64,000 nt of DNA from Terriglobia bacterium (GTDB lineage: Bacteria; Acidobacteriota; Terriglobia; Acidiferrales; UBA7541), in assembly GCA_023512135.1 (NCBI GenBank), contig JAIMAG010000006.1:1-64000 (forward strand). Reading direction: 5' to 3'. Below are positions 1-64,000 of the stretch, in pieces; positions within the stretch are counted from its first letter, which is position 1, and each line of letters starts with the position of its first letter. Both the position numbers and the translations under genes were made by a program. The notes under the pieces were generated by a model. The model worked only from the letters and a program-made list of their open reading frames with translations. It searched no databases and had not been told where the DNA came from.

Positions 1-1997
1 GCCGCCGGCGGGTCCCAGCGCTCGCTCTGGAACAGCACGTCGTCGTTGGTGCCGGCGATCGGATTGGTCACTGAAGCCGTGTTGCCGGTGTTGAACCGCT
101 GGTCGGCGCTCCACTGCCGCCCCTGCGTGTCCGTGTACGATGGTCCGCCCGCATTGATGCGATAAATTGCTTCGACAAGCGGCAGATGGACTCGTTTGGT
201 ATCGGTGAGGCCCGAGCTATCCCGTGCAGTGAGGATGATTTCGTAGCTATACGTGCCCGGTCCGTGGGATTCCGCAGTAAAGCTGCCACTGGAACCGGTG
301 AGGCTGAGCACGGGATGGACATGTTCGTTGTGGTGCAGCAGCACCTGCCAACTCAAAGCGGAAGAAGGCAAAGTACCCTCGTCCGGGTCAGTGGCCGAGC
401 CGGAGAAGGTGACGATGGTACCGGGGAAGACAACTGTGTTATCGGCGGGTACAGTGATCGTTGCCGTGGGTGGCAGACTGCCGACAGTGACGGTGAGAGA
501 TGCCCGGCTCACCACGCCCTCGCTGTCGGTCACCGTAAGCACAACCGGGAACTGACGCACGGTGCTACTGATGTAGATATGGGTCGGGTTGGGCTCCGTC
601 GAGGTTGTGCCATCCCCGAAGTCCCAGTGGTAGCTGAGGGTACCTCCGCTGGGGTTCAGGGTGCCGGCACTGGAGAAATTGACCGTGAGTGGCGAGTAGC
701 CAAATTGCGGCGTAGCCGTTGCCCTGGCCACAGGGCCGTTGAAGCGAATTCTCCGCACTGCGCCCGAGAGAATGTCCACATAGTAGAGCATTCCATCCGG
801 GCCCAGTTCCATGTGGACGATGCCACCCACTCCGGTGGCAAATTCGGCCACGCTGACCAGATTCCCTGCAGCGTCGAGCACGATGCGGCGAATCCACTGA
901 TTGGTGAAGTCAGCGATAAACAGGTTGCGCTGGTAGGGGCTCGGGTAGGCAGTGGCTGTGTAAACGGGGCCGACGATAATTGTGGCGCCTTCTGCGTGCG
1001 AATAGGTGTAGAACGGGTTGGTGACGGCAGAGGCGGGCAGATTCCGGCACTGGGCGAAGGCCGATTGATATTGGGGTTGCTGGCTATTGCCCTCGTAACA
1101 GGGCCAACCGAAGTTCACCCCCCTGCCCGTGTTCACTTCTTCCCAGCTATTCCAGCCCACATCGCCGTAGTACGCCCGACCCGTGGCCAGGTCCACAAAG
1201 AACCGATACGGATTGCGCAGCCCATAGGCGTACACCTTGGAGCGGATGGAGTTTGTGCCGTCATAGAACGGGTTGTCGGAGGGTGCGGTACCATCCGGTC
1301 GGATGCGCAGAATTTTTCCAGCATAACTGTTCAGATCCTGCGCACGCAGGGCCAGCGCGTCCACGACATTGAAGTCCGCACCATCACCATTGCTGAGGAG
1401 CAGGGTGCCGTCGGCCAGGAAGCGGATCATCCCCACGGTATGGGAGATGGCATCGGCCGGAATGCAGTCGGACCCGGCAGGATGACTGCTACAAGGGGGC
1501 GTGGTTATCGAGCCGAGCAGGACCACCTCACTGGAGGGAAGCGCGACATCCGGGTTGGCCGGATCAGCCGTCACCCGAATCAACTGAGCCGTTTTCGCAC
1601 CGTTGTTAGGCGTACTGCCGTCTTCGTAGGTGTAGAAGAGATAGGCGTATCCGTTGGTGGCGAAATCGGGGTCCAGGGCGAAACCCAAAAGACCGCGGTC
1701 ATGGAAATTGTTGACCTTCGAGCTGATGTCGATAAACGGCTGACCGAGTAGAGCACCGTCCTTGTAGATGCGGACGATGCCGTTCTTCTGCCAGATGAAC
1801 ATGCGGCCATCCGGCGCGAAGGTGACCCCGACAGGAGTGAAGGCAGGCAGCGTAACTACGGTTTCTGCTCCGAAGCGGGGGTCAGCAAATGTCTGGCCCT
1901 GTGCCGGGGAGGAAAGCAAGCCTGCCCCCAGCAGAAAAAGCAACACAAAGAACAAACTGCGCGGTTGGCCGTCATGCCTGCCGCTACCGAAGTACAC
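1..1997 (-). CDS. Secreted PQQ-type sugar dehydrogenase with PKD and malectin-like modules (3' end beyond window)
   Basis: The frame stays open to the left edge, so the C-terminus is missing. I start it at a GTG at 1997 because a GAGGGGGG Shine-Dalgarno lies about 6 nt upstream and a signal peptide follows (hydrophobic FFVLLFLLGAGLL, then SSPAQGQ). Next comes a glucose/sorbosone dehydrogenase-type beta-propeller: FAPDGRMFIWQKNG near the start, GLLGFALDPDF, and the family hallmark GDVGWNSWEEVN...FGWPCYEG. After the propeller (about 1 to 700) lies a PKD domain with YHWDFGDGT, an Ig-like stretch, and the start of a malectin-like module (YRINAGGPSYTDTQG). Such proteins oxidise sugars or bind glycans outside the cytoplasm; the actual substrate is unknown. 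PQQ dependence is inferred from the family only. Confidence 0.85.
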   Translation of the reverse strand, partial: MYFGSGRHDGQPRSLFFVLLFLLGAGLLSSPAQGQTFADPRFGAETVVTLPAFTPVGVTFAPDGRMFIWQKNGIVRIYKDGALLGQPFIDISSKVNNFHDRGLLGFALDPDFATNGYAYLFYTYEDGSTPNNGAKTAQLIRVTADPANPDVALPSSEVVLLGSITTPPCSSHPAGSDCIPADAISHTVGMIRFLADGTLLLSNGDGADFNVVDALALRAQDLNSYAGKILRIRPDGTAPSDNPFYDGTNSIRSKVYAYGLRNPYRFFVDLATGRAYYGDVGWNSWEEVNTGRGVNFGWPCYEGNSQQPQYQSAFAQCRNLPASAVTNPFYTYSHAEGATIIVGPVYTATAYPSPYQRNLFIADFTNQWIRRIVLDAAGNLVSVAEFATGVGGIVHMELGPDGMLYYVDILSGAVRRIRFNGPVARATATPQFGYSPLTVNFSSAGTLNPSGGTLSYHWDFGDGTTSTEPNPTHIYISSTVRQFPVVLTVTDSEGVVSRASLTVTVGSLPPTATITVPADNTVVFPGTIVTFSGSATDPDEGTLPSSALSWQVLLHHNEHVHPVLSLTGSSGSFTAESHGPGTYSYEIILTARDSSGLTDTKRVHLPLVEAIYRINAGGPSYTDTQGRQWSADQRFNTGNTASVTNPIAGTNDDVLFQSERWDPPA

Positions 1998-2805
1998 CTC
2001 TAACCCCCCTCGTCTATTGTCTGAATGTCTACCCGGAAAACAGGAGATGATCCGACCCCTGGAGACAAAGTTATCCCATCCTTCCGAAACGCCGGTCACT
2101 GTCCATGCAAATTGGAAGCCAAAGAAAAACGGCGAAAAAACACTTAACTCTCTCATTTTCAGAAAATTGGTTTCGTGAATGAGAAAGAGATGTTCCCTTT
2201 TAACTGCAAAAGAATTCACTATGCATGAGCATTGCGCATCCCATGCCTCCGACGGGTAGACAGGCAGAAGGATTCAGCATTGTGGACTGCATGTTGGGAA
2301 ATCACAGAATAAAACTCTCCCTGTGGAAAATTTCTGGGGAACCGCAGGGGGAGACTGAGCGAGCCGTTCGGAACTGCCGGTGTCCGTTTCACTGACCTGG
2401 CGCCAAGGAGTTCCAGAAGGAGGCATTCCTCTTGTTGGAATCGGCAACGTTCCATGACCGTTGGTCCGAAAGAGTCATTTGCCTTTCTGACCGTTCGTGC
2501 CATCGACCGAACGTGTACCGGCGAGTGAAGTGGAGTACAGCCGTGTGACGGTGTGGACGCGAAGAAAGGCACAGGGCAGAAAGTCTGCGGCAGCAGGCGC
2601 TTATGAATGTGGTTCGGCGTCAGTCATGCAGAGTTGCGCGCGCTCCGGAAAGGCTGATTCCGCCCCTGCGCTAGTCTCGGAGGCCCTGGCCACCGCCCAA
2701 GGCACTAACTATGGTGGAGCCAGCCAAAGTGAGAAACGCTGCGCAGATTCGATGCTGCGTGGCATTACCGAAGCTTTCTAACAGAACCAGAGGTGATCGA
2801 ACGCC
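1998..2805. other. Gene-free stretch with an AT-rich section
   Basis: I see no convincing gene here. The part from about 2090 to 2330 is clearly AT-richer than the surroundings, with A and T runs, and contains a weak inverted repeat CTCATT...AATGAG around 2152-2186. It probably holds the promoter of the leftward sugar dehydrogenase gene. The rest (2330-2805) has open frames with no recognisable protein features. Confidence 0.5.
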
Positions 2806-3288
2806 TCATTGCTTGTAGCCAATCTTTCGCAGGAATTCTTTGCGTTGGAGGACTTCGGCCTCGGTTTCCACGCCTTTTGGTGCGCTGCCATCCACAACGC
2901 CCAGTACCCCGCGCCCCTGAGCAGTGCAGGCGACAATCACCTCGACGGGATTGGCCGTGGCGCAGTGAATCGTGCACACTTCGAAGCAATCCTTGATCCG
3001 TCCCAAGACGTTGATGGGAAAGGCCTGCCGGATCAGCACCACAAAGGTGTGGCCGGCACCGATGGCCTGTGCGTTGTTGATGGCGGCCTGGCGGAGTTCA
3101 TCGTCGTTGGCTTCCACGCGCACCAGGCAGGGCCCGGAGGCTTCGTTGAAGGCAATCGCAAAGCGGATGCCCGGCACGCTGTTCACGAGCGCTTCGTAGA
3201 GATCTTCGACCGTCTTGATAAAGTGCGCTTGCCCGAGAATCAGATTGGCCCCCTCGGGGATCTGCATGCGGACGGTTTCCAGTTCCAT
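2806..3288 (-). CDS. Adenosine-specific kinase family protein
   Basis: A 160-residue protein of the adenosine-specific kinase family (COG1839/PF04008), a small soluble fold known mostly from archaea and thermophilic bacteria. The conserved start IPEGANLILGQAHFIKTVEDLYEAL is followed by GIRFAIAFNEASGPCLVR, AIGAGHTFVV, FPINVLGRIK and GVLGVVDG, spread over the full family length. The internal ATG at 3288 is preferred over 3303 because AGGGA sits 7 nt before it and family members begin close to this point. It is a single gene with no obvious partner. The kinase activity is taken from the family name and is not evident from a classical ATP motif. Confidence 0.85.
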   Translation of the reverse strand: MELETVRMQIPEGANLILGQAHFIKTVEDLYEALVNSVPGIRFAIAFNEASGPCLVRVEANDDELRQAAINNAQAIGAGHTFVVLIRQAFPINVLGRIKDCFEVCTIHCATANPVEVIVACTAQGRGVLGVVDGSAPKGVETEAEVLQRKEFLRKIGYKQ

Positions 3289-3494
3289 GGGCTGTTCCCT
3301 CATCGGAGAAATCGGCTCGAAATCTCCACCGGCGCTGCAGGCACTCGGAACATCCGGCGGATCTTTCTTTCCCGAGCTATTATTCGCGCACGGAGCCGGA
3401 CAGGCAACCCCGGGCGTGCAGCAGCAAAATGCTAGAATGAGGGCAGCAGGACAGCGGTGCGCGAGATGTCGCGCAGGGAGGGGCGGGCTACAGA

Positions 3495-3764
3495 ATGCTG
3501 GTCAGGACTATTCAGCATGCGAAACGGCTCATCAAGATTGTCTTCGGGTTCACGTTGCTGCTGGTCGGCATGGTGATGTGGTTTACGCCGGGTCCGGGCT
3601 GGGCAGCCATTGCGGGCGGATTGGCGTTGCTGGCGGCGGAGTTCGTCTGGGCCCGACGCCTGCTGAACCGCATCAAGAGCGGCGCGGGCCGCGTGCGCGA
3701 TGTCGTGTGGACGTCGGGCACAGCCAAGGGAGAAAATTCTCCACCTGCGTCGGGCTCCTCCTGA
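3495..3764 (+). CDS. PGPGW-family small membrane protein
   Basis: An 89-residue protein with two hydrophobic segments (about residues 13-30 and 36-50) joined by the turn FTPGPGWAAIAGG, which defines the PGPGW putative transmembrane family. A basic stretch (RRLLNRIKSGAGR) and a polar, serine-rich tail follow. A likely extended -10 element TGCTAGAAT ends at 3439, giving a leader of about 50 nt. The function of the family is unknown. Confidence 0.8.
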   Translation: MLVRTIQHAKRLIKIVFGFTLLLVGMVMWFTPGPGWAAIAGGLALLAAEFVWARRLLNRIKSGAGRVRDVVWTSGTAKGENSPPASGSS

Positions 3765-3941
3765 AACGCCGAGAAACGAGCCAGCTATTCGAGAGCAGGC
3801 TCGAGGAAACGTCCCCGGCGCCGACCAACTTTCCGGAAATTCGACGGCTTTTGAATCGGCGGACACGCAGGTGCGCAACATCGTTCGAACAAACACGCCG
3901 AACCGAGATTCATCTAGAGCCGAGAGCCGCGGAGGTGCTCC

Positions 3942-4730
3942 ATGAAAAGATGGCAGGACCGCTGGGCCATCGTCACCGGGGCGAGCGCGGGGATTGGCCG
4001 CGAGCTGGCCAGACTGTTGGCGGCAGACGGCGTGCATCTGGTGCTGGTGGCGCGGCGCGCAGAACGTTTGCAGGCGCTGGCCGCGCAGTTGCGCGAGCAA
4101 CACCGCATTCAGACAGAAGTGTTCCCCGCAGACCTGAGCGAAGTTTCAGCCCGGGACGGGCTGCACGCCTTCACGCGTGAGCGAGGCATTGCGGTTGAGC
4201 TGCTCATCAACAACGCCGGCTTCGGGGCTTACGGCGAGTTCTGGCGGATTCCGCTGGCACGGCAACTGGAGATGATTCAGGTGAACATCGCCGCCGTCGT
4301 GCACCTAACGCACCTGTTTCTGCCGCAAATGATCGAACGGCGCCGGGGGGACATTCTGGTGGTGGCCTCGGTGGCGGCGTTTCAGGCGGTACCTTACATC
4401 AGCACCTATGCGGCGACGAAAGCGTTCGACCTGCTGTTTGCCGAGGGACTGGCGGAGGAGGTACGCCGCTACGGCATCCGCGTCTGTGCGCTCTGCCCGG
4501 GCTCGACGCACACGGAATTCCGCGAGGTGGCGGGGCAGCCCGAGCGAACGTTTCGCGTGGCGGAAGACGCACGCACGGTCGCGCGCGTGGGTCTGGCAGC
4601 GCTGGCGGCAGGCCGGACATGCGTCATCTCTGGCGCTCACAACCGGCTGACCACGTTTGCCGAACGCTTCGTGCCGCGCCGGCTGATCACGCGGATGGCC
4701 GCGCGGCTGTTTGCGCCGCCACAACCCTGA
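3942..4730 (+). CDS. Short-chain dehydrogenase/reductase (COG0300 type)
   Basis: A 262-residue classical SDR. It has the nucleotide-binding TGASAGIG near residue 13, a basic pair after beta-2 (ARRAERL) suggesting NADP(H), the NNAGFGAYG motif, a serine in VVASVAAF, and the catalytic YAATKA motif. The C-terminal extension (FAERFVPRRLITRMAARLF) is typical of the COG0300 subgroup, which includes enzymes acting on lipids or ketones. It stands alone between the PGPGW gene and the convergent acs gene, so context gives no substrate. Confidence 0.85.
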   Translation: MKRWQDRWAIVTGASAGIGRELARLLAADGVHLVLVARRAERLQALAAQLREQHRIQTEVFPADLSEVSARDGLHAFTRERGIAVELLINNAGFGAYGEFWRIPLARQLEMIQVNIAAVVHLTHLFLPQMIERRRGDILVVASVAAFQAVPYISTYAATKAFDLLFAEGLAEEVRRYGIRVCALCPGSTHTEFREVAGQPERTFRVAEDARTVARVGLAALAAGRTCVISGAHNRLTTFAERFVPRRLITRMAARLFAPPQP

Positions 4731-4776
4731 GCCCTGCTGCTAGCCGCGCGGTTGTCCATCCTGCAGACGTGCGGCC

Positions 4777-6726
4777 TTATTCCTCTTCGCCTTTCTGCTG
4801 GGCCAGCCGCTCGATCACTGACAGGTCTTCGAGCGTGGTGGTATCACCAGAGATGGCCCCCTTCTGGGCCAGTTCGCGCAGCAGCCGGCGCATGATTTTG
4901 CCACTGCGGGTTTTCGGCAATCCCTGGGCGAAACGGATTTCAGCGGGACGGGCGATGGCGCCGATCATTTCGGCGACGTGGTCGCTGAGCTTCTTCCGCA
5001 GGTCGCTGTCCGGGTCGATGCCCGCGCGGAGTGTGACGAAGGCGACGATGGCTTCCCCTTTGATTTCGTCCGGACGTGCGACGACGGCGGATTCGGCCAC
5101 CGCCGGATGGCTGACCAGCGCACTTTCGATCTCCATCGTGGAGAGACGGTGGCCGGCGACTTTGATCACGTCGTCGACGCGGCCGAGCACCCAGAAGTAG
5201 CCGTCTTCGTCGCGCTGGGCGGCATCGCCGGTGAAGTAGGCGCCCGGGATGCGTCCCCAGTAATCGCGGCGGTAGCGCTCGTCATCGCCAAAAATGGTGC
5301 GGAGCATCGAGGGCCAGGGACGCCGAAGAATCAGATAGCCTGTTTCGCCGGGGCGGGTGGGTTTGCCCTCCAGGGTCACGACCTCGGCAACAATACCGGG
5401 CAGCGGCAGTGTGGCCGAGCCGGGTTTGGCCGGGGTGGCACCGGGCAGCGGCGAAATCAGAATCGAGCCAGTTTCGGTCTGCCACCAGGTATCCACGACC
5501 GGGCAGCGTCCTTTGCCCACCACGCGGTGGTACCATTTCCAGGCTTCGGGATTGATCGGCTCGCCGACCGTTCCCAGCAGGCGCAGGCTGGACAGATTGT
5601 GTTTGCTCACCCACTCATCGCCCCAGGCCATGAACGAACGGATACCGGTGGCCGAGCCGTAGTAGATGGTGACTCTGTAGCGTTCGACGATTTCCCAGGT
5701 GCGGTCGCGCTGCGGGTGGTCGGGAGCGCCTTCGTACATGACCACGGTGGCGGCGTTCGACATCGGGCCGTACACCACATAGCTGTGGCCGGTGACCCAG
5801 CCGATGTCGGCCGCGCACCAGTAGATATCGTTCTCGCGGAGATCGAACACCAGGCGCGTGCTCCAGGCGCACTGCGTCAGATAGCCACCGGAGGTGTGCA
5901 GCACTCCTTTCGGTTTACCGGTGGTGCCGCTGGTGTAGAGGATGAACAGCGGTTGTTCGGCGTCCATCGGCTCGGCCGGACAGTGCGGCGAAGCCTGCGA
6001 AAGCAGCTCGTGCCACCACAGGTCGCGGCCCGGCTGCCAGGGGACTGGCTTGCCGGTGCGACGCACGACCACGCACCTTTCGACTGTCGGGCATTTGGCC
6101 AATGCAGCGTCTGCGGCCTCTTTGAGAGCAATCACTTTGCCGCGGCGGTAGCCACCATCCGCGGTCACCAACAGCCGGGCGCCAGCATCGGCGATGCGGT
6201 CGGCCAGCGCCGGGGCACTGAATCCGCCAAAGACCACTGAATGCACTGCGCCGATGCGCGCGCTGGCCAGCATGGCCACCGGCAATTCCGGAACCAGCGG
6301 CATGTAGATGGCTACCTTGTCGCCGCGGCCGATGCCGAGCGATTTCAGCACGTTCGCGAAACGGCAGACCTGCTCGTGCAGCTCCCGATAGGTGAGCCGG
6401 CGCTGACTGCCGTCTTCCCCCTCCCAGTAGAGAGCCACCTTCTCGCCCTTGTCGGCCAGATGCCGATCCAGGCAGTTGTGGGCGACGTTCAGCTTGCCGT
6501 CGGAAAACCAGCGGGCAAACGGAGGGTTCCACTCCAGCACCCGCGTGGGAAACACGGCCCAGTCGAGCAACCGAGCCTGCTCTGCCCAGTAGCTTTCCGG
6601 GTCGTCCACGGCACGCTGATAGAGTCTGCGGTATTCGTCGAGCGATTTCACGCGCGCCTGCCGGCTGAATTCCGCCGGCGGTGGAATCGGACGCTCGGCC
6701 AAAACCTTGGGGTCAAATTCCGCCAT
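4777..6726 (-). CDS. acs: Acetyl-CoA synthetase
   Basis: A 649-residue AMP-forming acetyl-CoA synthetase of normal length. Visible motifs are the P-loop-like [22 protein letters not shown], the WWQTETG adenylation motif, and the C-terminal [11 protein letters not shown] whose lysine is the usual regulatory acetylation site. The N-terminal ACS domain (SYWAEQA...[11 protein letters not shown]) is intact. The start at 6726 (MAEFDPK) has GGAGG 5 nt upstream; an upstream extension in the same frame lacks family similarity. The enzyme activates acetate to acetyl-CoA in the cytoplasm. It is transcribed away from a small cupin gene. Confidence 0.96.
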
Positions 6727-6916
6727 GCTGCCTCCACACGATGCGGCCCGCGGCCAGCATCCGGTTTTTGCTGTCCATCCCCCACAGATGCCCACAGAGG
6801 GCCTGCCCCCGAAACGAAAAACCTCCGGCAACCTGTGGGTGAAGCTTGCATTGTTGTGCCCCAGGCCCGCCCTAGTCAACCGGGTTGTGCATGTTCTGCA
6901 GAGAGGATTCCCCTGC

Positions 6917-6922
6917 TAAAAT
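6917..6922 (+). promoter_or_regulatory. Extended -10 element placed for a leaderless transcript
   Basis: TAAAAT preceded by TGC (extended -10), with exactly 6 nt between its last base and the ATG of the cupin gene at 6929. That spacing puts transcription initiation at or next to the start codon. No good -35 is visible. The same geometry occurs upstream of 37124. Confidence 0.45.
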
Positions 6923-6928
6923 GCAGCT

Positions 6929-7201
6929 ATGGCCGTTGACCTGCAGGCTCTGCACGAACAACTACGCCGCGAAGGTTTCGCGCACACTTATGTGTGGCAG
7001 GACGGCCCGCACGCCTACTACCCCGAACACACGCACCCGACCGAAACGGCTCACATCATTCTCGAAGGGGAGATGACCCTGACGCAGGGCGGGCAGACGC
7101 GCACCTACCGTGCCGGCGAGCGCGTGGATGTGCCGGCAGGTGCGTTGCATTCGGCACGTATGGGCCCGCAAGGGTGCCGCTACCTGATCGGGGAGCGCTG
7201 A
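6929..7201 (+). CDS. Small cupin-domain protein
   Basis: A 90-residue single-domain cupin. Motif 1 contains HTHPTETAHIILEGEMTL with three histidines and a glutamate as candidate metal ligands. Motif 2 is VDVPAGALHSARMGP. There is no signal peptide. Its -10 box is so close that the mRNA may be leaderless. It is divergent from acs and convergent with glcF. The ligand or reaction cannot be told from sequence. Confidence 0.8.
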   Translation: MAVDLQALHEQLRREGFAHTYVWQDGPHAYYPEHTHPTETAHIILEGEMTLTQGGQTRTYRAGERVDVPAGALHSARMGPQGCRYLIGER

Positions 7202-7263
7202 GGGGACCTCAGCAGAGCCGCGCGACCTCAAACACTTCCCTGCCCTCGCTCTGCTGGGCCCAG

Positions 7264-8595
7264 CTAGCCTTCCGGCAGGGCGCGGTCAAGCAGTTCCACC
7301 ACGTGCAGCACTTCGACCGGGCGACCCGAGGAGCCGCGGGCGTCTGCTGCGAACAGATCCACTCCGGCACGAAGCTGCAACATACAGCCCGGGTTCGCCG
7401 TCAGCACCGCATCGGCACCGGTCTCGCGCACGCACTCCATCTTTTCGCGCAAGATGGCCAGGGCAGCTTCGGTCTGCGTCAGGTTGTAGATTCCCGCCGA
7501 ACCACAGCAGGAATCGGCCAAACGCATCTCGACCAGTTCGACCCCGGGCACCGCGCGAATCAGCTCCCGCGGGGCCTTGCCGATGCGCTGACCGTGCAAC
7601 AGATGGCAGGCATCCTGGTAAGTGACCCGCAACCGGACTTCCCGCAGCGGCGCCGAAACGCCGAGCTCGGCCAGGAATTCCGTGACATCGCGAACCCGGG
7701 CAGCAAAGGCTTCGGCCCGGGCACGCTCGGCCGGCGGGAACAGATGCGCGTACTCCTTCAGAGTGGAGCCGCAGCCAGCGGCGTTGGTGACCACGGCGTC
7801 GAAGTCGTCTGCAGCAAACGCATCCAGATTTGCGGTGGCCAGCGTGCGGGCTACGTCACGCACGCCGGCGTGGACAGCCAGCGCACCGCAGCAGCGCTGG
7901 TTGGCCGGCACGACGACCTCGCAGCCGTTGGCCTGGAGCACGCGGATGGTCGCGCGGTTCAGCCGGGCAAACAAAACCTGCGCCACACAGCCGGCGAAAA
8001 AGGCGACCCGCGCCCGCCGCCGGCCACTCCGGGGCGGAAACGTGTGGCCCAGTTCGGCCAGGAAGAATTCATCGTCCACCGGCGGCAGCAGGCGTTCCCG
8101 TTCGGCCAGGCCGAACAGCCGCAGCAGGCCGCTTGCCCGGACAAGCCGCTGCAGGCCGGAATGCTGGTAGAAGCGCACCAGGCGCGCTGCCCGCGCAATG
8201 CGCTGCGGATGAGGCAACAGGGCGCGGAAGAACAGCCGCCGCCAGGCACGCTCGAGCCACGGCCGGCGATAGTGCTGCTCGATGCGGGCGCGGGCCGCTT
8301 CGACCAGCCGACCGTATTCGACGCCGGCCGGACAAGCTGTTTCGCACGCGCGGCAATCCAGGCAGCGGTCGATGTGCTGCACGAAGCGTTCGCCGAGCGG
8401 CAGTTGTCCCTGATCGACCAGCAGCATCTGCCGGATGCGTCCGCGCGGCGAATCCGCTTCCCGACCCCAGAGGCGATACGTGGGACAGTGATTCAGGCAG
8501 AGGCCGCAGTGAATGCAACGCGCGTAGTCCTCCCACTGCGGCCCTTCGTTGCCCGAGCAGCGTCCCTGTGCGCCGGGAGGTTCGGCCACTGGCAC
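7264..8595 (-). CDS. glcF: Glycolate oxidase iron-sulfur subunit GlcF
   Basis: A 443-residue protein with two 4Fe-4S motifs near the N-terminus (CIHCGLCLNHCP and CLDCRACETACP) and two CCG domains (NQRCCGALAVHAG and DSCCGSAGIYNL). This is the standard GlcF layout. It passes electrons from the flavin subunits GlcD/GlcE towards the membrane quinone pool during glycolate to glyoxylate oxidation. I choose the GTG at 8595, which overlaps the glcE stop codon (TAGTG) and implies translational coupling. A GTG at 8589 is possible, and the same frame runs further upstream inside glcE but without family similarity. Confidence 0.92.
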   Translation of the reverse strand: MPVAEPPGAQGRCSGNEGPQWEDYARCIHCGLCLNHCPTYRLWGREADSPRGRIRQMLLVDQGQLPLGERFVQHIDRCLDCRACETACPAGVEYGRLVEAARARIEQHYRRPWLERAWRRLFFRALLPHPQRIARAARLVRFYQHSGLQRLVRASGLLRLFGLAERERLLPPVDDEFFLAELGHTFPPRSGRRRARVAFFAGCVAQVLFARLNRATIRVLQANGCEVVVPANQRCCGALAVHAGVRDVARTLATANLDAFAADDFDAVVTNAAGCGSTLKEYAHLFPPAERARAEAFAARVRDVTEFLAELGVSAPLREVRLRVTYQDACHLLHGQRIGKAPRELIRAVPGVELVEMRLADSCCGSAGIYNLTQTEAALAILREKMECVRETGADAVLTANPGCMLQLRAGVDLFAADARGSSGRPVEVLHVVELLDRALPEG

Positions 8596-9962
8596 TAGAG
8601 CCCTCCGATGTGGCGGCCGGGACTGAGCACGTGGTCGGGGTCGAAGACCTGTTTGAGCCGGCGCATCAGCTCGAGGTCGTTCCGCCGGGCTGCAGAGCCC
8701 CAGACATGGACCATGCGCTTCAACTCCACAGGACAAGCTTCCACCACCGCGCTGCCGTATTCGGTGCCGGTTTGCAGCAGCTCCTCTGCGGCTGCGGCCA
8801 ACCGGGCAAGGGTTTCCTCGCCGGTTTCTTCCGGCAGCAGCAGAACATAGAGAATTCCCACACCGCGGAGCAGCAGCGCGCAGGGCAAACGGTGGCGCCC
8901 CGCGATGTTTTCTGCGTGCGCGGCGAGCGTGCCCAGTTCACCGGGCAGCATGTTGCACTTCACGAGGGTCGGGGCGGGCGAAGCTTCGCGGGCCAGCGAA
9001 GGAAATTCGCGCAGGCGAGTCCAGAGCGGGTTCATGGACTCGGCGTCCAGGCGGGCAAAGGCCGTCCGGCTCGCGCTGCGCGCCATGCGTTCGAGGTCGC
9101 GGGCGTGGCGTTCCACCACCGTCGACTCTCCGCCCGCCAGCACCCACACCGACCAGTGCCCGGGCGGAACCAGCGCTGCATCCGGGCCGAGCAGCCGCAC
9201 CAGCGCGGGCGAGGCCAGCTCGATCGCCGTCGGAGTGAGCGGCGACTGCGCCAGCGCGCGTCGCAGTGCCAGCGCTCCGCCCAGTTCGGCGAAGCTGATG
9301 ACAAACAGCGCCTGCGCCGGTGGCCGCGGGAAGGTTCGAAAATTCGCGACGGTGAAAATGGCCAGCGTGCCCAGCGAACCGATCAGCAGACGATGGAAAT
9401 CGTAGCCGGTGACGTTCTTCACCACCCGGCCACCACTCTTCGCACGACGGCCTTCGCCGGTGACGAATTCAGCGCCGAGCAGAAAATCGCGCGGGGCGCC
9501 GTAGAGTTGTCGCTGCGGCCCGGAGCTGCCGCTGGCGAGCATGCCGCCGATGGTCATCGCGTCGAAAAACGGCATCTCGAGCGGCAGCATCTGCCCGTGC
9601 CGGGCAAGCACGGCGTCGAGCGCGGCGACGCGCATGCCGGCTTCCACGCCCAGGGTCAGATCACCCGGGTCGTAGGCGATGATCCGGTTCAACCGCGAGC
9701 AGTCCACCGCGACGTCGTAGCGCGACGGCGGCATGCCGAGTCCGAGCCTGGTGCCGCCGCCGACGGGGACGAGCGCCAGTTTTTCGGCGCGGGCCAAGCG
9801 CACGACTTCGGCCACTTCCTCGGCGGAGCCTGGCTGCACTGCGGCCCGCGGCCATCGCCCATCCACAACGTAGCGGGATAGCCCCGTCGGGTCCGTCCAG
9901 AAATGTTCCGCGCCGACCAGATCGGCCAGACGCGTCAGCGCAGCAGTTCCCGGTGTGCTCAT
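8595..9962 (-). CDS. glcE: Glycolate oxidase FAD-binding subunit GlcE
   Basis: A 455-residue FAD-binding type 4 (PCMH/VAO) protein, the smaller flavin subunit of glycolate oxidase. FAD-binding features are LVPVGGGTRLGLG near residue 65, FFDAMTIGGMLASGSSGP and GGRVVKNVTGYDFHRL. The C-terminus ends in FDPDHVLSPGRHIGGL, the usual FAD-oxidase ending. The ATG at 9962 overlaps the glcD stop (ATGA), and the gene overlaps glcF at its 3' end, so the three subunits form a compact operon. Confidence 0.92.
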   Translation of the reverse strand: MSTPGTAALTRLADLVGAEHFWTDPTGLSRYVVDGRWPRAAVQPGSAEEVAEVVRLARAEKLALVPVGGGTRLGLGMPPSRYDVAVDCSRLNRIIAYDPGDLTLGVEAGMRVAALDAVLARHGQMLPLEMPFFDAMTIGGMLASGSSGPQRQLYGAPRDFLLGAEFVTGEGRRAKSGGRVVKNVTGYDFHRLLIGSLGTLAIFTVANFRTFPRPPAQALFVISFAELGGALALRRALAQSPLTPTAIELASPALVRLLGPDAALVPPGHWSVWVLAGGESTVVERHARDLERMARSASRTAFARLDAESMNPLWTRLREFPSLAREASPAPTLVKCNMLPGELGTLAAHAENIAGRHRLPCALLLRGVGILYVLLLPEETGEETLARLAAAAEELLQTGTEYGSAVVEACPVELKRMVHVWGSAARRNDLELMRRLKQVFDPDHVLSPGRHIGGL

Positions 9963-11422
9963 GCAGACTGGGGCGCGCGAAGCGGCAACGGCTGGACGCG
10001 GATTTCCCCGCAGCCTTTGCCCAGCGGCAGAATCTTGCCCGGGTTCAGCAGCCCGAGCGGATCGAACGCGTCGCGGACGCGGCGCATCAGTTCGAGGTCG
10101 TCTTCGGTGAACATGCGCGGCATCAGCTCGCTTTTTTCCATGCCCACGCCGTGCTCGCCGGTCAGCGCGCCGCCGACCGAAAGACAATGCTCCATGATGG
10201 CTGTGGAGGCAGCCACGGCGCGCGCAAACTGATCCGGGTCGCGGGAATCGAACAGAATGATCGGATGCAAATTGCCATCGCCGGCATGGAAGACGTTGCC
10301 GATCTGAAATCCGTAGGTGGCACCGATCTGTTCGATGCGACGCAGGGTTTCGGGCAGCTTCGTGCGCGGGATGACGCCGTCTTGGGTGTAGTAGCTCGGC
10401 GAGAGCCGGCCGACCGCGCCAAACGCATTTTTTCGGCCGGCCCAGAGACGCTGGCGTTCGGCTTCATCGCGAGCCAGGCGCACCTCGCGGGCGCGGCAGC
10501 GAGTGCAGACGTCGAACACCTGAACAGCCTGGGCTTCCACGGCTTCCGCCAACCCTTCGAGCTCGATCAAGAGAACGGCGGCAGCATCCAGGGGAAAGCC
10601 GGCGTGGATGAAGTCTTCGACGGCGCGCAGGGTCCAGCCGTCGAGCATCTCGCACGCTGCCGGCGTGATGGCGCGCGCGGTGATTTCGACCACGGTGGCG
10701 GTGGCATCGTCCACGCGGTCGAAAACGGCCAGCAGAGTCTTGACGGCTTCCGGCGAGCGCAGCAGGCGCACGGTGATTTCCGTGACCAGGGCCAGCGTGC
10801 CCTCGGAGCCGACAAGCAATCCGGTGAGGTCGTAGCCCGGGGGATCGGGTGCGCGGCTGCCCACGCGCACAACCGAGCCATCCATCAGCACCAGCTCGAG
10901 GCCGAGCACGTGGTTCGTGGTGACGCCGTAGGCCAGCGTGTGCGGCCCGCCGGCGTTTTCTGCCACGTTGCCGCCGATGGTGCAGGCCTTCTGGCTGGAT
11001 GGGTCGGGCGCAAAGTACAAGCCGGCGTGTTCCACGGCCTTCGTCAGATCCAAATTGACGACGCCGGGCTGAACCACGGCGCGCTGATTTTCCAGGTCGA
11101 TTTCCAAAATACGGTTCATGCGCGAAAAGACGACCACGATGCCGCCTTCGCGCGCCAGCGCCCCACCGGAAAGTCCGGTACCGGCGCCGCGGCCGACAAT
11201 CGGAACGCGGTCGCGGCGGGCAATCTGCACGATGCCCACGACCTGCTCAGTGGTCTGCGGGAAAACGACACAGTCCGGCCGGGCTACTTCCACCGAGCCA
11301 TCGTACTCGTAGAGCAACAGGTCTTCCGGCTCGTGGAGGACATTTTCCGGGCCGAGCAGGCGCTGCAGATCGCGCAGGGTGCGGCGTTGCAGTCGACGGG
11401 AAACGGCCTTCGTGGGGTGCAC
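9959..11422 (-). CDS. glcD: Glycolate oxidase catalytic subunit GlcD
   Basis: A 487-residue flavoprotein of the GlcD/D-lactate dehydrogenase family. It has VPIVGRGAGTGLSGGAL, PDPSSQKACTIGGNVAENAGGPHTL (read in two pieces) and the C-terminal metal and substrate region VFHAGDGNLHP...LTGEHGVG, ending LLNPGKILP. It oxidises glycolate to glyoxylate. The start is a GTG at 11422, placed 18 nt after a TATAGT box inside a 16-bp palindrome. First gene of glcDEF, divergent from the hydroxyacid dehydrogenase gene. Confidence 0.94.
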   Translation of the reverse strand: MHPTKAVSRRLQRRTLRDLQRLLGPENVLHEPEDLLLYEYDGSVEVARPDCVVFPQTTEQVVGIVQIARRDRVPIVGRGAGTGLSGGALAREGGIVVVFSRMNRILEIDLENQRAVVQPGVVNLDLTKAVEHAGLYFAPDPSSQKACTIGGNVAENAGGPHTLAYGVTTNHVLGLELVLMDGSVVRVGSRAPDPPGYDLTGLLVGSEGTLALVTEITVRLLRSPEAVKTLLAVFDRVDDATATVVEITARAITPAACEMLDGWTLRAVEDFIHAGFPLDAAAVLLIELEGLAEAVEAQAVQVFDVCTRCRAREVRLARDEAERQRLWAGRKNAFGAVGRLSPSYYTQDGVIPRTKLPETLRRIEQIGATYGFQIGNVFHAGDGNLHPIILFDSRDPDQFARAVAASTAIMEHCLSVGGALTGEHGVGMEKSELMPRMFTEDDLELMRRVRDAFDPLGLLNPGKILPLGKGCGEIRVQPLPLRAPQSA

Positions 11423-11436
11423 CGTGCTGCCCTCTG

Positions 11437-11452
11437 GCTGACTATAGTCGGC
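11437..11452. promoter_or_regulatory. 16-bp palindrome overlapping the glcD -10 region
   Basis: GCTGACTATAGTCGGC has a perfect 10-bp core, GACTATAGTC, and is symmetric over 16 bp except for one mismatched pair. It contains TATAGT on the minus strand 18 nt before the glcD GTG. A palindrome on top of the -10 box between two divergent glycolate operons is a good candidate operator. No regulator gene is adjacent. Confidence 0.45.
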
Positions 11453-11560
11453 GCGCGCGGTGGCGTCAATCAGCGGCGGCCGGAACGAGGGTGCGCGCTG
11501 CGACTGGATTTTTTGACGCGTCTGTGTTACTCAGCCAGTTCCGCTGCCCGCGAGGCGACT

Positions 11561-12541
11561 ATGTCCAAACCGAAGGTTTTTGCCACGCATGCATTGTTCC
11601 CCGGCCCGCGCAACCTGCTCGAGCAGCAGTGCACGGTGGAATACTGGGAGGGCGAGTTGCGTCCGCCGCGCGCCGAGGTGCTTCGGCGCGTGGCCGACAA
11701 AGACGCGCTGATCTGTTTGCTCACCGAACGAATCGACGAGGAGCTGCTGGCTGCCGCGCCCCGGCTGCGGATCGTCGCCAACGTGGCGGTCGGCTACGAC
11801 AACATCGACGTGGCCGCCTGCACGCGCCGCCGCGTGGCCGCCACAAACACGCCGGGTGTGCTGGACGAAACGACGGCCGATTTTGCCTGGACGCTGCTGC
11901 TGGCGGTAGCGCGCCGGCTGCTGGAGGGCGACGCGCTGGCCCGTTCCGGCCAATGGAAAGGCTGGAACCTGGATCAACTCTGCGGTGCCGACGTCTGGGG
12001 CAAGACGTTGGGCCTGGTCGGATTCGGGCGGATCGGGCGGGCGGTCGCGCGGCGCGCACAGGGCTTCGGCATGCGGGTGCTCTATCACGATGCGATACGC
12101 GCGCCGGAAGAGATCGAACGGACGCTCGGCGCCAGCTACGTTTCGCTGGAGACGCTGCTGGCCGAAGCCGATTTCGTTTCCCTGCATGTTCCGCTGCTCC
12201 CGGAGACGCGGCATCTGATCTCCACCGCGCAGTTCGCCCGGATGAAACCCACTGCATTTCTCATCAACACGTCGCGCGGGCCGGTCGTCGACGAAGCGGC
12301 ATTGATCGCGGCGTTGACGCAGGGACAAATTGCCGGAGCCGCGCTCGATGTCTACGAGCATGAGCCGGAAATTCCGCCGGCGCTGCGCCAGATGCGCAAC
12401 GTCGTTCTGGCCCCGCACATCGCCAGCGCTTCGCTCGAAACGCGCACGCGCATGGCGCAGATGGCCGTCGAGAATGTGCTGGCTCTGTTCCGCGGAGAAA
12501 AACCGCCCAACCTGTTGAACCCGGAGGCGCTGGCCTCCTGA
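11561..12541 (+). CDS. D-2-hydroxyacid dehydrogenase, probably glyoxylate/hydroxypyruvate reductase
   Basis: A 326-residue NAD(P)-dependent D-isomer-specific 2-hydroxyacid dehydrogenase. Visible are VANVAVGYDNID, the Rossmann motif LVGFGRIGRAVA, NTSRGPVVDE carrying the catalytic arginine, DVYEHEP with the glutamate, and APHIASAS with the histidine. The ATG at 11561 has GAGGCGA just upstream. Because it lies in the glycolate locus next to glycerate kinase, reduction of glyoxylate, hydroxypyruvate or tartronate semialdehyde is the likely role. The much longer open frame running upstream through the glcD region is an antisense artefact. Confidence 0.88.
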   Translation: MSKPKVFATHALFPGPRNLLEQQCTVEYWEGELRPPRAEVLRRVADKDALICLLTERIDEELLAAAPRLRIVANVAVGYDNIDVAACTRRRVAATNTPGVLDETTADFAWTLLLAVARRLLEGDALARSGQWKGWNLDQLCGADVWGKTLGLVGFGRIGRAVARRAQGFGMRVLYHDAIRAPEEIERTLGASYVSLETLLAEADFVSLHVPLLPETRHLISTAQFARMKPTAFLINTSRGPVVDEAALIAALTQGQIAGAALDVYEHEPEIPPALRQMRNVVLAPHIASASLETRTRMAQMAVENVLALFRGEKPPNLLNPEALAS

Positions 12542-12565
12542 AGCAAGCACGGAAGAGGTCGAACC

Positions 12566-13000
12566 ATGCCGCCGGTGCTGCACAACCAGCCGAAGCTGAC
12601 TCTGGAAGGCGCGCTGGCCGTGCTGAACGCAGCGCGGCAGCGCGCGCAGCAGATCGGCGTGCCGATGATCATTGCCGTGGTGGATGACGGCGGCCATCTG
12701 CTGGCGTTCGTGCGCGAGGACGGCGCGAAACTTTCCTCGATTCCGATCGCCATCGCCAAAGCCGAATGCGCCGCGCTGCGCCGTCAACCCACCGGTCCGC
12801 CGATGAAGGGCAGCGAACCGGATCTGCTGCTCGCACTTTCGCTGGCCATCGGCAGCCGCGCCCATCAGACACCGATCCGCGGCGGCATCCCGCTGCTGGT
12901 GGACGGGGTCTGCGTGGGCGCCATCGGCGTCAGCAACGGCAGCGAGGAACAGGACACCGAAGTGGCCCGCGCCGGCGCAGCGGCACTGGAACAGATCTGA
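12566..13000 (+). CDS. glcG: GlcG/HbpS-family protein
   Basis: A 144-residue protein of the GlcG/HbpS-like family (PF03928). It carries LTLEGALAVLNAARQRAQQIGVPMIIAVVDDGGHLLAF, quoted here as the family's N-terminal hallmark in two halves, then GGIPLLVDGVCVGAIGVSNGS. It lies 24 nt after the dehydrogenase gene and 16 nt before glycerate kinase, so the three probably form one operon. GlcG proteins recur in glycolate loci but their role is not established; relatives bind haem or diol-type ligands. Confidence 0.85.
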   Translation: MPPVLHNQPKLTLEGALAVLNAARQRAQQIGVPMIIAVVDDGGHLLAFVREDGAKLSSIPIAIAKAECAALRRQPTGPPMKGSEPDLLLALSLAIGSRAHQTPIRGGIPLLVDGVCVGAIGVSNGSEEQDTEVARAGAAALEQI

Positions 13001-13016
13001 TCCACGCCGGCCTCGT

Positions 13017-14351
13017 ATGACCACACTGAAACAACTCGCGCGGGAGATTTTTCACAGCACGCTGGCTGCGATCGACATCCGCGCCACACTGGAGCGCAAG
13101 CTCGCCCGCGCGGGTTCCCGGATCACGGTCGGGGACGAGACCGTGGACCTGGCCGGGTTTTCGCGCATCGTCGCCATCGCGTTCGGCAAGGCCGCTTTTG
13201 CGATGGCCGAAGGGTTGCAGCAGGTGCTGGCGCCCGATTTTTCCCCTCACGGCATTCTCGTGACGCCAACGCCTCCCCCGCGGGAGCTGCCTGGTTTCCG
13301 CACATTCGTCGGCGGCCACCCGGTGCCCACGGCCGCGAGCGTCGCTGCGGCCGAAGCCATCCTGGAACTGCTGCGCGGCTGCGACGCGCGCACCGTGATT
13401 TTTTTCCTGCTTTCCGGAGGTGGCTCGGCACTGGTGGAAAAGCCGCTGTACGAGGAAATCTCGCTCGCGGACCTGCAGGCGCTGAACCAGCTCCTGGTCA
13501 CCTGCGGGGCACCGATTGACGAGATCAACGCCGTGCGCAAGCACCTCTCGGCGGTCAAAGGGGGCCGGTTGGCCGCGGCGGCGCCGCAAGCGCTGAAGTT
13601 GACTCTGGGCATCAGTGACGTGCCGGTGGGGCGGGAATCGGCGCTGGCCTCGGGACCGACTTTGCCCGACCCGACCACGGTGGAAGACGCCTACCGCGTG
13701 GTGCACGACTACGCGCTGCTCGAAAAGCTGCCCGCCTCGCTCCGCCAGCGCTTCGCGCAGCGCCAGCTTGCCGAGACTCCGAAGCCGGGCGACGCAGCCT
13801 TTGCCCGCGCGCGGTTCGCTCTGCTGCTCGGTCTGGACGACCTGTTCCACCCAGCCCACCGCGCCGCCGAAGCCCGCGGGTTTATCACCCATTGCGACAA
13901 TTCGACCGACGACTGGCCGCTGGAAACAGCCGCCACAGCGCTGCTCGAACGGCTGGACGAGATGCAGCGGCAACATCCCGGAAAACGGGTCGCGTTGATT
14001 GCAGATGGCGAAATCACCTGCAAGGTCACCGGCAATGGCCGGGGCGGCCGCAACTCCGCACTGGTGCTCTATTGCGTGGAAAAAATCGCCGGCCGACCGG
14101 TCGCGGTGCTCAGCGCCGGCACCGATGGAGTGGATGGGAACAGTCCCGCGGCCGGCGCCGTGGCTGACGGCAATACCCTGGATGCGGCACGCAAAGCGGG
14201 ACTCGACCCGCAGGATTTCTTTCGCCGCAGCGATGCTTATAGCTTCTTTCACCAGCTGGGCGACGCGATTGAAACCGGTCCGACCGGCAACAACCTGCGC
14301 GACCTGCGCATCCTGCTGGCCGCACCGGAACTCGAACCCGGCCAGCCGTGA
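13017..14351 (+). CDS. Glycerate 2-kinase (MOFRL family)
   Basis: A 444-residue GckA/TtuD-type glycerate 2-kinase. An N-terminal glycerate kinase domain contains AFGKAAFAMAEGL, GHPVPTAAS, LLSGGGSALVEKP and AVRKHLSAVKGGRLA. The C-terminal MOFRL domain has GEITCKVTGNGRGGRNSALVL and SAGTDGVDGNSPAAGA. It converts D-glycerate to 2-phosphoglycerate, completing assimilation of glycolate or glyoxylate carbon into central metabolism. It is the last gene of the three-gene plus-strand operon and is convergent with the next SDR. Confidence 0.92.
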   Translation: MTTLKQLAREIFHSTLAAIDIRATLERKLARAGSRITVGDETVDLAGFSRIVAIAFGKAAFAMAEGLQQVLAPDFSPHGILVTPTPPPRELPGFRTFVGGHPVPTAASVAAAEAILELLRGCDARTVIFFLLSGGGSALVEKPLYEEISLADLQALNQLLVTCGAPIDEINAVRKHLSAVKGGRLAAAAPQALKLTLGISDVPVGRESALASGPTLPDPTTVEDAYRVVHDYALLEKLPASLRQRFAQRQLAETPKPGDAAFARARFALLLGLDDLFHPAHRAAEARGFITHCDNSTDDWPLETAATALLERLDEMQRQHPGKRVALIADGEITCKVTGNGRGGRNSALVLYCVEKIAGRPVAVLSAGTDGVDGNSPAAGAVADGNTLDAARKAGLDPQDFFRRSDAYSFFHQLGDAIETGPTGNNLRDLRILLAAPELEPGQP

Positions 14352-14359
14352 GCTGCGCT

Positions 14360-15151
14360 TCAGAGCAGGCTGCGCACCCAGCCACCATCGACGGCGATGG
14401 TGGTGCCGTTGATGTAGCCGGCACGCTCCGAACAGAGAAACGCCACCAGCGCGGCGAATTCTTCCGGCTGCGCCAATCGGCCCAGGGGCACCTGTGCCTT
14501 CCAGCGCTCGAACACCTGCTCGCGGCCGGTACCGAGCTGGCTCGCCATGCGGTCGGCCAGCTCATAGAGTCGTTCGGTGAGCGTGTAGCCCGGGCAGACG
14601 TTGTTCACCGTGATGTTGTAGGGGCCGAACTCGTTGGCCAAGGTGCGGGCCAGGCCCGTGACCGCCGCACGGATCGAATTCGACAGGAGCAGGCCGTCGA
14701 TCGGCTGCTTGACCGACATCGAGGTGATCGTAATCAGCCGGCCCCAGCGCTGACGTTGCATGCGGGGCAGGACTTCGCGAGCGAAGTAGACCGTGCTCAT
14801 CAGGGTCAGCTCGACCGCGCGGCGCCATTCTTCGATGGAGATGTCCAGAAAGGTTTTTGCCGGCGGGCCGCCGGCGTTGGTCACGCAGATGTCCACGCGG
14901 CCGAAGCGCTGCTCGACCGCGGCGACGAATTGCTGCACGCGAATATAGTCGGTGACGTCCAACGCCTGAGCCAACACCTCGCTGCCGGTGGCCTGGCTGA
15001 TTTCTTCCGCCGCTTTCTGCAGCCGGTCTGCATTGCGTGCACAGATCGCTACCCGCGCACCTTCCCGCGCCAGCTCGAAAGCCACCGCCCGGCCCAGTCC
15101 CTGGCTGGCTGCCGCGACGATGGCTACTTTGCCGTTCAAACCAAGATCCAT
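14360..15151 (-). CDS. FabG-like SDR with an atypical catalytic motif
   Basis: A 263-residue SDR whose fold motifs are clear (nucleotide loop AAASQGLG, TNAGGPP in place of NNAG, C-terminal GTTIAVDGGW). However, the place of the catalytic YxxxK reads LLLSNSIRAAV, so tyrosine and lysine are replaced by serine and arginine. This matches the atypical FabG-like SDR subgroup described in domain databases. It may therefore use a different mechanism or act as a binding protein. It is 39 nt downstream of the cupin gene at 15191-15559 and probably co-transcribed with it. Confidence 0.82.
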   Translation of the reverse strand: MDLGLNGKVAIVAAASQGLGRAVAFELAREGARVAICARNADRLQKAAEEISQATGSEVLAQALDVTDYIRVQQFVAAVEQRFGRVDICVTNAGGPPAKTFLDISIEEWRRAVELTLMSTVYFAREVLPRMQRQRWGRLITITSMSVKQPIDGLLLSNSIRAAVTGLARTLANEFGPYNITVNNVCPGYTLTERLYELADRMASQLGTGREQVFERWKAQVPLGRLAQPEEFAALVAFLCSERAGYINGTTIAVDGGWVRSLL

Positions 15152-15190
15152 CGGTCCCCCTGACTTCTTGCACCACCTGTCCGGTTGCGT

Positions 15191-15559
15191 TCAGGTCTGC
15201 CCCGGCTGGGCGCGCAGATAGGCGTCGTTTTGAGCGATCCAATCTTCGCGCCGGGGAGAGAAAACATCCAGATCCCAGGTGTCTTCAAGCGCTTCGGCGG
15301 CGTGCGGTACGTTGGAAGGGATGAAGATCAGCTCACCGGCGCGTACGACGACCTCGCGATCATCGAAGACGAATTTCAGGGCACCGGAAAGAATCAACGA
15401 GAACTGCTCGCTGTCGTGTGCATGGCGCGGCACCTGGCAGCCTCGGGCGAGAAAGATGCGGGCCACGGTGGCATGCCTGCCGCTGAGCATCTGGCGGGTG
15501 AGCAGCGGGCTCAGCCGTTCGGTCTCGATCTGTTCCCACGAGGTATGCGTGATTTCCAT
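15191..15559 (-). CDS. Cupin-domain protein
   Basis: A 122-residue cupin: GCQVPRHAHDSEQFSLILSG (motif 1, with HxH, Q and E candidates for metal binding) and AGELIFIPSNVPHAAEAL (motif 2). The start at 15559 has GGAGGG 4 nt upstream. The frame extends further upstream but without cupin similarity. It is followed by the atypical SDR. The substrate is unknown. Confidence 0.85.
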   Translation of the reverse strand: MEITHTSWEQIETERLSPLLTRQMLSGRHATVARIFLARGCQVPRHAHDSEQFSLILSGALKFVFDDREVVVRAGELIFIPSNVPHAAEALEDTWDLDVFSPRREDWIAQNDAYLRAQPGQT

Positions 15560-15732
15560 CGGCCCTCCTGGATTCCCGCGGGCGGCCTCCCCAGTGGCCA
15601 GCCGCGATTCTGCTGCAACCCGGCAGCCTCGGGTATCGTCAATCGAAACGGTCTTCGCGTCAACCGTCCAGGCGGATTGCCGGCGGCGAAGAGGCGCATT
15701 ATGATGCCCGCGGAGGGTCGGGAGCCAGAGGA

Positions 15733-15939
15733 ATGGCAGCGCAGCCGAACTTGAGCACACGGTTTCGAATCGGGTATGTGATGGTGGGTCTGCTTTTGAT
15801 GGCCTGGGGGTTCTTCTGGACCCAGAAGGGCTGGTGGCATTATCTGGCGCCGGTGCTGGGCGGCATTGTGCTGGTGGAAGGCCTGATCGGCTACTGTGTG
15901 TTGTGCGCCGCCTTCGGCATCGGCACCCGACGAAGCTGA
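15733..15939 (+). CDS. Small two-helix membrane protein (DUF2892-like)
   Basis: A 68-residue protein with two hydrophobic helices (about residues 14-28 and 36-58) and a GLIGYCVLCAAFGI segment, typical of the YgaP-C-terminal/DUF2892 family. Its stop codon is separated by a single base from the next start, so the two are translationally coupled. Function unknown. Confidence 0.75.
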   Translation: MAAQPNLSTRFRIGYVMVGLLLMAWGFFWTQKGWWHYLAPVLGGIVLVEGLIGYCVLCAAFGIGTRRS

Positions 15940-15940
15940 A

Positions 15941-16522
15941 ATGGACTGGCGCGACTGGATAGCGGCGATTGTTCTGTTTGTCGAATTCCCCGTACCGGTG
16001 TTCTGGTTGATTTTTCACACTCTGGCGGCGACTTTTCGCCCGCGCGTGCGCACGACGTATCTGGTCGCGGGTCTGACCGCCTGGCTCGCCGGTGGCGCGC
16101 TGGTTTTCGGCCTCCGCGAGTATCTGTTTGCCGGCGTCTCCGCGTCCCTCCTGGCGACGCTGGTCGGACTGTTGCTGATTGCTTTCGACGTCTACCTGTT
16201 CTGGCGCGCCGAGCGCGTGTTGGGCACGCAGCGCATGGTCGGACGCGCGGAACTGGCGGGCGCCCGGCAACTGGCCTCGAGCGGCATCTACACCCGGCTG
16301 CGACACCCCCGCTACCTGGGCATGCTCCTGGCCGTTGCAGGCACCTGTCTGCTGGCCGGAACGCTGTTGCTGTGGGTACTGGCGCTGGCCTGGCTCGGGC
16401 TGGTGCTGGTGATGCTGCACGTCGAGGAATGGGAGCTGCGGCGGCGGATAGGCCCCGCCTACGACGAGTACCGCCGCCGCGTCCCGGCCATGCTCCCCTT
16501 CCGTGGGCCAGCCCGCGATTGA
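15941..16522 (+). CDS. Isoprenylcysteine-methyltransferase-like membrane protein
   Basis: A 193-residue integral membrane protein with about five hydrophobic helices. The C-terminal ICMT/PEMT-like signature is present: GIYTRLRHPRYLGMLL, then EEWELRRRIGPAYDEYRRRVP. Bacterial members of this family methylate small molecules or lipids using SAM, but most are uncharacterised. I use the ATG at 15941, directly after the stop of the DUF2892 gene. Confidence 0.82.
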   Translation: MDWRDWIAAIVLFVEFPVPVFWLIFHTLAATFRPRVRTTYLVAGLTAWLAGGALVFGLREYLFAGVSASLLATLVGLLLIAFDVYLFWRAERVLGTQRMVGRAELAGARQLASSGIYTRLRHPRYLGMLLAVAGTCLLAGTLLLWVLALAWLGLVLVMLHVEEWELRRRIGPAYDEYRRRVPAMLPFRGPARD

Positions 16523-16608
16523 CCTCGCTTCGAGTTGCTCCGATCTCCGCAAGATTTGATATGCTTTCGCCCACACACCTGCAGTCTCAATGAGGCTGCG
16601 GGACTCCG

Positions 16609-17763
16609 ATGCGGAGGCCGAACATGCGGGGTGCTCGGATGGTGCTGGTCGTGCTGCTGGGTCTGGCCGGTGTCGGCCAGGCGCAGATCGGCAAACAGGT
16701 GATCATCCGCGCGGGCACGGAAGAAGACGCGCGACTGCAGCAAATTCAAAAAGCAACGGACTCCTCCGAGAAAATTCGTTTGCTCGAAGAGTTCCTGGCG
16801 GAATTCGGGGACACGGATGCTGCCCTGATCGCCTACGAAATGCTCGTCAGCGAATACATGGCCGCGAACAATCCGGAGAAAACCTATGCCTACGGAGAGA
16901 AAGCGCTGGAACTGGACCCGGACAACTTTGCCATTGCCCTGAATCTGTTCCGCACCGCCGAACAGCACCGGGATTTGGAGCGCATGTTCGGCTACGGGAA
17001 GAGGATCGCGGACATCGTGGCCCGCTACCGGGCGCGACCGGCACCGGAAGGCACGCCGGAGGACGTCTGGCAGCAGCGGAAACAGGAGACCCTGGACGGG
17101 GTGGCCAGCAGCATCAACTATGTGGAACTGACCCTGTTCAACACCGCCTATCGCACTCCGGCAGCAGCCGAAAAAGCGGCCCTGCTCGAGCAGTTCATTG
17201 CCGCGTTCCCCGATTCGTCCTACAGTGCCAGCGCACAGGCGCTGGTGGCCGCCACGTACCAGCAGACGCAGCAGTACGACAAGATGCTGCAGTTCGCGCA
17301 GGGCATTCTGGCCCGCGATCCGAATAACATCCAGATGCTGTTGCTGCTGGCTGACTACTGGAGCGAACGCGGCGAGGAGCTGGCTCGCGCCCAGGAGTAC
17401 GCCCAGCGGGCTCTGCAGGCGCTGGAAACGGCGCAGCGCCCTGCGCACATCCCCGAAGAACAATGGCAGCAACAGAGCGCGCTGCAGAAAGGTCTGGCGC
17501 ATTCCGCCCTGGGCATGGTGCATGCCCACCAGAAGCGGCACGCGCAGGCAGCGGAAGAATTCCGCCAGGCCAGTCCGCTGCTGAAGGCAGACAACTTCAG
17601 CTACGCGCGCAACCTCTACCGGCTCGGGTTCACGCTGGCGAATCTGCGGCGCGTGCGGGAAGCGCGGGCGGTGCTGACCGAGGCCGTGTCCATCGAGAGC
17701 CCGTACAAACCGCTCGCCCAGAAAGAACTGGACCGGCTCGGCGGTCCCCTCCCCCGCGAGTAG
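16609..17763 (+). CDS. Secreted TPR-repeat protein
   Basis: A 384-residue protein with a signal peptide (MVLVVLLGLAGVGQAQ; the start could be 16609, 16624 or 16639) and several TPR-like helical repeats, e.g. AYGEKALELDPDNFAIALNL and MLQFAQGILARDPNNIQMLLLL. No catalytic domain is visible. Periplasmic TPR scaffolds of this kind are numerous in Acidobacteriota. A possible -10, TATGCT, lies at 16558-16563. Confidence 0.75.
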   Translation: MRRPNMRGARMVLVVLLGLAGVGQAQIGKQVIIRAGTEEDARLQQIQKATDSSEKIRLLEEFLAEFGDTDAALIAYEMLVSEYMAANNPEKTYAYGEKALELDPDNFAIALNLFRTAEQHRDLERMFGYGKRIADIVARYRARPAPEGTPEDVWQQRKQETLDGVASSINYVELTLFNTAYRTPAAAEKAALLEQFIAAFPDSSYSASAQALVAATYQQTQQYDKMLQFAQGILARDPNNIQMLLLLADYWSERGEELARAQEYAQRALQALETAQRPAHIPEEQWQQQSALQKGLAHSALGMVHAHQKRHAQAAEEFRQASPLLKADNFSYARNLYRLGFTLANLRRVREARAVLTEAVSIESPYKPLAQKELDRLGGPLPRE

Positions 17764-17853
17764 TCCGACCGCAGCGGCCATAGTGGACGCTGTCCGGCTC
17801 GCACGCCTCCGACTCGCGAATCGCAAACGGGGATTGCGCAAGGATCGCGGCGG

Positions 17854-17944
<91 letters not shown>

Positions 17945-18016
17945 GCTTTTGCAGAAGCGTAGCAGAGGGACGCGGCCGCAGCAAACTTCGAAACGAATGG
18001 CCGGTGCGGCAGCCGG

Positions 18017-18685
18017 TTATCTTCGGGCTTCGGCTTTTTCGCTCCGGTGCGGGATCAAGGCGTAGTTCACCAGCAACCACTGCCCGATCGTCAGGATGAC
18101 ACCGACTTGATCGGTGGTTCCGTGCGGCTCGCCAAAGCGCAACAGGATGAACTGCAGCGGGAACAGCAGGGCGGCCAGCAGCAGCAAGTTGCGGTTGGTT
18201 CGCTGCCACTTCGGCACAACGCGCTGCGGTGCCGCTCGCAGGTCACGAACCACCCAGTATACGGCCAGCAGCGCAAAGCCGCCGAAAAAGATGGGACCCA
18301 TCCAGGCGATGGAAATGTCTATGCCGAGGGTATCACCGCGGAAACGCATCTGCTCGCGGGCAGTCCACGAGCCGTAGCTGACCAGCCCGGCCAGCGACAG
18401 GTGCCACAACAGCAACAGCCAGTGAAACGGCGGCCGGGCTCCCCGCCAGCCCAGAGAAAGCATCAGCAGGCCGTAACCGGCAACAATCACCAGCAACCAG
18501 TACGAGCCGCCCACGCCGCGGCCGCCGACGCCCGGCGCAAAAGCCCACTGATAGCTCGCACCATCCATCAGCCCACGCACCAGGGGCAACCAGACAGGCA
18601 GCAGAGTCAAGCCAGTCCAAATCAGGAGCCAGCGCAACAGCCGGTCGGGTTTCCAGTCGGTCACAGCAGCAATCCTTCCTGTCAT
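18017..18685 (-). CDS. Uncharacterised polytopic membrane protein
   Basis: A 222-residue protein with about six hydrophobic helices, including LLIWTGLTLLPVWLPLV, YWLLVIVAGYGLLMLSL, WLLLLWHLSLAGLV and LLLLAALLFPLQFILLRF, and a basic C-terminus. I do not recognise the family. It lies just downstream of the S9 peptidase gene on the same strand and may be co-transcribed with it. The ATG at 18685 is preferred over an upstream TTG at 18772. Confidence 0.65.
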   Translation of the reverse strand: MTGRIAAVTDWKPDRLLRWLLIWTGLTLLPVWLPLVRGLMDGASYQWAFAPGVGGRGVGGSYWLLVIVAGYGLLMLSLGWRGARPPFHWLLLLWHLSLAGLVSYGSWTAREQMRFRGDTLGIDISIAWMGPIFFGGFALLAVYWVVRDLRAAPQRVVPKWQRTNRNLLLLAALLFPLQFILLRFGEPHGTTDQVGVILTIGQWLLVNYALIPHRSEKAEARR

Positions 18686-18791
18686 TGCGTCCCAAGAGCA
18701 ACCAGGAAGCGTGCCGATCGGCCCCCTTGCCGACAGCAGCAGCCACCAGGCCCGGGCGCATACAAGCTGCAATGCGGAGCCGATTCCGAAC

Positions 18792-21065
18792 CTATTTCTT
18801 CAGGCTATCCCATTTTTCGTTTTCGCCGGGCGGTTCGACGCGCCCGCCCAGATACCTGGCCAGAAACGCCTCGGCAGCGGCGTAGAATTTCAGCCGGTTT
18901 TCCGGGCGCGCGAAGCCGTGGCCTTCGTCCGGAAAGACCAGATATTCGACCGGCAGATTGTTCTTGCGCATAGCCTCGACGATCTGGTCGCTTTCCTTTT
19001 GCGGCACCCGCGGGTCGTTGGCCCCCTGAGCGATCAGCAGCGGAGCTTTGATCTGGCTGGCCCTGAACAGGGGTGAGCGCGATTCGAGGAACTCCTTCTC
19101 GGTTTCCTCGTGCCCGACCCGCCGACGGAACAGTGCGCGCAACGGCTCCCAGTACGGCGGGATGGACTTGAGCAAAGTGACCAGATTGGAGGGCCCGACG
19201 ATGTCCACGCCGCAGGTGAACTCCTCTGGAGTGAAAGCCAGTCCCACCAGCGTCGCGTACCCGCCATAGCTGCCGCCGTAGATGCAGACTTTGTTCGGGT
19301 CGGCGTATCCCTGCTCGATGGCCCAGCGTTTGCCGTCGAGCAGGTCAGTGTGCATCTTGCCGGCCCATTCCCGGTCGCCGGCATTCAGGTAGGCTTTGCC
19401 GTAGCCGGTCGAGCCACGGAAGTTGATTTGCAACACGGCGTAGCCCCTGTTGGCAAGCCACTGCACTTCGTTGTTCAGGCCCCAGACGTCGCGTGCCCAG
19501 GGGCCACCGTGGACGTTCAGCACCAGCGGCAGGTTCTTTGGCTCCTTGTCCACGGGAAGGGTCAGGTAGCCGTGGATGGTCATTCCGTCCCGCGCCTTGA
19601 ACGAGATGGGCTGCATCTTCGCGAGCTTGTACTTTTCCAGTGCCGGACGGTTCGTAAACAGCAGCGTGGCGCGCTTCGTGCTGCGGTCGTAGAGGTAGTA
19701 GGTGACCGGAGCGTTGTCGAGGACATAGGCCACGACCCAGGTTTTGTCCTCCAGGTCGCGACTGGCGACGGAGAAATCGCCGTCGCGCACCTGGCGCAGC
19801 ACGTCGAAGTCGGCCTTCACGGCCGGGTCGAGCACCTGCCATTCGGTGCGCGCGCGGACGAAGGCGACGGCTTCGAGCCGGTTGGTTTTAGGATTGATCA
19901 TGACGCCGCCGAGGTCGTACTGCGGGTCTTCGGCAATCACCCGTGTGGCCCCCGTGGTCAGGTTCACTTCGAGCAGCCGCACTGCGTTGGCCCCGACGCT
20001 GGAGCCGATCCAGACGCTCTGGTTGTCCGGGGTAAACGCATAGATGCCGCCGAAGGACTCTTCCGGTCCCCAGCGCTGAAATTCGCGCCATTCCGCTCCG
20101 GGCTTTTCGCGGATGCGAATCACGGTGCCGCCGTCGGGCGCAAACGCCTGCGCGGCGCGCACCTGAAGATTGTGGTCCACGCTCCAGTCGAGCACATCAC
20201 CCGGATTCCGGGTGTCGAGCTCGACGGCACCGTTTTTCAAGTTGATGCGGTAGACGTCGTGCCGGCGGCGGTCTTCCAAGTTCAGGCCGACGAGGAACGT
20301 ATCCGGGAATTTCGGATCGGTGCCGATCGGCTGCGCCTGCACGCCTTCGAACGGAGTCAGGTCGCGCGTATTTTTCGTGTTCAAATTGGTCTGATAGAAG
20401 TGCCAGTTTTCGTCGCCGTCGCGATCCTGAATGTAGAGGATGTGTTCGCTGTCAAACTGCCAGCCAAAGAAGCGAATGCCGCGTTTTTTGTCGGAAGTGA
20501 CCACGCGGTCGTCGTCCTTGCCGACGGTGCGCACCCAGACGTTCAGCACACCGTCGTGCGGGGCCAGATAGGCGAGTTTCTTGCCATCGGGCGAAATCTG
20601 CGGACTGGCCCTTTCCGGATTGCCGAACAGGATTTCGCGCGGGATCAAATCGGGCGGCAGATCTTTCTTCGGCTGCGCCGCGGCGGCGCGTTCCAGTCGA
20701 AATGGAAAACTCATGCCCGCCTGCAGGAAGTTGCCGCTGATGCGGTTGCCCTCGAGCGTGCCGTCAAACACCGCCACTCCGCCCGGGCCGGTATCGAATT
20801 CAAAACGGACCGATGGCGGCGCAAAGCGGATATTCTGCAGCGGCAGGCCGCTGGCGCCCTGTTGCGGAATATCCAGCGAACCGGACCAGCCTTCGCCGGC
20901 AGGTTTCAGTTCGACGCGAATCTTCAGCTCCAGATTCGGCAACTGGATTGCGCCTTCCCAGCGCCCTTCAGGACTCTGCTGCGCAGCCAGCGAGGATGCA
21001 CACAGCAAAACCGTGACGATGACCGCCAGCCACCCAGCGGCAGAACTCTTTCGTTCAGCGAACAT
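18792..21065 (-). CDS. Secreted S9 family (prolyl oligopeptidase-type) peptidase
   Basis: A 757-residue protein with a signal peptide ([18 protein letters not shown]). A short N-terminal domain comes first, then a beta-propeller with PD40-like repeats ([20 protein letters not shown]), then an alpha/beta-hydrolase domain. The catalytic serine sits in [10 protein letters not shown], the aspartate in [12 protein letters not shown] and the histidine in [10 protein letters not shown], so the triad is complete. It is likely a periplasmic oligo- or dipeptidyl-peptidase. The start at 21065 has GGGAGGGACC directly upstream. Confidence 0.93.
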
Positions 21066-21205
21066 GGTCCCTCCCAATTTCTTCTTCGCAGAGAGCACAA
21101 GCGTACCACTACTCGATACGACTGGCGAAACCAGCATGTTTCAACAGCGGCATCGAACGGGGTGTGCCCAAAGCCGGCGCGGGCGACAGAGCCGCGCGGC
21201 TCTGC

Positions 21206-21211
21206 TACACT
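21206..21211 (+). promoter_or_regulatory. Probable extended -10 of the tRNA-Gln gene
   Basis: TACACT preceded by TGC. It lies 13 bp before the 5' end of the tRNA, a normal position for a stable-RNA promoter. No clear -35 element was found. Confidence 0.4.
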
Positions 21212-21224
21212 GTCCGGGAACGGC

Positions 21225-21299
21225 TCCGGGGTGGTGCAATTGGCAGCACATCAGACTTTGGATCTGAGAATCCTGGTTCGAGTCCAGGCCCCGGAGCCA
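21225..21299 (+). tRNA. tRNA-Gln (anticodon UUG)
   Basis: A 75-nt tRNA with acceptor TCCGGGG/CCCCGGA, anticodon stem TCAGA/TCTGA around CTTTGGA giving anticodon TTG, T arm GGTTCGAGTCC and an encoded CCA. It reads CAA and CAG codons. Confidence 0.96.
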
Positions 21300-21343
21300 A
21301 CTGCGTCTGCCAAACCCGGCGGAGCACCGCAAACGGCGCAACG

Positions 21344-22405
21344 TCATTCCACCCAGTCGGCGAGAAAAATGTTCGTGTCCGACGGCCGCGCCTGATTGCG
21401 ATTCGAAGCCCACACCAGCCAGCGTCCGTCGGAAGAAAACATCGGGAAACTGTCGAACAATTCGTGATAGGTGACGCGCTCCAGTCCGCTGCCGTCGGCC
21501 TGGATCAGGTAGAGGTCGAAATTGCGGCTGCGGGGCGCGTGCAGGTTGGAGGCAAAGATGATGCGCCGGCCGTCCGGGTGCCAGAACGGGGCGAAGTTGG
21601 CGGCACCGTTGCGGGTCACCTGGCGCTTGTTTGAACCATCCGCATCCATGACAAAAATCTCAAATCGCGTGGGGCGCAACAGACCGGTTTCGAGCAGGGC
21701 TTTGTAGTCGGCAATTTCGGCGGCGTCCTGAGGATGGTGGGCGCGGTAGACGATGCGGGTGCCATCGGGCGAGAAGAAGGCGCCGCCGTCATAGCCGAGC
21801 TCATGGGTAAGGCGACGTACATTGGTGCCGTCAGCGTCCATCGCGTAGATGTCGATATCGCCGTCCCGCAGGGACGTAAACACGATCGTACGGCCGTCGG
21901 GAGACACGGTGGCTTCGGCGTCGTAGCCGGGCGTGGTCGTGAGCCGTCGCAGTTCGGAGCCATCCCGGCGCGCTGTGTAGATGTCGTATTCCGGATTCAG
22001 ACGCCAGACGTAACCCCGGCTGTAGTCCGGCCGGGGTGGTGGGCAGTCGGGGCCGGCGGCGTGCGTGGAGCTGTACAGGATATGTTCGCCGTCGGGGAAG
22101 AAGTACGCACAGGTGGTCTTGCCTTGCCCGGTGGAGACCATGCGGCGATGGCGACCTTCGACATCCATGATGTAGATCTGGTCGCAGCGGTCTTCGCCTT
22201 CGTGCCCCTGAAAAATCAGCCAGCGATTGTCATGGGAAAAATAGGCTTCTGCATTTTCGCCGGCAAAGGTGAGTTGCCGGATGTTGCGCAGGCGGATTTC
22301 GGCGGGGTGTCGCAGCGCGTCAGCGGCCGAGCGGTCCGCCGTGCCCGGGCCGCCGCTGGAATCCACGAGCAGTGCCGTCAGAGCCAGCCAGAAAAGCTTC
22401 CGCAT
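21344..22405 (-). CDS. TolB-like beta-propeller protein with PD40 repeats
   Basis: A 353-residue exported protein: a signal peptide after MRKLFWLALTALLV, then at least five WD40-like PD40 repeats such as EATVSPDGRTIVFTSLRDGDIDIY, GGAFFSPDGTRIVYRA and FAPFWHPDGRRIIFASN, each with an alternating IYxMDxDGxNxRRLT strand. Such propellers act as periplasmic binding scaffolds. There are no Tol-Pal genes here, so it is not the classical TolB. The start could also be 22435. Confidence 0.85.
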   Translation of the reverse strand: MRKLFWLALTALLVDSSGGPGTADRSAADALRHPAEIRLRNIRQLTFAGENAEAYFSHDNRWLIFQGHEGEDRCDQIYIMDVEGRHRRMVSTGQGKTTCAYFFPDGEHILYSSTHAAGPDCPPPRPDYSRGYVWRLNPEYDIYTARRDGSELRRLTTTPGYDAEATVSPDGRTIVFTSLRDGDIDIYAMDADGTNVRRLTHELGYDGGAFFSPDGTRIVYRAHHPQDAAEIADYKALLETGLLRPTRFEIFVMDADGSNKRQVTRNGAANFAPFWHPDGRRIIFASNLHAPRSRNFDLYLIQADGSGLERVTYHELFDSFPMFSSDGRWLVWASNRNQARPSDTNIFLADWVE

Positions 22406-22719
22406 CCTCACTCGCACCTCAGCCGGCAGCCCCATTCTATCCGAGGATGGTGCTTCCGTTGCAAACAGCCAGGGGCGCTCGGCAACCCGGCGTCTGCTGC
22501 GGGGTGCGGCTACTGCACCTGGACCCGGCTGAACCCGACTTTGTCCGGGCTGGTCGCGCGCGGGAGGCGCGGTGCGCGTATAGCGACCACTTCGGCCCGC
22601 ATGCCCTGGGAACAGCGCATGTCATCCACGACGTATTGGGGCGCGGGGAAGCGGGTCACCCCGTTCCGTTTGCCGCTCTCCTGCCCTTCAAAGGCAAGGT
22701 GGGCGGGCACGAGTGCAGT
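22406..22719. other. Gene-free spacer
   Basis: About 310 bp between the end of the LuxR-type gene and the start of the TolB-like gene, both on the minus strand. It should contain the promoter of the latter. No gene or convincing terminator is visible; open frames here have no protein-like features. Confidence 0.4.
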
Positions 22720-23196
22720 TCAGTAAGCTTCCCGCACGAGTGCCATGCGGCTGCGGACACGGAATTTTTTGAGCAGTGCCGAAATATGAAATTTCACTGT
22801 CCGTTCGGAAAGATGGAGCCGCGCAGCAATCTCCTTGTTCGTAAGCTCGTCGGCCACACCGGCCAGCACCTGTTGTTCGCGGCGCGTCAGAGGCACCGGA
22901 ACTTTCGGCAGCGCCGCCCGCAGCAGCTCCGCCGCCAGGCCCCGGAGGCGATTCTGCACGCCCGCAGCCGACAGCTCGTACAGTTCATAGTCCTGCGGGC
23001 TTTCGCCGCGGGCGTGGCAGAGCAGGGCCAGCACACTCGCCGCGCGCAACAGCGCCGATGAGTCGCAGCGGTGGCCTGCGAGCCGACAGCGCACCAGGCC
23101 GCTGGGTCGGTGCAGCAGAATCCACTGAGTCGCACGATCCAAGGAATGAAAACTGCGGGCGCGGAGGGATTTGGAAACCGCCGTCGTTTTCCTCAA
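22720..23196 (-). CDS. LuxR-type HTH transcriptional regulator
   Basis: The C-terminal 60 residues are a clear LuxR/FixJ DNA-binding domain (LTRREQQVLAGVADELTNKEIA, then LSERTVKFHISALLKKF, then SRMALV). The N-terminal half has no receiver aspartate or other known sensor signature. The frame opens at 23301, but I prefer a TTG at 23196 because AGGAAG lies 7 nt upstream, the residues before it look non-coding, and that upstream DNA forms several hairpins. With this start the protein has 158 residues. Confidence 0.75.
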   Translation of the reverse strand: MRKTTAVSKSLRARSFHSLDRATQWILLHRPSGLVRCRLAGHRCDSSALLRAASVLALLCHARGESPQDYELYELSAAGVQNRLRGLAAELLRAALPKVPVPLTRREQQVLAGVADELTNKEIAARLHLSERTVKFHISALLKKFRVRSRMALVREAY

Positions 23197-23563
23197 GGGT
23201 CTTCCTTTCTTACGGCATGGAGTTTTGCACGGGTCCGCCGAGTCGGCAGACCCATACGAAGACTCTTCTAGTCTCGTGAACCGGGCTGGTGGTTCAGGCA
23301 AATTGCCCGGCCGGGGGTGCCGAGGCCTACTGCCTATCCCCGCGACGCAGGCAGTGTGGTCACTGCGACTACAAGCTCCATCTTACCGGCGATGGTGACG
23401 ATGTCAAGCTGAACTCACACGGGCGGCCACGTGCCGGGTACACTCGCACTGGCAGTGCAGACTGCCGTTGCGGGAACGAACCGGAAGCAACATCCGGAGT
23501 GGCGAGCTGCGGGCAAATCCACTAAAGTGGGAGCGGCCGCAAGCGGCCGGCCTCAGACTCTGC
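23197..23563. other. Hairpin-rich gene-free region (possible structured leader RNA)
   Basis: Between the LuxR-type gene (minus) and the M23 gene (plus) lie six inverted repeats in about 170 bp: GGGTCTGCCG-ACT-CGGCGGACCC (minus strand, 23231-23253), AGACT/AGTCT (23260-23274), CCGGGC/GCCCGG (23281-23310), a GGGG..CCCC arm with an inner AGGC/GCCT (about 23312-23341), GCAGTG/CACTGC, and CCATC/GATGG (about 23378-23395). The strongest stem pairs continuously only on the minus strand (T-G wobble), which favours an RNA leading into the LuxR-type gene. I cannot match it to a known riboswitch class. Confidence 0.4.
23535..23548. repeat. Perfect inverted repeat before the M23 start codon
   Basis: GGCCGC-AA-GCGGCC lies 15 nt upstream of the ATG at 23564 and just after a possible TAAAGT -10 box (23523-23528) and an AAGTGGGAG stretch. 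In the mRNA it would form a very stable short hairpin close to the ribosome binding region. Confidence 0.5.
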
Positions 23564-24478
23564 ATGTGGACTGTGCGCACATCCCGGCTTTGGTGGCTGC
23601 CCGTTGTGCTGCTGGCCTGCCCGCCGAACTCCCCGACGGCGAGGGAAGCCGACTGGCAGAGCTGTGCGGAAGGCATCGCCTATCGACTCAGCGACGCGAC
23701 TCCGCAGCAGGGCGCCGTGGTGCTGCTCGAGCTGCGCGGCGCCGCCACCTACAGCCGGGCCGAAGGGCGCTGGGGAGAACAGCCGCTGCACTTCTGGCCA
23801 GCAGGCGAGGCGTTGCATCAAGCCCTGGTCGGGGTCGACCTGGCGCGCCGTCCGGGCAAGAGTCCGTTGGTGCTCACCGCGACGCGCGACGACGGCACCT
23901 CGCAAACCTGCACCGTGCCCCTGCAGGTGCGCAGCGGCGACTTCCCCATCGAGCGGTTGCGTGTTGCACCGCGATTCGTGAATCCTCCGCCGGAGGTGCT
24001 GCCGCGCATCGCGGAAGAAACGGAGCGGCTGCGTGCGCTGTTTGCCGCGGTGACCCCACAGCGTCTCTGGCATGGCCGCTTCCTGCCGCCCATCGAAGGC
24101 CTGCCTCCTGCGGGGAATTTCGGCCGGCGGCGAGTGCTGAACGAACAGCCGCGTGCACCCCATACCGGGGAAGATTTTCCGGCACCGACGGGCACGCCGG
24201 TTCGAGCTGCGCAGCGCGGGCGCGTCGTACTGGCCGAGGAACTGTACTTCGCCGGCAAGACCGTCCTCCTGGACCATGGCCTGGGGCTGTACACGATGTA
24301 CGCCCACCTGCACAGCATCACCACACAACAAGGAGCCGTGGTGGAAGCCGGCGCAGTGATCGGGACGGTGGGTGCGACCGGACGCGTCACCGGCCCACAC
24401 CTGCACTGGGCGGCACGGCTGAACGACGCCCGGGTGAATCCGCAAGACCTGCTGGCCCTGCCGGTGCCGGCGGACTGA
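23564..24478 (+). CDS. M23 family (LytM) metallopeptidase, probable lipoprotein
   Basis: A 304-residue envelope protein. The N-terminus (RLWWLPVVLLACPP) is a signal sequence with a lipobox-like LLAC. A beta-rich domain of about 150 residues follows, then a LytM domain: HTGEDFPAPTGTPVRA carries the HxxxD zinc ligands, then YTMYAHLHS and GPHLHWAA supply the HxH. All catalytic residues are present, so it should cleave peptidoglycan cross-links. The start at 23564 is preferred over earlier in-frame starts because of the signal peptide. Confidence 0.87.
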   Translation: MWTVRTSRLWWLPVVLLACPPNSPTAREADWQSCAEGIAYRLSDATPQQGAVVLLELRGAATYSRAEGRWGEQPLHFWPAGEALHQALVGVDLARRPGKSPLVLTATRDDGTSQTCTVPLQVRSGDFPIERLRVAPRFVNPPPEVLPRIAEETERLRALFAAVTPQRLWHGRFLPPIEGLPPAGNFGRRRVLNEQPRAPHTGEDFPAPTGTPVRAAQRGRVVLAEELYFAGKTVLLDHGLGLYTMYAHLHSITTQQGAVVEAGAVIGTVGATGRVTGPHLHWAARLNDARVNPQDLLALPVPAD

Positions 24479-24501
24479 AACGGCGGTAGCAGCCGCTTCG
24501 C

Positions 24502-26034
24502 TCAGTCGCGCAGATAGAGTCGGGCACCCGGCCCGAGGGGCAACTCGAAAGCCATCCAGAGACCCAGCAGCAAGGTCCAGCAGAACAAAAACACTGCCGT
24601 GTAAGGAAGCATGGTGGCGATGACGGTGCCGATGCCGGCCTTTTTCTCGTAGCGCTCGAAGAACGCTACGATCAACGCAAAATAGGACATCATCGGCGAG
24701 ATGATGTTGGTCGAGCTGTCGCCGATGCGGTAGGCGGCCTGAGTCAGCTCGGGCGTGTAGCCGAGCAGCATGAACATGGGCACAAACACGGGCGCCATGA
24801 TGGCCCATTTGGCCGAGGCGCTGCCCATGAACAGGTTCACAAAAGCGGAGAAAAAAACGAAGGCCACCATCAACGGGATAGCACCCAGCCCGGAGGCCTT
24901 CAGCAACTCGGCCCCCTCCACCGCCAGAATCAATCCGAGATTGGACCAGTGGAAATACGCCACAAACTGTGCAGCAAAAAACACCAGCACCATATAGCTG
25001 CCCAGGGTGGACATCGTCTTGCCCATGCCCTGTATCACGTCGGCATCGTTGCGATAGGTGCGAGCGCCGATGCCGTACGCCACCCCGAGCAGCATGCCGC
25101 CGAGAAAAATGAACGCCACAATCCCGTTCAGGAACGGCGAGCGGAGCAAATCGCCGGTCTGCGCATCCCGCAGGAAGCCATCGGCCGGTACCGTGCCCCA
25201 CACGAGCAGGAGGGCAAACAGCAGCCCGGCGAGAAACGCAAACCGCAGACCGCGCTTTTCCTCGGCCGTCAGTGTGCCAACCGACTCGCGCACTTCTTCG
25301 CCGCGGTACGCGCCCAGCCGCGGAATCACGACGCGCTCGGTCACCCAGGTGCCCGCAGCTGCAATCAGAAACGTGGAAGCGGCCATGAAATAGTAGTTGC
25401 ACGCCGGATTGACGGTGTAGTCGCCCTCCACGATGCGCGCCGCTTCCTCGGAAAGGCCGGCCAGCAACGGGTCTACCGTACCCAGCAGCAGATTCGCACT
25501 GTAGCCTCCCGAAACACCGGCAAATGCCGCCGCCAGACCGGCAATGGGATGACGGCCGGCGCTGAGGAAAATCATCCCACCCAGCGGCACCAGCAGCACA
25601 TAGCCGATTTCACTGGCCATGTTCGACATCACGCCGGCAAAGACCACCACAAAGGTAAGCAGTTGTCGGGGGGCAGTGAGCACAAGCATCCGTAACGCAG
25701 CCGAGATGAAACCACTGGATTCCATCACCCCGATGCCGAGCATCGCCACCAGCACCGTGCCCAGCGGGGCGAATCCGGTGTAATTCGCCACCATCTGGGT
25801 CAGGATGCGGTGCAGGCCGGAGAGGCTGAGCAGATTGACCGACTCGATCACCGCTCCGGTGCCGGGGTGCACGGCCTGCAAGCCCACCGCCGCCGCCACC
25901 CAGGAAAGCACCAGAACGGTCAACGCAAACAGAGCAAACAGGGTGGCCGGATGCGGCAGTGCGTTGCCCACCCGCTCGATCGTGCCGAGAAAAAGCGACA
26001 GTCCATTGCGAACCAAAAACCTGCGACGCCTCAT
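24502..26034 (-). CDS. AbgT family transporter
   Basis: A 510-residue membrane protein with about a dozen hydrophobic segments and AbgT signatures: [19 protein letters not shown] at the N-terminus, [41 protein letters not shown], and [18 protein letters not shown]. The conserved tail motif [18 protein letters not shown] is also present. The family imports p-aminobenzoyl-glutamate or exports antimetabolites. The start at 26034 has a GGAGAG box; the 23 residues upstream in frame lack similarity. It is divergent from the M50 gene. Confidence 0.9.
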
Positions 26035-26171
26035 GAGCTCTCCAGTGCCTGCACTGTTTTCCCAGCGGATAGCGAAAGCATGCACCAGAACAGGGCGAAA
26101 CACCAGTGGGCGCCGCCCGGCGCCCCGGCCCGTTGTCCGGTTCGCACACCCCGCGGGCCAGGGCAGAGGGC

Positions 26172-26200
26172 TTGCCCAAGCCGCGACAACCCTCTAGTCT
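26172..26200 (+). promoter_or_regulatory. Probable sigma-70-type promoter of the M50 gene
   Basis: TTGCCC (26172-26177) and TAGTCT (26195-26200) are separated by 17 bp. The start codon lies 8 nt after the -10 box, so the 5' leader would be only a few nucleotides or absent. Confidence 0.45.
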
Positions 26201-26208
26201 GTTCGGGT

Positions 26209-26925
26209 ATGGATCTGACGCCCCAGATGCTCGCACTGGGCATGGTCTGGTACATCGCCTTTCTTTTCTCCACCACCTGCCACGAAGGCGCACATGCGCT
26301 GGCCGCGAAGCTCGGCGGCGACCCCACCGCAGCACTGGCCGGGCAGGTCACGTTGAATCCGATCCCGCACGTCCGCCGGGAGCCCATCGGCATGGTCGCT
26401 GCACCCGTGATTTCGTTTCTGTGGGGTGGCTGGATGATCGGCTGGGCCAGCGCGCCGTACGACCCACTGTGGCAGCAGCGCTACCCGCGCCGCGCCGCGC
26501 TGATGGCTCTGGCGGGGCCGCTGGCCAATTTCACACTGATGCTGCTGGCCGCTGCGGGCATCCGCGCCGGAGTGGCCGCCGGCGCACTGCGCCCGCCCGA
26601 AGCGGTGAGTTTCACGCAGATCACCGAAGCCGTCGAGCCCGGCGTGTTCGAGTTTTTGGCCACCCTGCTGAGCGTGATGTTTGCGCTGAATCTGCTGCTC
26701 GGCACCTTTAACCTGCTTCCCGTCCCACCGCTGGATGGCCACAGCGTCGTCACGCTGCTGCTGCCCGAACGAGCTGCGCTGCGCGTGCTGGAGTTCGCAC
26801 AGAATTCCTCTTTCGCTCTGGTCGGACTGATCGTTGCTTGGCAACTGTTCGGAAAAATTTTCTGGCCAATATTCCTGCTTGCACTGGCATATCTGTATCC
26901 GGAAGTCAGCTACGGGCCCGGGTAG
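26209..26925 (+). CDS. Site-2 protease (M50) family membrane protein
   Basis: A 238-residue polytopic protein. The zinc motif in the first helices reads TTCHEGAHALAAK (HExxH), and the distal aspartate motif is NLLPVPPLDGH. Between them, LAGPLANFTLMLL is the conserved helix seen in short SREBP/M50B-type proteases without PDZ domains. It probably cleaves transmembrane substrates, or is one of the many uncharacterised paralogues. It is divergent from the AbgT transporter gene. Confidence 0.87.
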   Translation: MDLTPQMLALGMVWYIAFLFSTTCHEGAHALAAKLGGDPTAALAGQVTLNPIPHVRREPIGMVAAPVISFLWGGWMIGWASAPYDPLWQQRYPRRAALMALAGPLANFTLMLLAAAGIRAGVAAGALRPPEAVSFTQITEAVEPGVFEFLATLLSVMFALNLLLGTFNLLPVPPLDGHSVVTLLLPERAALRVLEFAQNSSFALVGLIVAWQLFGKIFWPIFLLALAYLYPEVSYGPG

Positions 26926-27091
26926 CCCGCGCAGCCGGGCTGGTTCAGAACAGCACAACTGTTTTGAAACGCTGCGAATCGAGCGATCCTGCGAACAGAA
27001 TCCTGTGCTTAAGTGATTGCCCGCGAAGGCCCAACGCGGCTGCGGTCTTTGGTATCTCATCTGCAGTTCGAAGTCGCGGAGGTCACCGCCA

Positions 27092-27433
27092 ATGTCGGAG
27101 CGCTCACCCGCCGCAGCAAGCTACCGTGTGGAAGTTTCCGGCTGGGACGCCCAGGACGGGTTTTTTGTCGAGAAAACCACGCTCGAATGGGACGAGTCCG
27201 GCGAAAAGCGCGTGCTGCTCCGCAGCCAGGTGGCGAGTGGCGCAGTGGTGTTCGTGCGCTTGCTGGACCCCAGCGGCCGCCAGGCCATCCCGGTCGCCTA
27301 CCACGTGCTCGGGGTGGGCCGCGCCGAAGTTCGCGGGACATACGAAATTCAGATTGCACCAGTCCGCCAAAATCGTGACGTCCAGCCCCGGGCAGACACG
27401 ATGATCACAAACTCAACCGGCGACGAAGACTGA
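27092..27433 (+). CDS. PilZ-like domain protein
   Basis: A 113-residue soluble protein. Its pattern (SYRVEVSGWDAQDGFFVEKTTLEW, then SGAVVFVRLLDPSG, then GTYEIQIAP) follows the beta-strand spacing of the two clearer PilZ-like proteins at 29378 and 34298. The c-di-GMP-binding RxxxR motif is not obvious. The ATG at 27092 has GGAGG 11 nt upstream. A truncated, non-binding PilZ-like protein is the best guess. Confidence 0.5.
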   Translation: MSERSPAAASYRVEVSGWDAQDGFFVEKTTLEWDESGEKRVLLRSQVASGAVVFVRLLDPSGRQAIPVAYHVLGVGRAEVRGTYEIQIAPVRQNRDVQPRADTMITNSTGDED

Positions 27434-27755
27434 AGCCCGTGCCCCTTCGCCGCACTGCGCGTGATGCAAAGCTGTGCCCGCGACAGTCCCCAAGGTGACA
27501 CAACACAAAAAGAAATTAGCGGTTCTATTCTGGCAATCTGTTCCACTTCGGAACCGCACCAGAACTGCGTCGAGTAGCCTTTGCTGGTCCGCTTCTGATT
27601 CAACCTGGAACAGAGCGTGTTCGTGGAGTGCTAACTGCTTGGGACGCTTGGCGATGGCTGCCACGAAAAAAACATCTGGAGGGCGATTGTGATCCAGCAG
27701 AATTGGGCCTGTGCACGGATGGGTGTTGGCAGCTTCCGTGCTGGGCGGAAGGGGC
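27434..27755. other. Gene-free spacer before the NtrC-type gene
   Basis: About 320 bp, slightly AT-richer around 27495-27560. It should carry the promoter of the response regulator gene. I found no sigma-54 -24/-12 element here, so the regulator itself is not obviously sigma-54 dependent. No small gene is supported. Confidence 0.4.
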
Positions 27756-29171
<1,416 letters not shown>

Positions 29172-29319
29172 ATCCATCGCCCGCGGCGTGTCCGCAGGGC
29201 TCGCCGCTGCCCTCCCCAGCCAGATGTGCCGCAGCCGCGCACTGTTCCACAGCGGGCCAGCCGCGCTCGCTCTGAACGGTTCTAACTCCTGCCTTTGCAG
29301 CCAAAGGTGCTTTGCCTCC

Positions 29320-29335
29320 TGGCATACGAATTGCC
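29320..29335 (+). promoter_or_regulatory. Sigma-54 (-24/-12) promoter of the PilZ-like gene
   Basis: TGGCATACGAATTGCC matches the consensus TGGCACG-N4-TTGCW at all invariant positions (GG at -24, GC at -12, 10 bp apart). The start codon at 29378 follows 43 bp after the element. It lies 148 bp downstream of a gene for an NtrC-type activator, which makes a direct regulatory link likely. Confidence 0.7.
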
Positions 29336-29377
29336 AGTTGTTTTCCAGAATGTGAACCACCAAAGATCACAAAGATC

Positions 29378-29767
29378 ATGACGACCGCATCGTACTGGAA
29401 ACATCTGAGCAGCCTGATTGGCGAAGACCGCCGCAAGGAAAAGCGCGTCCTGCTGGTCTATCCCATCGAGGTGCACGGCTTCGACCGGTACGGGAAATTC
29501 TTCAGCGAACGCACCACGACTTCGAACATCAGCGCGGATGGATGTCGTTTCCGTTTGCAGGCCGAGGTCGAACCGGGCACCGTGGTCGCCATCCGCGTGA
29601 TCCATACGCGGGCGGACGCGCGCACCTGCCGTGCGTTGCTCTATCAGATTGTCTGGACGGAACCACAGGAAACCGGCTGGGAAGCTGGCGCCTGCAAATT
29701 GCAGGAAGGCGATCTCTGGCAAGTAGTGTTTCCTGAACGGGTCGCCAGACCCGCTGAAACCGAGTGA
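29378..29767 (+). CDS. PilZ-like domain protein under a sigma-54 promoter
   Basis: A 129-residue cytoplasmic protein. RRKEKRVLLVYPIEVHG resembles the N-terminal RxxxR part of PilZ domains, followed by the characteristic TSNISADGCRF (compare the D/NxSxxG motif) and a beta-barrel pattern up to WQVVFPE. PilZ domains bind c-di-GMP and alter motility, adhesion or transcription. The start was set at 29378 because the sigma-54 promoter lies inside the longer upstream frame. It is alone in its transcription unit. Confidence 0.75.
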   Translation: MTTASYWKHLSSLIGEDRRKEKRVLLVYPIEVHGFDRYGKFFSERTTTSNISADGCRFRLQAEVEPGTVVAIRVIHTRADARTCRALLYQIVWTEPQETGWEAGACKLQEGDLWQVVFPERVARPAETE

Positions 29768-30219
29768 TCCATAACCGGTATCGGAACTGATCAGCGCGCA
29801 CCGCAGCTCCTTCGATTTTGCTCTCCGCGAGCAAACTGGACACGGGTCTGCAGGACAGCTTTTGTGCTACCGCTTTCGCCCGCCCCACGGCGCGGCGCCG
29901 CGATGCACCCAGAAACGCTTCGCACGCAACGATGACCGAGCAGGGCACCTTGCTGTTCCCGTCCAATGCCAGCTTCACCAACCCGAGCGTTTACGCCAGC
30001 AACTGGATACCGACGAAACCGCGGCGACCGTGCCTGCGCGGCGATCGGGGCTAGCTACGACCGGTTCGCACAGCTCGAGACCGGACACGACCCAACGAAT
30101 TTCTTCCGATTCGAACAGAATATTCCGCCGGCCACGAAGCTGCCTGTCTGCACGCGGCAGACTGTCCCGCGCCCCGCAGGAGCAGGATGTGCAGCGGGCT
30201 GAGCGCTGGAGACGGGCGG
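29768..30219. other. Gene-free stretch
   Basis: About 450 bp between the PilZ-like gene and the convergent exported protein gene. Open frames exist on both strands, but none shows a ribosome binding site together with protein-like composition. I see no repeat, tRNA or terminator that I can support. Confidence 0.4.
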
Positions 30220-30912
30220 CTACCGGTCTCCGGAAGTATAGGGCGCGCTTCGTGCGAGCGTGTTGGGCAGCGTGATCGTCTCATCCAGGCGCACCAGCAT
30301 ACCCGTCTGCGCCGGCAGCTCGACTTCGCGGCCTTTCTTGACCATGATGTACGCGGTGCCGCCGATCAGGCCGATTGTCATCCCGCGCACCACTTTCGAG
30401 AAGATCGCGCCGACGCCGGTGCCGCCGGCGGTGGCCAGTGCGACCCGGGTGACATCGCCGCGGATGTCGGGCTTCGATTCGACCATGATGCCCTCTTCGA
30501 TATCCAGATCGCGGCGCTTGCGATTCGGCTGCTGCCCCTGCTCGTCGAACAGCGCCAGCAGGCTCATTTTCGCCGGGATCATCCGGCCGTCCAACTCGAT
30601 GGAATGGAAATAGAGGTTCATGGCCGCCTGGCCGCGAAACATCGCGAAGCGCTTGGGCCGGATGATGTTGCCCACCTGGCCATGCACGCGTGCGCCGGCG
30701 GGCAGCAGCAACTGTCCGCCCAGATAGACCGGTTCGGCCAGCACGGCGACGAACGGGTCGCCTTCGCGAGCCACGCTCGTGCTCAATCCGTTCAGCAGCA
30801 CCAGCCGCAATTGCATGCCCTGCAGCAGTTGCTGGTTGGGCTGAGCCGCCAGCGGAGCCACCATGGAAAACAGCAGACACACTGCGGCGCTCAATGCCAA
30901 TGGCTTTCTCAT
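30220..30912 (-). CDS. Exported protein of unknown function
   Basis: A 230-residue protein with a signal peptide (LALSAAVCLLFSMVAPLAAQ). The mature part is mostly beta (MQLRLVLLNGLSTSVAREGDPFVAVLAEPVYLGGQLLLPAGARVHGQV, seen in two stretches), resembling SH3-like conjugation or TrbI-type beta barrels. A glycine-rich hydrophobic segment (GGTGVGAIFSKVVRGMTIGLIGG) lies near residue 180. The ATG at 30912 has GGAGGAAG upstream. It is divergent from the SRP RNA. Confidence 0.65.
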   Translation of the reverse strand: MRKPLALSAAVCLLFSMVAPLAAQPNQQLLQGMQLRLVLLNGLSTSVAREGDPFVAVLAEPVYLGGQLLLPAGARVHGQVGNIIRPKRFAMFRGQAAMNLYFHSIELDGRMIPAKMSLLALFDEQGQQPNRKRRDLDIEEGIMVESKPDIRGDVTRVALATAGGTGVGAIFSKVVRGMTIGLIGGTAYIMVKKGREVELPAQTGMLVRLDETITLPNTLARSAPYTSGDR

Positions 30913-31223
30913 CGCTTCCTCCTTCTCGGCCCGTCCGGGGAGACGGGCGGCCCCGTTCGTGGGGCAAATCCGCTGGCGCCGCGGATGGTGCCTGCAGCGG
31001 CGGGGAACCGCGGCAGGCGAGAGCGCGGAGGTTCGCATCCCGCGCAGCTAGAATAAAACGGCCGGGGCCAGCGTGCACAGAATTCCCTCGGGGGTGTGCG
31101 TAACCGGCAAGGGCTCGCCGGCGGCTGCCGGGGACGCTCGAGTTCCCGCCCGCAGCGGCGATGTGCTAGACTGCCTGCGCAGGCGCACATCCGCCGTTTC
31201 GGGATCGGCGACTGCCGACGCGT
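30913..31223. other. Spacer with promoters for the SRP RNA/dnaX unit
   Basis: Between the exported protein gene (minus) and the SRP RNA (plus). It contains two -10-like elements on the plus strand, TAGAAT at 31049-31054 and extended TGCTAGACT at 31164-31172. A short hairpin GCCTGCGCAGGC follows the latter. If the second box is used, the SRP RNA has a 5' extension of about 45 nt to be processed. Confidence 0.4.
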
Positions 31224-31327
<104 letters not shown>

Positions 31328-31357
31328 TCCCGTCGTCTGCGAGGCTCGGGATTCGCG

Positions 31358-33166
31358 ATGAGCTACCAGGTGCTGGCACGGAAGTGGCGTCCCCAGAGCT
31401 TCCGGGAAGTTGTCGGTCAGGCCCACGTCACCGAAACCCTCGCCAATGCCATCCGCAGCGGTCGCGTGGCTCACGCCTACATCTTTTCGGGAGTGCGCGG
31501 CGTAGGCAAAACCACGACCGCGCGAATCCTGGCCAAGGCGCTCAACTGCGTTCAGGGCCCGACGCCGGAGCCGTGCAATGTCTGCGACGCCTGCCGCGAA
31601 ATCACGGCCGGCAGCTCGCTCGACGTGCTGGAAATCGACGCGGCTTCGAACCGCGGCATCGACCAGATTCGCGAGCTGCGCGAAATGGTGCGCTACGCAC
31701 CCGCGCGCGGCCGCTCCAAAGTCGTCATTCTCGACGAAGCTCACCAGCTCACCGAAGAAGCCTCGAACGCCCTGCTGAAGACTCTCGAAGAGCCGCCCCC
31801 GGGCGTGGTCTTCATTCTGGCCACGACCCAGCCGGAAGACCTGGCGGATACGATCCGTTCGCGCGCACAGCATTTTCATTTTCGGCCGCTCGCATTTGCG
31901 GAAATCGACGCGGAACTGGCGCGGATTGCCGAGCAGGAATCTCTGCAGCTCGAACCGGCTGCGCGCGCCGTCCTTGCCCGCGCGGCCCAGGGCAGCCTGC
32001 GGGACGCGCTTTCGCTGCTCGAACAGGCCGTGGCCTACTGCGGCAGGGAAATCCACGACCGGCAGGTGCGCGAACTGCTCGGCGTGGTGAGCGAAGAAGT
32101 GCTGCACGAGCTGGTCGAAGCTGTCGCCGCACAATCAGCCCAGCGGGCACTGGCGCTGGTGCACCGGCTGATCCGCGAGGGCCAGAACCTGCAGCATTTC
32201 TGCCGGGAAGCGATCCGGCATATCCGCAACCTGCTGGTGGCACGCGTGGCTGGGGCCGACTCCGAACTGATTGCGGCACCGGCAGAAGAGCGTCCGGCAC
32301 TGGCGGCTGCGGCATCGAAATTCTCCGAAGAGGATCTGACGCGGCTGTTTCAGATTCTGCTGACGACCGACGACGATCTGCGGCGGAAACCGGACCCGCA
32401 GTTGCATCTCGAGCTCGGCCTGCTGCGCATGGTGAACGCAGCGCGGCTGGCTCCGCTGGAAGAGGTGCTGGCGGAGCTGGGCGGTACAGCGCGGCCGGTC
32501 GAGGTGCCGCGCGTAAGTTCCGGAGCGGCCGGCTCGGCCCCCTCGGTCCGCTCCGACCCTGTTGGGGCCCGCCCGGTCCCCCGCGCGGCGGCGCCCGGTT
32601 TCTATTCCGCTGCAGCCGCTCCGGCACGCGAAGCAACGACGGTCGCGCCGCCGACGCCGGACGTGCCGCGCGAGGAACCACCGCGGCGCCCGGCAACGAC
32701 GCCGGTCGCGGCCCCGCCACCGAGCCTGGTGACGCGCGCGGCGGGCGTGCTGTCCGGCCTGGAAGAAGCTCAGGTAGCCGCGATCAAAGCGGCGATGCAG
32801 CAGCAACGGTTTCTGGCTTCGCTGGTCGAGCACGTTTCGCGCTGGGAGCTGGAAGGCAGCGAGATGCGGCTCTATTTCCCGACCGAACGACGTGCGCTGG
32901 CGGAAATGCTGCAGGCGCGGGACACGATGGAACGATTGCGCACGATCACCAGCAGCGTGCTCGGACAACCCCTGCGCGTCTGTGTTAGACTGGATGCGGC
33001 GTCGGCGGCCCGCTCCGGCCGGGAAAACAGCCTGACGACGGCTCAACTGCGGGCCCGCTTCGAGCAGGACCCCATCGTGCAGGCCATGCTCGAGCGATTC
33101 GGTGGACGCATCGCCGAAGTTCGGCCCGGCCCACCGGATCCGTCGCGCGGCAAAGATGAGGAATAG
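31358..33166 (+). CDS. dnaX: DNA polymerase III subunit gamma/tau
   Basis: A 602-residue clamp-loader ATPase: YQVLARKWRPQSFREVVGQ at the start, Walker A FSGVRGVGKTT, a zinc module with cysteines in CVQGPTPEPCNVCDAC, Walker B VVILDEAHQL and the SRC-like sensor region TIRSRAQHFHF. After a proline-alanine-rich linker (about residues 385-460), a tau-like C-terminal domain ends at RGKDEE. It starts 30 nt after the SRP RNA and is followed within 3 nt by ybaB. Confidence 0.96.
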   Translation: MSYQVLARKWRPQSFREVVGQAHVTETLANAIRSGRVAHAYIFSGVRGVGKTTTARILAKALNCVQGPTPEPCNVCDACREITAGSSLDVLEIDAASNRGIDQIRELREMVRYAPARGRSKVVILDEAHQLTEEASNALLKTLEEPPPGVVFILATTQPEDLADTIRSRAQHFHFRPLAFAEIDAELARIAEQESLQLEPAARAVLARAAQGSLRDALSLLEQAVAYCGREIHDRQVRELLGVVSEEVLHELVEAVAAQSAQRALALVHRLIREGQNLQHFCREAIRHIRNLLVARVAGADSELIAAPAEERPALAAAASKFSEEDLTRLFQILLTTDDDLRRKPDPQLHLELGLLRMVNAARLAPLEEVLAELGGTARPVEVPRVSSGAAGSAPSVRSDPVGARPVPRAAAPGFYSAAAAPAREATTVAPPTPDVPREEPPRRPATTPVAAPPPSLVTRAAGVLSGLEEAQVAAIKAAMQQQRFLASLVEHVSRWELEGSEMRLYFPTERRALAEMLQARDTMERLRTITSSVLGQPLRVCVRLDAASAARSGRENSLTTAQLRARFEQDPIVQAMLERFGGRIAEVRPGPPDPSRGKDEE

Positions 33167-33169
33167 GCC

Positions 33170-33496
33170 ATGGAAGTCAGAGCACTGCAGCAGCTCCTCA
33201 CCAGTTTCCGGCAAATCCAGGAGAACATGCAGCGGCAGATTGAATCGCTGCGGGTGGAGGCCTCGGCCGGCGGCGGCATGGTCACCGTGCGCATGAACGG
33301 GCAGAAGCAGGTGCTCGAGGTGCGCATTGAACCGGAAGTCTTTGCCGAAAAAGACGTCGAAATGCTGCAGGACCTGGTGCGCGCTGCCGTGAACGAGGCG
33401 AGCCGACGCGTGGACGAAGAGCTGTCCAACCAGATGCGCTCGCTGGCCGGTGGCCTGCCCGGGTTGGGCGGGATGAGAATCCCGGGACTGTTCTGA
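33170..33496 (+). CDS. ybaB: YbaB/EbfC family nucleoid-associated protein
   Basis: A 108-residue DNA-binding protein with the family order: N-terminal coiled helix ([24 protein letters not shown]), then [25 protein letters not shown], then a second helix [18 protein letters not shown] and a glycine-rich tail GLPGLGG. The dnaX-ybaB-recR order confirms the assignment. Confidence 0.94.
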
Positions 33497-33549
33497 GCTG
33501 CGCGCCGGCCGGAGCCACCTTCCCGCGGGACGCCCGGCACGTTTCCACA

Positions 33550-34149
33550 ATGCCAGACTTTGCCGCACCCATCGCGCGCCTGATCGACGAACTCAAGCGC
33601 CTGCCCGGCATCGGGCAAAAGACGGCGCAGCGGCTCGCCTTCCATCTGCTCCGGGCCGACCGCGAGCAGGCGCTGGCACTGGCCGAAGCCATCCGCAACG
33701 CGAAGGAACATCTGCGCCCCTGCTCGGTCTGCGGCAACATCACCGACGCGGATCCCTGCCTGTACTGCGCCAGCCCGGCACGGAACCGCAAACAGATTTG
33801 CGTGGTCGAAGAAGCCCACAACATCCTGCCGATCGAAAAAACGCGGCAGTACAACGGCCTCTACCATGTGCTCGGCGGGGCGCTTTCCCCGCTCCAGGGC
33901 ACCGGACCCGAGCAGCTTTCCATCAAGCCGCTCCTCGAACGGCTGAAAAGCGGCGAGGTCGAAGAGATCATCATTGCCACCAATCCCACGGCGGAGGGAG
34001 AAGCCACCGCCGTCTATCTGTCGAAACTGATCAAGCCACTCGGCATCCGGGTGACCCGCATCGGTGTGGGCATCCCGGTCGGCGCGGAGCTGGAATACGC
34101 CGACGAGGTCACCCTGCTGAAGGCCATCGAGGGCCGCCGCGAGCTTTGA
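33550..34149 (+). CDS. recR: Recombination protein RecR
   Basis: A 199-residue protein of standard length: helix-hairpin-helix [17 protein letters not shown], a four-cysteine zinc finger ([16 protein letters not shown]), and a Toprim domain with [21 protein letters not shown] and [16 protein letters not shown]. It acts with RecF and RecO in gap repair. Third gene of the dnaX-ybaB-recR group. Confidence 0.96.
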
Positions 34150-34297
34150 GCCGGCTGCCTGCGACAACCCCTTGCATCCGCCACAGGAACAGGATATAGA
34201 CACTGCGACCCGGGTCGGATTCCACAGCGCTGCAGGTTCCCGGCTCGATTCTTTTCCCGATCGGGTGTAGGATTTGCAGTCGCAGAGGGGGACTGGC

Positions 34298-37006
34298 GTG
34301 GTCGAGCATGCCGCTTCGCTCGAATCCAGTCAGCAGAAACGCCGCAGCACCCGCATTGTCCAAGCCGTGCCGTTGACAGTGATCGGCACCGACGCGCTCG
34401 GGCAGCCGTTCAAAGAACGTACCTCGACACTGGTCATCAACAGTCACGGTTGCCGCTATCAGTCGAAACACTACGTGCTGAAGAATCGCTGGGTCACGTT
34501 CGAAATTCCCAGCCCGCACCAAGGAGAAGAGCCCCGCCGCGTGCGCGCTCGCGTGATTTTCATCCAGCGCCCGCGGACGGTGCGCGAGCTGTTTCAGATC
34601 GGCGCCGAACTGGAAGTGCCCGGCAACGTCTGGGGCATCGCCTTCCCGCCGCTGGACTGGTTCGCGTACAAAGAGCCGGAAGCCGCAGCGGAAATCCCCG
34701 CGCCCAGTGGCGAGCCGGAACCGCGTCCGGCAGTCGCGGAGGAAAAAGTCCGCGCGATTGCCCCGCTGACCGGTGAAGAAGCTTCGGCCGCACTCTCCCG
34801 ACAGATGGCGCGGCTGATGGCAGAAGCGCGCACCGAAATTGCCCACGTCACCCGCGAGGCCGCGGCCAGCGCCGTGCCTGCCGAAGCGAAACGAGTGATG
34901 ACTCAACTGGCCGAGCAGTTACAGGCCGCTGCTGGACGCGCAGTGGACGACGTGGCTTCCCCGCGGCTGGCGCAGGCCACCGAACAGGCGCTCGAGCAAA
35001 TCGCCCGCGCGGCAGAGGAACATCAGCTGGCGCTCCGGCAGCAATTCCGCGCGCAGCTCGAAGAACACGCCGCACACGCCCTCGAGCAGGTGCGCACGCA
35101 ACTGGACTCGCTGACCCGCGAAACCGCCGCCGCGCTCCGCCAGCAGACCGAGGAAGAGCAAAGTCGGTTCCGGGCGGAAATCAACCAGGCGGCCGAACGA
35201 CTGCACGCCGAGCAAGCTGCGGTCGCGCAGGCCGGCGCGGCCATGAATCAGCACCTCGAACAATGGCGCGCCGCCACGGAGTCGGCGCTGGAGCAGGCGC
35301 AGGCCGAATGGCAGACGCGCGTCCGCGAACTCAGCCGCCAGGCCACGCAACAACTGGCGGAGCTCGAGCAGTCCGCCCAAAAATTCGATGAAACCCTCCG
35401 GGGCGCTACCCGCACGGCCGCCGAGCACTGGCGCCAGGAACTGGAGGCCGGCGCCCGAGCTGCGCAACGCGGCTGGGAGGAACAGGTGGAAGCCTCGCTG
35501 GCGGCGGCCGCGGAGCGACTCGCAGCACGGATCCACCAACTCGTGCAGCATTCCACCAGCGAGGCCGAACGCGAGCTCGCGGCGCGCACCCAGGCGGTAC
35601 GCACCGCGCTGGACGCTGCTGCGGAATCGGCGACACAGCAGATCGAAACGGCTCAGGCTGCCCTGCAGGCGGCGCTTTCGAACGCGCAATCCTGGCTCGC
35701 GAAGATCGAAGGCCGTGCCAGTGAACTCGAGCACCGCGCCAACGAGCTGGCCGCCGAGGGCGAACGGCTGGCCGGCGAGCTCGACCGCCGCTTCGCCGCG
35801 ATTCTGGAAGCCCAGCAGCTCCGCCTGGAAGAACAGGTCGAAGCTCTGCTCGCTGCGGCCGCAGAACGGATTCGACCAGCCTTCGACGCCGCCGGGCAGC
35901 ATTCCGTGGCGCAGTTCGTCAGCGAAATCGAGCGCCAGATTGCCTCGCGCCTGAGCAGCGTTCAGCAGGCACTGGCCCAGTTGGATTCGGCGCAGGAACG
36001 GGCCGATTCCCTCTGGCAGGAACAGCAACACCGGCTGCAGGAAGCGGCGGAGCAGGCGGCCGCAGCCGCACTCGAGCGCCTGCGAGAACGAATCGAAGGG
36101 GTGCAGCGCGAAACCGAGGAAAAACTGCGCGCCGCAATCGACACGACGCTGAGCACCCTGGACGGGAAAATCAACGAAGTGTCGCACCAGGCCTTCGAGT
36201 CGCTGTTCAAAACGGCCGAGTGGTACCAGCGCAAGGCACAGACGAGCATGCAAACCTCGCTCGAGCGCAGCCTCGAGCAACTGACCACCACGCTGCGGGA
36301 CAAAGCCGCAGAAACTTCCCGCATGTTCGCGGCCGAGCTCGACCGCTACAGCCGCAACTACACCGAACACAGCCGCGCGCAAACGGAAGAAATCGTGCGG
36401 GAAATTCTGGAAAAATCCCGTGGCGAACTGGCGGCGCTGACCGAGGAAACCACCGCAGCCTTCTCCGAGCGTGTTCGCCAGCTGCTGGAAGAACATTCCG
36501 CGCGCCTGGGCGAAGCCACGGGTGCCGCGCTCGACAGCACGGTGGAAGAGCTGGACCGGCGCACCAAGCAGGCGCGCACGGAACTGGAAGCTCATGCGGC
36601 AGAAGTTTCCGCCGACTGGGAGCAGCGGCTGGCCATCGGCATCGAGCAGGCGGTCGGCGAAGCGCGGCGACGCATCGAAGCCGGACTGCCGGAAGCCCTG
36701 GAAACCCTGCGCGCTGAACGGGAGGCCCAGGAGCAAACCCTGCAGAGCACTCTGGAGCACACCGCCGCCGCGGCGCTCGAACAGTTCCGGCAACGGCTGG
36801 AAAATGTTTCGAACTCCTGGATGCTGGCTTCTGCCACCACATTCTCGCAGCGTGCGCAGGCCGCCCTGGACGAGATGGCCCAGCGTGCGGAAAAGCGCCT
36901 GCGCGAGGTCACCAGCAACGCCGTGGTCGAGATGGCTGAGCTGCTCCGCCGGCGGCTGCTGAGTATTCCCGACGACCTAGCGGCAGCAGCGACAAACTCC
37001 GAGTAG
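34298..37006 (+). CDS. Large PilZ-domain protein with a long coiled-coil tail
   Basis: A 902-residue protein. Residues 1-140 form a PilZ-like domain (QKRRSTRIVQAVPLTVIGTD, then a strand pattern with INSHGCRYQ, then VWGIAFPPLDWF). After a proline-rich linker, residues of about 180-890 are almost entirely charged, alanine/glutamate/arginine-rich heptads with repeats such as AAAERLAARI and LEEQVEALLAAAAERI, predicting a very long rod. There is no transmembrane helix. The GTG at 34298 has GAGGGGG 7 nt upstream; a TTG at 34274 is an alternative. A cytoskeletal or scaffold role controlled by c-di-GMP is an inference. Confidence 0.8.
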   Translation: MVEHAASLESSQQKRRSTRIVQAVPLTVIGTDALGQPFKERTSTLVINSHGCRYQSKHYVLKNRWVTFEIPSPHQGEEPRRVRARVIFIQRPRTVRELFQIGAELEVPGNVWGIAFPPLDWFAYKEPEAAAEIPAPSGEPEPRPAVAEEKVRAIAPLTGEEASAALSRQMARLMAEARTEIAHVTREAAASAVPAEAKRVMTQLAEQLQAAAGRAVDDVASPRLAQATEQALEQIARAAEEHQLALRQQFRAQLEEHAAHALEQVRTQLDSLTRETAAALRQQTEEEQSRFRAEINQAAERLHAEQAAVAQAGAAMNQHLEQWRAATESALEQAQAEWQTRVRELSRQATQQLAELEQSAQKFDETLRGATRTAAEHWRQELEAGARAAQRGWEEQVEASLAAAAERLAARIHQLVQHSTSEAERELAARTQAVRTALDAAAESATQQIETAQAALQAALSNAQSWLAKIEGRASELEHRANELAAEGERLAGELDRRFAAILEAQQLRLEEQVEALLAAAAERIRPAFDAAGQHSVAQFVSEIERQIASRLSSVQQALAQLDSAQERADSLWQEQQHRLQEAAEQAAAAALERLRERIEGVQRETEEKLRAAIDTTLSTLDGKINEVSHQAFESLFKTAEWYQRKAQTSMQTSLERSLEQLTTTLRDKAAETSRMFAAELDRYSRNYTEHSRAQTEEIVREILEKSRGELAALTEETTAAFSERVRQLLEEHSARLGEATGAALDSTVEELDRRTKQARTELEAHAAEVSADWEQRLAIGIEQAVGEARRRIEAGLPEALETLRAEREAQEQTLQSTLEHTAAAALEQFRQRLENVSNSWMLASATTFSQRAQAALDEMAQRAEKRLREVTSNAVVEMAELLRRRLLSIPDDLAAAATNSE

Positions 37007-37088
37007 CCCTGCTGCGTTCTCGCGTTCTGCAGTACACCGGCGTTCGACCACACCATTCGCAAAAAGAAACGGGAATCTTCCGGACGAT

Positions 37089-37117
37089 TTGGGCTGCACC
37101 GCGGGGGCCGGTATAAT
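37089..37117 (+). promoter_or_regulatory. Promoter with start codon at the expected transcription start
   Basis: TTGGGC (37089-37094), a 17-bp spacer and a perfect TATAAT (37112-37117). The GTG start codon at 37124 begins 6 nt after the -10 box, so the mRNA is expected to be leaderless. Confidence 0.6.
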
Positions 37118-37123
37118 GCCGGT

Positions 37124-37792
37124 GTGGCGAACCGCGCGTATCTGAGTGTCTGGTGCAACGGATGGTCTGCCGACCAGCAGCTCGAGCTGCTGGTGAAGTT
37201 TCTGGCGACCGTGCCCCACGCCACCGAACGGCCCGGCTTTACCCGGCTGACGGTGCGTGCGGTGGGACCGGGCGAAGCTCCGCTGGCCGAATATGACCTG
37301 CGCGCCCGTCCCGCCGATGCGGTGCGCATCGGTGAGCTGGCCGCCGAACAGATGCACGCGGATTCGGCTTTTGAGCTGGAGGCGCACTGGGATTTGTGGG
37401 TGCGGCAGGCCGGACAGTGGGTGCTCGCGCCACAACGGCTGGAAATCTTCTGTTACGGCGAGGGCTATGACGACGGCATCTTCGACGAAGCCGGCCATTT
37501 CCAGGTGAACCTGGGCTTCGAACACCTGCTCACCGGCCATGCAGGACTGCTCGGGATGGGTGCCCGCCCGCTGGCGCAACCGGCCCATCCGGCCGAGGAG
37601 GAGTTCCTTCGCACCATGGCACAGCCGGGCAATCTGCGCACCTACCATGAAAAAACGCGCGAAAACATCCGGCACGTCTATCGCTGGATGATGGGCATCG
37701 AGCGTGCTCTGCCCGTCGCACGGATTCGGCTCTGGTCCGAGGGGGAGGAGAACCTTGAAGCACGGCTGGAGGAAATCCTGGCGGTGCGCTAG
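37124..37792 (+). CDS. Conserved protein of unknown function
   Basis: A 222-residue soluble protein with no family I recognise. It begins ANRAYLSVWCNGWSADQQLELLVKFL and contains ELEAHWDLWVRQAGQW and a C-terminal HVYRWMMGIERALPVARIRLWSEGEE. It is not secreted. The GTG start is fixed by a perfect TATAAT box 6 nt upstream and by the absence of an earlier start. The next gene overlaps its end by 38 nt, so they are co-transcribed. Confidence 0.65.
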   Translation: MANRAYLSVWCNGWSADQQLELLVKFLATVPHATERPGFTRLTVRAVGPGEAPLAEYDLRARPADAVRIGELAAEQMHADSAFELEAHWDLWVRQAGQWVLAPQRLEIFCYGEGYDDGIFDEAGHFQVNLGFEHLLTGHAGLLGMGARPLAQPAHPAEEEFLRTMAQPGNLRTYHEKTRENIRHVYRWMMGIERALPVARIRLWSEGEENLEARLEEILAVR

Positions 37793-38306
37793 CCTCCTGC
37801 TGAGTGCAGCGGCGCTGCTCGCGGCACAGACGGCCAGCCGGCGCGCGCACGAGCTGACGCTGGCCGGTCTGCGGCCGGGAAAAAGCACGTTGAACGACGC
37901 GGTGCACGTCCTCCCGCAACCGCCGGAATCGGTCGAAGGAGGCGCCCTCCGCTTCACGCTCTGTTCGGGGATGTCGCTGAAAATCGAACGCGACGAGCGG
38001 GACGTAATCCAGACGATCACCCTGAGCCGGCAGAACATGTCGCCCGCATGCACGGAAAAGCGAGCCGAGGAACGCTGGCGCACCGGTCGCGGCCTGAAGC
38101 TGGGCGATTCGTGTACCAGGGCTATCGTGCTGTACGGCCAGCCAACTTCTTCGGGGCCTTCCCTGCACGACGGGCGCGAGCTGGAGTTTCTGTTCTATGC
38201 ATTCGACTGGGCCGGACCGGAGGTTCCTCAGGTGCTGGAAGTGCTCTGCGACCCCGGGGCCCAGGGCCGCGTGGTGCAGATCACCCTGGCGTTTCCGACC
38301 CTGTAG
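37755..38306 (+). CDS. Exported protein of unknown function
   Basis: A 183-residue protein with a signal peptide (WRCASLLLSAAALLAAQTA). The mature part contains four cysteines that could pair (CSGM, CTEK, CTRA, CDPG) and a LAGLRPGKSTLNDAV segment typical of repeated tandem modules in envelope proteins. I choose a TTG start at 37755 because GGGGGAGGAG lies 5 nt upstream and the signal peptide follows directly. Family unknown. Confidence 0.6.
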   Translation: MKHGWRKSWRCASLLLSAAALLAAQTASRRAHELTLAGLRPGKSTLNDAVHVLPQPPESVEGGALRFTLCSGMSLKIERDERDVIQTITLSRQNMSPACTEKRAEERWRTGRGLKLGDSCTRAIVLYGQPTSSGPSLHDGRELEFLFYAFDWAGPEVPQVLEVLCDPGAQGRVVQITLAFPTL

Positions 38307-38314
38307 CTGAGGCC

Positions 38315-38905
38315 ATGATGCGACGGAGTGTTCGAGTCTGCCTGGTGGCGCTGCTGAGCTGGCAGCTTTCCGCCTGCAGCCGCGCCCCGGAAAATACCCG
38401 GGCGCCGGAGCAGCCGCCGGCGCCGGCGAAGCCTGCTGTGCCGCCGGAACTGCAGGCTGCCGCTGAAGCGGTGCTGGGTGGAGAAACGGAGATTCTGCTC
38501 CACGGAGACCTGGCCGGCAATGGCAAACAGCAGGCGCTGGCCATCAACCGGCTCCATCGACGACCGGAAGTCGCCCTGCCGGGCACGTTGATTACCCGCG
38601 CGGCCATTCTGGAATTCGACGGCGGCACCTGGCGGGAAATCTTCCGCTGCGACCAACACCTGCGCAACCCGAAGGGTTATCTGGGTGGGACGCCGGTGGC
38701 GCCCGTGCACGGCTGGCGACTGCAGTACGAACAAAATCCGGAGAAGGGCCTGGCCCTGTATTTCACACCGCTGACCGCTCCCCCGGCCGGCTACGTGCAG
38801 ACGATTGGCGTGCGCTGGAATCCGAAAGTGGGACGCTATCAGGCTCTGGATCGCAGCTTCGAAGTGTTTCAGGGCGAAAATCCCACACTGGAAGAGGTTC
38901 GCTGA
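38315..38905 (+). CDS. Lipoprotein with an FG-GAP-like segment
   Basis: A 196-residue predicted lipoprotein: MMRRSVRVCLVALLSWQLSAC gives the lipobox LSAC at cysteine 21. A proline-alanine linker follows, then ILLHGDLAGNGKQQALAINRL, which resembles the calcium-binding loop of VCBS/FG-GAP repeats. No enzyme motif. It starts 8 nt after the previous gene and probably belongs to the same operon, ending just before the ABC exporter pair. Confidence 0.65.
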   Translation: MMRRSVRVCLVALLSWQLSACSRAPENTRAPEQPPAPAKPAVPPELQAAAEAVLGGETEILLHGDLAGNGKQQALAINRLHRRPEVALPGTLITRAAILEFDGGTWREIFRCDQHLRNPKGYLGGTPVAPVHGWRLQYEQNPEKGLALYFTPLTAPPAGYVQTIGVRWNPKVGRYQALDRSFEVFQGENPTLEEVR

Positions 38906-38917
38906 CCCTATCCCGCG

Positions 38918-40807
38918 ATGAGTACAGCCGCAGAAGCCATCCCCGCAGAAACGATTCCGGAACGACCGCAGCGGCTTTCTGCGCTGCGCGAACTTCGCGC
39001 GCTGCTTCCCTACCTGGCCCGCTACAAGCCGCAACTGGCGCTCGGCTTTTGCTTCCTGCTGATCCACAACCTGGCCGGTGCGCTGTGGCCGCTGGCCGTG
39101 GGCGCCATCGTAGATGCCATCGCCGGGGGTCGCGCGTATCTGGAAAAACTGACTTTTCTACCGGCGGGGCTGTACGGGCTGCTGCTGGAGTTCTATCGTC
39201 CGCTCAGTCGCGACACAATCGCTTTTTACGGCATGGCACTGCTCGCGCTGATTCTGATCAAAGGTTTCTTCTCCTACTGGACCCGCTGGATTCTGATCGG
39301 CATCTCGCGCGACATCGAATACGACCTGCGAAACGACGTGCTGGATCGACTGTTGCGGCTGGAGCCCGCCTTCTACATCCGGAATCGCACCGGCGAGTTG
39401 ATGTCGCGCGCGACCAACGACCTGAACGCCGTCCGCATGGTGCTCGGCCCGGGGATCATGTACACCGGCAACACGCTGGTCGTGCTGGCGGCCGCCGTCG
39501 CTCTGATGCTGACGCTTTCTCCGTTGCTCACGCTGCTGGCCCTGCTGCCGGTGCCCCTGGTGGCATTTTCGGTCCGCTATTTCGGCGAACGGATCCATCA
39601 GCGGTTCGAGAAGGTTCAGGCGCTGCTCGCGGCCATCTCGGCGCGCGTGCAGGAAAATCTGGCCGGCGTGCGCGTGCTCCGCGCGTACAACCAGGAAGAG
39701 CCGGAAACCCGCGCGTTCGAAAACCAGAACCGGGACTTCATCGCCCGCAATCTGGAATTGATCCGGACCTGGAGCGTGTTCTATCCGGCGCTGGAAGCGC
39801 TGATCGGGCTGACGTTCCTGATCGTGCTCTGGCAGGGGGGACGACTGGTTCTGAGCGGAGCGATTTCGCTCGGCGCGCTGATCGCCTTCTACACGTACAT
39901 GGGCCAGCTCGTCTGGCCGATGATTGCGCTCGGCTGGGTGACGAACATCTTCCAGCGCGGCGCCGCTTCGATGGGCCGTTTGAACTACATCCTGCAAGCG
40001 CGGCCGGGCATCGACGATGCCGCTGCGCGGCCGGGTCGAGCCGAAGAAATTCGCGGCGAGATCGAATTCCGCAACCTGACCTTCACCTATCCCGGCAATG
40101 AGAACGGCCGCCCGGTGCTGCGCGACATCTGCTTGCGGATTCCCGCCGGCTCTACGGTTGCGCTGGTCGGTCCCACCGGCAGCGGCAAGAGCACCCTGGC
40201 GGCGCTGGTGGCACGCCTGTGGGACGCTCCCTATGGCTGTGTGCTGCTCGACGGGCGCCCGCTGCCGGAATGGCCCCTGGCCGAACTGCGCCGCGCGATT
40301 GGATTCGTGCCGCAGGAAGCGTTCCTGTTCAGCGACACTCTGCGGGAAAACATCGCGCTGGGGGTCGAGAATCCTCCGCCCGGGGCCGTCGAGCAGGCAG
40401 CGGAGCTGGCCGGCCTGAGCGCCGATGTCGCCGATTTCCCCAGCGGGCTGGACACGGTCGTGGGCGAGCGCGGTATCACTCTCTCGGGAGGACAGAAGCA
40501 ACGCGCCACGCTGGCCCGTGCCCTGTTGCGCAATCCGAAAATTCTGATTCTCGACGACGCGCTCTCCAGCGTGGACACGGAAACGGAAGAACGCATTCTG
40601 CAAAACCTGACCGGTGTGCTGCGGCAGCGCACCACGATTCTGATCTCCCACCGTTGTTCGACCGTCCGGCAGGCAGACCAGATCGTGGTGCTGCGCGACG
40701 GCAGCATCGTAGAGCAGGGCTCCCACGACGAACTGATTGCCCGGGGCGGCTATTACGCGGAACTGTATCAGAAACAGTTGCTGGAAGAAGAGCTGGAACG
40801 CGCATGA
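38918..40807 (+). CDS. Heterodimeric ABC exporter subunit with degenerate Walker B
   Basis: A 629-residue half-transporter: six-helix exporter domain (residues about 30-340), then a nucleotide-binding domain with Walker A GPTGSGKST, a canonical signature LSGGQKQR and Walker B ILILDDALSS, where the catalytic glutamate is replaced by aspartate. Its stop overlaps the start of the next half-transporter (ATGA). Such pairs export lipids, peptides or drugs. The canonical signature here complements the complete Walker B in the partner, as in TM287/288-type exporters. Confidence 0.92.
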   Translation: MSTAAEAIPAETIPERPQRLSALRELRALLPYLARYKPQLALGFCFLLIHNLAGALWPLAVGAIVDAIAGGRAYLEKLTFLPAGLYGLLLEFYRPLSRDTIAFYGMALLALILIKGFFSYWTRWILIGISRDIEYDLRNDVLDRLLRLEPAFYIRNRTGELMSRATNDLNAVRMVLGPGIMYTGNTLVVLAAAVALMLTLSPLLTLLALLPVPLVAFSVRYFGERIHQRFEKVQALLAAISARVQENLAGVRVLRAYNQEEPETRAFENQNRDFIARNLELIRTWSVFYPALEALIGLTFLIVLWQGGRLVLSGAISLGALIAFYTYMGQLVWPMIALGWVTNIFQRGAASMGRLNYILQARPGIDDAAARPGRAEEIRGEIEFRNLTFTYPGNENGRPVLRDICLRIPAGSTVALVGPTGSGKSTLAALVARLWDAPYGCVLLDGRPLPEWPLAELRRAIGFVPQEAFLFSDTLRENIALGVENPPPGAVEQAAELAGLSADVADFPSGLDTVVGERGITLSGGQKQRATLARALLRNPKILILDDALSSVDTETEERILQNLTGVLRQRTTILISHRCSTVRQADQIVVLRDGSIVEQGSHDELIARGGYYAELYQKQLLEEELERA

Positions 40808-42732
40808 GTATCCACCACGAAGAAGAGGTGCTGGGCAAGGCCTACGACGCGCGACTGGCGCGCCGATTGGCCGGCTATCTGCGCCCGTACTGGGGCCGGG
40901 TCGTGCTGGCCGTGGTGCTGAGTCTGGCGGCCGGGGCGCTGGCGGTGGTGGTGCCCTATCTGCTGAAAGTGGCCGTGGACAGCTACCTGCTGCCCGGAAT
41001 GCGCGGCGAGCTCGGCTACGCGGAAGCCTACGCCGGCCTGCAGCGGATCGCGCTGCTGTTCTTCGCCGCGCTGGCCGCCGGCTTCGCCTTCCAGTACACA
41101 CAGATCCTGCTGATGCAACTGGTCGGCCAGCAGGCCATGTTCGACCTGCGGATGCAGCTCTTCCGCCACCTGCAGCGCCTGCCGATGCGCTTCTTCGATC
41201 GCAATCCGGTGGGCCGTCTGGTGACGCGGGTGACCACCGATGTCGACACGCTGAACGAGCTGTTCGCTTCCGGTGTGGTGGCCATGGTGGGCGATATCTT
41301 CCGCGTCGTGTTCATCGTGGCTGCGATGGTCTGGATGGATTGGCGGCTGACGCTGGCCGCGCTGAGCATCCTGCCCCTGCTGGTACTGGCCACCCTGCTG
41401 TTCCGTCGCAGCTTCCGCGAGGCGAACCGGCGCATCCGGGTGGCCATTGCGCGCATCAACGCGTTCCTGAACGAACACATCACCGGCATGAGCGTTGTGC
41501 AGCTGTTCAACCGCGAACGAAAAGCGCGCGAACAGTTCGCCCGCATCAACCGCCAGCACCTGGAAGCGTTCAAAGACGCGATCCGCGCGCACGCCATCTT
41601 CTATCCCGCGGTGGAAATCGTCGGCGTGCTGGCCATTGTGCTGCTGCTCTGGTTTGGCGGCGTGCGTGTGCTCGAAACGACGCAGGCCCTCCTGACCGGT
41701 GGCGCGCCGCCGGCGGCCCCGCTGGCGGCTGGCGAGCTGGTGGCATTCATCACCTGGGTGGGCATGTTTTTCCGCCCGATTCAGGACCTCGGCGAAAAAT
41801 ACGCGATTCTGCAGGCCGCGATGGCCAGCAGCGAACGCATTTTCCGGCTGCTGGATGAGCCCGCCGACCTGCCCGCACCGGTGCGTCGGCGAACGCTGCC
41901 CGATCCGCGCGGCGAGATTGAGTTTCGCAACGTCTGGTTCCGCTACTCCGCGCCCCCGACCGGCCACCCCGACGACCCGGAAGCGGACGGCTGGGTGCTC
42001 CGCGACATCAGTTTTCGCGCCGAGCCGGGGCAAACGCTGGCGCTGGTCGGCCACACCGGCGCGGGCAAGACGACGATCACTTCCCTGCTGCTGCGCTTCT
42101 ACGAAATTCAGCGCGGCGCGATTCTGCTGGACGGAGTAGACATCCGGGAACTTGACCCGGGCGAGCTGCGCCGGCATTTCGGCGTCGTGCTGCAGGATCC
42201 GTTCCTGTTCACCGGCACGCTGGAGAGCAATGTGCGGTTGGGCAGCCCGATCAGCCGGGAGCAGGTCCAGCGGGCACTGGAGGAAGTCCGGCTGGGCGCA
42301 CTGCTGCGCGCACTTCCCGAAGGACTGCATGCACCGGTAACGGAGCGCGGGACCACGTTTTCGGTGGGGCAGCGCCAGTTGATCAGCTTTGCCCGCGCAC
42401 TGGCGCACAACCCCCGGTTCCTGATTCTGGACGAAGCCACGTCGAGTGTGGATACGCAGACCGAATTGCTGATTCGGGAAGCGCTCGACCGGCTGCTGGC
42501 CGGCCGCACGGCAATCGTCATCGCCCACCGGCTGAGCACGATTCAGCGTGCCGACCGCATCCTGGTGTTACACAAGGGCCGACTGCGCGAACAGGGTACA
42601 CACCAGCAGTTGCTGGCGCAGCGCGGCATCTACTACCGGCTCTACCAGCTCCAGTACAAAGACCAGGAACTGCGCCTGCCGCTCGCGGCCAGTGACGCAC
42701 CGGCCAGCGCCTCCCTGCCGGCCGACGATTGA
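40804..42732 (+). CDS. Heterodimeric ABC exporter subunit with complete Walker B and variant signature
   Basis: A 642-residue half-transporter: six transmembrane helices, then Walker A GHTGAGKTT, a variant signature FSVGQRQL instead of LSGGQ, and Walker B FLILDEATSS with the catalytic glutamate. Together with the preceding subunit it forms one functional ATP site (its own Walker A/B plus the partner's LSGGQ) and one degenerate site. The start at 40804 overlaps the previous stop. The substrate is not shown by context; lpxB follows but has its own promoter. Confidence 0.92.
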   Translation: MSIHHEEEVLGKAYDARLARRLAGYLRPYWGRVVLAVVLSLAAGALAVVVPYLLKVAVDSYLLPGMRGELGYAEAYAGLQRIALLFFAALAAGFAFQYTQILLMQLVGQQAMFDLRMQLFRHLQRLPMRFFDRNPVGRLVTRVTTDVDTLNELFASGVVAMVGDIFRVVFIVAAMVWMDWRLTLAALSILPLLVLATLLFRRSFREANRRIRVAIARINAFLNEHITGMSVVQLFNRERKAREQFARINRQHLEAFKDAIRAHAIFYPAVEIVGVLAIVLLLWFGGVRVLETTQALLTGGAPPAAPLAAGELVAFITWVGMFFRPIQDLGEKYAILQAAMASSERIFRLLDEPADLPAPVRRRTLPDPRGEIEFRNVWFRYSAPPTGHPDDPEADGWVLRDISFRAEPGQTLALVGHTGAGKTTITSLLLRFYEIQRGAILLDGVDIRELDPGELRRHFGVVLQDPFLFTGTLESNVRLGSPISREQVQRALEEVRLGALLRALPEGLHAPVTERGTTFSVGQRQLISFARALAHNPRFLILDEATSSVDTQTELLIREALDRLLAGRTAIVIAHRLSTIQRADRILVLHKGRLREQGTHQQLLAQRGIYYRLYQLQYKDQELRLPLAASDAPASASLPADD

Positions 42733-42756
42733 TCCTCGGCCGGCAGACGGCGGCTC

Positions 42757-42765
42757 TGCTATGAT
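42757..42765 (+). promoter_or_regulatory. Extended -10 element before lpxB
   Basis: TGCTATGAT, an extended -10 element, ends 20 nt before the lpxB ATG at 42786. No recognisable -35 box at the proper distance. Confidence 0.35.
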
Positions 42766-42785
42766 GCCCGCGGGCACCGTGCAGC

Positions 42786-43913
42786 ATGAACCCACCCACC
42801 ATCCTGCTTTCGGCCGGCGACACCTCCGGAGAAATGTATGCTGCGCACCTGGCTGCCGCGCTGCAACGGCGCACGGGAGCCGTTCTGTTCGGCATGGGCG
42901 GCGCGCAAATGCGCCAGGCCGGCGTCGAGCTGGTAGCTGATTACCACCGACTCCACGTTGTGGGCATCACCGAGGTGCTGAGCCGCCTGCCGACGGTGTG
43001 GCATACCTGGCGAACCCTGACGAGAGAAGCCCGCCGGCGCCGACCGCAGCTTGCCGTGCTGGTGGACTCGCCTGGATTTCATTTCGGCCTGGCCCGCCGG
43101 TTGCAGAAGCAAGGCATCCGGAATGTCTATTTCATCGGCCCGCAGGTGTGGGCCTGGCGGCCCGGGCGGGTGAAGTGGATTCGGGAGCGGTTCGAGCGGG
43201 TCATCTGCATCTTCCCGTTCGAGGAGGCATTCTACCGCCGTCACGGCGTGCGTGCCGATTATGTGGGCCATCCGCTAGTGGACACGGTGCGGGCCAGCCG
43301 TTCGCGGGCCGAATTCCTGGCGGCGCACGGCCTGACGGAGGACCCGCTGATTGCGCTGCTCCCGGGCAGCCGCAGCAGCGAAGTCCGACGGCACCTGCCG
43401 CGCATGCTCGCAGCGCTACAGCGGATCCATGAACGCAAACGCTGCCAGGCCGTGCTGGCGGCCGCACCGAATCTGCCGAAGAACCTGTTTGCCGCCGTGG
43501 CGATGGCAGGCGTGCCCCTCCGCGTCGTTTCCGGAGCCACCTACGATGCGCTGGCCGCGGCCGATCTGGCCATTGTCTCCAGCGGTACTGCAACCATCGA
43601 GGCGGCGCTGCTGGGCACGCCCATGATCATTGTCTACCGGCTCTCGCCTCTCACCGCCCTGCTGGCGCGGCGGCTGGTGCGCACGCCCTACTTCGGCATG
43701 GTGAATCTGATCGCCGGCCGGCGGCTGGTGCCTGAATTTTTCCAGCAAGAGTTTACGCCGGAAGCCATCGCGCGGGAAGCGCTCCGGCTGCTGGATATGC
43801 CTGCAGAGCGGGAAGAAATCCGCCGCGGGCTGGCCGAGGTGCGCGAACAACTGGGACCGGGCGGTGCCATCGAGCGCGCCGCAGAAATCATCGTGCGTTT
43901 GTTGCCGGTGTAA
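42786..43913 (+). CDS. lpxB: Lipid-A-disaccharide synthase
   Basis: A 375-residue glycosyltransferase of family GT19: LLSAGDTSGEMYAAHLA at the start, VLVDSPGFHFGLAR, YFIGPQVWAWRPGRVKWI, VGHPLVD, LLPGSRSSEVRRHLP and SSGTATIEAALLGTPMIIVYR. It joins UDP-2,3-diacylglucosamine with lipid X to form the lipid A disaccharide at the inner membrane, indicating a lipopolysaccharide outer membrane. Unlike many genomes, lpxA and lpxD are not adjacent. Confidence 0.95.
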   Translation: MNPPTILLSAGDTSGEMYAAHLAAALQRRTGAVLFGMGGAQMRQAGVELVADYHRLHVVGITEVLSRLPTVWHTWRTLTREARRRRPQLAVLVDSPGFHFGLARRLQKQGIRNVYFIGPQVWAWRPGRVKWIRERFERVICIFPFEEAFYRRHGVRADYVGHPLVDTVRASRSRAEFLAAHGLTEDPLIALLPGSRSSEVRRHLPRMLAALQRIHERKRCQAVLAAAPNLPKNLFAAVAMAGVPLRVVSGATYDALAAADLAIVSSGTATIEAALLGTPMIIVYRLSPLTALLARRLVRTPYFGMVNLIAGRRLVPEFFQQEFTPEAIAREALRLLDMPAEREEIRRGLAEVREQLGPGGAIERAAEIIVRLLPV

Positions 43914-43983
43914 GCTTCGGGACGGAACAAACCACGCAGGCAAACTCTGAGGCCAAAATGGTATCCTAGCAGGGTTGAGTACC

Positions 43984-46050
43984 ATGCACGGAGACAGCAG
44001 GAAAGACAGACTCATCGCGGTGCAGAGCCTCGGGGTGTTGCTCGTCCTGTGGCTGACGGTTTCGGCAGCGCCCCAGCAGCCGGTTTCTCCCTCGCCGGCA
44101 GCGCCGCAGAGCAGCCGACAAACATTTCGCGCCACGCACTACGACGTGGAGGTGCGGCTCGAGCCCGCCGCACAGGCGCTGGTCGGCCGCGCCAGGGTCG
44201 AGCTGCTGGCCGAAGAGCCTTCCCGTTTCGTGGAAGTCGAACTGAATCCCAACCTGACCATCCAGCGGGTGACCGGAAGTGCCAACCAGGCGCTGAGCTT
44301 CGACCGCGACGCGGAACGCCCGCAGCGCGTCCGCGTGTTGCTTCCCGAGCCCGCGTTGGCCGCACAGCGCATTGCCCTGACATTCGAGTACGCCGGGCCG
44401 GTGGCCGCCGCCGACCTTCGCACGCAGCACGCGCCACCACTGGCCTGGATCAGCTCCGATGCGACCTACCTCCTGCCCGAATCGCGCTGGTTTCCGATGA
44501 CGCACTTTCCCGGCAACCGCTTCGCCGCCAACTTTCGCATCCACGTGCCAGCAGGGATGGCCGTGGTCAGCACGGGCCAGGCGCAGCCGCCGGAAGTCGC
44601 AGCCGGCGGTCAGGTGGTGTGCAGCTTCCGGAACGAGAAGCCTACCAATGCCGGTACCATCGTCGTCGGCGCACTCCAGCGCACGCTGGTCGCGGCCGAA
44701 GGATTGACGATTTCCGTCTATACACAGCCGTCGGACGTCGCCACCGCAGAAGCCTGGGGACAGGCCGTTGCTGAGCTGGTGAACTTTTTCAGCGGCGAAT
44801 TCGGCCCGCTTCCGGAGCCGCACCTGGCCGTGGCCCAGTTTTCCGCGCACGCGATTCCGGGCTACGCGGCGCCCGGGTTGATTCTGGTGGGCCAGCGCCG
44901 CTGGGGCAGCGAGCCGGACCGGCAACTTCTGGCCGAACAGGTGGCGCGACAGTGGTGGGGCGTGCAGGTGCTGCCGGCCACGGCCGATGACGTCTGGATC
45001 TCTGATGGGCTGGCACGCTACAGTGGAGCGCTCTACCTGCAACAGACCCAGGGCGACGGGCCTTTCCACGAAGCGATCGACGTGTTCGCCGTGGGCGCGC
45101 TGATGTACGAAGACGCTGCGCCCATCGCCCAGGCCAGTCGGCTGGCGCCGTACTCCTCCGAATACCGCTCGGTGGTGGCAAACAAGGGCGCCATGGTTTT
45201 TCACATGCTGCGCAGCCAACTGGGCGTGGAGCCGTTCCGCACCCTGCTCCGCAACTTTTACGCGCAGTATGCCGGTCGGACGGCCACCATCGAGGATTTT
45301 CGCCGCATGGCCGCGCAGATTGCCGAGCAGCACGCGCCGCTCGGCGAGTCTGTGAACCTGACCCCGTTCTTCACCCAGTGGCTGAACTCGACCGGCGTGC
45401 CGGAATTCCAACTGGAATACGTAGTCTTCCGCACCCAGCGCGGATTCAAGATTGTGGGCAAGGTCAAGCAGGACCTGGAGACCTTCCGCATGCCGGTGGG
45501 CATGAAAATAGAAACGGAAGGGAACCCGGAATGGAAGACGATCGAAGTACGCGGGCGCGAGTCGGACTTCACGGTGGAAACCTTCGGGCGGCCGAAACCG
45601 GGCGGCATCACGCTCGACCCGAACAACCAGCTACTGAAGTCCAGCCCGCAACTGCGAGTGCGCGCCGCCGTTGCCCGGGGAGAAGCACTGGCCGAGATCG
45701 GCCAGTTTTACGATGCGATCCGGGAATACGAACGCGCCATCACGATCAACAAAAACTCTTCCCTGGCCCATTTCCGCATGGGTGAGGCCATGTTCTTCCA
45801 GAAAAACTACCAGGCGGCAGCCAACGCCTTCCGGAACGCACTGGACGGAAACCTGGAACCCAAATGGGTCGAGGTGTGGGCCCACATCTATCTGGGCAAG
45901 ATTTTCGATCTCACCGGCCAGCGGGAACGCGCCATCAATGAATACTCGCGTGCGCTCGAGCTGAACGACAACACCGGCGGCGCGCAGCAGGAAGCACAGA
46001 AATACATCCAGCAACCCTACAAAGAAGAAAGCCAGCCCGCGGGCCCGTAG
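43984..46050 (+). CDS. M1-aminopeptidase homologue lacking the zinc site, with C-terminal TPR
   Basis: A 688-residue exported protein. After a signal peptide (LGVLLVLWLTVSA) comes an M1-type N-terminal beta domain and a gluzincin-like domain. The expected HExxH...QWFG is here EQVARQWWG (residues 318-326), the distal NEGFAxY glutamate is SDGLARY, and the GAMEN position reads AHAIPGYAAPG. All zinc ligands are therefore lost. Residues of about 560-670 form TPR-like repeats (YDAIREYERAITINKNSSLAH). ATG 43984 is preferred; a TTG at 43975 is possible. A binding or chaperone role is an inference. Confidence 0.82.
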   Translation: MHGDSRKDRLIAVQSLGVLLVLWLTVSAAPQQPVSPSPAAPQSSRQTFRATHYDVEVRLEPAAQALVGRARVELLAEEPSRFVEVELNPNLTIQRVTGSANQALSFDRDAERPQRVRVLLPEPALAAQRIALTFEYAGPVAAADLRTQHAPPLAWISSDATYLLPESRWFPMTHFPGNRFAANFRIHVPAGMAVVSTGQAQPPEVAAGGQVVCSFRNEKPTNAGTIVVGALQRTLVAAEGLTISVYTQPSDVATAEAWGQAVAELVNFFSGEFGPLPEPHLAVAQFSAHAIPGYAAPGLILVGQRRWGSEPDRQLLAEQVARQWWGVQVLPATADDVWISDGLARYSGALYLQQTQGDGPFHEAIDVFAVGALMYEDAAPIAQASRLAPYSSEYRSVVANKGAMVFHMLRSQLGVEPFRTLLRNFYAQYAGRTATIEDFRRMAAQIAEQHAPLGESVNLTPFFTQWLNSTGVPEFQLEYVVFRTQRGFKIVGKVKQDLETFRMPVGMKIETEGNPEWKTIEVRGRESDFTVETFGRPKPGGITLDPNNQLLKSSPQLRVRAAVARGEALAEIGQFYDAIREYERAITINKNSSLAHFRMGEAMFFQKNYQAAANAFRNALDGNLEPKWVEVWAHIYLGKIFDLTGQRERAINEYSRALELNDNTGGAQQEAQKYIQQPYKEESQPAGP

Positions 46051-46123
46051 GCCGCCGCGGCTCCGCACACCAGCAAAGGGAATCGAACCTTCGGCCAGCC
46101 CGCGCCCGCCCGGCACGCCGCAG

Positions 46124-47266
46124 CTAGAACAGAGCCAGTCCGGTGAGTGCGGGCCGGGCGATGCCTTTGTGCTGAATCAGCACGCGGAACGTTTCGCCCA
46201 TCCCTTCCGGAAAGATCAGGGTTTTCAATTGCAGTCGTGCGCGGAGCTGATCCAGTTCCGTCTGGCCGGGTTCGTAGAGATCGGCGAAGCCATGGGCACG
46301 GCCGAGCGCCAGCAGAAAGCGCGCCTGGGAAACGAATCCGGTCGTTTCCAGCCCGGCGCGGCGGCCGCACTGCTCCAAGGCGGTGAAGTTGACGTGGGCG
46401 GTCAGGTCCTGTTCGCCGGGCGCAGCGTAGAAATCCTCGGTGGCACGATGCCGGCGATAAGCGAGCAGGGTGCCGCGCAGGTGACGTTCGTCGTAGAGCT
46501 CGGCGGCCGGATGGCCGTAGTCAATCGTGAGCAGGAAGCCGCAGCCGAGCCGCCGGCCGGCGTCTTCGATCCAGCGGCATGCGGCGAGATTCGCCTCGGC
46601 CTGCTGCCCCTCCCGCAGCGCAATGTTCTGCATCGCAAAATATTCGCGCAGCTCCGGCGTGGAGAGCGGCCCGGTCTGTTCGATGAATCGCGCGCCGTCC
46701 CAGCCGACGTAGATTTCCCGCAACTCGCCGCGCTCGACGACCAAGCGGTGCACCGGCATGGCATCGAACAGCTCGTTGGCCAGGATGCAGCCGGCGGGAA
46801 TCTGCTCCGGCAGCGTGGCCGCCAGCGCAGCGCGACCGGTGGCCAGGTGACGACCGAGTCGCCGGGACGCCGCTTCTCTTCGCGCGGCTGAAATCTCGAC
46901 CGCCGAATAGTGCAGCGCAGCATAGAAGGCCGGCAGCGTGTGGGCGGCGAAATCGAGCAGATCGGCGGCGAGCCGGCCCGCGCCCGCGCCGGCCTCGACC
47001 ACCAGAAAAGGCTCCGGTTGCCCGCAGCACTCCCACATCTCGGCCAGCTGGCGGGCAATCAACCGGGCGAAAATCGGGTGCACGTCCGGGCTGGTGTAGT
47101 AATCGGCAGCGGGTTGCGACTGCGGCCGGGTGTAGTAGCCGTGCTCGGGATGATAGAGGCACGCCTCCATGTACTCCGCGAAGGAAATCGGTCCGCGTTC
47201 GCGGATGCGCGCAGCGAGCAGTTCGGCGAGCGGCGTGGCAAACCATGCACGAGCTCCGGCGGCCAT
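46124..47266 (-). CDS. MidA/NDUFAF7-type SAM-dependent methyltransferase
   Basis: A 380-residue protein of PF02636. Hallmarks are GPISFAEYMEACLYHPEHGYY near the N-terminus, YYTSPDVHPIFARLIARQL, the SAM loop VVEAGAGAGRLAADLL, ILANELFDAMPVHRL and LLTIDYGHPAAELYD. Eukaryotic relatives dimethylate an arginine of complex I; bacterial functions are mostly unknown. Its ATG overlaps the stop of the 91-residue gene upstream (TGATG). It is the last gene of the long minus-strand array. Confidence 0.88.
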   Translation of the reverse strand: MAAGARAWFATPLAELLAARIRERGPISFAEYMEACLYHPEHGYYTRPQSQPAADYYTSPDVHPIFARLIARQLAEMWECCGQPEPFLVVEAGAGAGRLAADLLDFAAHTLPAFYAALHYSAVEISAARREAASRRLGRHLATGRAALAATLPEQIPAGCILANELFDAMPVHRLVVERGELREIYVGWDGARFIEQTGPLSTPELREYFAMQNIALREGQQAEANLAACRWIEDAGRRLGCGFLLTIDYGHPAAELYDERHLRGTLLAYRRHRATEDFYAAPGEQDLTAHVNFTALEQCGRRAGLETTGFVSQARFLLALGRAHGFADLYEPGQTELDQLRARLQLKTLIFPEGMGETFRVLIQHKGIARPALTGLALF

Positions 47267-47541
47267 CAATCCCTCCGCTGGGGCGTGCGGATGAACATTT
47301 CGATGACGTAGTCGTGCAGGCAGTCGTAGAGCTGGCGCTGAAAATTCCAGGGAAACTGCGCCTGTTCGATCTCGCGCGGGCGGAGCCGGAACGCATAGTC
47401 GTGCACATCGGTACCGGGCAGGCGAAAGCGGATGTGCACGGTGACGCCTTCCTCGGCCGGCTCGGCGGCAAAGGTGAACAGCGGATGTTCGTAACGTGCG
47501 AGTTCCTGACGAACCCGTTCAAGCAGTGCGTTCACGGGCAT
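47266..47541 (-). CDS. Small conserved protein of unknown function
   Basis: A 91-residue acidic protein ([22 protein letters not shown], then DVHDYAFRLRPREI, then QLYDCLHDYVIEMFIR). No domain recognised. It overlaps the arsC end by 23 nt and shares bases with the methyltransferase start, so it is translationally coupled to both. Confidence 0.6.
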   Translation of the reverse strand: MPVNALLERVRQELARYEHPLFTFAAEPAEEGVTVHIRFRLPGTDVHDYAFRLRPREIEQAQFPWNFQRQLYDCLHDYVIEMFIRTPQRRD

Positions 47542-47959
47542 CCCGGAGCAGGCCGATTTCGCCCAGCCACTCGCGCAGACGGGCTGCGAGGGCATCGCAC
47601 GTCTGGGAAAATGCCCGGCGCACCGCATCATCGCCGCCCGGTACGCGCGCCGGATCAGGAAACGGCCAGTGGAACCGCTGCTGCCGTGCCGCCAGGTTGG
47701 GGCAGGCGCGATCGGCTTCGTCGCACAGCGTGATGACATAGTCGAACGGGCCGGCAACCTGCTCGATGGTTTTCGAGTACAGCCCCGCAACGTCAACCCC
47801 GCGCTCGCGCAGGACCTCCAGAGCAAACGGGTTGACACGCGTGGCCACGGTGCCGGCACTGGCCACTTCCACGTCTTCGCGCACCAGGGCGCGCGCCAGG
47901 GCTTCGGCCATCTGGCTCCGCGCTGAATTGAAGCTGCAGACGAACAGGATCCGGGTCAT
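47519..47959 (-). CDS. arsC: Thioredoxin-type arsenate reductase (LMW-PTP fold)
   Basis: A 146-residue low-molecular-weight phosphatase-fold protein. The P-loop CSFNSARSQ (CX5R type, Cys8) is at the N-terminus, and the relay cysteines lie in [14 protein letters not shown], giving the three-cysteine set of thioredoxin-coupled arsenate reductase. It overlaps the macrodomain gene upstream by 4 nt. No arsB, acr3 or arsR is nearby, so its presence in this operon is unexplained. Confidence 0.87.
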
Positions 47960-48528
47960 AGCGTGCCTGCCGTGCTGCGGAAACCGGTCTGTTGCATTCC
48001 GGCCCAGACCTGCTGGAACGTTTCCAGCGCCTCACGATCGAACAGCACAAAATAGACTCGCTCGAGCGGCGTGCTGCCTTTCAGATGCTCGACCACTTCG
48101 TGCAACATGATCTCCGCGCAATCGCGCATGGGGAAGCCGGCGATGCCGGTGCCCACCGCCGGGAACGCAATGCTCTTCAAGCCGCGCTGCGCGGCCAGGC
48201 GAAGCGAATGGGCTGTGGCGCTGCGCAGGGTTTCCGCCGAGGTGCGTCCGCCGAGCTCCATACTGGCCGCGTGGATCACATAGCGAGCTTTCAGCCTGCC
48301 CGCGCCGGTGATCGCGGCTGTGCCGAGCGGGATGGAACCAATGCGATCGCATTCGCGCTGGATTTCTTCGCCGCCTTTGCGGCGGATCGCCCCGGCCACG
48401 CCGCCGCCCAGTTTCAGATCGTTGTTGGCGGCATTGACGATGGCATCCACATCCATTTCGGTCAGGTCGCCCTGCAGCAGAACGATTTTTTCTGCCAGGG
48501 CTCGCTCGGTCTCGCGCATCTCATCCAT
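47956..48528 (-). CDS. Macrodomain protein
   Basis: A 190-residue ADP-ribose-binding macrodomain: [32 protein letters not shown] (two halves of the ligand loop, with the key NAAN and GGGVAGAI), [20 protein letters not shown] and [12 protein letters not shown]. These match the MacroD/YmdB type that hydrolyses O-acetyl-ADP-ribose or ADP-ribosyl esters. The start at 48528 lies 19 nt after the dehydrogenase gene. Its role in an aromatic operon is unclear. Confidence 0.88.
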
Positions 48529-48547
48529 CCCGGTTTCCCGATGCAGG

Positions 48548-49441
48548 CTATCCGCTTTCGGCCTTGCGGGCCGTTTCGGTGGCCGTGTCCCGATAGTCAT
48601 AGACGCCGCGGCCCGCTTTGCGACCCAGCCGCCCGGCTTTGACGTACTGCACCAGCAGCGGCGAAGGGCGGAAACGCTCGCCGAGGGTTTTGTGCAGGTA
48701 CTCGAGGATGCTCAGGCGCACGTCGAGTCCCACCAGGTCGACCAGTTCGAACGGTCCCATCGGATGATTCAGGCCGAGCTTGCACGCGGTGTCGATATCC
48801 CGTGCCGAGGCGATGCCTTCTTCGAGCATGCGGAAGGCCTCGTTGCCGATCAGCGCGTTGATTCGGCTGGTGATGAACCCGGGCGATTCGCGCACGATCA
48901 CCACTTCCTTGCCCATGCGCCGGCCCACCTCGACACAGGCGGCGATGGTCGCATCGGAGGTTTCCAGCGCGCGGACAATTTCGAGCAGGCGCATCTTGGG
49001 CACCGGATTGAAGAAATGCATACCCACGCACCGCTCGGGGCGGCAGGTTACGGCGGCCATTTCGGTGATGGACAGCGACGAGGTGTTGCTGGCAAAGATG
49101 GCGCCCGGCCGGGCGAACCTGTCGAGCAGGGTGAAAATTTCGATTTTCAATTCCATGTCTTCGGGCACGGCTTCGATCACCAGGTCGGCGGTGCGACAGG
49201 CGTCTTCCACGGCGCGGGCGGTAGTGATGCGGGCAAGCGCCTGCTGTTTCTGCTCGGCGGTGAGCTTGCCCCGTGCCACGGCTTCCTCGAGCGACTGGGC
49301 AATCCAGTCCAGCGCCTGCTCGAGCACGGACGCAGCCACATCCTCCAGGATTGTCCGGTAGCCGCCCACAGCCGCCGCATAGGCAATGCCACGACCCATC
49401 GTGCCTGCGCCGATCACCGCAATCGTTTGGATTTCCGCCAT
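48548..49441 (-). CDS. 3-hydroxyacyl-CoA dehydrogenase
   Basis: A 297-residue enzyme of the Hbd/PaaH family: NAD-binding [25 protein letters not shown], the catalytic [15 protein letters not shown], and [18 protein letters not shown] in the C-terminal domain, ending in [14 protein letters not shown]. It oxidises a 3-hydroxyacyl-CoA with NAD. In this operon it fits the beta-oxidation-like steps after ring opening. A 67-nt gap separates it from the amidohydrolase. Confidence 0.93.
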
Positions 49442-49508
49442 GGTCTTCTGTCCTCACACGCAGCCACGGGGCCGGCAGGGCGAACCGGCTGTCGCGCCGT
49501 GGCCGTGA

Positions 49509-50372
49509 CTACTCCGGAAACAGCCGCGCAGCGTTTTCATAAAGAATCTTCCGCTGTGCGGCCGGCGAAACCGGCAGCGCCAGGAACTGGTCAATGTTAC
49601 CACGTACGTCGGGCACACCGGGGCCGGGCCAGTCGGTGCCGAACAAAACTTTATCCGCAATCTCTTCGAGGCGCGGAAAATAGTCCAGCAGCTTTTTCGG
49701 AGGGATGCCGCTGATGTCCATGTACATGTTCTTGTGGCGCCGGACCAAGAAGAAGGCTTCTTCCATCCACAGCGGCCGGCCGCCATGGGCGAGAATCACC
49801 ACAAGGTCGGGGAAGTCTATCCCCACATCGTCGGCCAGAATCGGCTGGGCATACAGATTCCGCGCACCCGGGAAAATCGACGTGCCGGTGTGGATCATCA
49901 CCGGCAGGCGGTTGGCCTGCGCGCGTTCGTAGACGGCGGCCAGCGGTCCCAGGCCGTTGCGGTACGCGTTCGGCGCGAATCCCTGATGCGAGGGATGAAT
50001 TTTCAGCGCGCGAATGCCGATGCCGGCCAACCGATCGACCTCGGCAGCTGCATCGGTGACGTGCATCGGGTGTACGGAGCCGAAGGCCAGCAGCCGCTTG
50101 GGATCGGCCTGGCAATAGGCGGCAATCCAATCGTTCACCTCGGGGGTGAAGCCCATCACGTCCGGGCTGACGTAGTTGATCAGTCCGGCGCGCTCCACAC
50201 CGATGCGGTCGAGAAATTTCAGAAATTCCGCCGGCTGCCGGGAGAACGTTTCAATGGTGGCAAAATCGGCGCGGCCGCGGCGCATCAGTTCCAGCGCTTC
50301 CGACCGAAACATGTGCAGAGGCTGAATGTGAATATGGATGTCAATCACCGGTATCGCGTTCATGTTCGACAT
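49509..50372 (-). CDS. Amidohydrolase family 2 (ACMSD-like) protein
   Basis: A 287-residue TIM-barrel metal-dependent hydrolase or decarboxylase. The HxH motif is in VIDIHIHIQP, then GSVHPMHV, IKIHPSHQGF-like KIHPSHQGFAP, MIHTGTS, ILAHGG and LFGTDWPGPG with the catalytic aspartate. Relatives decarboxylate or hydrolyse aromatic and ring-cleavage acids. It overlaps the hcrB 3' end by about 32 nt, so it is co-translated with the reductase. Start 50372 or 50363. The precise substrate is unknown. Confidence 0.85.
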   Translation of the reverse strand: MSNMNAIPVIDIHIHIQPLHMFRSEALELMRRGRADFATIETFSRQPAEFLKFLDRIGVERAGLINYVSPDVMGFTPEVNDWIAAYCQADPKRLLAFGSVHPMHVTDAAAEVDRLAGIGIRALKIHPSHQGFAPNAYRNGLGPLAAVYERAQANRLPVMIHTGTSIFPGARNLYAQPILADDVGIDFPDLVVILAHGGRPLWMEEAFFLVRRHKNMYMDISGIPPKKLLDYFPRLEEIADKVLFGTDWPGPGVPDVRGNIDQFLALPVSPAAQRKILYENAARLFPE

Positions 50373-51393
50373 TGTCCCTGCGGTCCCAGCACGCCTGCAG
50401 CGCACGGCGGGTGAAGACGCGCAGCATTTCGCGGCGATACTCCGGTGTGGATGCCGAGGTCGTGAGCGGCTTGCCGGTGCGGGTCACGGCGCGCGCGACT
50501 TCCTCGATCAGTTCGGGCGAAGCTTTCTGGCCGACCAGCAGTGCTTCCGCCTGGGGCACAAGCAACGGAGCCGGATTCACCGCCGCGATGGCCACCCGCG
50601 CGGCATGGCAGATGCCCTGGTCATCCACCTCCATCGCCACGGCAACGCCCGCCAAAGGATAATCGATCGAATTGCGGATGCGCAGCTTGCGATAGGTGCC
50701 GCGGCGGCCGGCGGCACGCGCGGGGATGTGCACGGCGGTGAGCAGCTCGTCGTGGCCGAGCGCAAGGCGATCCATGCCGTCGTTTTTGTAGAGTTCGCGC
50801 AGCGGCCGGCGGGTTACGCCTCGCGGGCCGGAAATTTCCACCTCCGCATCGAGCGCAAGCAGGGCTGGTGCCGAATCTCCTGACCAGACCGCCCAGCAGA
50901 ATTTTCCGCCCGGGGCCACATGACAGATCGTGCGCGGGTGCGCCGCGTGCGGATTCGGCATCGGCAATTTCAAGCAGCCACCCAGGGCCCGCCGCCAGAA
51001 CTCGGACTGGTTGTACCAGAGGCAGCGCGTCTCCAGGCACAGGTTGCCCCCGATCGTGCCCATGTTGCGCTGCAGCGGCCCGGCGACCGCAGCCACCGCT
51101 TCCGCCAATACGGGAAACTGTTCGCGCACGATCGGTGCGCGTTCCAGTTCCGTCAGGGTCGTCAGCGCGCCGATGCGCAGGCCCTGCCCGGGCGACCACT
51201 CGATCCCGCGCAGCGCGGCGATGCCTTTGATGTCCACGACCAGCTGCGGCGCGTAGAGCTTCATCTGCAGGTTGGGAATCAGGTCGGTGCCACCCGCAAT
51301 AACTTTTGCCTGGCCGGGCGCGGCATCCTGCAACACCCGGAGCGCTTCGGCGACCGTCTGCGGTCGCACCAGGGAAAATGCCGGAAGGGTCAT
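50341..51393 (-). CDS. hcrB: 4-hydroxybenzoyl-CoA reductase, FAD/4Fe-4S (beta) subunit
   Basis: A 350-residue CO-dehydrogenase-type flavoprotein. FAD loops are VIAGGTDLIPNLQ and GTIGGNLCLETRC. It carries the insertion unique to 4-hydroxybenzoyl-CoA reductase beta subunits: C124 in TRCLWYNQSEFWR, C140 in GGCLKL, C157 in ICHVA and C166 in KFCWAVWSGD. These line up with the four 4Fe-4S ligands known in the Thauera enzyme, with about 8 extra residues between the second and third. That inserted cluster inverts electron flow for substrate reduction. It overlaps hcrA by 4 nt. Confidence 0.92.
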   Translation of the reverse strand: MTLPAFSLVRPQTVAEALRVLQDAAPGQAKVIAGGTDLIPNLQMKLYAPQLVVDIKGIAALRGIEWSPGQGLRIGALTTLTELERAPIVREQFPVLAEAVAAVAGPLQRNMGTIGGNLCLETRCLWYNQSEFWRRALGGCLKLPMPNPHAAHPRTICHVAPGGKFCWAVWSGDSAPALLALDAEVEISGPRGVTRRPLRELYKNDGMDRLALGHDELLTAVHIPARAAGRRGTYRKLRIRNSIDYPLAGVAVAMEVDDQGICHAARVAIAAVNPAPLLVPQAEALLVGQKASPELIEEVARAVTRTGKPLTTSASTPEYRREMLRVFTRRALQACWDRRDNVEHERDTGD

Positions 51394-53729
51394 GACCCGC
51401 CTCCCGGATGTGTGCCGGAGTTCCTTGTCTGAGAGGCAGCCTGCCGCCGCTTTTCCTGCAATGCGGCGAGAATTTTCTCCGGCGTGATCGGCAACGAGTG
51501 GATGCGCACGCCGACGGCGTCGTAGACGGCACTGGCGATGGCCGGCAGCGTCGCGGCCAGCGATCCTTCACCGGCTTCTTTGGCACCGAACGGGCCTTCC
51601 GGGTCGTGGGATTCCACAATGATGGATTCGATCAGCGGCGTTTCCAGCGTAGTCGGGATGCGGTATTCGAGCAGGGAGGGGTTCATCAGGCGACCGTTGC
51701 GCCAGATCATCTCTTCCTGCACCGCCTGGCCGAAGCCCATATAGACGGAGCCTTCCACCTGACCTTCGACGGTGAGCGGATTCAACGCCCGGCCGCAGTC
51801 GTGCGCGACAACGATACGGTGTACGGTGAGCTGGCCGGTTTCCGGGTCTACGCTGACCTCGGCGGTCTGAGCGCTGTAGCTGTAGGCCGGCGAGGGCCCC
51901 ACACCGGCACCTTTGAACGTGCCCCCTCGCGCCTCTTCGGGCGGGGCGTAGGTGCCTTTGGCAACCAGCGCGCCCTGGGCTTCCAGCGCGGCGGCAACCG
52001 CCTCCTCAAAACTGAGGGCCCGCTCGCGGTCGTGGCGCGGGAAGATGCGTTCGTCGCGCGCCTCCAGCACTTCCGGGCCGCAGTCGAGTTTTTTCGCTAC
52101 CGCGTCGAAAAGCTGCGCGCGCAGATTCCGCGCGGCTTCCAGGCACGCGTTGCCGGCCATGAAGGTCACACGGCTCGAATAGCTGCCCAGGTCGACGGGC
52201 GTCAGCTCGGTATCGGCGGCCACCAGCCGGATCCGTTCGGGCCGAACGCCCAGGACTTCGGCGACGATTTGCACTTGAATGGTGTCCGAACCCTGCCCAA
52301 TTTCACTGGCGCCGGTGTAGACCGTGATGCCGGCATCGCGGTCCACCTTGATATGCACGGTCGTATGCGGCATGTTCGAGCGGATGATCGGGTTGGCTGC
52401 GCCGCTGACGTAATGGCTGCAGGCCATGCCGATGCCACGCCCGAAGGGCAGCTTGCCACGCTTCGCGGTCCAGCCGGAGCGCTCGACCACACGCTCGATA
52501 CACTCCGGCAAACCGTAGCTGGTGACGCGCAACTGGTTGGCCGTGATGCACGGCGCGCGGAGCAGATTCCGCCGGCGCAGCTCGACCGGGTCGAGCCCGG
52601 CCTTTTCGGCCAGCACGTCGAGCAGGCACTCGAAGGCAAAGCGCATGTTCACCGTGCCGTGGCCGCGCATGGCGCCGCAGGCAGGCTTGTTGGTCAGCAC
52701 GCGGTAGCCATCGTAGCGCGCGGCGGGAATGTCGTAGATGGCGTGGAGCAGGTTGCCGGAATAGAGCACCGTGACCGGCCCGTAGCCGCAGTAGGCGCCG
52801 CCATCCTGCACCATGCGGGCTTCCACAGCCGTGATTCGGCCCTCGCGGGTGATGCCGACCTTCAGGTCCATGTAACTGATGGGCCGGCCGCGGTGGGCAT
52901 AGAACACTTCTTCGCGCGTATAGGTGATTTTTACGGGTCGCCGGGCCTTCTTCGCCAGCACCGCCGCGGCGACCTCCAGGGGAATGACTTCGCTTTTGCC
53001 GCCGAATCCGCCGCCGACGAGTGGCTTGACCACGCGGATGTGGCTCATCGGCATCTCGCAGACGTTCGAGAGCGTCCGCTGCAGGTAATAAGGCACCTGC
53101 GTCGAACTGTAGACGGTGAGCCGTCCGTCCGGCTCCCAGACAGCGAGGGTAGCGTGCGGCTCCATAGCCGCGTGGGTGACCTCGCCGGCATAGAAGCGTT
53201 CGGCGTGGATGATTTCGGCTTCGGCAAAGCCCTGCTCTACATCTCCGAACACATGGTGATATTCCTTTTCGATGTTGCGCGGTTTGTTGCTGTGAATCCA
53301 GTGCTCGGGATTTTCCACCTGCATTGCCGCGAGCGGATCGAACACGGCGGGCAGCGGTTCGTATTCGACATCAATCAAGGCCAGAGCCTGTTCGGCAACT
53401 TCCAGACTGGTGGCGGCGACGGCAGCGACGTTGTCTCCGATGTAGCGGACCTTGTCGGTCTGAAACACGCGCTCATCGTGTCCGATCGGCAGGATGCCGT
53501 ACGGGTGGGGTGCATCCCGCCCGGTGGCGACAGCTTTCACGCCCGGCAGCGCTTCGGCCCGGGTTGTATCGATGCGTCGGATGTGCGCGTGCGGATACGG
53601 AGAGTGCAGAATCTTGCCGAACAGCATGCCGGGCACAACCAGATCGTCGGCGTATTTGCCCAGGCCGGTGACTTTGGCCCGGGCATCCGTCATGGGCAGC
53701 GGCTTTCCGATTATGGAAAACTCGGCCAT
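51390..53729 (-). CDS. hcrA: 4-hydroxybenzoyl-CoA reductase, molybdopterin (alpha) subunit
   Basis: A 779-residue xanthine-oxidase-family catalytic subunit. It contains the small ab hammerhead domain (DARAKVTGLGKYADDL), STQVPYYLQRTL, VGGGFGGKSE, REEVFYAHRGRP, CGAMRGHGTV, LSHYVSGA-like SHYVSGAANP, IGQGSDT, GSYSSRVTFMAGNA and the C-terminal GPFGAKEAGEGSLA with the active-site glutamate. Order and wording follow the Thauera 4-hydroxybenzoyl-CoA reductase alpha subunit closely. It removes the para-hydroxyl group of 4-hydroxybenzoyl-CoA. Spaced 3 nt from hcrC and overlapping hcrB. Confidence 0.92.
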   Translation of the reverse strand: MAEFSIIGKPLPMTDARAKVTGLGKYADDLVVPGMLFGKILHSPYPHAHIRRIDTTRAEALPGVKAVATGRDAPHPYGILPIGHDERVFQTDKVRYIGDNVAAVAATSLEVAEQALALIDVEYEPLPAVFDPLAAMQVENPEHWIHSNKPRNIEKEYHHVFGDVEQGFAEAEIIHAERFYAGEVTHAAMEPHATLAVWEPDGRLTVYSSTQVPYYLQRTLSNVCEMPMSHIRVVKPLVGGGFGGKSEVIPLEVAAAVLAKKARRPVKITYTREEVFYAHRGRPISYMDLKVGITREGRITAVEARMVQDGGAYCGYGPVTVLYSGNLLHAIYDIPAARYDGYRVLTNKPACGAMRGHGTVNMRFAFECLLDVLAEKAGLDPVELRRRNLLRAPCITANQLRVTSYGLPECIERVVERSGWTAKRGKLPFGRGIGMACSHYVSGAANPIIRSNMPHTTVHIKVDRDAGITVYTGASEIGQGSDTIQVQIVAEVLGVRPERIRLVAADTELTPVDLGSYSSRVTFMAGNACLEAARNLRAQLFDAVAKKLDCGPEVLEARDERIFPRHDRERALSFEEAVAAALEAQGALVAKGTYAPPEEARGGTFKGAGVGPSPAYSYSAQTAEVSVDPETGQLTVHRIVVAHDCGRALNPLTVEGQVEGSVYMGFGQAVQEEMIWRNGRLMNPSLLEYRIPTTLETPLIESIIVESHDPEGPFGAKEAGEGSLAATLPAIASAVYDAVGVRIHSLPITPEKILAALQEKRRQAASQTRNSGTHPGGGS

Positions 53730-53732
53730 GGC

Positions 53733-54257
53733 TTACTGGCTCCCCTGGGCGGCAGTCGGGCTGGCAGCGGCAGTTCGCGGCACCTGCTGCCAGCGCTCCA
53801 GTGCCAATCGCACCGACTCGTAGATTTGCATGTAACCGGTGCAGCGGCACAGATTGGACGAAAGTGCCTCGCGAATCTCTTCGAGCGTCGGCTGGGGATT
53901 GCGATCGAGCAGCGCTTTGGTTGCAATCAGAAATCCGGGCGTACAGTAGCCGCACTGGGCTCCGCCGGAAACCGCAAAACCTTCCTGCACCGGATGCAGT
54001 TCGCCGGGCGGGGCTAAACCTTCCACCGTGGTGATCTCCGCTCCGGCATAGCTGGCCGCCAGAGCCACACAGGAAAGCATCGGCGTGCCGTCGATCAACA
54101 CGGCGCAGCAACCGCAACTGGAATCATCGCAGCCGCGTTTGGAACCGGTCAGGCCCAGATCTTCGCGGAGCACGTCGAGGAGCAGTTTGTTCGGCGGCAC
54201 CGCCACCTGGCAGGTTTCGCCGTTGACGCACAGCTTCAGCAGGATTTTTTCCATCAT
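53733..54257 (-). CDS. hcrC: 4-hydroxybenzoyl-CoA reductase, 2Fe-2S (gamma) subunit
   Basis: A 174-residue two-cluster ferredoxin-type subunit. The plant-type cluster motif GCDDSSCGCC (C43, C48, C51) plus C63 comes first, and the helical cluster GAQCGYCTPGF with NLCRCTGY second. A proline/alanine-rich tail of about 20 residues exceeds the family length. First of three reductase genes, 47 nt after the selenoprotein-like gene. Confidence 0.92.
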   Translation of the reverse strand: MMEKILLKLCVNGETCQVAVPPNKLLLDVLREDLGLTGSKRGCDDSSCGCCAVLIDGTPMLSCVALAASYAGAEITTVEGLAPPGELHPVQEGFAVSGGAQCGYCTPGFLIATKALLDRNPQPTLEEIREALSSNLCRCTGYMQIYESVRLALERWQQVPRTAAASPTAAQGSQ

Positions 54258-54304
54258 GTCTCGTTCGGTTTTCGCTGCAACGAACCGGACTTCGCGGCGT
54301 GCGG

Positions 54305-54652
54305 CTAGTCCGCCAGTTTGCTGAGCGCCTCCTCATCGTAGCCGAGCACAATCTGTCGGCCGCGAAGGACGATCGGTCGCCGGATCAGATTGGGCTCCTG
54401 CGCCATCAGCCGGAGCGCCTCGGCCCGCGAGGGCGGATTCTGTTTCATCTTGCGCTTCCGATAGAGCTCGTGCTTCGGGTTCAGGAACAACCGGTAATCG
54501 CGATCCCCGATCAATGCATCCAGCTCGGCCACCGTGAGCGGCTCGCGGGTCAGGTCGCGCAGTTCCAGCTCGACCCCTTTGCGTTGCAAGAGACCTCTTG
54601 CCTTGCGACAGCTGGTTCAGGTCGGCTTGTGAAAGAATTTCAGCTTGGCCAT
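54305..54652 (-). CDS. Spx/ArsC-like protein, probable selenoprotein with in-frame UGA
   Basis: Read through an in-frame TGA at 54619-54617, the frame encodes 115 residues: MAKLKFFHKPT-U12-TSCRKARGLL, then LELRDLTREPLTVAEL and NLIRRPIVLRGRQIVLGYDEE. This is the Spx/ArsC thioredoxin-like fold, where the redox CxxC reads CTSC and RRPI is the conserved cis-proline loop. TGA occupies exactly the first cysteine. The ATG at 54652 has AGGAGAG about 9 nt upstream, and a SECIS-like hairpin follows the TGA. Without read-through only 11 residues, or a TTG-started fragment without the active site, would be made. It lies between rhodanese and hcrC. Likely role: thiol/selenol redox reactions. Confidence 0.85.
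54565..54615 (-). promoter_or_regulatory. Bacterial SECIS-like element
   Basis: In the mRNA, GCAAG (54601-54597) and CUUGC (54590-54586) pair around the loop AGGUCU (54596-54591). That loop is identical to the apical loop I recall for the E. coli fdhF SECIS, including the early G. The loop begins 20 nt after the UGA, within the usual range. An outer pair CCAGCU/AGCUGG (54615-54610 with 54570-54565) can extend the stem. SelB would bind this element to insert selenocysteine. Confidence 0.8.
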
Positions 54653-54691
54653 CTTTGCTTCTCTCCTGCGCCCGTGGTCGCGTCTTTCCCG

Positions 54692-55042
54692 CTAGTAGCG
54701 GGGCATCGCCGGATCGATTTCCACGGCCCAGCGCTCAATGCCGCCGGCCAGCGAACGTACGCTCTCAATTCCCTGTGCCCGGAGCCAGGCCGCCACGTTC
54801 AACGAGCGAATTCCGTGGTGACAGTAGACCACCACTTCGTCGGCCGCAGCAAACAGCTCCAGATGGCGTGCGACTTCGCCCATCGGCACCAGTCGCGCAC
54901 CGGGCAGGCGGCAGATGGCGTATTCGTGCGGCTCGCGACAATCCACCAGCAGCAGTGGCTCACCCCGGTCGAGTTTGGCCTTCACTTCCCGTGGCTCGAT
55001 CTGCAGTTCGTCCAATGCGTCCTCGCTTGCCCGGACGTCCAC
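54692..55042 (-). CDS. Rhodanese-like sulfurtransferase
   Basis: A 116-residue single rhodanese domain: LLLVDCREPHEYAICRLPGARLVP, and the active-site loop CHHGIRS with cysteine 74, then LAGGIERW. It transfers sulfane sulfur or acts as a redox/selenium carrier. The GTG start at 55042 is 12 nt after the CoA-transferase alpha stop. It ends 39 nt before the putative selenoprotein gene. Supplying sulfur to the molybdenum reductase or selenium to the selenoprotein are both possible but unproven. Confidence 0.88.
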   Translation of the reverse strand: MDVRASEDALDELQIEPREVKAKLDRGEPLLLVDCREPHEYAICRLPGARLVPMGEVARHLELFAAADEVVVYCHHGIRSLNVAAWLRAQGIESVRSLAGGIERWAVEIDPAMPRY

Positions 55043-55054
55043 AGCACCGGCCCG

Positions 55055-55978
55055 TCAGTAGCCGAAATTCGCCGGTACGGAAAACGCCGGCTGCCGGACA
55101 GCCAGCGGTGCCAGCCGCTGTGCGCCGAGCCGCTCCAGATACTCGCGACGGTCGTGGACCTCGTACACCCAGCGCCGCAGCCAGTGCTCGTACCCTTCCA
55201 GGGTGCGGCTTTGCTCGTGGTATTCGGTGAAGAACCGATGATCGCGGCCATAATAGCCCTGCACCGGGGAGGGATGTGCCCCCCAGGGTTCGTGCACCAC
55301 GGCGCCAACGAGCAGACCGGGGATCAGCGTGCGATTCGGGTCCGAGGCGATCACGTCTGGCGCAACGATTTCTTCGGCCACGACGATCACCTGCCGCGCC
55401 GCACGCGCGCCGTCTATGGCCACACCGAAGTTGCCCCACAGGTGCGCGTTGCCGAATTCATCGGCGCGCTGCACATGGAGAATGGCTACGTCGGGCCGGA
55501 GCGCGCGCACCGCGACCAGTCTTTCCTCGTTCACCGGCGAGGGAAATTCCCGCAGATTCCCGTTGCGGGCCAGCAACTCCGAGCCGAGTGTCGCATAGGT
55601 GGGCAGGAACGGAACGCCGAGCGCGCCAGCGTGCAAGGCCAGTGCCAGCGTGAAGTTGGAATAATCCACCATCTGTACGGGCTGCGGAATGTTCTGCTCC
55701 ACTGCCCGGCGCAGGCAGTAGCCCACTCCTGCCGAAACGTTGCCGACCCAGGCGGCCAGGACTCGCGACACCACGCCCGCACCGATCAACTGGTCGAACA
55801 GAATATCCGAGATCGGTCCGATCAGCGTCAGATCGCGTCGTCCCTGGCGAATGATCTCGTGGCCGGCAGCGAACGGGATCATCTGTTCCATCTGGGCACC
55901 GAGCAGCACTGTCTGGCCATCCCGCACATGGCGGGCGATCGCTTCGCGCATGCTGACCAGCTTGGACGCGGCAGCCAT
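55055..55978 (-). CDS. CoA-transferase family alpha subunit (GctA-like)
   Basis: A 307-residue protein of the glutaconate CoA-transferase alpha/IpdA family: MREAIARHVRDGQTVLLGAQMEQM, LIGPISDILFDQLIGAG, VGNVSAGVGYCLRRAVE, NFTLALALHAGALGVPFLPT, VAILHVQRADEFGNAHLWG and VVVAEEIV. It partners the beta subunit gene at 56754. Either it moves CoA between acids, which could activate an aromatic acid, or it is an IpdA-like ring hydrolase. The start at 55978 is 8 nt after the hydratase stop. Confidence 0.88.
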   Translation of the reverse strand: MAAASKLVSMREAIARHVRDGQTVLLGAQMEQMIPFAAGHEIIRQGRRDLTLIGPISDILFDQLIGAGVVSRVLAAWVGNVSAGVGYCLRRAVEQNIPQPVQMVDYSNFTLALALHAGALGVPFLPTYATLGSELLARNGNLREFPSPVNEERLVAVRALRPDVAILHVQRADEFGNAHLWGNFGVAIDGARAARQVIVVAEEIVAPDVIASDPNRTLIPGLLVGAVVHEPWGAHPSPVQGYYGRDHRFFTEYHEQSRTLEGYEHWLRRWVYEVHDRREYLERLGAQRLAPLAVRQPAFSVPANFGY

Positions 55979-55986
55979 GATTCCGT

Positions 55987-56757
55987 TCAGCTCCGGCTCT
56001 GCCAGACGGGCGCGCGCTTTTCGAGAAACGCGCGGATGCCTTCCAGGGCGTCCGGGGTTTTCATCAGTTCCTGCAGATAGAACTCTTCGATGCGGTGCAG
56101 ATCGGCCTCGAAGCTGGCATCGACGCGGCGGCGCAGTTCCCGGCGGGTCATGCGGAGCACGGTGGCACTCATCCGCTCCAGCTCGCCCAGCAGCTCGGCC
56201 ACGGCCCCGCCCAGCCCGTCGTCGGGTACCACGCGCGTGACCAGGCCCAGCGTTCTGGCCTCCGCGGCGGAAATTGTCCGCCCGGTCAGAATCAGCTCCA
56301 GCGCCGCCCGCGGCCCGCACAGCGCCGGATAGGTAAGCATCGCCACCGGCGGGAAGCAACCCAGCCGGATTTCCGGCTGGCCAAACTGGGCCGACTCTGC
56401 AGCAATCACAAAGTCGCAGAAGGTGGCCAGCTCGGCGCCACCACCCAGGCAATGGCCGCGGACGGCAGCAATGGAGAGGCAATCGGCGCGCCAGATCTGC
56501 CGCAGCACACCGTGGAACGCACTGAGCATTTCTTCGACCCGGCCGGGGAGGTGGTCGCGAATCTCCACGCCGGCGGAAAACGCGCGTTCGCCGGCACCGC
56601 GAAAGACGACAAAATCGCACTGTGCGGTCAGCTCGTGCAGCGCTTTGCCCAGAGCGTGCAGCATGGGAATGTCCATCACGTTCAGCGGCGGCCGCTCCAG
56701 CGTCAGCCAGCCCGTTCGGCCGGTGATTTCAGCGCGGACAGTGCCCGGGGCACTCAT
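55987..56757 (-). CDS. Enoyl-CoA hydratase family, cyclohexadienecarbonyl-CoA hydratase-like
   Basis: A 256-residue crotonase-fold enzyme. TLERPPLNVMDIPMLHALGKAL, VFRGAGERAFSAGVEI, LSAFHGVLRQIW, RGHCLGGGAELATFCDFVIAAES and GQPEIRLGCFPPVAMLTYP resemble dienoyl-CoA hydratases (Dch/BamR type) more than fatty-acid hydratases. The oxyanion-hole alanine/glycine residues are intact. It lies inside the CoA-transferase gene pair, overlapping the beta subunit (ATGA) and 8 nt before alpha. It probably hydrates a conjugated ring or ring-opened acyl-CoA; the exact substrate is inferred only. Confidence 0.82.
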   Translation of the reverse strand: MSAPGTVRAEITGRTGWLTLERPPLNVMDIPMLHALGKALHELTAQCDFVVFRGAGERAFSAGVEIRDHLPGRVEEMLSAFHGVLRQIWRADCLSIAAVRGHCLGGGAELATFCDFVIAAESAQFGQPEIRLGCFPPVAMLTYPALCGPRAALELILTGRTISAAEARTLGLVTRVVPDDGLGGAVAELLGELERMSATVLRMTRRELRRRVDASFEADLHRIEEFYLQELMKTPDALEGIRAFLEKRAPVWQSRS

Positions 56758-57557
56758 ACGACACCCGTCCAGAAGCCGCCGGGGTCCAGCTCGCGCAGCA
56801 CTGCGAGTTCGGCGGCGGTGGGCGGCGGGGTTTGCTTCAACTGCTCGGCCACCCGCAAAGTCCAGCCCGTGTTGGCCAGCACGTCTTCGACGCGCACACC
56901 CGGATGGACCGAATCCAGAAACGCTTCGCCGTCGGCCCCGAAACGGAGCACGCCCAGTGTGGTGATCACCGCGGCGGGGCCGGTGCCCGCCGGCAGCCCC
57001 TGCGCGCGCCGCCAGTCGTTGCCCGTGCCGTAGCCGGGCGAGGTCAGGTAGCTGACCCGTTCGACCAGACGCGTTTTTTCGTGCTTCAGCAGCACGACGG
57101 TGCGTCGGGCCAGGCAGGCGATGTCGCAGGCACCGCCCGAGCCGGGCAGGCGGATGTTCTGCTGGCCGCGCCGCGCCCAGGTCGAGTTCAGATTGCCGAA
57201 GCGATCCACTTCGGCGGCACCGAGAAAACCCAGGTCCACGCGGCCCTGCTGCAGCAGGCCCATCACGTCGAGCATCGCCCCGCACCAGGTGGCGCCGCGC
57301 AGGTTCGGCGGGTCCGCCATCGTGTAGAGCAGCTCCGCCGCGGGCGTTTCGCGGAGTACGCCGTTTTCAAACAGGCCCACGGCCCGCGGGGCATGCGTGC
57401 GCTTGGCCAGCAGGAACGCCAGCAGGGGCAGTCGCATGCCTACAAAGACCAGCTCGCCATCGCGCACTTCGCGTGCGGCGGCCGCCACCATCAGCTCGCC
57501 GAGCGAATAGCCGTGGGCCGGTTGTGGCGCGGCTTCCGTATGCGCCGGCGCAGGCAT
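56754..57557 (-). CDS. CoA-transferase family beta subunit (GctB-like)
   Basis: A 267-residue protein aligning along its length with Acidaminococcus glutaconate CoA-transferase beta: VFVGMRLPLLAFLLAKRTHAP, VGLFENGVL, FLGAAEVDRFGNLNSTW, LPGSGGACDIA, LLKHEKTRLVERVSYLTSPGY and EDVLANTGWTL. Glutamate 64 (ENG) sits at the position of the catalytic glutamate that forms the CoA thioester (ESG), arguing for true transferase activity. It is 3 nt after the BoxB-like stop. Confidence 0.88.
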   Translation of the reverse strand: MPAPAHTEAAPQPAHGYSLGELMVAAAAREVRDGELVFVGMRLPLLAFLLAKRTHAPRAVGLFENGVLRETPAAELLYTMADPPNLRGATWCGAMLDVMGLLQQGRVDLGFLGAAEVDRFGNLNSTWARRGQQNIRLPGSGGACDIACLARRTVVLLKHEKTRLVERVSYLTSPGYGTGNDWRRAQGLPAGTGPAAVITTLGVLRFGADGEAFLDSVHPGVRVEDVLANTGWTLRVAEQLKQTPPPTAAELAVLRELDPGGFWTGVV

Positions 57558-57560
57558 GGC

Positions 57561-58685
57561 TCAGTTCACCTGCGGAATCTGCTTGGGCGCGATCCATTTC
57601 GGCTCGTTCGCCTGAATGTCGTTCACCAGCCGGACGTCTTCCGGCGACGGCAGCACTTCCTGGAGATGCTGCTCGTATTCGGCCGGGCTGAGCAGTTCGC
57701 CGGTGACCGAGTACGGCTGGCCCGCGAACTCCCCGATGCGGCGGTGGAACTTCAGGTCGGGCACATACAGCTTCGGCTGGCCCGCGGGGATGTTCTTGTT
57801 CAACTGCTCGATCAGTTGCCTGCACTCGAGATGATAGAGGTAGCGGTTGTGTTCGTTCAGGTGGCCGAGATCGGCTTCCTGTTGCGCCTTCGGTTCATCG
57901 AACCGACCTTTCAGGCCCCAGACGTAGAACCAGTGCGCCGAGCTGGAATTGTCCACGCCGAACAGGTCATAGCTGACCGGCACCCACTTGTTGATGTACT
58001 TCTGCACAATCGGAATCGGCACCACGCCCGCCTTGATGACGCGTTTCAGGCCGTCCTGGCCGGTGCCCAGGTGAAAGGATTCTTCGCGGAGCATCGGGAT
58101 CATGGACTGCGCCAGCGGCGCGAAGGCCGAATAGCTGAGCATGGTGAGCTGGAACTTGCCGTCGCGATCCACGAAATCGGTATAGGTGAAAAAGTCCAGC
58201 CAGTTGTCCACCGGCTGGTTGAAGGCGCCGAGCAGCCGTTTCTGTTCGAACGCGCGTCGCTCCAGCATTTTCTGCGCTTCAATGCGACCGCCATAGCCGA
58301 AATGATGGATCAGCAGATGGCACATCTGCCAGCCGTGGCGCATCTCCTCGGTGACCACGCGGCACAGCGACTGGCGATCGTGCTCGCTCGGCGCCGTCTG
58401 GAACAGGTAGCGCTGCTGCTCGACCGATGCGAATTCCGTGTCGCCCTGATAGATGATCAGGTTCTGCAAGGCATCCCGGATGCGCTGGTCGGGGATCTGG
58501 ATCACCTTCTCCCACTTCGGTCGGCCGCGGAAGGCGCCGAACTCGATTTCGTTCGAACGCGTGGGCCCGAACTTGGCTTCGAACTTGTAATTCACGATTT
58601 CCGGGTAGTCCACGCCCACGTCCTTGATCCATTCGTGGAACAGCGTCACCCAGTCATCGAACGTGCTGATGCGTGCAGCAGGCAT
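57561..58685 (-). CDS. BoxB/PaaA-like di-iron aryl-CoA epoxidase
   Basis: A 374-residue di-iron monooxygenase. Ligands are visible: E84 in GDTEFASVEQQR, E114 and H117 in EEMRHGWQ, D173 in DRDGKFQL, E202 and H205 in EESFHLGTG. Spacings (30, 59 and 29 residues between successive ligand groups) equal those of benzoyl-CoA epoxidase BoxB, and LLGAFN, WLDFF and GLKGRFDE also match it. BoxB is about 470 residues, so this is a shorter relative. It should form an arene epoxide on a CoA thioester using O2. The reductase partner (BoxA) is not in the window. Confidence 0.87.
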   Translation of the reverse strand: MPAARISTFDDWVTLFHEWIKDVGVDYPEIVNYKFEAKFGPTRSNEIEFGAFRGRPKWEKVIQIPDQRIRDALQNLIIYQGDTEFASVEQQRYLFQTAPSEHDRQSLCRVVTEEMRHGWQMCHLLIHHFGYGGRIEAQKMLERRAFEQKRLLGAFNQPVDNWLDFFTYTDFVDRDGKFQLTMLSYSAFAPLAQSMIPMLREESFHLGTGQDGLKRVIKAGVVPIPIVQKYINKWVPVSYDLFGVDNSSSAHWFYVWGLKGRFDEPKAQQEADLGHLNEHNRYLYHLECRQLIEQLNKNIPAGQPKLYVPDLKFHRRIGEFAGQPYSVTGELLSPAEYEQHLQEVLPSPEDVRLVNDIQANEPKWIAPKQIPQVN

Positions 58686-58770
58686 TGCGTATGTTCCTCC
58701 TGTACTCTGTACTTTCCGAATCGGCTAGCCAAACCCACAGCATTCTGCCAGCAGGAATCATCCCGGGGCC

Positions 58771-59583
58771 TCACTGGCCGCGAAAAATCGGCTTGCGTTT
58801 CTCGAAAAAGGCCGACATCCCTTCGGCGGCGTCGGCCGAGCGAAAGCACTCGACCTGCCGGGCGATTTCCGCGTCCATGGCGCGGCGCAGCGCGTCCAGT
58901 GCATCGCCGAACAGCACCTGCTTGATGCCGCGCACGGCCAGCGGCGGTGCGGCGGCCAGCCGCTCGGCCAGCGCATGAAACTCTTCCTCCAGCCGGGCCG
59001 CGGGCACGACCCGGTTCACCATGCCGATGCGCGCGGCCTCTGCGGCTGAAATCATCTCGCCGGTATAGAACAGCTCCGCGGCCCGCGCCGGCCCGACCAG
59101 CCGCGGCAACAGGAAGGTGCCGCCGAAGTCCGGGAACAGTCCAACACGCGCGAAGTTTTCGCCAAAGCTGGCCTCCTCCGAAGCGATGCGCAGGTCGCAG
59201 GCCAGCGCGAGATTCATTCCCGCGCCGGCGGCAGGGCCATTCACCGCCGCCAGCACCGGCTTGGGCATTGCGCAGATCTCCAGGACTGCAGCGTGGCCGG
59301 CTTCCAGCAGCCGGCGCAGTTCTTCCGGCGCGTTGCGCTGGCGCACTTCCGCGAGCAGCTTCAGGTCGCCGCCCGAGCAGAAGGCGCGGCCGGCGCCGGT
59401 CAGAACCACGCAGCGCACCGTCGCATCCTGAGCAGCGCGCTGCAGCGCCGCCCGCAGCGCTTCCGCCAGCTCGACGTTGATTGCGTTCAGCCGCTCCGGA
59501 CGGTTCAACGTCAGAATGGCGACTGCGCCCTCGCGGCGCTCGAGCACCGCCGGTGCTACGGTGGCCTGGGTCGGTCCACTCAT
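58771..59583 (-). CDS. PaaG-like enoyl-CoA hydratase/isomerase
   Basis: A 270-residue crotonase-fold protein: LTLNRPERLNAINVELAEAL, LTGAGRAFCSGGDLKLLAEV, VNGPAAGAGMNLALACDLRIA, FGENFARVGLFPDFGGTFLLPRLVG and FEKRKPIFRGQ. The FARVGLxPDxGG segment with its aspartate is typical of PaaG-type isomerases that convert ring epoxides to oxepins. It is immediately upstream of the BoxB-like gene with an 85-nt gap. A fatty-acid isomerase cannot be excluded. Confidence 0.85.
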   Translation of the reverse strand: MSGPTQATVAPAVLERREGAVAILTLNRPERLNAINVELAEALRAALQRAAQDATVRCVVLTGAGRAFCSGGDLKLLAEVRQRNAPEELRRLLEAGHAAVLEICAMPKPVLAAVNGPAAGAGMNLALACDLRIASEEASFGENFARVGLFPDFGGTFLLPRLVGPARAAELFYTGEMISAAEAARIGMVNRVVPAARLEEEFHALAERLAAAPPLAVRGIKQVLFGDALDALRRAMDAEIARQVECFRSADAAEGMSAFFEKRKPIFRGQ

Positions 59584-59586
59584 GCC

Positions 59587-60099
59587 TCACCCGCCCAGCC
59601 GGCGCAGCAGCGCGGCAAGCTGCCGGAAGTACTTCAGCTTCTGCCGTGCACCCAATCCGGTATTTCGCCCGCTGGTCGAAGGCAGCACGAAGACGCGGGC
59701 CCCGTAGAGCATGTCGGGTTGCAAACCGTATTTGCATTTCTTCCCGGCGAAATGCTCATACGCCAGCTTGCCGTGGAAAGCCACCACTTTGGGCTGTACT
59801 TCCGACAATTTCTGAGCCAGCAGCACACGGCCTTCGGCAAAGTCTTCGCGCGTCAGCTCGTCCACGCCCCGGGTCGGGCGCTTGACCAGGTCGGTCAGCC
59901 CGATGCCGAACTCGATCACACGGCGATCGTCCCTGTATTCCAACGGTTCCGGGACCAGGCCGGATTCGTAGAGCAGTGGCCAGAACGCATTGTTCCGCCC
60001 GGCGTAGTAATGTCCGACGCGGGCCGACCGCTCTCCCGGATTGCAACCGACAATCACCAGCTTCATCCCTCGCCGAAGATAATCCGGCAACGTACGCAT
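59587..60099 (-). CDS. mug: G:T/U mismatch-specific DNA glycosylase (Mug/TDG family)
   Basis: A 170-residue uracil-DNA glycosylase family 2 protein: motif 1 IVGCNPGERSARVGHYYAGRNNAFW contains the catalytic-loop asparagine, and LPSTSGRNTGL is the intercalation loop. It excises uracil or thymine from G:U and G:T mispairs. It is only 3 nt upstream of the PaaG-like gene, so it must be co-transcribed with the aromatic genes, an odd place for a DNA repair enzyme. Confidence 0.9.
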   Translation of the reverse strand: MRTLPDYLRRGMKLVIVGCNPGERSARVGHYYAGRNNAFWPLLYESGLVPEPLEYRDDRRVIEFGIGLTDLVKRPTRGVDELTREDFAEGRVLLAQKLSEVQPKVVAFHGKLAYEHFAGKKCKYGLQPDMLYGARVFVLPSTSGRNTGLGARQKLKYFRQLAALLRRLGG

Positions 60100-60148
60100 C
60101 CCCCAGCCCTCTGCCCCGGCCCGGCGGCCCTGTGCGGACTCCCCGCTC

Positions 60149-61621
60149 TCAATCCTTCAGATTGACCCAGACGGACTTCACCTGCGTGTAGTGCTCGAGC
60201 GCATGCGCGCCGAGTTCACGGCCATAGCCGCTCATCTTGTAACCGCCGAACGGTGCCGCCGGGTCATAGTTGTTGTAAGTGTTGATCCACACGGTGCCCG
60301 CTTTGAGTTGCCGCGCGACGCGATGGGCTTTGGCGATATCCCGCGTCCAGACGGCCGCAGCCAGCCCATAAGGATTGTCGTTCGCCTGGCGGATAGCGTC
60401 TTCGAGGGTTTCGAACTCCAGCGCTGCCAGCACTGGACCGAAAATCTCTTCGCGTGCGATGGTCATGTCGTTGCGCACGCCATCGAAGACCGTCGGCTGC
60501 ACGAAATAGCCTTTGCCATTTCCGAAGGCAGCGCGCGTGCCGCCAGCCACCAGCCGGGCCCCTTCCGCTCGGCCCTTTTCGATGTAGGAGAGCACCTTCT
60601 GCATCTGCTCCTCGCTGACCAGTGCGCCGAGCCGGGTTTTGGGGTCCAGGGGGTCACCCGGCTGCAATTTGCGGGCCCGGTCGGCCAGGCGTTCGATGAA
60701 TTCGTCCTTGATTTTTTTCTCCACGAATACGCGCGAACCCGCGGCACAAACCTCGCCCTTGCCGTAAAAGATGCCTATCGTAGCGCCCTTGACGGCAGCA
60801 TCCAGGTCGGCATCAGCGAAGATGATGTTCGGGGATTTGCCACCGAGCTCCAGGGTGACGCGTTTCAGGGTATCGGCCGAATTGCGCACAATCTCCTGGC
60901 CGGTGGCGGTCGAACCGGTGAACGCAATTTTGTCCACACCCGGGTGCCGAACCAGGGCACGACCGAGCTCGCGGGTCGAACCGGTGAGCACGTTCAGCAC
61001 ACCGTCCGGAACGCCAGCCTGCTGCGCCAGCTCCGCCAGCCGCAGGGCGGTCAGAGGAGTCCACGGGGCCGGCTTCAGCACGACGGTATTGCCGCAGGTC
61101 AGCGCGGGCGCCACCTTCCACGAAGCGAGCAGCAACGGGAAGTTCCACGGGACGATGGCGGCCACCACCCCGACCGGTTCGCGCAGGGTGTAATTCAGGA
61201 AGGGCCCACGAACCGGAATAGTCTCGCCATGGATTTTCGTGGCCCATCCGGCGTAGTAACGGAAGACCTCGGCGGCCATGGGCATATCCACATAGCGGGA
61301 CTCGAAGATGGGTTTGCCGTTGTCGAGAGTTTCCAGCGTGCCCAGCTCGTCGCTGTGCTGATCGATCAGGTCTCCGAGGCGCCAGAGAATTTTCGCGCGA
61401 TCGGCTGCGCTCATCTCCGCCCAGGGGCCGGATTCGAACGCCTGACGGGCGGCCTGCACGGCCAGGTCGACGTCACGTTCGCCGGCATCGGCGACGTGTG
61501 TGATCGGCTCTGCGGTGGCCGGATTGATGGTCGCGTAGGTCCTGCCGTCGGCTGCGTCCAGCCATTGGCCGCCGATGAACAGCTTGCCCGGCCTGACCTG
61601 CACCTGCGGTGCCGTCGCCAT
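60149..61621 (-). CDS. NAD(P)-dependent aldehyde dehydrogenase
   Basis: A 490-residue ALDH superfamily enzyme: FIGGQWLDAADG, PWNFPLLLASWKVAPAL, KPAPWTPLTALRLAEL, FTGSTATGQEIV, the catalytic glutamate in LELGGKSPN and cysteine in KGEVCAAGSRV, then EEIFGPVLA and PFGGYKMSG. This is the ALDH1/2-like class rather than the fused PaaZ type. It probably oxidises an aldehyde formed on ring cleavage. The ATG at 61621 has GGAG 8 nt upstream; a GTG at 61633 sits directly on the previous stop. Confidence 0.92.
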   Translation of the reverse strand: MATAPQVQVRPGKLFIGGQWLDAADGRTYATINPATAEPITHVADAGERDVDLAVQAARQAFESGPWAEMSAADRAKILWRLGDLIDQHSDELGTLETLDNGKPIFESRYVDMPMAAEVFRYYAGWATKIHGETIPVRGPFLNYTLREPVGVVAAIVPWNFPLLLASWKVAPALTCGNTVVLKPAPWTPLTALRLAELAQQAGVPDGVLNVLTGSTRELGRALVRHPGVDKIAFTGSTATGQEIVRNSADTLKRVTLELGGKSPNIIFADADLDAAVKGATIGIFYGKGEVCAAGSRVFVEKKIKDEFIERLADRARKLQPGDPLDPKTRLGALVSEEQMQKVLSYIEKGRAEGARLVAGGTRAAFGNGKGYFVQPTVFDGVRNDMTIAREEIFGPVLAALEFETLEDAIRQANDNPYGLAAAVWTRDIAKAHRVARQLKAGTVWINTYNNYDPAAPFGGYKMSGYGRELGAHALEHYTQVKSVWVNLKD

Positions 61622-61633
61622 GGTTCGCTCCAC

Positions 61634-62443
61634 TTACTTGCCCCGGAACTGCGGCTGCCGCTTCTCGACGTAGGCGTTCAGGCCTTCCTTGGCGTCTTCG
61701 CTGGTGAACAGCAACTGTTGCAGTTCGCGCTCCAGGCCGAGTGCTTCCTGGAAGGAGATTTCCGAACCGGTTACGACAGCGCGCTTGATGCGGCCCACGG
61801 CACGCGCCGCTTTGTTGGGCGGACAGAACTGCCGGGCGTAGGCCATCACGTCGTCCCAGAAGGTCTCGCGGTCGTAGATGTCGTGGATCAGGCCGAATTC
61901 GAGCGCCTCTTCAAAGCTGAAGGTGCGGCCGGTAGCCATCAGCTCGAGCGCGCGGGCGCGGCCAATCACGCGGGACAGCCGCTGCGTGCCGCCCGTGCCG
62001 GGCAGCACGCCCAGGTTCACTTCCGGCAGGCCGATCTTGCCGCCTTCCTTGCGCGCCAGACGGATATCGCAAGCCAGCGCAATCTCCAGCCCGCCGCCGA
62101 CCGTGTGTCCGTTCAGCGCCGCAATCACCAGCTTGGGCGTCTGCTCGAGCCGGCACAGCGTTTCATTGGCGTGCAGGCAGAAGTAGTACTTGAACTGCGG
62201 ATCGGCCTTGGCCAGCATGGCGATGTTAGCTCCGGCGGAGAAAAACTTTTCACCGGCGCCGCGCAGCACCAGCACGTACACGCTTTCATCCATCCGGGCG
62301 CGGAGGATGGCCGCGTCGAGCTGCTGCATCATTTCGTAGGTGTAGGTGTTGGCCGGTGGATCGTTCATTTCCAGGATGGCCACACCGTCTTCCACCCGGT
62401 AACTGACTAGCTCCTTTTGCTCGATGGCTTGGGTTGTCGCCAT
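61634..62443 (-). CDS. Enoyl-CoA hydratase/isomerase family protein
   Basis: A 269-residue crotonase-fold enzyme: LEMNDPPANTYTYEMMQQLDAAI, RGAGEKFFSAGANIAML, LNGHTVGGGLEIALACDIRLA, GLPEVNLGVLPGTGGTQRLSRVIG (general-acid glutamate present) and VEKRQPQFRGK. First structural gene of the array, 51 nt after the TetR gene, with GGAGG before its ATG. It is likely a 2-enoyl-CoA hydratase for the ring-opened intermediates. Confidence 0.9.
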   Translation of the reverse strand: MATTQAIEQKELVSYRVEDGVAILEMNDPPANTYTYEMMQQLDAAILRARMDESVYVLVLRGAGEKFFSAGANIAMLAKADPQFKYYFCLHANETLCRLEQTPKLVIAALNGHTVGGGLEIALACDIRLARKEGGKIGLPEVNLGVLPGTGGTQRLSRVIGRARALELMATGRTFSFEEALEFGLIHDIYDRETFWDDVMAYARQFCPPNKAARAVGRIKRAVVTGSEISFQEALGLERELQQLLFTSEDAKEGLNAYVEKRQPQFRGK

Positions 62444-62494
62444 GAAATGCCTCCGGTTCGGATTCGATATAACTGTTGCGTAAACTGCTGTCGT

Positions 62495-63268
62495 TCAACC
62501 GGCCAGCCGGCCCGCCGCCTGCGCGTTGCCGCGGCTGGATTCACGCCAGCCGATGCGGTGGCCGTGGCCGTTGCATACTCCTTGGAGAAAAATTCCGGTC
62601 ATGATCTCGGCCAGCCGGTCGGCGCTGGGGTCTACCCGGGGGTTGTACCAGGTGTAGATCCAGTTCATCATGCCGAACAGACTGAGCACTGCGATGCGCG
62701 GCTGAATGCCGCGAATCCCTTCGCTGCGACGCAGTTCTTCGAAGATTTCTCGTGCCAGTGTGTAGTAGCGGCGCTTGATTTCCGCCACCTCACGGCGCAG
62801 CGGTTCCGTCAGAGCTTTTTCCTCGTGCGTGAGGACCTTCATCTCGACGGGATGGCTGAGGAAATACTCCAGGTGATTCTGCACGAACACGCGGAGCCGT
62901 TCGACCGGCTCAGCCACACCGGCCAGACGCTGCTCGAGCCGCTCCAAGATACTGCGGAAGGCACAGATCTGGATCAAATAAAGCAGTTTCTGCTTGCTTT
63001 CGCAGTAGTAGTACAGCCCCGCCAGCGGGACGCCGCTCGAACGGCTGATATCGCGCATGGAGGCGCCGGCGTACCCTTTCTCGGAGAAGACGCGCGCGGC
63101 ATGACGCAGGATGTGGCCGAGCTTTTCCGCGCTGGCCTGCCGCTCCGGCGATGAGTTGGCCGGCGGGCGGGAAAGTGGAGTGCTGTGCCGGTGGACTCGG
63201 GCACTGCTCGCGGAGAGTACCGCAGGCGATTGGCCCGCGGGCCGGTTCCGACTTTGCGGTCGCGCCAT
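62495..63268 (-). CDS. TetR family transcriptional regulator
   Basis: A 257-residue regulator. After a disordered basic N-terminus (RPQSRNRPAGQS, about 50 residues) comes the TetR HTH: ILRHAARVFSEKGYAGASMRDISRSSGVPLAGLYYYCESK, seen in successive motifs, followed by an all-helical ligand domain like the AcrR/FadR/PaaR group. It likely senses an acyl- or aryl-CoA and represses the downstream array and itself; a palindrome 37 bp upstream is a candidate operator. The ATG at 63268 is the first with coding character. Confidence 0.87.
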   Translation of the reverse strand: MARPQSRNRPAGQSPAVLSASSARVHRHSTPLSRPPANSSPERQASAEKLGHILRHAARVFSEKGYAGASMRDISRSSGVPLAGLYYYCESKQKLLYLIQICAFRSILERLEQRLAGVAEPVERLRVFVQNHLEYFLSHPVEMKVLTHEEKALTEPLRREVAEIKRRYYTLAREIFEELRRSEGIRGIQPRIAVLSLFGMMNWIYTWYNPRVDPSADRLAEIMTGIFLQGVCNGHGHRIGWRESSRGNAQAAGRLAG

Positions 63269-63304
63269 GCGTTTGGAGAAGTACGCCCGAAAACCTTGCT
63301 GAGT

Positions 63305-63314
63305 CGAACGTTCG
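63305..63314. promoter_or_regulatory. Palindromic candidate TetR operator
   Basis: CGAACGTTCG is a perfect 10-bp palindrome within GAACGAACGTTCGAC (minus strand), 37 bp upstream of the tetR ATG. Its form resembles known TetR-family operators built on inverted GAACG half-sites. Position fits autoregulation and control of the operon. Confidence 0.5.
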
Positions 63315-63483
63315 TTCCAACGATACCCGCACTCCCCTGCCCTGTCAAGCACTTCGCTTGCCGGCCACCGGTGCCTCGCACAAGCCTGCTGGCCGTACTG
63401 CGGCGCCGAAACTGCCGGTATTTCCGTGCTATGCTGGGGTGCGCCAGCGGTGATTCGGGCGCGGTTTCGCATTGACTTCACCC

Positions 63484-64000
63484 ATGAGCAGCCTCAAACC
63501 GAAACCGGTTCCAGAACGCACGCCCGTAGGGGGCGCCGACGAGCATGTGTTCGTCGAGCGAGCCCGTCGGGGAGACCTGGCGGCATTCGAAGAGCTGGTC
63601 AATCGCTACGAACGAAAAATCTTCCGCCTAGCACTGAACATTACCGGCAACCGGGAAGACGCCGAAGAGGTTCTGCAGGAAGCCTTTCTGAAGGCTTACA
63701 CAAATCTGGATCGCTTCCAGGGCGATTCCCGCTTCTACACCTGGTTGGTTCGCATCGCGGTGAACGAAGGCCTGATGAAACTGCGCAGGCGCCGTCCCAA
63801 CGTGGTTTCGCTCGACCAGGAGCTGGAAGCCGAAGACGATCTGTTGCCGCGCCAGGTGGAAGACTGGGGACCGAATCCGGAACAGCGTTTTGCGCAGATC
63901 GAGCTGCAGCGCATTCTGGACGAAGCGATCGCAGGTCTAGAGCCCGACTACCGCGTCGTCTTCGTGCTGCGCGACATCGAGCAGCTCTCCTCGGAAGAAA
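63484..64000 (+). CDS. ECF sigma factor (RpoE-type), 3' end beyond window
   Basis: The first 172 residues of a sigma-70 region 2/4 protein: region 2 FVERARRGDLAAFEELVNRYERKIFRLALNITGNREDAEEVLQEAFLKAY (two parts), FYTWLVRIAVNEGLMKLRRRR, and the beginning of region 4 LEPDYRVVFVLRDIEQLSSEE. It is cut off by the window edge. It is divergent from tetR. Any anti-sigma factor would lie to the right. Confidence 0.92.
   Translation, partial: MSSLKPKPVPERTPVGGADEHVFVERARRGDLAAFEELVNRYERKIFRLALNITGNREDAEEVLQEAFLKAYTNLDRFQGDSRFYTWLVRIAVNEGLMKLRRRRPNVVSLDQELEAEDDLLPRQVEDWGPNPEQRFAQIELQRILDEAIAGLEPDYRVVFVLRDIEQLSSEE

Follow-up and report, generated by a model that had tools for sequence, protein, structure and literature searches.

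The window analysed here, a stretch of 64,000 nt from a soil-type Terriglobia bacterium (contig JAIMAG010000006.1), carries on its minus strand a gene (54305..54652) for a 115-residue protein of the ArsC/Spx/YffB thioredoxin-fold type, MAKLKFFHKPT-U-TSCRKAR..., recognized from a translation that reads through TGA, from Pfam and from a structural model. The reading frame opens with an ATG at 54652, which has a Shine–Dalgarno-like AGGAG 10 nt 5' of it (54663..54667), and closes with a TAG stop (54305..54307); its sole in-frame stop is the TGA at codon 12 (54617..54619), and the frame is otherwise intact once this TGA is read through. The TGA is followed by ACC AGC TGT, giving an x-T-S-C motif in which TGA takes the position of the first Cys of a CxxC pair, and the second residue of that pair, Cys15 (codon at 54608..54610), is invariant in the family alignment. 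The preliminary description of the locus had reported this frame, with TGA at the first Cys of the motif, its ATG and Shine–Dalgarno sequence, and no other disruption, and each of these features was confirmed. It had also predicted that gene callers would lose the active site, and it was right in kind: the only ORF that a mechanical list gives for this gene has 94 aa, and its start, a TTG (54589), comes after the active-site codons. Annotation without a selenocysteine (Sec) model would truncate the genes of this subfamily past the active site.

Immediately upstream, also on the minus strand, lies the gene for a single-domain rhodanese with the catalytic sequence VYCHHGIR (54692..55042; Pfam Rhodanese, 9.4e-19). 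The next gene downstream encodes the [2Fe-2S] subunit of a molybdenum hydroxylase resembling 4-hydroxybenzoyl-CoA reductase (53733..54257, minus strand; TIGR03193 7e-54, below cut-off), and the genes for the molybdenum-binding alpha subunit (51390..53729, minus strand; TIGR03194 1037 bits, above the cut-off of 994.55) and the FAD subunit of such an enzyme (50341..51393, minus strand; TIGR03195 4.3e-95, below cut-off) lie beyond it. On the other side are upstream acyl-CoA catabolic genes (55055..59583, minus strand), encoding CoA-transferase A and B, two enoyl-CoA hydratases and a BoxB-like oxygenase. The cluster as a whole (49509-59583, minus strand) comprises 4-hydroxybenzoyl-CoA reductase-like, BoxB-like, CoA-transferase, crotonase and amidohydrolase genes, a content that suggests the breakdown of aromatic acyl-CoA compounds.

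Homologues of the gene with the in-frame TGA are common in the Acidobacteriota: the gene was found in 61 genomes in a search of 101 relatives, a count that includes a few weak matches belonging to other ArsC-like proteins, and in 60 of the 396 genomes of a phylum sample. One sequence (L124), in which the UGA was followed by a shifted frame that looked like an assembly frameshift, was left out. Across the non-redundant UxxC/CxxC genes, the alignment of homologues shows TGA at codon 12 in 62 and Cys (TGC or TGT) in 42, with the second Cys kept. The TGA is present in a same-genus homologue at 96% identity, and UGA members also occur in records titled Proteobacteria or Binatota (L062-L064). It might be argued that the TGA arose as a sequencing error or as the nonsense mutation of a pseudogene, or that the real start is the downstream TTG; the window does come from a draft assembly of 51 contigs, and mechanical ORF finding yields only the truncated product. 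However, other genomes supply 61 more non-redundant genes with the same UGA, which makes the misreading of a TGC or TGT very unlikely, and close relatives share this TGA rather than the unrelated disruptions that the preliminary description had named as the mark of a pseudogene. Conservation extends to the residues ahead of the UGA (K9 is invariant) and, with covariation, to the hairpin that follows it; the genome also holds the full Sec machinery (see below), and we consider an error or a pseudogene extremely improbable. Use of TGA as a sense codon, for Trp or Gly, throughout the genome would likewise account for a single in-frame TGA within a conserved gene. Here, however, at least six neighbouring genes in the window end in TGA, so that TGA serves this genome as an ordinary stop; relatives carry Cys, not Trp or Gly, at codon 12, and the genome has selA, selB and a tRNA-Sec with anticodon tca. 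A change of the genetic code is the least credible of all the explanations considered.

Downstream of the UGA is a 6 bp hairpin, GCAAGA-GGUC-UCUUGC (54586..54601, minus strand; loop at 54592-54595), which we describe as a bacterial SECIS element (bSECIS) on the basis of comparative hairpin counts and covariation. Counted from the UGA, the stem begins at 15 nt and the GGUC loop at 21 nt; a hairpin had been placed 20 nt after the UGA in the preliminary description, and although the hairpin is present, that figure is the distance to the AGGUCU loop and not to the stem. Folding of the single RNA sequence, which had been proposed as a check, gave no significant result (z −0.7), and a comparative test was used for that reason. 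A hairpin was counted when a perfect stem of 5 bp or more enclosed a GU-containing loop of 3-6 nt, and the expectation was taken from 400 shuffles per gene in which amino acids were kept and codons drawn by usage. By this measure the hairpin is found in 57 of the 62 UGA genes (4.1 expected from the synonymous-codon shuffles) and in 3 of the 42 Cys genes (1.9 expected); the five UGA genes that do not show a perfect 5-bp stem are L047, L062, L129, L135 and L151. An earlier, stricter test, which demanded a loop of exactly 4 nt (xGUx), gave 45/62; lineages whose loops have 3 or 5 nt escaped it, and the broader test took its place.

To assess covariation, 22 different UGA sequences were aligned without gaps. 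For the stem and the loop-closing pair, 97.2% of cells are paired, against 37-60% when one strand is slid, and there are 11 double-sided compensatory cells, against 0-2 with the partner strand slid; the covariation score of 0.266 (0.151 in shuffled alignments) was reached by none of 500 shuffles. Compensation is seen both in the loop-closing pair, where G-C becomes A-U (GGUC to AGUU), and in the stem, where GCAAGA/UCUUGC becomes GCAAAA/UUUUGC. In further lineages a GU loop is retained on stems of quite another sequence, such as CCAGGA-GUU-UCCUGG, and GCAAGGC-GGUC-GCCUUGC occurs in a different register. The covariation and the near-absence of the hairpin from Cys homologues support the SECIS claim made earlier. 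With its 6 bp stem, GGUC loop and distance of 21 nt, the window hairpin falls within the published bSECIS limits of a 3-9 nt loop, a 4-16 bp stem and a G in the first two loop positions (PMC13188914), with the loop 16-37 nt from the UGA (PMC10778597). A scan of the region against Rfam found no family. The SECIS of Escherichia coli fdhF resembles the window element in its GGUC/AGGUCU apical loop with GU and in its short stem just after the UGA, but it has a bulged U, whereas the stem of the present family is uninterrupted over 6-8 bp and lacks that bulge, and AGUU loop variants occur in other lineages.

A search of the window genome for the Sec genes, as the preliminary description had advised, recovered the complete set: a tRNA-Sec (74 bits) whose anticodon ARAGORN gives as tca, selB (394.7 bits, 1-575 of 581 positions), selA (572.4 bits) and selD (371.4 bits). 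The SelD gene itself (L160, G000:C44:33623-34558) has an in-frame UGA where Sec is expected (AAGUAAK); the hairpin that comes after it, GAGUCC...GGACUC, likewise carries GGUCU in its loop, and SelD is a probable second selenoprotein of this genome. Formate dehydrogenase matches in the window genome were below cut-off, and none had an in-frame TGA. Among the relatives, selB was detected in 33 of 34 genomes with the UGA gene compared with 13 of 20 with the Cys gene (Fisher p 0.003, a value that ignores relatedness). The only UGA genome in which selB was not detected (G099) is 82% complete, and in one genus with Cys genes (g5) selB was not found in five of six genomes searched. UGA conservation, the hairpin, the Sec machinery, the Cys homologues and the TGA stops together exclude a pseudogene, a sequencing error and a change of genetic code.

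Judging from the TGA and Cys homologues, the Sec machinery and the otherwise regular use of TGA as a stop, we put at about 0.95 the probability that the window gene encodes a genuine selenoprotein, with Sec at UGA codon 12. The most probable mechanism is that SelB, with its Sec-tRNA-Sec, attaches to the GGUC-loop hairpin that follows the UGA, and that ribosomes for this reason read codon 12 as selenocysteine.

The distribution of Sec and Cys within the family points to exchange between the two. The pattern on a tree of 69 proteins, built with the Sec/Cys residue masked and the SECIS-coding columns kept in, needs no more than three changes: Sec would have been lost in L053/L054 and, separately, at the base of a 22-row group, and gained in L047/L073. 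L054 (5727-6068) has a Cys codon with the hairpin intact and L053 (1680-2021) a Cys codon with the hairpin broken or decaying, as expected for relics of a recent replacement of Sec by Cys; SECIS relics of this sort have been reported before (PMC1794560). L047 (1501-1830, G049:C270) and L073 (2001-2327, G047:C85), both on the minus strand, are UGA genes inside a Cys clade. Support for the surrounding clades is 100/100 (15 rows) and 97/82 (9 rows), with weak inner branches, and the placement of the other 20 Cys rows in one clade, a group chosen after the tree had been seen, was rejected (AU p 0.0008). The hairpin of this pair differs in sequence and register, being GCUCGAC-AGUUC-GUUGAGC in L073 as against GCRAGA-RGUY-UCUUGC elsewhere, and of the two only that of L073 is significant alone (p 0.0075). 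We give an even chance to the reading that one genus of Acidobacteriota lost Sec, by a change of UGA to Cys, and that a sublineage later regained it, by a change of Cys to UGA with a SECIS built anew; the alternative is repeated loss with a remodelled hairpin. If regain is the true account, a single protein family would document how a recoding signal is lost, persists as a relic and is regained. Close pairs of Sec and Cys proteins whose SECIS is present, relic or absent offer a natural experiment both on the benefit of selenium to a thiol reductase and on the rise and decay of recoding signals.

L151 (G292:C9:26270-26605) is the lone UGA gene (UTKC) of an ArsC-like group that is more distant and whose other members have CTKC, and no GU-loop hairpin was found in it. 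L093 (G087:C306), also more distant and ArsC-like, has RPG-UTSC and is about 22% identical to the window protein.

As regards function, the window protein matches Pfam ArsC (9.1e-17), and an AlphaFold model made with Cys in place of Sec has a pLDDT of 94.7; the best PDB matches of this model in Foldseek are Spx, ArsC and YffB, with TM about 0.8 (YffB 1rw1, TM 0.83). Residues K9, U/C12, T13, C15, R16, N88, R92, P93 and G104 are invariant in the family alignment. The N-terminal U12-T-S-C15 active site is predicted to face the conserved R92-P93 motif. Because of this fold and motif, we think it probable that the product is a UxxC thiol/disulfide (or persulfide) reductase like YffB; the earlier proposal of a UxxC oxidoreductase thus fits fold and motif, its biochemical role being putative. 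In such a reductase, Sec12 would attack an oxidized sulfur substrate (a disulfide, mixed disulfide or persulfide), Cys15 would resolve the intermediate by forming a selenenyl-sulfide, and Sec12 and Cys15 would be regenerated by thioredoxin or a low-molecular thiol; we infer both the reductant and the substrate, as well as any functional link to the adjacent rhodanese. YffB of Brucella, which keeps a single Arg of the ArsC triad, has been proposed to be a GSH-dependent thiol reductase (PMC3169414). YffB resembles the window protein in fold, length and a single triad-like Arg, but E. coli YffB has CDTI, without the second Cys, where the window protein has UTSC, and the identity is about 22%.

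Alignment with E. coli ArsC, E. coli YffB and Bacillus subtilis Spx bears on two other functions. A redox-sensing transcription regulator that binds the alpha-CTD of RNA polymerase, as do Spx and MgsR, would agree with Spx being the best solved relative by sequence and fold, with the name Spx/MgsR carried by the nearest NCBIfam model (TIGR01617), with the shared CxxC (here U/C-x-x-C) and RRPI motifs (RRPI/V in the family) and with the alignment of window R16 and R92 with Spx R14 and R92. The Spx loop with Gly52, an alpha-CTD contact (PMC4180751), nevertheless falls in a two-residue gap, the window protein, at 115 aa against 131 aa in Spx, lacks the C-terminal tail, its score does not reach the TIGR01617 and Spx cut-offs, and the gene is located in catabolic operons; a regulatory role therefore appears unlikely. 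Arsenate reduction, to which the Pfam ArsC match would point, is considerably more doubtful. Within the triad R60, R94 and R107, R94 alone is matched, by R92; R60 is aligned with an Asn conserved without exception in the family alignment, and R107 lacks a counterpart; TIGR00014 scores 50 bits against a cut-off of 106, and there are no ars genes among the neighbours examined.

It is possible to speculate that the selenoprotein and the adjacent rhodanese handle persulfides as a pair that would, for instance, reduce sulfane sulfur or pass it on, perhaps to supply the sulfido ligand of the adjacent molybdenum hydroxylase. In 30 of 61 homologous loci the gene immediately upstream encodes a rhodanese, with an active-site Cys in the sequences read, and genes like those of 4-hydroxybenzoyl-CoA reductase come next downstream in part of the family. 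However, the other 31 loci lack the rhodanese, the molybdenum enzyme is absent from many, and gene neighbourhood is weak functional evidence. As the rhodanese is confined to about half of the loci and aromatic-CoA genes to part of the family, we regard the link as a tentative suggestion, with the odds against it.

Selenoproteins of the ArsC type have been known for some time, as the preliminary description had stated: they were listed in 2006 (PMC1794560), and 'Arsenate reductase 2' (cd03032, ArsC_Spx type, UxxC) was listed in the GOS selenoproteome in 2008 (PMC2398784). By its description, on which alone the comparison was made, 'Arsenate reductase 2' shares with the window family the ArsC_Spx-type fold, UxxC and the existence of Cys homologues, but it is of marine metagenomic origin and Acidobacteria are unmentioned (PMC2398784). 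A catalogue of 2026 lists NF041106 (UxxC) and TIGR00014 (UxxS) and mentions neither Spx nor Acidobacteria (PMC13188914). NF041106 (ArsC_rel_Se_1, ArsC family (seleno)protein) is likewise of the ArsC superfamily with Sec or Cys at the same site, yet the window protein scores 33.1 bits against its cut-off of 85 and every member tested is far below it; in the window genome this model matches only the window gene, well below cut-off. The nearest curated model is TIGR01617 (arsC_related, Spx/MgsR), which is not a selenoprotein model; the window protein (65.7) is below its cut-off of 75.05, and three distant UGA members pass (L128, 90.7; L130, 91.6; L132, 78.3). Since the window protein and the tested members are far below the NF041106 and TIGR00014 cut-offs, the window protein apparently belongs to a widespread, uncatalogued subfamily of the known UxxC ArsC-like selenoproteins, one that is common in an abundant phylum for which the literature searched lists few selenoproteins.
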